In this document: in pieces, positions 1 to 21,091 of the stretch
Position numbering within the stretch: the first letter of the stretch is position 1
Layout: each line of letters opens with the position of its first letter
Assembly (NCBI GenBank): GCA_003526765.1
Contig: DPXZ01000102.1
Coordinates: 1 to 21,091 of the forward strand
DNA length: 21,091 nt
Reading direction: 5' to 3'
Source of the DNA: Fervidobacterium sp.
Lineage (GTDB): Bacteria; Thermotogota; Thermotogae; Thermotogales; Fervidobacteriaceae
Made by a program: the position numbers and the translations under genes
Notes under the pieces: generated by a model
The model's database searches: none
What the model saw: the letters and a program-made list of their open reading frames with translations, nothing else
What the model was told of the DNA's origin: nothing

Positions 1-458
1 ACTACATAAGAAACCTCATCGCATCAGGATATTTCTACATGTTTGATTACAAAAATACCGTGAGCGCAAATTTTACAAAGAGTGCTAAAGATGCAATACC
101 AAACTGGAGATTTGCGTATACTATGGAGAAGAAAAATGAAAAATATTCTTTATCGTACAACACCAATGGTGATAACAGATACACACTTAGTGCCGACATG
201 AAAAATATAGATCCGAACACGAATATATCACTGACATACGACCCACAACAAGTAGTATTAACAAATCTAAAGATGGCCTTTGACAAGTCTTTGCATTGTT
301 GGGTATTCTCACTTGGTGCAGAATTTTCTTACAGGTCAGGTGCTGATATTTTAGGAATGTTAGATAAAATTTACTTCAAATTCAGGTTAACAGATATGCC
401 CGATAAGTTCTTCTATTTTGAACCTACATCTGGTACACTTCAGATCAGCGGGATGTGA
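1..458 (+). CDS. C-terminal end of an LptD/OstA-like outer-membrane beta-barrel protein (5' end outside the window)
   Basis: The frame is open from base 3 to the TGA at 456-458, so this is the tail of a longer gene. The first internal ATG (39) has no ribosome binding site and is probably not a start. The roughly 150 visible residues alternate polar and hydrophobic residues in short strands, as in a transmembrane beta-barrel. The end (a CWVFSLGAEF strand, then a KIYFKFRL strand and a PDKFF..EP tail) resembles the C-terminus of LptD/OstA-type proteins. That family assembles outer-membrane material in Gram-negative bacteria; in Thermotogae it would sit in the outer sheath (toga). The gene ends 4 bases before tilS, so it is probably the upstream member of the tilS-ftsH operon. 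The coding call is firm; the LptD assignment rests on pattern resemblance only and another barrel protein is possible. Confidence 0.55.
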   Translation, partial: YIRNLIASGYFYMFDYKNTVSANFTKSAKDAIPNWRFAYTMEKKNEKYSLSYNTNGDNRYTLSADMKNIDPNTNISLTYDPQQVVLTNLKMAFDKSLHCWVFSLGAEFSYRSGADILGMLDKIYFKFRLTDMPDKFFYFEPTSGTLQISGM

Positions 459-462
459 TTGG

Positions 463-1803
463 TTGCAAAACGATTTTGATTTATTTGAAAGGTTTGTACA
501 AGTAATTGATACTTATGTAGCTACAGGCCGCAATACGAAAAAGATTCTTCTTGCCGTCTCCGGTGGTGTGGATTCAATTGTGATGCTTGATCTTTTTGAT
601 AGATTGAAATCACTAAAGAGCGACTGGAGAATCGATATCGGCGTAGCAACTTTTAACCACAAACTGCGCGAAGAAGCTTATTCAGAAGTAGAATTTGTAA
701 GGCAGGTATGTGAGTCAAGGAATCTTACATTTTACACTTCATCGGGTGATGTTGCCAAATTTGCACAGAGCAATAAGTATTCTACTGAAGAAGCTGCAAG
801 GTTTCTCAGATATTCCTTCCTAAATGAGATCGCTCAAAAGAACGGATACAACTACATATCAACAGCGCACAACGCAAATGACTTGCTTGAAACCATTTTG
901 CTTAGATTTGCAAAGGGTACAGGACCATTTGGACTTGCCGGTATCAAGCCAGCACATGATCAATACATAAGGCCATTGATCTTTTTCAGTCGAGAGGAGA
1001 TAGAAAAATACGCACAAAGTAGAAAGTTGCACTATGTTGTTGATAAATCGAATTTTGATGTCAAGTATCAAAGAAATTTCATTAGGCATGAAATAGTTCC
1101 TCTGTTGAAAAGTATCAATCCGAGTTTGGAAAGGTCAGCTCTGCACCTTTCAAAGAATATCTGGAAGATGGATGAATATATCGACAGGGTCCTAGCGTCA
1201 AGTCAAATTAACATGACTAATCTAGAAGATAGAATCATCTTCAAACTCGTTGAAGATAAGTATCTTCAAACTGAACAGATTAGGCGTATGGCCCTAAAGT
1301 TCTTTAAGAGACCTTTGGATATGGAAAAACTTGAACGTTTTGAGGCATGCAATTCGCAATCATTCAAGGTCTCTTTTTGGAGGAATTTGGGTATAGAAGT
1401 TTCATACAATTGGGTAATGATGGGACCCATTGATAATTACCTTAGAAAAAGTATAAAGTTGATGCCATGCTATAGTGGCTTTGACGGCAATAATACAAAC
1501 AATTTTGAATATGAATTCAATGGGTACTTTATAAAAATAAATTTTGGTGGTATAATCAATTCACGATTTAGTGGTGATATAGAAATAAGAAATTGGATTG
1601 AGGGTGATCGATTGACTGATGGTAGAAAGATTAAGGACTTATTTAATTCTAAGAAGGTCCCAACATTTGTGAGAAAGCTAATGCCACTTGTAGTTTTCGA
1701 TAACAGAATTATTTTTGCCCCTTATTTATATGAAGACAAAAAGACTCTTAAGAGTATCGATATTGAAGTTCAGGTGAAAGGAGGTCTTTGCTTTGAATCG
1801 TAA
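463..1803 (+). CDS. tilS: tRNA(Ile)-lysidine synthase
   Basis: TilS uses ATP to attach lysine to C34 of the CAU-anticodon tRNA-Ile, which then reads AUA codons. The PP-loop ATPase motif SGGVDS lies at residues 33-38 of the 446-residue product. It is followed by the TilS pattern FNHKLREEA and by STAHNANDLLETILLR (the HxxxDxxET-like segment). The C-terminal domain shows the expected WIEGDRL..GRKIKDLFNSKKVP segment near residues 385-410. I chose TTG at 463, with GGGATGTGA just upstream and 4 bases after the previous stop. An in-frame TTG at 418 would add 15 residues but overlaps the preceding gene by about 40 bases. The end overlaps ftsH by 11 bases. The tilS-ftsH pairing is common in bacteria. 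Confidence 0.93.
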   Translation: MQNDFDLFERFVQVIDTYVATGRNTKKILLAVSGGVDSIVMLDLFDRLKSLKSDWRIDIGVATFNHKLREEAYSEVEFVRQVCESRNLTFYTSSGDVAKFAQSNKYSTEEAARFLRYSFLNEIAQKNGYNYISTAHNANDLLETILLRFAKGTGPFGLAGIKPAHDQYIRPLIFFSREEIEKYAQSRKLHYVVDKSNFDVKYQRNFIRHEIVPLLKSINPSLERSALHLSKNIWKMDEYIDRVLASSQINMTNLEDRIIFKLVEDKYLQTEQIRRMALKFFKRPLDMEKLERFEACNSQSFKVSFWRNLGIEVSYNWVMMGPIDNYLRKSIKLMPCYSGFDGNNTNNFEYEFNGYFIKINFGGIINSRFSGDIEIRNWIEGDRLTDGRKIKDLFNSKKVPTFVRKLMPLVVFDNRIIFAPYLYEDKKTLKSIDIEVQVKGGLCFES

Positions 1804-3640
1804 CATCGGATCTGTCATATTTCTTATACTGATTGCACTCTCTCTGTTCTGGGTTTACGAAGGTTTTGTAAGCTCTAAAAGCGCAATTGAAGTCAACATG
1901 AGCTATAGCGAGTTTATGAAACGTATAGGCAATGGAGAAACAGATATTGCAAGAGTCGTCATAAAAGACGATGGCAATTTGAGAGTGGAGACCAAGCAAG
2001 GAAGAGCGTACTCTGTTTATGCCCCGTGGTTTATGTACGATGTAGAAAACATAAATAACATTGTTTCTTACGGTGTCATAGTAGAAGGCGAGAAAAGTGT
2101 TGACAGTAACTTTTGGATAAACGTGATTGGAAACATAGCTATTTTCGTAATCACTCTTCTACTCTTTGCCTTCATAATTAGAGGCCTTGGAAGGAACAAT
2201 AATCAGGCCTTTACATTTACGAAGAGTAGAGCTGAGAAGGTTAATCCAAACAAGATGAAGGTAACCTTCAAAGATGTTGCTGGTGTAGATGAAGCAGTCG
2301 AAGAGTTAAAGGAGACCGTTGAATTTCTCAAGAACCCCGGTAAATTTACCAAGATCGGCGCTAGAATGCCAAAAGGTATACTGTTGGTAGGGCCTCCGGG
2401 TACGGGTAAGACGCTACTTGCAAGGGCAGTTGCAGGTGAGGCAAATGTGCCATTTTTCCATATCAGCGGTTCTGACTTTGTTGAATTATTTGTTGGTGTT
2501 GGTGCTGCAAGGGTTCGTGACCTATTTGAACAGGCGAAGGCAAATACACCATGCATCATATTTATAGATGAAATTGATGCAGTTGGAAGACACAGAGGAG
2601 CTGGCCTTGGCGGAGGTCACGATGAAAGAGAGCAGACACTAAACCAGTTGCTCGTTGAGATGGACGGTTTCGACGTCAATTTGGCCATAGTGGTTATGGC
2701 AGCAACGAATAGACCTGACATACTAGATCCTGCTTTGTTGAGGCCTGGTAGATTTGACAAAAAAGTCGTGGTTGATCCACCAGATGTAAAAGGTAGAGAA
2801 GAGATTTTGAAAATTCATTTAAGAAATAAGCCAATCGACAGAGATGTGGACATAGGTGTACTTGCCAAGAGGACGATGGGGTTTGTCGGTGCTGATCTCG
2901 AAAATCTTGTAAACACAGCAGCGCTATTGGCGGTCAGAAATGGAAGAAACATCATAAAGATGGACGATTTTGAAGAAGCAATAGACCGAGTGATTGCAGG
3001 TCCAGCTAGAAAGTCGAAAGTGATATCTGAAAAGCAAAAGAGAATAGTTGCATATCACGAAGTGGGACACGCTATAATTGGTTCTTCTTTGCCAAATTCA
3101 GACCCAGTACACAGAATTTCTATAACGCCACGTGGTTACGCTGCGTTAGGTTACACACTCCATCTACCTGCGGAGGATAAGTATTTAGTGAGCAAGAATG
3201 AACTTCTCGACAATATAACGACTCTGTTGGGTGGTAGAGCTGCAGAAGAGAGCGTCTTTGGGGATTTTACAAGTGGTGCTTCAAACGATATCGAACGTGC
3301 GACTGAAATTGCAAGGAAAATGGTCTGTGAGTATGGGATGAGCGATACCTTTGGTCCGTTGGCATGGGGCAAGACAGAACAAGAAGTATTTTTGGGTAAG
3401 GAATTAACAAGGATCAGAAACTATAGTGAAGAAGTGGCCAAGCTGATAGACCAAGAAGTTGAGAATATAATCAAAACATGTTACGAACGTGCAAGAGAGA
3501 TACTTGTGAGAAACAGAGCAAAGATGGATCAAATCGTTGCAGTATTGTTGGAAAGAGAAGTCATGAGTGGTGAGGAACTAAGGGCAATGCTCAATGGTAA
3601 TGAAGAAGTACTACCACCACAAAACAAGACGATCAACTGA
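1793..3640 (+). CDS. ftsH: ATP-dependent zinc metalloprotease FtsH
   Basis: FtsH is a membrane-anchored AAA+ protease that extracts and degrades damaged membrane proteins and some cytosolic regulators. All parts of the 615-residue protein are visible. There is a transmembrane segment at about 6-22, an extracytoplasmic domain, and a second transmembrane segment at about 108-130. The AAA domain has Walker A GPPGTGKT (200-207), pore loop FVGVG (233-237), Walker B IIFIDEID (255-262) and arginine fingers in RPGR (317-320). The zinc site is HEVGH (422-426), with Asp499 in SGASND as the likely third ligand. The start is TTG at 1793, placed 7 bases after a near-perfect AAAGGAGGT at 1777-1785 that lies inside tilS, so the two are probably translationally coupled. 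Length is normal for the family. Confidence 0.97.
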
Positions 3641-3671
3641 ACTATCATTGATGTTTACTGGGGGGATTGCT

Positions 3672-4073
3672 GTGCTGAACAATTTTGAAAACATGGTTGG
3701 AATGAATAAGTCGGTGGAGTTAATACCAGACGATGGAATGATTTGGGATGAAGATGAAGAAATGGCTCAGTTGCGTTTTGTGTCAACTTCGGGGCTCATT
3801 AAAGAAGTAAATGGACTAATTGGTGAGTTCCTATCACAGTACTTAGATGAGAATGTTATATCTGTTGTAACAGAAGTTCAGTTTTCTCACATTAGGCCCG
3901 TTGTAGTTGGTGAGAGGCTCATAATAGGTATAAGGATCAGTGAGGTCATTGCAAATCAGTTTACATTCAGGGTAGTTATCATGAAGGACGCAGATAAAGT
4001 AGCTGAAGGTGCGGTAAAACGCGCGGTAGTCTCCAGAAATTACTTGCACCGAAAATCTGTAGAAAATATTTAA
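3672..4073 (+). CDS. Hotdog-fold thioesterase-like protein
   Basis: A small cytosolic protein of 133 residues with the pattern of a single-domain hotdog thioesterase of the fluoroacetyl-CoA thioesterase (FlK)-like group. It has a GEFLSQYLDE helix, then FSHIRPVVVGERL leading into strands, and a closing FRVVIMKDADKVAEGAVKRAVV. Members hydrolyse acyl-CoA thioesters, but the substrate cannot be read here. I chose GTG at 3672, with the run GGGGGGAT at 3660-3667 as ribosome binding site. ATG at 3651 (7 residues longer) and ATG at 3693 are alternatives. The gene follows ftsH by 31 bases and is likely in the same operon. Fold call moderately sure; function open. Confidence 0.72.
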   Translation: MLNNFENMVGMNKSVELIPDDGMIWDEDEEMAQLRFVSTSGLIKEVNGLIGEFLSQYLDENVISVVTEVQFSHIRPVVVGERLIIGIRISEVIANQFTFRVVIMKDADKVAEGAVKRAVVSRNYLHRKSVENI

Positions 4074-4105
4074 TTATACTGTTCTTGAAGGAATGTGTTT
4101 GTCGT

Positions 4106-5509
4106 ATGAGAAGACCACGAGACGAAGAATCTTTTAAGGAATTTAACTACGTTTCCAAAATTTTCAAGGATGAAAAATTGATTAGCCAAATTCCGGGCAA
4201 CCTTCCAAAGGTTGCCCTTATTTTCCCAAACGATTACGAAGTAGCCAGTAGCTCACTCGCTTGGAGCTGGATAGAGCAATTATTGGCAAACAGAGGTATT
4301 GGAGTTGAACGATTTTTCTATGAACCATGGTTTAAGCGATTTTATTCCGTCGAAGAGCAAAGACCAATAGATGAGTTTTCGACTTGGCTTTTTACATTCC
4401 AATTTGAAAATGATTTGAGAAATATCGCTGATTTGCTTATTAAACGTGGTATACCATTGAATGCTTCAGATAGAGAGAATTACCATCCACTGATAATAAT
4501 TGGCGGGCCAGTGAATTTGTTCAACGTCGAGATACTTAGTGATATTGCTGATCTTCTATTCGTGGGGGATTTGGAGTGTGCCATAGATCAAGTCTCGCAA
4601 GCTCTGATGAACGATAACAAATTTGAGAGCATAAAAGAAATGCTTAAGATACCTCAGGTTTATTCCAAGGTACATGGAAAGGAGAATTTCAAGAACTGCC
4701 AAGGTACCCTAGATATCGTACCATTCTCACATTTTACAACTCCACATTCGGTATTTAAGAACAAATTACTTGTAGAGATTGGTAGGGGTTGCATAAGAAG
4801 ATGTGCATTTTGCGTAACCGGATACACCAAAAAACCTGTAAAATTTGCAAATGCAGAAAGTGTTATCGAAATATTCCGAAAGTATAAGACTGAGGAATTC
4901 GGTCTAATAAGTGCTACAATAACAGACTATCCGTATTTAAACACTTTACTAGATCACATGGAAAGAGAGAATATCAAATTCTCAGTTTCTTCGATGAGAG
5001 TTGATGATGTAAATGAAAGACTGCTAAAGATGTTGAAAGTGACTGATCACAAGTCATTTACAGTGGCACCGGAAGGAATATCACAGAGAATAAGGGAAAT
5101 TATGCTCAAAGACATAACACAAGAAGGGATCTTCAATGGATTAACATTAGGTCGAAATGTCGGCTTTGAACATGTAAAGCTATACTACATAATTGGTTTT
5201 TCGGAGGAGACATCGGAGGATTATCGTGAATTTTTCTGGTTTATAGATGAGGTAAACAAAATGGGGTACAGAAAAATTACGTTGAGTATAAACCCATTAG
5301 TCCCTAAACCCAAGACACCATTTGAATATAGAAAAATGATAGATCGAAAAGATTACGAAGAAAGGATAAAGTACATAAAGAAAAATCTGCAAGACAAAGC
5401 AAAAATATATGCTGAAAGCTATAAAGAAAGTTTCATGCAATATCAAATATCAAGACTGAAAGGAATCGAGACCATAGAATTCATCAAAGAGAATTTTATG
5501 AAAAAATAA
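4106..5509 (+). CDS. Radical SAM protein with B12-binding-type N-terminal region
   Basis: The 467-residue protein carries the radical SAM 4Fe-4S motif CIRRCAFC (Cys 229, 233, 236), within GRGCIRRCAFCVTGY. Upstream, residues 30-75 (VALIFPNDYEVASSSLAW, then GVERFFYEP) and IIIGGP near 131-136 resemble the B12-binding-like domain of an uncharacterised radical SAM family (the TIGR03960-type group, from memory). After the cluster come VAPE and YYIIGF segments typical of the TIM-barrel. The canonical DxHxxG cobalamin-ligand motif is not seen, so real cobalamin binding is doubtful. The reaction is unknown. The start is ATG at 4106; a TTG at 4085 lacks a ribosome binding site, while GAAGGA at 4087-4092 is rather far from 4106. 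It is the last gene of the tilS-ftsH operon. Confidence 0.82.
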   Translation: MRRPRDEESFKEFNYVSKIFKDEKLISQIPGNLPKVALIFPNDYEVASSSLAWSWIEQLLANRGIGVERFFYEPWFKRFYSVEEQRPIDEFSTWLFTFQFENDLRNIADLLIKRGIPLNASDRENYHPLIIIGGPVNLFNVEILSDIADLLFVGDLECAIDQVSQALMNDNKFESIKEMLKIPQVYSKVHGKENFKNCQGTLDIVPFSHFTTPHSVFKNKLLVEIGRGCIRRCAFCVTGYTKKPVKFANAESVIEIFRKYKTEEFGLISATITDYPYLNTLLDHMERENIKFSVSSMRVDDVNERLLKMLKVTDHKSFTVAPEGISQRIREIMLKDITQEGIFNGLTLGRNVGFEHVKLYYIIGFSEETSEDYREFFWFIDEVNKMGYRKITLSINPLVPKPKTPFEYRKMIDRKDYEERIKYIKKNLQDKAKIYAESYKESFMQYQISRLKGIETIEFIKENFMKK

Positions 5510-5513
5510 ATAT

Positions 5514-6191
5514 TCATATCTTTCCAAGTTTCATACTGAAAACACCCATCGATAGGATTATGGCGGTCTCAAAGCGTAGAATTTTCTTTCCAAGGCATAT
5601 ACTTCTAAACTTTCCCTTCAAAAGTTCAGTTTCCTTTTTTGAAAAGCCTCCTTCGGGACCAGCGATTATACCTACATTCTTCGATATCCTTTTCGGTATC
5701 TTTCGCCCTTTAAAATCCAGCATGTAAGTACTTTCGGGCGCCAAAGAGAATATGTCTAGAAACTCGATACTCTTTATATCGGGGAAATGGTATCTCACAC
5801 ATTGCTTCGATGCTTCTCTAACGACTATTTCAAGTTTTTCTTGCTTATCATCGTAATGTCGAGATGCCCTTTCGTTGTTAAAAATATATATCTCATCTAC
5901 ACCAAGTTCTACGGCCTTTTCTATCGTCCAGCGTAACCTCTCCCAGCGGCCGGACGGTGCAAAAAGCACCAACCTACCATCGGAAGGTTCAACAAACTCA
6001 TGAGACAATACCTTTCCCTGTGCAGATTGCTTCCCTATTACATCAACTATTATCTTGTATTTTCCACCATTACCATCGGTAACATCAATTATTTCTCCCT
6101 GCTTTATCCGCATCACTTTCATGTGAGTTACTTCATGTTCATCGAACGATATGAAACTATCACCGGGTACTCCATAAAAGATATTTGGCAA
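5514..6191 (-). CDS. rsmE: 16S rRNA (uracil-1498-N3)-methyltransferase
   Basis: RsmE is a SPOUT-class methyltransferase that makes m3U1498 of 16S rRNA using SAM. The 225-residue product shows the family signatures in order: an N-terminal PUA-like barrel (VTHMKVMRIKQGEIIDVTDG, about 21-40), EKAVELGV (91-98), REASKQCVR (125-133), and the knot segments GPEGGFS (178-184) and LGKKILRFETA (200-210) that form the SAM site. The start is TTG at 6191-6189, behind the strong AAGGAGGAACG just upstream. The gene converges on the radical SAM gene with only 4 bases between stop codons and no visible terminator. Confidence 0.95.
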   Translation of the reverse strand: MPNIFYGVPGDSFISFDEHEVTHMKVMRIKQGEIIDVTDGNGGKYKIIVDVIGKQSAQGKVLSHEFVEPSDGRLVLFAPSGRWERLRWTIEKAVELGVDEIYIFNNERASRHYDDKQEKLEIVVREASKQCVRYHFPDIKSIEFLDIFSLAPESTYMLDFKGRKIPKRISKNVGIIAGPEGGFSKKETELLKGKFRSICLGKKILRFETAIILSMGVFSMKLGKI

Positions 6192-6237
6192 AATACGTTC
6201 CTCCTTGCTTCATTCGATATACCACTTTAGAAATTCA

Positions 6238-6266
6238 ATAATCCGCTATCTTACAAAATTAGTCAA
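6238..6266 (-). promoter_or_regulatory. Predicted rsmE promoter
   Basis: On the minus strand TTGACT (6266-6261) is followed after 17 bases by GATTAT (6243-6238). This fits a housekeeping sigma promoter with a good -35 and a weaker -10. Transcription would begin near 6230, about 40 bases before the rsmE start. The rest of 6267-6379 shows nothing else I can support. Confidence 0.5.
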
Positions 6267-6379
6267 TTTTACCGATTGATTCCCTGTCCATTTATTCAAA
6301 AACATCCTGTTAATTTCAAAGTGGGTATCATTCGATAAGAGTATAACTAACGAAAACCATATCATAACTATTCTAACAC

Positions 6380-6412
6380 AAAAAACGAAAAATCCCCCCA
6401 AAATTTGGGGGG
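6380..6412 (-). terminator. Rho-independent terminator of the antitoxin-ABC ATPase unit
   Basis: Six C residues (6394-6399) and six G residues (6407-6412) flank an AT loop (AAAATTT). Read on the minus strand, the hairpin is followed by a T-rich tail (ATTTTTCGTTTTTT). It lies 40 bases after the ATPase stop and separates it from rsmE. Confidence 0.85.
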
Positions 6413-6451
6413 TAAAATAACTGACATTGTCTTTTATAAAGAGAAATCAAA

Positions 6452-7561
6452 TTACCAGTGCAGTAATTCTTTCTCTGTTGCCTTATCGAATATATGCATG
6501 GTAGTCATATCAAAGACAAGGTCGATCTTCTGCCCATCTTGTGCCTGACTCTTTGCATTAACCCTTGCAACTATCTTATCGTCTCCTGCAACGACATGAA
6601 GTAACGTCTCACTACCAAGAGGTTCCACAACGTCAACTGTAACTTCTGCTGTGTTTTCCGGCCTTGGAGCAATGGCAAACATCTTATCGTACACGTTTTC
6701 TGGCCTTATACCAAAGATTATGTCTTTATCAATGTATTGAACAAGTTTGTCTTCGTATTCTTGAGGAACTTTGAGCTTCAACCCACTTGTCTTAACCCAT
6801 AGACCACCTTCACCCTTAATTATCTTACCTTCTATGAAATTCATTGCTGGACTTCCAATGAATCCTGCAACAAACATATTGGCCGGTCTATTGTACACTT
6901 CGTAAGGTGTTCCAATCTGCTGGATGACCGCATCTTTCATGATAACTATCTTATCGGCCATTGTCATGGCTTCAACTTGGTCGTGCGTAACGTAGACAAT
7001 CGTTGCTTCGAGCCTAGCATGTAGTTTCTTTAATTCTGATCTCATCTGAACACGTAACTTTGCATCAAGGTTCGAAAGAGGTTCGTCAAACAAGAACACC
7101 TTTGGATGTCTAACGATTGCACGTCCGACTGCGACCCTTTGCCTTTGACCACCGGAAAGTTGTCTAGGCTTTCTATCGAGCAAAGACTCAATCTCAAGTA
7201 TCTTTGCAGCTTCATGGACTCTTTCGTCTATTTCATTTTTTGGTACCTTTCTTAACTTCAAACCAAATGCCATGTTATCATACACAGTCATATGTGGATA
7301 TAGAGCGTAGTTTTGGAACACGAATGCAATATCTCTATCTTTTGGTTCAACATCGTTAACTACACGCCCATCAATCTTTATTTCTCCTTTTGTGATCTCT
7401 TCAAGCCCTGCAATCATACGAAGTGTCGTTGTTTTTCCACAACCAGATGGACCAAGTAATACGAGAAACTCTTTGTCTTCAACTACGAAATTCGCATCCT
7501 TTACAGCCTCTACCTTACCTTCGTATACTTTCCAAACATGCTCGAGAACAACCTGCGCCAT
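6452..7561 (-). CDS. MsmK/UgpC/MalK-type carbohydrate ABC transporter ATPase (orphan)
   Basis: This 369-residue cytosolic ATPase powers an ABC importer, probably for sugars. Motifs are Walker A GPSGCGKTT (37-45), Q-loop Gln83, signature LSGGQ (135-139), Walker B VFLFDE (155-160) and switch His193 in VTHDQ. From about residue 240 there is the C-terminal regulatory region (MOP/TOBE-like, FGIRPENV) typical of the MalK/UgpC/MsmK branch. The ATG at 7561 is preceded by AGGGGAGGT, which lies within the last codons of the upstream antitoxin gene; the longer reading to 7609 lacks such support. No permease or binding-protein gene lies in the window. In Firmicutes, and apparently in Thermotogae, one such ATPase can serve several sugar transporters; that role here is inference. 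Confidence 0.93.
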   Translation of the reverse strand: MAQVVLEHVWKVYEGKVEAVKDANFVVEDKEFLVLLGPSGCGKTTTLRMIAGLEEITKGEIKIDGRVVNDVEPKDRDIAFVFQNYALYPHMTVYDNMAFGLKLRKVPKNEIDERVHEAAKILEIESLLDRKPRQLSGGQRQRVAVGRAIVRHPKVFLFDEPLSNLDAKLRVQMRSELKKLHARLEATIVYVTHDQVEAMTMADKIVIMKDAVIQQIGTPYEVYNRPANMFVAGFIGSPAMNFIEGKIIKGEGGLWVKTSGLKLKVPQEYEDKLVQYIDKDIIFGIRPENVYDKMFAIAPRPENTAEVTVDVVEPLGSETLLHVVAGDDKIVARVNAKSQAQDGQKIDLVFDMTTMHIFDKATEKELLHW

Positions 7562-7565
7562 ATCT

Positions 7566-7847
7566 TTATACCTCCCCTTCATCTCTAGTAATGTTAGAAT
7601 CTTCTCCAAAAATATCTTCGAGTTTTAATTGCTTAAAAAGAGATGGATCGCCAATGTCTAACAGATAAAGATCCCACACCTTATCCATGAATTCAAAAAT
7701 CTTAGAGTACGTATTATAATTCATAACAACAGATACTGGTTTACCATTTTTGGTTATCACAATATCCTCACTAATCGAATCCTCAATCACTTTAGAAAAT
7801 TTTGCCTTCGCGTCTGCCAGTGAATAAAACTCCGTTTTTCTTTTCAT
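7566..7847 (-). CDS. Phd/YefM-family antitoxin-like protein without a partner toxin
   Basis: A 93-residue protein with the Phd/YefM fold pattern: a start with YSLADAKAKFSKVIEDS, then IVITKNGKPVSVVMNYNTYSKI, in which the KNGKP turn and the preceding A-K-x-x-F helix are diagnostic. Family members bind operator DNA with the N-terminal half and neutralise a RelE/Doc-type toxin with the flexible C-terminal tail. Here the tail (residues 60-93, acidic) is present, but no toxin gene is adjacent. Downstream, after 4 bases, comes the ABC ATPase; upstream is a 237-base intergenic region. The start is ATG at 7847 with AAGGGGG before it. Family call good; it may act only as an autoregulator or pair with a toxin elsewhere. 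Confidence 0.83.
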   Translation of the reverse strand: MKRKTEFYSLADAKAKFSKVIEDSISEDIVITKNGKPVSVVMNYNTYSKIFEFMDKVWDLYLLDIGDPSLFKQLKLEDIFGEDSNITRDEGEV

Positions 7848-7860
7848 ATAACGCCCCCTT

Positions 7861-7876
7861 GACTACTATTATAGTC
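7861..7876 (-). promoter_or_regulatory. -10 element within a palindrome before the antitoxin gene
   Basis: GACTACTATTATAGTC has 5-base inverted arms (GACTA/TAGTC). On the minus strand it contains an exact TATAAT (7873-7868), 21 bases before the antitoxin ATG. No good -35 lies 16-18 bases upstream. A palindrome over the -10 is the usual layout for Phd/YefM autorepression, so this is a candidate operator. That link is inference. Confidence 0.45.
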
Positions 7877-7966
7877 ATAATCTTTCCAAATGTGGTAGAC
7901 ACACATAATTTGTTTCATAATTGTTACTTTAACGAAATACATATACTCAAAAATAGGTGTAAAATT

Positions 7967-7980
7967 TGACCGAACGGTCA
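7967..7980 (+). promoter_or_regulatory. TetR-type operator
   Basis: TGACCGAACGGTCA has perfect 6-base arms (TGACCG/CGGTCA) around two central bases. This is the classic form and size of a TetR/AcrR-family operator, and it is the strongest palindrome in the 237-base region between the antitoxin gene and the radical SAM gene. The likely binder is the TetR protein encoded at 9572-10144 in the operon downstream. It lies about 105 bases from the radical SAM start and could also affect the divergent unit. Confidence 0.65.
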
Positions 7981-8016
7981 GTAAAAACAGTTGGGGTAAC
8001 TCTGCAATTTGTAGGT

Positions 8017-8044
8017 TTGTTTATCACTATTAGACGACTATTAT
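8017..8044 (+). promoter_or_regulatory. Candidate promoter of the radical SAM-TetR-MFS operon
   Basis: TTGTTT (8017-8022) and TATTAT (8039-8044) are 16 bases apart. The -10 is good and the -35 weak. A start near 8051 would give a leader of about 34 bases before the ATG at 8085, which has a strong AAAGGAGGAGGAG. A second option, TTGTTA (7921) with TATACT (7942), has only 15 bases of spacing but would place the TetR operator just downstream of the start point. Confidence 0.35.
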
Positions 8045-8084
8045 CATCTACATTATTGCAAATAGAAAAAGGAGGAGGAGAATT

Positions 8085-9533
8085 ATGGCTACAGGCGGAT
8101 TGAAGGGTATGGTTTACCACCAAGCAGGTAAATTGGTGGCAAATGTTGTCAGGAAGGCAGATACAGATACATTCTCAAAGCTCTTGTATACCGTAAGTGC
8201 GGTGAGCAAAGAACCAGCAAAGAGCGGACTTAAAAAACTTGGCCTTATGGCTCAAGAAGGCCATCCAATGATCAAGAAGTGGATGGATGTATTCCAAAAG
8301 GCATCTCCAAAAGCAGTTGAAAAGATAATCAACAACCTCATCATAAATGAATTTGCGATTGGTGAACCGATGAGGCAGAAGATGATGCACGAGTACCAAG
8401 TCGTCCTTCCAAAACTCGGTGTTATTAGTCCAACTTATGCATGTAACCTCAATTGTATCGGATGTTATGCTGGATTGTATGGAAGAAAGTATGAACTGAC
8501 AAAAGATGAGGTTAGAAGTGTTCTCAAGCAAGGAGAAGAACTTGGAATATACTTCTGGATCATCACTGGTGGAGAGCCATTCTACTGGCCGTACATAATG
8601 GATATATTCGAAGAGTTCAACAATCACTATTTCATGGTCTACTCAAACGGTATACTAATAACTGAAGAAAAGGCTAAAAAGCTTGCAGAACTTGGAAATG
8701 TCACACTTTCTATATCGGTTGAGGGCTTTGAAGCAGAAACAGACTGGAGAAGAGGACACGGCGTATTTAAGTCGGTTTTGAATACGTGGGAAAGGCTGAG
8801 AAGATACGGTGTACCATTTGGTGCAAGTATAACTGCAACGCGTGTTAACCACGAAATTTTAATGAAAGACGAATTTTGGAATTTCTTGGAAGAGAATGGG
8901 GTAATATATGCATGGGTCTTCCAATTCATGCCTGTTGGTCAGGATCCAATGATGGATTTGGTCCCCACTCCGCAACAAAGGTATGAAAGGTTCTTCAAAA
9001 CTGATGAAATGAGACTTAGCGGGCGATTTGCATTCGTTGCAGACTTCTGGAATCACGGGTTCTTGACTCACGGATGCCTATCTGCGGGTGCTAAGTACTT
9101 CCATGTCAACGCAAAAGGTTACGTTGAGCCATGTGTTTTCCAACAATTTGCAACCGACAGTATAAGAGAAAAGAGCCTAATAGAGATATTTAAGTCGCCG
9201 TTCTTTGAAGCATACAAGAGGGCAATACCTTTCTCAAACAATCTATTCAGGCCTTGTCCAATCATAGATAATCCAAAGGTGTTCAGAGCAATGGTTAAGA
9301 ATTTCAACGCTATACCACAGCATGAAGGTTGTGAGAAGACTATTACAGAACTGGCTCCAGAACTAGATAAACTAGCCGATGAATGGAAAGAATATGCAGA
9401 TAAACTTTGGTATGAATACGGATATGTTGAAAGATACCCAGTTAACAGAGGCCTGTACAACTACGAAACAAGGATGAAGAGATACGCAAACAAAGAAGAA
9501 GCGTTGAAAGTTGACAAAAAGTTGAACGTCTGA
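8085..9533 (+). CDS. Radical SAM/SPASM-like enzyme of the clostridial-Thermotogae type
   Basis: A 482-residue protein. Residues 1-110 form a mostly helical N-terminal region. The radical SAM core begins with CNLNCIGC (Cys 120, 124, 127) and has GGEP at 162-165 for SAM binding. The C-terminal part has further cysteines (Cys331, 350, 391, 416) in contexts such as HGCLSAG, GYVEPCVF and RPCP, suggesting an auxiliary iron-sulfur cluster as in SPASM-type proteins. I recognise the overall pattern (ISVEGFEAETDWRRG, FMPVGQDP, FRPCPIIDNP) from a radical SAM family common in clostridia whose function I cannot state with certainty. A role in making membrane-spanning lipids is one hypothesis. It starts behind a very strong ribosome binding site and is followed by genes for a TetR regulator and an MFS transporter. 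Confidence 0.85.
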   Translation: MATGGLKGMVYHQAGKLVANVVRKADTDTFSKLLYTVSAVSKEPAKSGLKKLGLMAQEGHPMIKKWMDVFQKASPKAVEKIINNLIINEFAIGEPMRQKMMHEYQVVLPKLGVISPTYACNLNCIGCYAGLYGRKYELTKDEVRSVLKQGEELGIYFWIITGGEPFYWPYIMDIFEEFNNHYFMVYSNGILITEEKAKKLAELGNVTLSISVEGFEAETDWRRGHGVFKSVLNTWERLRRYGVPFGASITATRVNHEILMKDEFWNFLEENGVIYAWVFQFMPVGQDPMMDLVPTPQQRYERFFKTDEMRLSGRFAFVADFWNHGFLTHGCLSAGAKYFHVNAKGYVEPCVFQQFATDSIREKSLIEIFKSPFFEAYKRAIPFSNNLFRPCPIIDNPKVFRAMVKNFNAIPQHEGCEKTITELAPELDKLADEWKEYADKLWYEYGYVERYPVNRGLYNYETRMKRYANKEEALKVDKKLNV

Positions 9534-9571
9534 CGTTTCCCAAACGTTGAAACTTTTTGGAGGGGCTTGAT

Positions 9572-10144
9572 TTGAGTAAAGAAATAAAAGAGAACGAAAC
9601 AAAAACAAAGATAATAAATGCAGCACGAAAGCTTTTCTCAGAAAAGGGATTTGATGGCGTTAGTATGGAGGACATTGCGCAGGCCTCAGGCGTGCGCAAG
9701 TCCCTTATTTACTATTATTTTCCAAGCAAGGAAGTCCTCTTTGAAGAAATATGGATAAATGTGATAGATGAATTGGAGAATGATATTTTTTCTGAAGTAG
9801 AAGGAGAAAGCAATATAGCAAGGAGTATCAAAAAGCTTATAAAGAAGTACATTGAGTTCGTTATGAATAAATCCGAGATAAGTAAGCTCATAGCAAGAGA
9901 GAGAATGAATGTTCTAGGTAGAGATAGTCAGCTTGACAATGCGAAATCAAAGTACGTTGGATTGATGAAAAGAATCGAAAACGTTTTTGAGAAAGGTAAG
10001 CAAGAAGACGTACTCAATGACATAGAACCATCTGCCGCTACAGAGATGATATCCACAGTTGATTCCATACAAAAGAAGAGTGTATTGAAAAATATCGAAG
10101 AATTCCTCATGAAAGTCATCCTAAAAGAAAAAACAGAACATTGA
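9572..10144 (+). CDS. TetR/AcrR-family transcriptional regulator
   Basis: A 190-residue repressor-type protein. Residues 10-58 form the TetR DNA-binding domain: an initial helix IINAARKLFSEKGFDGVSMEDIA, the recognition helix in SGVRKSLIYYYF, then PSKEVLFEEIW. The rest is helical and would form the ligand and dimer domain; its ligand cannot be read from the sequence. I chose TTG at 9572 with GGAGGGG at 9559-9565 as ribosome binding site; a TTG at 9557 would start inside that site. The gene lies 38 bases after the radical SAM gene and 52 before the MFS gene. The palindrome at 7967-7980 before this operon is its likely target, so it probably controls its own operon in response to a compound handled by the transporter or enzyme. 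Confidence 0.92.
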   Translation: MSKEIKENETKTKIINAARKLFSEKGFDGVSMEDIAQASGVRKSLIYYYFPSKEVLFEEIWINVIDELENDIFSEVEGESNIARSIKKLIKKYIEFVMNKSEISKLIARERMNVLGRDSQLDNAKSKYVGLMKRIENVFEKGKQEDVLNDIEPSAATEMISTVDSIQKKSVLKNIEEFLMKVILKEKTEH

Positions 10145-10196
10145 CGATGATACGAACAAGCACTTATATATACTATTCCTAAAATGAGGTGATACA

Positions 10197-11381
10197 ATGG
10201 CCGATCTGAAAAGGCGGGCATTTTATTTTGTCATAATAATGGGAATCATCAGTCTTTTCAGTGACTTAACATACGAAGGTGCCAGGAGTTTAACGGGCCC
10301 GTATTTGGGTTTGCTCGGTGCATCAGCACTTGTAGTTAGTACAGTTGCAGGTTTGGGAGAGTTAATTGGCTATACGCTCAGATATTTCTTTGGTCGATTA
10401 GTCGATAAGACGAAAAGATATTGGTTGTTTGCTATAATTGGCTATACGGTCAATCTTTTGGTGATTCCGTCACTCGCTCTGACAAATAACTGGCAAGCTG
10501 CAGCACTGCTAATTATATTGGAGCGCATTGGTAAGTCTATTAGGAAACCTGCAAAGGATACGCTTACATCGTTTGCTGGGGCTCAACTCGGATATGGTAC
10601 AACATTTGCTTTGGAAGAACTTTTGGACCAACTGGGCGCTACCATAGGACCACTTTTCATGAGCATATCCGTTGCCAACAATATATCGGTTGGCGATGTA
10701 ACTGCATACAGAAAATCATTTGCATTACTAATATTTCCAGCTATAATTACGCTCGGCCTTTTAATCATAACTCGTGTATTGGTACCAAATCCAGAACATT
10801 TCGATGAAAAGAAGGAAAGTACTGGTGCAGTAAAGTTCGATAGGTTATTTTATCTCTACATTGCCGCAATAGCACTTATAGCCTTTGGGTTTGCAGATTT
10901 CGCATTGATAAGTTTTCATGCACAGAAAAATGCACTACTAACTCCTGTGCTAATACCAATTGCGTACATGATTGCTATGATTGTTGATGCTGTATCTGCA
11001 TTGATTTTCGGGAGGTTATTTGATAAGAAAGGATTCTTGGCTCTATCTTTATCGACATTTGTTGCATCATTCTATTCGATTTTTGCGTTCGGAAATAGCA
11101 CATCTGCCATAATACTTGGTGCCGTACTTTGGGGTATTGGTATGGGGGCACAAGAATCGATACTTAAAGCTGCAATAGGAAAGTTGGTAGACAAAAAGGT
11201 AAGGGCAACTGCATACGGATTTTTCAATGCTATATTCGGCATTGCTTGGTTTGCTGGTAGTGCATTGATCGGTTTACTTTATTCCATCAATCTTGTCGCT
11301 CTAATGACCGTGTCTGTCATTTCAGAGCTCTGTGCATTTATTATACTCATCAGAATTACTTATTTAACTAAGAAGGCATAA
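10197..11381 (+). CDS. Major facilitator superfamily (MFS) transporter
   Basis: A 394-residue integral membrane protein with about 11-12 hydrophobic helices. The loop after helix 2 reads FFGRLVDKTKR, the G-R-x-x-D motif A of the MFS, and a related FGRLFDKKG occurs in the second half (near residues 270-280). A conserved-looking SDLTYEGARS lies at the end of helix 1, and LERIGKSIRKPAKD after helix 4. Substrate unknown; the link to a TetR regulator suggests export of a toxic or lipophilic compound, which is inference. The start is ATG at 10197 behind GAGGTGAT. TTGACG at 10141 with the TATATA-rich stretch at 10164-10174 might give a weak extra promoter, but the spacing is poor. Confidence 0.9.
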   Translation: MADLKRRAFYFVIIMGIISLFSDLTYEGARSLTGPYLGLLGASALVVSTVAGLGELIGYTLRYFFGRLVDKTKRYWLFAIIGYTVNLLVIPSLALTNNWQAAALLIILERIGKSIRKPAKDTLTSFAGAQLGYGTTFALEELLDQLGATIGPLFMSISVANNISVGDVTAYRKSFALLIFPAIITLGLLIITRVLVPNPEHFDEKKESTGAVKFDRLFYLYIAAIALIAFGFADFALISFHAQKNALLTPVLIPIAYMIAMIVDAVSALIFGRLFDKKGFLALSLSTFVASFYSIFAFGNSTSAIILGAVLWGIGMGAQESILKAAIGKLVDKKVRATAYGFFNAIFGIAWFAGSALIGLLYSINLVALMTVSVISELCAFIILIRITYLTKKA

Positions 11382-11420
11382 CAAAATATCAATAACATAA
11401 GAGTATAGATATCATGAAAA

Positions 11421-11460
11421 AGAAAAATTAAGGGGTGTTTCACACACCCCTTAGTTTTAT
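11421..11460. terminator. Bidirectional rho-independent terminator
   Basis: TAAGGGGTGT (11429-11438) pairs perfectly with ACACCCCTTA (11444-11453) around a 5-base loop. On the plus strand it is followed by GTTTTATT (ending the MFS operon); on the minus strand by ATTTTTCTTTTT (ending the rpmE-S1 unit). Confidence 0.92.
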
Positions 11461-11481
11461 TGTGTAAGTTTTAAAATAAAA

Positions 11482-11841
11482 CTATCGTCTCTTGGTTATA
11501 CCTTGCTTTTTGTCCAGTCTTCTCTTGTATTCCGAATACGTTCTTTGGCTATCTTTAAGGAACTTCGCAAGTTTCTTTTCGAAATCCTCTTTCTTTACTT
11601 CAGTGTCGTTTCCTTTCATTTCCTCTTTCAAGGAAAGTTCCCACTTACCATCCTTACCTTTACCTATTATCTTTGCCTCAACGTCTTGACCAACTTTGAG
11701 GAAATCATCAACTTTTTGAACATATTGATTCGAAATCTTTGAAATGTGAACAAAACCCTTTTCACCATTTTCCAACTCGATATTTGCACCAAACTTTAGC
11801 ACTTCAACTACTTTGCCCTTCACTACTTGACCAACTTCCAT
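11482..11841 (-). CDS. S1-domain RNA-binding protein
   Basis: A 119-residue cytosolic protein. Residues 3-72 form one S1 domain of the OB fold: GQVVKGKVVEVLKFGANIEL, then GEKGFVHISKIS, then VGQDVEAKIIGKGKDGKWELSLK. The tail (73-119) is highly charged, ends in a basic KKQGITKRR, and probably adds nonspecific RNA contact. It resembles small general-stress S1 proteins such as YugI/GSP13 of Bacillus, which associate with ribosomes; the exact role here is unknown. ATG at 11841 follows a strong CAGGAGGG. It lies 45 bases downstream of rpmE and is likely cotranscribed, which fits a ribosome-linked role. Confidence 0.9.
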   Translation of the reverse strand: MEVGQVVKGKVVEVLKFGANIELENGEKGFVHISKISNQYVQKVDDFLKVGQDVEAKIIGKGKDGKWELSLKEEMKGNDTEVKKEDFEKKLAKFLKDSQRTYSEYKRRLDKKQGITKRR

Positions 11842-11886
11842 AAAATAGAACCCTCCTGAGAAATTAGATTGGGCGATACCAATTTA

Positions 11887-12099
11887 TCAATACTTTCCTT
11901 CGTACTTTTTCTTAAACTTCTGAACGCGTCCTTCGGTGTCAACTATCAGCCCAGCACCTCCACTTCCTTTGTAAAGTGGATGACAATTCGAACAGACATC
12001 AACTTTGAGTTGTTCCTTTGTTGTCCAGATCTTGTGTTCAGTGCCACATGCGCATCTAACCGTTAAAAGTTTCATTTCCGGGTGAATACCCTTCTTCAA
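11887..12099 (-). CDS. rpmE: 50S ribosomal protein L31, zinc-binding type
   Basis: The 70-residue product begins [19 protein letters not shown] and has the L31 features: KKGIHP at the N-terminus, Cys16 and Cys18, then Cys36 and Cys39 in [10 protein letters not shown], and a C-terminal [10 protein letters not shown]. The four cysteines mark the zinc-containing (C+) form. I chose TTG at 12099, as its product starts exactly like other L31 proteins and GAGAGGTGAG lies just upstream. GTG at 12108, three codons earlier, falls inside that ribosome binding site. It is the first gene of a two-gene unit with the S1 protein. Confidence 0.96.
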
Positions 12100-12145
12100 C
12101 CCACTCACCTCTCTAAAAAATTTTCAGCTAATTAAATCAAGTTAT

Positions 12146-12174
12146 ATGATATCACTTTTTTCAATACTTTTCAA
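12146..12174 (-). promoter_or_regulatory. Predicted promoter of rpmE-S1 unit
   Basis: On the minus strand TTGAAA (12174-12169) and TATCAT (12151-12146) are exactly 17 bases apart, a good housekeeping promoter. Transcription would start near 12139. The -35 lies within a perfect 7-base inverted repeat, AATACTT/AAGTATT (12163-12179), directly after the chemoreceptor stop codon. Confidence 0.65.
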
Positions 12175-12177
12175 GTA

Positions 12178-13992
12178 TTATATTTTCACGTCTTTGAAAT
12201 TCTCTTGGATTACGTTTAGCAGATTTATCGTCTGACGCACGTTTCCAAAGACTGTGTTAAGCTCATCTAAGAACCTCTGAATTGAAGCACTTATTTCCTC
12301 AGCAGTAGCCGAGCTTTCTTCAGATATTGCAAGTAGATTCTGTATACTTGTAGTTATATTCTCAAGTTTCTCCGTTTCGTTGTTCAGATTATCGATGAGT
12401 GTGTTGAGCTGCCCTGTAATTTGCGATATAATCTCACTTGACTCTTTACTATCATCTGCACTGCTTGATAGCTCAACTGACTGTTTCTTTAGCTCTTCGT
12501 AACCTTTTAAGACCCCTTTGCTCAATTCTGCAATACCATTCGAGACGCTCGAGAGAAATTGCGATATCTTGTTTGCCGACTCTTTACTTTCCTCCGCGAG
12601 CTTTCTTATCTCATCGGCAACTACTGCAAATCCTCTTCCAGCTTCTCCACTACGGGCAGCTTCTATTGCAGCATTCAAAGCAAGTAGATTTGTCTGTTCT
12701 GCAATACTCATGACCGTATTTGCAATATCTTGTATCGCACTTGCCTGGCTCCTCAACTCTTGACTCTCTTTTGCTATGGCCTCAAAATCATTACTCATTA
12801 CTCTCATACCATTTGCTGAGTTTTCTACGCTTTTTGCGGCATTTCTGATCTTGTCTACAGCGCTGTTCAAATTCTGAATAATCTGATTTTGTTCGTTTAT
12901 CGTTCTTGAAATTGTGTCAACATTTGAAGAGACCGCTTCAGAAATTCTTTCGGCATCGTTGCTAATTTGAACAGCCGTATCTGCAATTTGTGTTGATAAT
13001 TCTTTCATTGTATCTATCTGCTCTTGCACTGTATTTGCAGATTCCAAGGTCTTGTTGGAAAAATTCATTAGTTCCTCAGTATCGCCCTGAAGTCCTATCA
13101 AAAATTCTCTAAGTGACATTGTCGCTTCAGCATTTCCCTCCGAAATTTCCTCAAAGTCTTTCTCACCTGATATTATCACAAGATTGTTGAAATCCTTAGT
13201 CTTGTAGATGGAGGATATTTCTTTCGTTGCATTAAGGCCTTTCTTGAAGTCTGATAAGCCTAAAAACATTCCCACAAAGGTAACCGCAGCAATAAGCAGT
13301 GAGCTAAACATAGGACTTAAGAAGCTTGTAAAAACAAGCGACAGAACAAATACAATAACGGGAAAGATAACAGTATATGTTGTCATGATTTTCCTAACTA
13401 ATCCAAGGGAAAGTGTTTTGAAAAGGCTTAGAGTGACCTTTTTCCCATAAGGTTTTGTTGCAACGATTCTTACTTCAAGGAAAGAACCGCTACCAGTCGT
13501 ACCTTGGTTTAGTATTTCAACCTTCATTGGATCTTTGAAAAAGTCGGCTGAACCTCTGAGTAGTCCCAAAAAGTAACTTCTAAAATCTCTGTTCGATTCA
13601 TAACGTACAACTGCCGTCTTTTCATCAACGTAATTGTATATGATTCTCGGTGGTTTTGCACCTTTTATACGTCTTGTAAGGGACCTGTGGACCATGTCCA
13701 TGGCGCTCAAAAACGACAAGACTCCTTCTTTTCTAAAATAGCTTGGATAGAAAGAGTGGAAAGACCAAATGTTTTGATAACCTGTCTCCTCCCAAAGTTC
13801 TTCGTAAGTTTTTCCAACCTTTTGTGCCAATGATTTACTGACCCTTACGACTAAATCATCTGGGACATCGTTCGTTGGAATTATCAACTTACTTGTCTCG
13901 ATGTTAAACTCGGAGACCAAAGAGTCTACAACTTTGTCCCCGTACAATTTCTTCCATGTCGTTAGCCATATGTTCATAACAAAACTCTTCAT
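12178..13992 (-). CDS. H-NOX (haem NO/O2-binding) methyl-accepting chemotaxis protein
   Basis: A 604-residue chemoreceptor. Residues 1-180 are an H-NOX domain: the proximal haem ligand His102 in MDMVHRSLT, Pro115 in KPPR, and the YxSxR propionate-binding motif Tyr131-Ser133-Arg135. All sit at the same numbers as in Tar4H of Caldanaerobacter (Thermoanaerobacter) tengcongensis. Trp9, Asn74 and Tyr140, the distal residues that let that protein hold O2, are also present. Two hydrophobic segments follow (about 203-224 and 226-247), so the haem and signalling domains both face the cytosol. There is no evident HAMP domain. A long coiled coil with the receptor tip [32 protein letters not shown] at about 432-463 contacts CheA/CheW. 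ATG at 13992 has GAGAGGAGGAATG upstream. The protein likely steers swimming by O2 or NO; ligand choice is inference. Confidence 0.93.
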
Positions 13993-14055
13993 GCACTCAT
14001 TCCTCCTCTCGCGTCTTCTTTGGGTTCTAATTCTTCTGATTGCTTACAAATTCAG

Positions 14056-14083
14056 ATTATAGCACATTTTTACTATTTTTCAT
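14056..14083 (-). promoter_or_regulatory. Predicted promoter of the H-NOX chemoreceptor gene
   Basis: On the minus strand an exact TATAAT (14061-14056) is preceded by TGC, giving an extended -10, and by ATGAAA (14083-14078) 16 bases further up. Transcription from about 14049 gives a leader of roughly 57 bases. It lies between the GGDEF gene and the receptor gene, so the receptor can be expressed separately. Confidence 0.6.
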
Positions 14084-14091
14084 ATGCATTT

Positions 14092-15024
14092 TCACTCTTC
14101 AGTATCGTTCAAGTTTTCTATTTTCTTTGATTCTTTCATTTTGTACATCAACATGTCGACAGTTTTCAGTGTTTCAGAAAATGACTTTTCAAACGTCAAT
14201 ATGCCATATGAAAAGGTTGGGTGAAGTGGATGATTAGTCATAAATGTCAAGCAAAGTCTTTCGAAGATTTCGTTTGCCTTATCCTTTGTGCAATCCTTCA
14301 AGATAACGAGGAACTCGTCTCCTCCCATTCGAATAATCAAATCAGTGCTTCTCAAATGACTCTTTATGTTCTCAACAAGTAACTTCAGGACTTCATCTCC
14401 AACGTCATGTCCGTAGATGTCGTTTATGCCTTTCAAGTTGTCCAAGTCGATGTATACAAAAGTATCGTTCTTGCTAGTTGTTATTTCGGGAAGTACTCCT
14501 CTGTTGTATGCACCTGTCAGCTCGTCAGTAATACCCTTCATGTGTGTTAAAGTAACTTTCACAAACATCTCTTTGTACTCAAACACTACAGAGTAAGCAA
14601 GCCCCGCAAAAATCGCAGCAATACCATAATTAGACATTAGTTTCAGATTGAACGAAAACATCACGACAACTGCATCGTAAACCACACATGTTGCAAAGAA
14701 TGTTATGAAACCAAACAGTATATTTGAGTAAATCTTAAATGACCTCAAAAGGATATAAATGGCGGTAAGTGACAGAATCAGAGAAGCAACGTTTGTGAAA
14801 GTCTTGAATACGTAGGAAGTCGTAGGAATTGTAAGAGAAAGCCCCGTAATAAAGGTTAACAATGCGAAAATCTTGTCCGAGTTGGTTTTCCTTTCGAAAT
14901 ATATATTTGAAAATCCTGTGATGAATGCCGATAAGCCAAAATACGCAGAACTAAGAAATATCTTCCTGAATAAAAGGAAGGTGGTTTGAGAACCCAAACT
15001 TGGGAATCCAACTAAATCGAACAT
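14092..15024 (-). CDS. Diguanylate cyclase (GGDEF) part of a frameshift-split membrane sensor
   Basis: The 310-residue reading has about six hydrophobic helices (residues 18-165), then a GGDEF domain with DELTGAYNR, the catalytic GGDEF in RMGGDEFLVIL, and RSTD just upstream as the RxxD inhibitory site. It should make cyclic di-GMP with product inhibition. ATG at 15024 has no ribosome binding site, and the frame stays open upstream into the preceding reading, giving AYLYLGLGSFLGSIW before it. Together with the segment at 15048-15680, which ends just upstream in the other frame, this suggests one gene of 529 residues (14092-15680) broken by one base. The shift lies in or near an A6 run (15074-15079 or 15091-15096). 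Biochemical call strong; whether the gene is intact in the cell is open. Confidence 0.8.
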   Translation of the reverse strand: MFDLVGFPSLGSQTTFLLFRKIFLSSAYFGLSAFITGFSNIYFERKTNSDKIFALLTFITGLSLTIPTTSYVFKTFTNVASLILSLTAIYILLRSFKIYSNILFGFITFFATCVVYDAVVVMFSFNLKLMSNYGIAAIFAGLAYSVVFEYKEMFVKVTLTHMKGITDELTGAYNRGVLPEITTSKNDTFVYIDLDNLKGINDIYGHDVGDEVLKLLVENIKSHLRSTDLIIRMGGDEFLVILKDCTKDKANEIFERLCLTFMTNHPLHPTFSYGILTFEKSFSETLKTVDMLMYKMKESKKIENLNDTEE

Positions 15025-15047
15025 CCAGATGCTGCCAAGAAAACTGC

Positions 15048-15680
15048 CTAATCCAAGATATAGGTATGCTCTCTTTTTTCTGGTATCAGATTTTTTGAAA
15101 TCGCATATAAAATTATGGAAATTGTCAGTGCCAACCCTATGGTGATGTGGAGTAACGAATTTGTCAAGAAAAGGAGAACGTTGTATTTGGGCAACTGAGA
15201 ACTATCGATGATGTACGCACCAAAATCTATCCCAATTTCATAAATACCACTGATTTCTAATGTAATGTTACTAAAACTCTCAGGAAGCTCAAAAATAACC
15301 GGCTGATACCAAAAATGACCAGTCCTTTTGTCTTTAAATCCTAAGGTACCTATTTGTTTTCCATCGATGTAAACTGCAAAGTAAGAGTTATCTATTTGTG
15401 GAATATAAAGATACTTTGTGGAACCTTCTTTTAGAGAAAGTAAGTGCCCTGCATCCACACTAGATGATATAATTATTGTTGCTGGTTTTTTAGTTACTTT
15501 GTAGAACTCCGAACCAAGATTGTTTCTCCCGATAGCATTTTCCAGATCGCTAACAACTGTCCAAGACTGTATCTTGTATCCGTTTGGAGTCATGGAATAC
15601 TTGAACAACCCAAATATCAACAGAAATATCAAGATTGCAAAACAGAATGATTTGATGTAGTATTTTATATAACCCATCAT
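15048..15680 (-). CDS. Membrane-anchored sensor part (N-terminal half) of the split GGDEF protein
   Basis: A 210-residue reading. One transmembrane helix (about 12-28) is followed by an extracytoplasmic domain of about 140 residues rich in beta strands (YFAVYIDGKQIGTLGF, then FELPES..NITLEISGIYEIGI). This resembles the jelly-roll sensor domains of 7TMR-DISM signalling proteins that often bind carbohydrate-like ligands. A second hydrophobic helix (about 170-195) follows, and the reading then stops after EKREHTYILD. Such a domain is normally followed by a 7-helix block and an output domain, which is exactly what the next frame encodes. Start ATG 15680 (or 15677), with GAGGACGTGA upstream. I recognise the architecture, not a named gene. 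Confidence 0.7.
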   Translation of the reverse strand: MMGYIKYYIKSFCFAILIFLLIFGLFKYSMTPNGYKIQSWTVVSDLENAIGRNNLGSEFYKVTKKPATIIISSSVDAGHLLSLKEGSTKYLYIPQIDNSYFAVYIDGKQIGTLGFKDKRTGHFWYQPVIFELPESFSNITLEISGIYEIGIDFGAYIIDSSQLPKYNVLLFLTNSLLHITIGLALTISIILYAISKNLIPEKREHTYILD

Positions 15681-15749
15681 GTAATGTCACGTCCTCTAAG
15701 TGGAATGTTAACGATAGAAGAGACACTATGTATTCCACAGCTATTGAAT

Positions 15750-15758
15750 ATTATATCA
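15750..15758 (-). promoter_or_regulatory. Extended -10 promoter of the sensor-GGDEF gene
   Basis: On the minus strand TGATATAAT (15758-15750) matches the extended -10 consensus TGnTATAAT exactly. No -35 lies at 16-18 bases, which extended -10 promoters tolerate. Transcription would start near 15743, leaving a leader of about 62 bases. A plus-strand promoter for the amidotransferase is not clear in the same region; TTGAAT (15744) with TATGAC (15766) is a weak option. Confidence 0.5.
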
Positions 15759-15829
15759 TGAAAACTATGACAAAGTGCCACGGATACAATGATATGGTAA
15801 ATTGAATGATTTGATAGGAGATGATACAA

Positions 15830-16540
15830 ATGTGTAGAATGGCAGCGTTTTCTTTAAAAAAGGTTGAGGATATCTCTTGGGTTATAGAATACGTAAAGCA
15901 GATGGCGCGTTTTGGGAAAAAGGGACCACACTGTGATGGTTGGGGATATGTCCTTCTCAATACGAACAAGAAGGTTGAATACAAATCTATTTCACCCGCA
16001 TACGATGATAACAAATCACCGAACTTAAATGACGAAAAGTTTGAAATGGGAATTGTGCATGCAAGGTTGGCATCTGATGGACTCGACAAAACAAGGCTGC
16101 AACTTCATCCATTCTACAAAGATGGAAAATATTTCGCCCACAATGGAACTATTATAACGGCAAATCGGCAGAATCCGTACGACAGTGACACGTACGACTT
16201 TTTTAAACATGTGGCATCTTTTGACAACTTTGGTCACATCGTAAAGTTAGTAAGAGAATATGGAGAAGAGAATGAGTTTTCTGGAATGAATTTTCTGATG
16301 ATAGACGACTTAACCGATGAATTGTACGTTGGTTGTTATTACACGCCTGGCCAAGATCGAAAAGACTATTTTACACTCTTCTATGGCTGTGACGACGAGC
16401 GTTTCTTTGTCTTTTCCGAAAGGCCAGTAAATGATTATTCGAAGATACCTTCAAGCGAGTATAGACCCATGCAAAATGGTGAAATCTTCAAAGTATCTTC
16501 TGGTAAGATTGTTGAAAGGGGGAACGTATTCGATGTCTAG
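15830..16540 (+). CDS. Class II glutamine amidotransferase (YafJ/EgtC-like)
   Basis: A 236-residue Ntn-hydrolase. Class II amidotransferases use the amino-terminal cysteine, and the ATG at 15830 places Cys2 directly after the initiator (MCRMAAF). An ATG at 15821 would add three residues and bury it, and it lies in the ribosome binding site TAGGAGATGAT. Arg79 in VHARLAS and His104-Asn105-Gly106 in AHNGTI match the glutamine-binding and oxyanion residues of the family. There is no synthase or second domain, so the ammonia acceptor is unknown. The stop overlaps the lysA start by 8 bases, so the two are cotranscribed and probably coupled. Whether this has a metabolic meaning for lysine or peptidoglycan synthesis is not evident. 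Confidence 0.88.
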   Translation: MCRMAAFSLKKVEDISWVIEYVKQMARFGKKGPHCDGWGYVLLNTNKKVEYKSISPAYDDNKSPNLNDEKFEMGIVHARLASDGLDKTRLQLHPFYKDGKYFAHNGTIITANRQNPYDSDTYDFFKHVASFDNFGHIVKLVREYGEENEFSGMNFLMIDDLTDELYVGCYYTPGQDRKDYFTLFYGCDDERFFVFSERPVNDYSKIPSSEYRPMQNGEIFKVSSGKIVERGNVFDV

Positions 16541-17717
16541 TCTAATTCTCAACAACGACAGAAAGCAGATTATACAAGAAATTGCGCAAACTTATGGTAC
16601 ACCTGTATATGTCTATTTTGCTGACGAAATAAATGAAAGGATAGAAAAGGTTAAATCCATCTTCGAAGGTATCAATATCCTACCGACCTTTGCCTGCAAG
16701 TCCAACAACAATCCGCACATCGTGGAGCACTTCTCTCGAAATGGATTTGGGACTGATATTGTCTCAATTGGCGAATATTATGTCTCGAAAAAGGCGGGTG
16801 TCGATGATCAAAAGATAGTGTGGAATGGAAATGGAAAGTCGAGACATGAAATAGAGGTTCTAAGTAACTGTGTTGGATACGTAAACATAGATTCCGTCGA
16901 AGAATATGAAAGATGGAAAGAATATGAAACTGACGCAACATTTTTCTTGCGAGTTAACCCAGATGTTGACCCAATGACGCATCATCACATATCAACAGGT
17001 CTTAAGAAAAACAAATTTGGTATACCAGTGGAGGAGATAGATAAGATACTCAACGACAAAAACGGTCCGAAAATCTCTGGTTTTCATGTCCACATAGGTT
17101 CCCAAATAGTCGACGTTGAACCATTTGATGAGGCCTTGTCTTCGGTAGCTAACCTATCTCGTAGATACGGATTTTCGAAAATAAATATTGGCGGAGGATG
17201 GGGAATAAAATACGAAGATAAGGAATTGAACCTTGAGGAATACAAGAGGAAGATCATCCCCCACTTAGAGGGTTTTGAATTGGTTCTATTTGAACTTGGT
17301 AGATATCTAATAGCACCTGCAGGATTACTTGTAGCAACTGTTCAATACGTAAAAAGAACCTCGCATAAAACTTTTGTAGTTGTCGATGCCGGTATGAATA
17401 CTTTGATAAGGCCTGCAATGTATGATGCATATCACAATATGATAGTACTAACCCCAACTGAAGGAATTGCCAAAGCTGATGTAGTTGGACCTTTGTGTGA
17501 GTCAGGAGATTTATTGGCGAGAGATAGAGAGATTCAAATTCCCAAAGTCGGAAGTCATGTTGTTTTTGAAAACGTTGGGGCATATGGGTATTCTATGTCA
17601 AGCAACTACAATTCATATCCGAGACCTGCCGAGGTTTTAGTAAGTGAGAATGGCAGCAAAATTACACTAATAAGGCGTCGAGAGACTATTGATGATCTCT
17701 TCCGCACAATAGTCTAA
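16533..17717 (+). CDS. lysA: Diaminopimelate decarboxylase
   Basis: LysA is a PLP enzyme converting meso-diaminopimelate to lysine, the last step of lysine synthesis. The 394-residue protein has the fold-type III pattern: PLP lysine Lys56 in FACKSNNNP, GFGTDIVSIGE, HVHIGSQI, the phosphate-binding INIGGGWG, ELGRYLIAPAG, the CESGDLLARDRE segment that closes the second active site of the dimer, and GAYGYSMSSNYNSYPRPAEVLV. The usual EPGR reads ELGR here. I chose ATG at 16533 with AAAGGGGGAA upstream; earlier codons in this frame lie deep inside the amidotransferase gene. A related decarboxylase (for example of carboxynorspermidine or ornithine) is less likely. No clear terminator follows before the tRNA promoter. 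Confidence 0.92.
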   Translation: MSSLILNNDRKQIIQEIAQTYGTPVYVYFADEINERIEKVKSIFEGINILPTFACKSNNNPHIVEHFSRNGFGTDIVSIGEYYVSKKAGVDDQKIVWNGNGKSRHEIEVLSNCVGYVNIDSVEEYERWKEYETDATFFLRVNPDVDPMTHHHISTGLKKNKFGIPVEEIDKILNDKNGPKISGFHVHIGSQIVDVEPFDEALSSVANLSRRYGFSKINIGGGWGIKYEDKELNLEEYKRKIIPHLEGFELVLFELGRYLIAPAGLLVATVQYVKRTSHKTFVVVDAGMNTLIRPAMYDAYHNMIVLTPTEGIAKADVVGPLCESGDLLARDREIQIPKVGSHVVFENVGAYGYSMSSNYNSYPRPAEVLVSENGSKITLIRRRETIDDLFRTIV

Positions 17718-17762
17718 TCACGTAGAATTCTCACTATTAGGGATGAAAAGGAAAAAATACTA

Positions 17763-17791
17763 TTGACAAATCCAAGAATTTATGGCACAAT
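17763..17791 (+). promoter_or_regulatory. Promoter of tRNA-Asp
   Basis: A perfect TTGACA (17763-17768) is followed after 17 bases by CACAAT (17786-17791). Transcription from about 17798 would give a short leader of about 30 bases before the tRNA. Confidence 0.7.
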
Positions 17792-17827
17792 AGACACCGG
17801 TCAGCAATGAAATGCGACTAGAGAAGT

Positions 17828-17906
17828 GGGGACGTGGTGCAGCCTGGTTTAGCACGCCGGTCTGTCACACCGGTGGCCGCGGGTTCAAATCCCGTCGTCC
17901 CCGCCA
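17828..17906 (+). tRNA. tRNA-Asp (anticodon GTC)
   Basis: The acceptor stem pairs GGGGACG (17828-17834) with CGTCCCC (17896-17902), followed by discriminator G and an encoded CCA (17904-17906). The anticodon arm is CCGGT-CTGTCAC-ACCGG, with anticodon GTC. The T arm has GGTTCAAATCCC. All four arms fold normally, and G73 and GTC identify aspartate. Confidence 0.97.
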
Positions 17907-17914
17907 CAAGTGAG

Positions 17915-17943
17915 ATCGGGACCTTGTTAAGGTCCCGATTTTT
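17915..17943 (+). terminator. Rho-independent terminator after tRNA-Asp
   Basis: ATCGGGACCTT (17915-17925) pairs perfectly over 11 bases with AAGGTCCCGAT (17929-17939) around a GTT loop, followed by a T run to 17943. Confidence 0.93.
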
Positions 17944-17960
17944 CATATGTAAATGTGAAC

Positions 17961-17990
17961 TTGAAAAAACAATGTAAGTTATGGTAGAAT
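17961..17990 (+). promoter_or_regulatory. Promoter of rex
   Basis: TTGAAA (17961-17966) and TAGAAT (17985-17990) are 18 bases apart. The start point would be near 17997, inside the Rex-type operator, about 52 bases before the rex GTG. Confidence 0.6.
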
Positions 17991-18007
17991 TGTGAATAAC
18001 ATCACTA
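17990..18007 (+). promoter_or_regulatory. Rex operator (autoregulatory)
   Basis: TTGTGAATAACATCACTA matches the known Rex site TTGTGAAATATTTCACAA in the key GTGA-N6-TCAC core and in the complete left half. It overlaps the end of the -10 and the predicted start point of rex, the expected position for repression. Rex leaves DNA when NADH rises. Confidence 0.65.
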
Positions 18008-18048
18008 ACATCAAATACCAGACAGAAAATGACGAAAGGGGGGGTACC

Positions 18049-18693
18049 GTGAAAATACCAAGACCAACTGTGAAGAGATTAGGACTCTACTATCGTTGTC
18101 TATCAAATTACAGGGAAGACGGCGTTGATTTTGTGTCATCACAGGACATAGCTGAAAAATTGAATATAAAGCCAAGCCAAGTTAGGAAGGACCTTTCATA
18201 TTTCGGGGAATTCGGTAAGAGGGGACTTGGATACGATGTAAAAAAACTTCTCAATGAGATTGCACACATCATAGGTGTGAATAAAGAATGGAACGTTGCG
18301 ATAGTCGGTGCAGGAAATCTTGGGAGTGCATTGACTAGTTATCCGGGATTAAGCAAGCATAAATTCCGTGTAGTAGCACTGTTTGACAACAACCAACAGA
18401 AGATTGGAAAGAAGGTTTCAGGTATAACAGTCTACGATATAAGTGATCTTGAAAGGACAGTTAACGAACTAAAGATAGAGATAGGTGTTATAGCGGTACC
18501 AGAATTTGCAGCTCAACATGTTGCGGAGTTACTTGAGAAATCAGGTATAAAGGGAATCGTAAATTTTGCACCGGTGAGATTGCGCACCAATGTGCCTGTT
18601 GAGGATGTTGACATTACACTTTCTTTCGAAACAATTGCTTACAACGTTGTGAAAAAATCGTCCCTTGATTTACTTGATACATCAAATGACTAA
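18049..18693 (+). CDS. rex: Redox-sensing transcriptional repressor Rex
   Basis: Rex senses the NADH/NAD+ ratio and represses fermentation and redox genes. The 214-residue product has an N-terminal winged helix (KIPRPTVKRLGLYYRCL, then IKPSQVRKDLSYFGEFGKRGLGY, about 40-62) and a Rossmann domain with GAGNLG (87-92). VIAVPEFAAQHVAELLEKSGIKGIVNFAPVRL follows, and the C-terminal SFETIAYNVV helix swaps between subunits. The start is GTG at 18049 behind AAAGGGGGGG. An in-frame GTG at 17992 would add 19 residues and lies on the operator and start point, so it is unlikely. Monocistronic by its own promoter and terminator. Confidence 0.96.
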   Translation: MKIPRPTVKRLGLYYRCLSNYREDGVDFVSSQDIAEKLNIKPSQVRKDLSYFGEFGKRGLGYDVKKLLNEIAHIIGVNKEWNVAIVGAGNLGSALTSYPGLSKHKFRVVALFDNNQQKIGKKVSGITVYDISDLERTVNELKIEIGVIAVPEFAAQHVAELLEKSGIKGIVNFAPVRLRTNVPVEDVDITLSFETIAYNVVKKSSLDLLDTSND

Positions 18694-18724
18694 TTACTTT
18701 ATTTATCATCTATCTGGCAAGAGT

Positions 18725-18775
18725 TTTGAAAAAAAGGAGTACTTCACATCTTGTGTGATAAGTACTCCTTTTCTT
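18725..18775. terminator. Bidirectional terminator between rex and nrdJ
   Basis: AAAAGGAGTACTT (18732-18744) pairs over 13 bases with AAGTACTCCTTTT (18760-18772), with an inner TCACA/TGTGA pairing. On the plus strand the tail is TTTTCTTCTT; on the minus strand it is a run of seven T. It can end both converging genes. Confidence 0.92.
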
Positions 18776-18801
18776 CTTACTCTTAGAGGATTTTCATCGT
18801 A

Positions 18802-21091
18802 TCAGCTGCACTTACTCCATCCGCATTTCTTACAACTCGTGCACCCTTCTTGTTTTAGTATACTGTTCTTCGATAGGCATGATGGGCAGTAGGTGTTACC
18901 ATCACTATCTACGTAGAATCCTTCGCTCCATTGTAATCCATTGGCTGTAACAAATTTCTCTATCTCTTCTGCACTTTTCACCGTTCCATCTATTACGAAT
19001 GTGTCGTAATTTTCAGACGTAGTTTCGCCCCAAAGTTCTACAAAATCATCTACTGCGCTTTTAATCTCTTTAGCTAAAGTTGGTGTATAAGTGCCCTTTA
19101 CCTTCCTCAGTTGCTCCAAAATCTCATCTGCCGAAACGCCAGCTCTAAGTGCTATAGAAGATAACCTTCCGATAGCCTCTGCCAGTTCTGTTCCATTTGA
19201 CAAGAAGATTTCAACCGCCTCGCCGTTGTCGTCAAAACTCACGGTAATGTATGTTGTACCAGTCTCAGTTTTTAATTTTCTAGTTACACTACGCAGTGTA
19301 TCTTTTCTAGGTTTTGGTCTCAACTTGTGTTTCTCATCGAGTACAAAAAACTGTACCTTCGGTGCATCTTTCGTTTTCAGCGTTTTTGTAGATGTTAAGA
19401 CTTGAGTTTGCAATGAGCCATCTCTGTAAATTGTAAGTCCCCTGATGTTGAGCTTCATAGCTTCGAGATATATGTTCAGTACGTCTTCTTCCGTTGCAGA
19501 ATTGGACATGTTTATTGTTTTTGATATGTTGTTGTCTACATATCTTTGGAATGCATCTTGCATCAATAAATGATCCATAGGTGAGATATCCATGGCGGTC
19601 ACAAATACTTTTCTTACATTTTCGGGTATCTCTTCAAAATTCTTCACACTACCAATCTCAACAAGCTTATCTTTTATCTTCTCGAGCACTGTTGGTTCAA
19701 GTTTTGATTCAAGGATTTTATTTATGTAAAAGAGTGCTTCTTTTGTCCCGTCATGTTTGTTCATATATCTAACGTAAGCAATCAAGAAATTTGGCTCAAG
19801 TCCGCTACTCGTATCAGCTATATTTGAAATAGAGCCTGTTGGTGCAATCGTTAGAACCGCGACATTTCTCTTACCATTCTTAGATTCCTTCATAACTTGC
19901 TTCAATTCTTCATCAAATCTACTCATACCCATTGCAAATGGGGCGAAATCTTCCTCCCTTGCATACCTGCTCTTCTCAAATAGTGGGAAACTACCCTTCT
20001 CATGTGCAAGCTTATTTGACTCATCGTGACCATGCAGCGCCATGAATGCAGTCATATCTGCTGCAAACTGACGCCCTTCTAGAGAGTCATACTGGATATC
20101 AAGTTGATAAAGCAAGTCCGCGAAACCCATGATACCCAAACCAATTCTCCTGCTATTCCTAACCGCTTCGGTTATTTTATCGAGTGGGAATACATTGACA
20201 TCTATGATGTTATCTAAGAATCTCACCGCCAACCTAGTAGCTTGAGCAAATGCTTCCCAATTGAATTCACCATTCATGTAAAACTTTGCAACATCTATAG
20301 AACCCAAGTTACATGCCTCGTATGGTGCAAGCCCAATCTCGCCACATGGGTTGGTACTTTCAATCTTCATCTCAGGGTACATTGCATAGTACTTGTTCAT
20401 CTCACCAAGGAAAGCAAGTCCCGGGTCTCCGGTCTTCCAAGCATTCCTTGCCATTCTATTGATTATCTCTCTCACCTTTATACGTCTCTCTCCAACATAC
20501 TTTGGATGATGAAGCTCTATCTCACCATCTTCCATGTAGAGCTTCAACAATTCTTGCCTATCCATTGGAATTCCAACAGATATGTTGAAGAATTTCAAGA
20601 CCTTTTCACCATCGTTGCCTTCCTTTGCGGTGATGAATTCTTCAATATCCGGATGGTCTATGTTCAATATTCCCATTAACGCTCCACGCCTTCTATAACC
20701 TTGTTCAACAACACCTACTGCTGAATTAAAGACATGCATAAAAGAAACAGGACCACTTGCTTGGCCATGAGTCCCAGCGACAAAGCTCCCCTTTGGTCTA
20801 AGCCTTGAAAAGTTGCTACCTATTCCGCCGCCGGCCTTTGTTATCAGTGCATACTCTTTCACAGAATTAAAAATGCTCTCTATGCTGTCTTCAATAGGAA
20901 CAACAAAACAAGCTGATAACATGTGGAGGTGATTTCTGGAATTGTATATCTCCCAATAATCTTCAAGATTCATCTCATCGATAGGCTTCCAGAGTAATTC
21001 GTGCCTAACCCCCATACCTGCATTGAAGAGCGTTGGACTATTTGGGATGAAGATTCTAGAGAGCATAAAATTGTAGAAAGTGTCCTCCCAG
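18802..21091 (-). CDS. nrdJ: Adenosylcobalamin-dependent (class II) ribonucleoside-diphosphate reductase, 5' end outside the window
   Basis: Class II reductase makes deoxyribonucleotides without O2 or a second subunit, using adenosylcobalamin to form a thiyl radical. The frame is open to the right edge, giving 762 residues with the N-terminus missing. Counting from the first Met at 21066, Asn239, Cys241 and Glu243 in NPCGE are the radical site; Cys53 (LSACF) and Cys252 (EACNLG) are the redox pair. Each is 81 less than the numbers I recall for T. maritima NrdJ (320, 322, 324, 134, 333), so about 70 residues are missing. Residues 595-690 form a TSCPD-like region, and the C-terminus has CPSC and CTSCKKCGWSKC, cysteines likely used for zinc binding or thioredoxin-type reduction. 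The stop is followed by a strong terminator. Confidence 0.96.
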   Translation of the reverse strand, partial: WEDTFYNFMLSRIFIPNSPTLFNAGMGVRHELLWKPIDEMNLEDYWEIYNSRNHLHMLSACFVVPIEDSIESIFNSVKEYALITKAGGGIGSNFSRLRPKGSFVAGTHGQASGPVSFMHVFNSAVGVVEQGYRRRGALMGILNIDHPDIEEFITAKEGNDGEKVLKFFNISVGIPMDRQELLKLYMEDGEIELHHPKYVGERRIKVREIINRMARNAWKTGDPGLAFLGEMNKYYAMYPEMKIESTNPCGEIGLAPYEACNLGSIDVAKFYMNGEFNWEAFAQATRLAVRFLDNIIDVNVFPLDKITEAVRNSRRIGLGIMGFADLLYQLDIQYDSLEGRQFAADMTAFMALHGHDESNKLAHEKGSFPLFEKSRYAREEDFAPFAMGMSRFDEELKQVMKESKNGKRNVAVLTIAPTGSISNIADTSSGLEPNFLIAYVRYMNKHDGTKEALFYINKILESKLEPTVLEKIKDKLVEIGSVKNFEEIPENVRKVFVTAMDISPMDHLLMQDAFQRYVDNNISKTINMSNSATEEDVLNIYLEAMKLNIRGLTIYRDGSLQTQVLTSTKTLKTKDAPKVQFFVLDEKHKLRPKPRKDTLRSVTRKLKTETGTTYITVSFDDNGEAVEIFLSNGTELAEAIGRLSSIALRAGVSADEILEQLRKVKGTYTPTLAKEIKSAVDDFVELWGETTSENYDTFVIDGTVKSAEEIEKFVTANGLQWSEGFYVDSDGNTYCPSCLSKNSILKQEGCTSCKKCGWSKCS

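What the first reader, a model, noticed from the sequence alone, without database searches (positions are those of the whole stretch)
12178..13992. Chemoreceptor with an H-NOX domain that keeps the full O2-binding pocket, in an apparent anaerobe
Seen: His102, Pro115, Tyr131/Ser133/Arg135 occur at the same numbers as in Tar4H. Known: in Tar4H the distal Tyr140, with Trp9 and Asn74, stabilises Fe(II)-O2, while NO-selective H-NOX proteins lack this tyrosine. This protein has Trp9, Asn74 and Tyr140. Inference: it binds O2 and drives aerotaxis (probably avoidance) in a fermentative thermophile. O2-binding H-NOX receptors are known from very few lineages, so a Thermotogae member is worth testing.
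Basis: partly seen in the sequence, partly recalled or inferred. Interest (0 to 1): 0.78.

Follow-up and report, generated by a model that had tools for sequence, protein, structure and literature searches.

The report
Oxygen-type haem chemoreceptor of an anaerobe
A heat-loving anaerobic bacterium carries a chemotaxis receptor whose haem pocket matches a proven oxygen-binding relative; the receptor is ordinary for its phylum, but no way of making the haem it needs was found in these genomes, so how it gets loaded is an open and testable question.

The parts
12178..13992 (-). H-NOX/MCP chemoreceptor gene, 604 aa
13450..13992 (-). H-NOX haem domain (residues 1-181), gapless to Tar4H domain 1u4h; no cysteine
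13573..13575 (-). codon of Tyr140, distal O2 hydrogen-bond donor in Tar4H
   Evidence: invariant in 46 of 46 Thermotogota rows
13966..13968 (-). codon of Trp9
13771..13773 (-). codon of Asn74
13687..13689 (-). codon of His102, proximal haem ligand
13648..13650 (-). codon of Pro115
   Evidence: coordinates by arithmetic
13588..13602 (-). YxSxR haem-propionate motif, residues 131-135
   Evidence: coordinates by arithmetic
13252..13389 (-). hydrophobic helical hairpin, residues about 202-247 (two membrane spans with a short turn, both ends cytoplasmic by inference)
   Evidence: hydrophobic stretch read from the sequence; helices 202-224 and 227-264 in the model
12193..13161 (-). MCP signalling coiled coil, residues about 278-600, tip near 448; no HAMP match
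   Evidence: 309 of 309 residues of Thermotoga MCP 2ch7 aligned, rmsd 2.6
14092..15024 (-). upstream neighbour, GGDEF part of a diguanylate cyclase gene (RMGGDEFLV motif kept)
15048..15680 (-). N-terminal part of the same diguanylate cyclase gene in another frame; a single 529-aa ORF in L034 (G072)

Best explanation
It is a haem-based oxygen chemoreceptor of the Tar4H kind. Shown: the domain order, the in-register fold, the complete O2-type pocket and its invariance in the phylum. Inferred: ferrous haem b sits on His102, O2 binds the distal face and is held by the Tyr140/Trp9/Asn74 hydrogen-bond network, the resulting shift of the domain passes through the membrane hairpin to the MCP coiled coil, and the array kinase CheA changes activity so that the cell moves relative to oxygen (probably away). 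Also inferred: because no complete route to haem was found in the genomes of the phylum, the haem is taken up from the surroundings.
Against: I know of no binding data for a Thermotogota member. Tar4H also binds NO and CO, and its role is described as not demonstrated under living conditions (PMC9814294, passage). A distal Tyr does not fix the affinity: the title of a paper cited in PMC8738867 (seen in its reference list) says that the Clostridium botulinum H-NOX binds O2 with a less stable oxy intermediate, and the clostridial SONO protein was described as a femtomolar NO sensor (PMC8846402, passage). Haem synthesis was not found, so the protein could be partly apo in the cell. The rubrerythrin/SOR linkage is confined to one family (f10), may be a single ancestral event, and is absent beside the window's gene; 37 of 46 genomes do not show it (in at least one, G054, the contig ends first). 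H-NOX genes here also stand near c-di-GMP enzymes, the usual partners of NO-type H-NOX.
Confidence: 0.8

Rival explanations
1. It is mainly a nitric oxide receptor: the pocket binds O2 in vitro but the signal in the habitat is NO.
For: Tar4H binds NO as well as O2 (PMC9814294, passage). H-NOX genes here often stand downstream of c-di-GMP enzymes on the same strand: a diguanylate cyclase in 8 of 46 genomes, an HD-GYP gene in 18 of 46 (not always the next gene), as NO-type H-NOX act with such enzymes (PMC8846402, passages).
Against: A distal Tyr, which characterises the O2-binding group and is requisite for O2 binding (PMC8738867, passage), is invariant with W9 and N74. The genes directly downstream in 9 genomes belong to superoxide and peroxide defence.
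Confidence: 0.12
2. The protein works without haem, as a redox sensor like haem-free Vibrio cholerae H-NOX, or by another ligand.
For: Haem synthesis was not found (0 of 103 ferrochelatase, 0 of 103 AhbD over cut-off, ALAD in 3 of 46 H-NOX genomes).
Against: The Vibrio mechanism needs a cysteine zinc site (PMC7108781, passages); the window's domain has no Cys, and of 47 Thermotogota domains 38 have none and 9 have one (Tar4H columns only). Haem-contact residues H102, Y131, S133, R135 and P115 are invariant in 46 rows, which a haem-free function would not explain.
Confidence: 0.06
3. The sensor is vestigial in most of these anaerobes.
For: Haem synthesis not found. One gene (G041, L049) has an interrupted frame, and 57 of 103 genomes lack the domain.
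Against: Nine of nine pocket residues invariant while the mean majority fraction per column is 0.60; 44 of the 46 genes have an uninterrupted frame of 603 aa or more (one of the other two is cut by a contig end).
Confidence: 0.02

Closest known systems
Tar4H (Caldanaerobacter subterraneus subsp. tengcongensis H-NOX/MCP; PDB 1u4h, 1u55, 1xbn)
   Same: MCP fusion (PMC9814294, passage; full-length Tar4H not read), gapless domain alignment, same numbering, whole distal pocket and proximal motif, thermophilic anaerobe
   Different: 72 of 181 residues identical; Val for Ile at 5 and Ser for Asp at 139; outside the Thermotogota clade; O2 binding measured there, not here
Clostridial H-NOX/MCP receptors (Tepidibacter, Caloramator, Clostridium; P0033 onward, many unnamed)
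   Same: Domain order, mostly near 600 aa, Tyr140 pocket
   Different: About 26-30% identity over the full length; 32 of the 35 put in the tree form a separate branch (99/90), the other three (P0039-P0041, Met at 9) fall elsewhere
NO-selective H-NOX of facultative anaerobes and cyanobacteria (PDB 4u99, 2o09)
   Different: 15-18% identity; stand-alone partners of kinases or cyclases; the O2-type Tyr is given in the literature as the mark of the other group (PMC8738867, passage)

Membership tests
H-NOX (HNOB, PF07700) | HNOB profile over its cut-off, whole domain | tested here: met
   131.2 bits against 25.5, profile 1-162 of 163
H-NOX (HNOB, PF07700) | proximal His and YxSxR motif | tested here: met
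   H102, Y131, S133, R135
O2-binding H-NOX class (Tar4H type) | distal Tyr140 with Trp9 and Asn74 | tested here: met
O2-binding H-NOX class (Tar4H type) | in-register fold of the pocket | tested here: met
O2-binding H-NOX class (Tar4H type) | fusion to a membrane MCP | tested here: met
   MCPsignal 110.8 bits; hydrophobic stretch about 202-247 in two helices (sequence). Membrane insertion itself is inferred
O2-binding H-NOX class (Tar4H type) | stable Fe(II)-O2 complex | not testable with these tools
   needs spectra
Methyl-accepting chemotaxis proteins | conserved signalling tip and coiled-coil fold | tested here: met
Methyl-accepting chemotaxis proteins | CheA in the same organism | tested here: inconclusive
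   not found in the 61%-complete own MAG; found in 44 of the 44 other genomes with an MCP-type H-NOX, G072 with the 98%-identical protein included
Haem-free redox H-NOX (Vibrio cholerae type) | Cys zinc site | tested here: not met
   no Cys in the domain

The most novel reading that the evidence does not exclude
A whole phylum of anaerobes keeps an intact O2 receptor for which it cannot make the cofactor, so oxygen taxis works only where haem from other organisms is available: the receptor reads oxygen and the presence of haem-making (mostly respiring) neighbours together.
Probability: 0.25. Interest if true: 0.68.

Novelty: new member of a known kind. Interest (0 to 1): 0.45.

Why it matters
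O2-type H-NOX receptors of obligate anaerobes are well studied as haem proteins, but a 2021 paper still calls their role in cells undemonstrated (PMC9814294, passage). The Thermotogota set gives three handles: a conserved receptor in genera with named species (Fervidobacterium, Thermosipho), a linkage to rubrerythrin and superoxide reductase in one family that points to oxygen, and a haem pathway that was not found, which makes cofactor supply directly testable by adding or withholding haem. The domains are also new thermophilic scaffolds of the kind used for O2-binding studies.

Tried and rejected
Rarity of the class: rejected. Haem-free Cys/zinc redox sensing: rejected, no cysteines. Haem made by the siroheme route: the AhbD model TIGR04545 reached its 500-bit cut-off in 0 of 103 genomes, though 102 of 103 have weaker matches (radical SAM kin). 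The strongest of these are G015 (355 bits, beside an ALAD gene; no H-NOX), G004 (221; the genome with the stand-alone H-NOX), G053 (197; no H-NOX) and G040 (190; an MCP-type H-NOX genome without ALAD). A diverged AhbD is thus conceivable in G015, and not excluded in the others. The window's own radical SAM gene (8085-9533) scores best against AhbD but at 81 of 500 bits. A dedicated haem importer: the IsdE model passes its cut-off in 2 of 103 genomes, G063 and G074, both with H-NOX, with a strong sub-threshold match (201 bits) in G085, also with H-NOX; 98 of 103 have some match to this wide binding-protein family; no general answer. Other haem proteins: cytochrome bd passes its cut-off in 4 of 103 genomes, none with H-NOX (a weak sub-threshold match in G066, which has one); protoglobin in 2 of 103, none with H-NOX; Ni_hydr_CYTB in 0 of 103 (7 sub-threshold, 4 of them in H-NOX genomes). 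Other haem-protein families were not searched. Promoter and terminator scans were at chance level (12 found against a mean of 10.7; 2 against 2.3). Paper searches. None of the titles or abstract starts listed treats haem supply of H-NOX in Thermotogota, but most subscription papers are not held.

Full report
What is there. The window lies in a 1.17-Mb, 60.6%-complete MAG. The protein is 98% identical to that of Fervidobacterium sp. UBA5837; that record's contig has the same length, 175,464 bases, as G072:C14, so G072 is probably UBA5837. The gene at 12178-13992 is on the minus strand and encodes 604 residues: an H-NOX domain, a hydrophobic helical hairpin, and an MCP coiled coil without a HAMP match.

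Spread. PF07700 is found in 46 of 103 Thermotogota genomes, 42 of 82 of the good ones, 18 of 38 genera. These hold 47 genes. One, in G004, is a divergent open frame of 180 aa with Phe at 140 and no Trp9 (its alignment is unsure, and the two alignments disagree at 74 and 78). The other 46 lie on one side of a branch (100/98) and I call them MCP-type: 44 have an open frame of 603 aa or more, one (G054) is cut by a contig end so that its MCP part was not seen, and one (G041) has an interrupted frame. In the 46, 21 of 181 columns are invariant and contain all nine pocket residues; 20 of the 21 equal Tar4H. A second search from a Tepidibacter member gave 1441 hits, 120 listed. Over all 160 proteins retrieved, N74, H102, Y131, S133, R135 and Y140 are invariant; W9 is in 156, F78 in 151, P115 in 158. 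Both searches started from Tyr-bearing proteins, so they do not sample the whole H-NOX family. The tree used 35 of the 128 proteins from P0033 on, and 181 columns.

Chemotaxis. CheA (PF02895) is in 79 of 103 genomes and in 45 of the 46 with any H-NOX; the missing one is the window's own incomplete MAG. Of 57 genomes without H-NOX, 34 have it (Fisher 2.6e-6, relatedness ignored). The model covers all 309 residues of the Thermotoga maritima receptor 2ch7 (rmsd 2.6). The arm from tip to C-terminus, 449-600, is about 21.7 heptads, as expected of the 44-heptad class (class recalled).

Neighbours. I compared the surroundings in all 46 genomes (flanks limited by contig ends in some) with five neighbour proteins as probes, so other kinds of neighbour were looked at only. 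Nine genomes (G035, G038, G046, G047, G048, G049, G050, G052, G055; five genera of family f10) have rubrerythrin and then superoxide reductase directly downstream on the same strand; Pfam confirms both for the representative in L063 (PF02915 78.5 bits, PF01880 108.1 bits), the rest are 61-75% identical to it. SOR itself is near universal (97 of 103 genomes), so its presence says nothing, but its position does. The nine may stem from one event. Upstream on the same strand stands a diguanylate cyclase in 8 genomes (genera g1 and g2, the window included; next gene in 6, ORFs between in G068, a partial match further off in G076), an HDOD/HD-GYP gene in 11 (f2, f3, f5; a gene between in G057, broken or short frames in G002 and G093), and a Cache/HD-GYP gene in 7 (g32; one gene between in the six seen, a 0.66-kb gap in G044). 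HD-GYP domains are common here (about 10 per genome in f2, about 20 in g32), so one just upstream by chance would be expected in about one genome in a hundred (my estimate, no control run); relatedness reduces the cases to a few events. GYP and GGDEF motifs are present in most of the intact ones.

The haem problem. Ferrochelatase (PF00762; the B. subtilis control rang, so the coproporphyrin type is covered) is in 0 of 103 genomes while 8 of 14 control genomes ring. Haem b synthase AhbD over its cut-off is in 0 of 103 and in 1 of 14 controls; 102 of 103 have weaker radical SAM matches, the best 355 bits in G015. ALAD, an early common step, is in 4 of 103, three of them with H-NOX (G078-G080), against 11 of 14 controls. 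All known routes to haem b end in one of the first two enzymes (recalled). No cytochrome bd or protoglobin over cut-off is in any H-NOX genome. Tetrapyrrole salvage would not be strange: the window also holds an adenosylcobalamin-dependent ribonucleotide reductase (TIGR02504 609.5 bits, cut-off 399.95) while ALAD was found in 0 of the 9 genomes of its genus, and four cytochrome-bd genomes of genus g20 likewise lack ferrochelatase. An IsdE-type haem-binding lipoprotein passes its cut-off in just two genomes, both with H-NOX. An unknown or diverged enzyme, an unknown importer or missed genes remain possible: these are profile searches, some genomes are incomplete, and 500 bits is a strict cut-off. 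The invariance of the haem-contact residues argues that haem is present in the working protein.

Verdict. The thing is a new member of a known kind and, in its phylum, common. Its value lies in the conserved pocket without a haem pathway that I could find and in the oxygen-defence linkage, neither of which showed in the listings (passages were seen in PMC9814294, PMC8738867, PMC12889525, PMC9510103, PMC7108781, PMC12670364, PMC3879981, PMC7382037 and PMC8846402; the rest only in listings; no paper was read whole).

Noticed in passing
window 14092-15680, minus strand: The diguanylate cyclase gene upstream is in two frames (210 and 310 aa) where L034 (G072) has one 529-aa ORF: a frameshift in this MAG, real or from assembly.
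   Followed up: partly
G008-G011 (genus g20, family f8): Cytochrome bd oxidase in four Thermotogota genomes that also lack ferrochelatase, two of them (G008, G011) with a protoglobin-like match just over cut-off: more haem proteins where haem synthesis was not found.
   Followed up: no
L069 (G004:C269), 3537-4058 minus: A divergent short H-NOX frame with Phe at 140 and no Trp9, not fused to an MCP; the only one of the 47 Thermotogota genes without the O2-type triad.
   Followed up: no
L050 (G046:C4): A second, long-branched H-NOX paralogue in G046 with Met at positions 5 and 144 but the full distal triad.
   Followed up: no
window 8085-9533, plus strand: Radical SAM/SPASM protein nearest to AhbD/NirJ models but far below their cut-offs, with a TetR regulator and an MFS transporter gene next to it; the order recurs in relatives of the genus, and similar frames of about 490 aa are hit in many genomes of the phylum.
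   Followed up: partly
window 18802-21066, minus strand: Adenosylcobalamin-dependent ribonucleotide reductase in a genus where ALAD was found in 0 of 9 genomes, so B12 is probably salvaged too.
   Followed up: no
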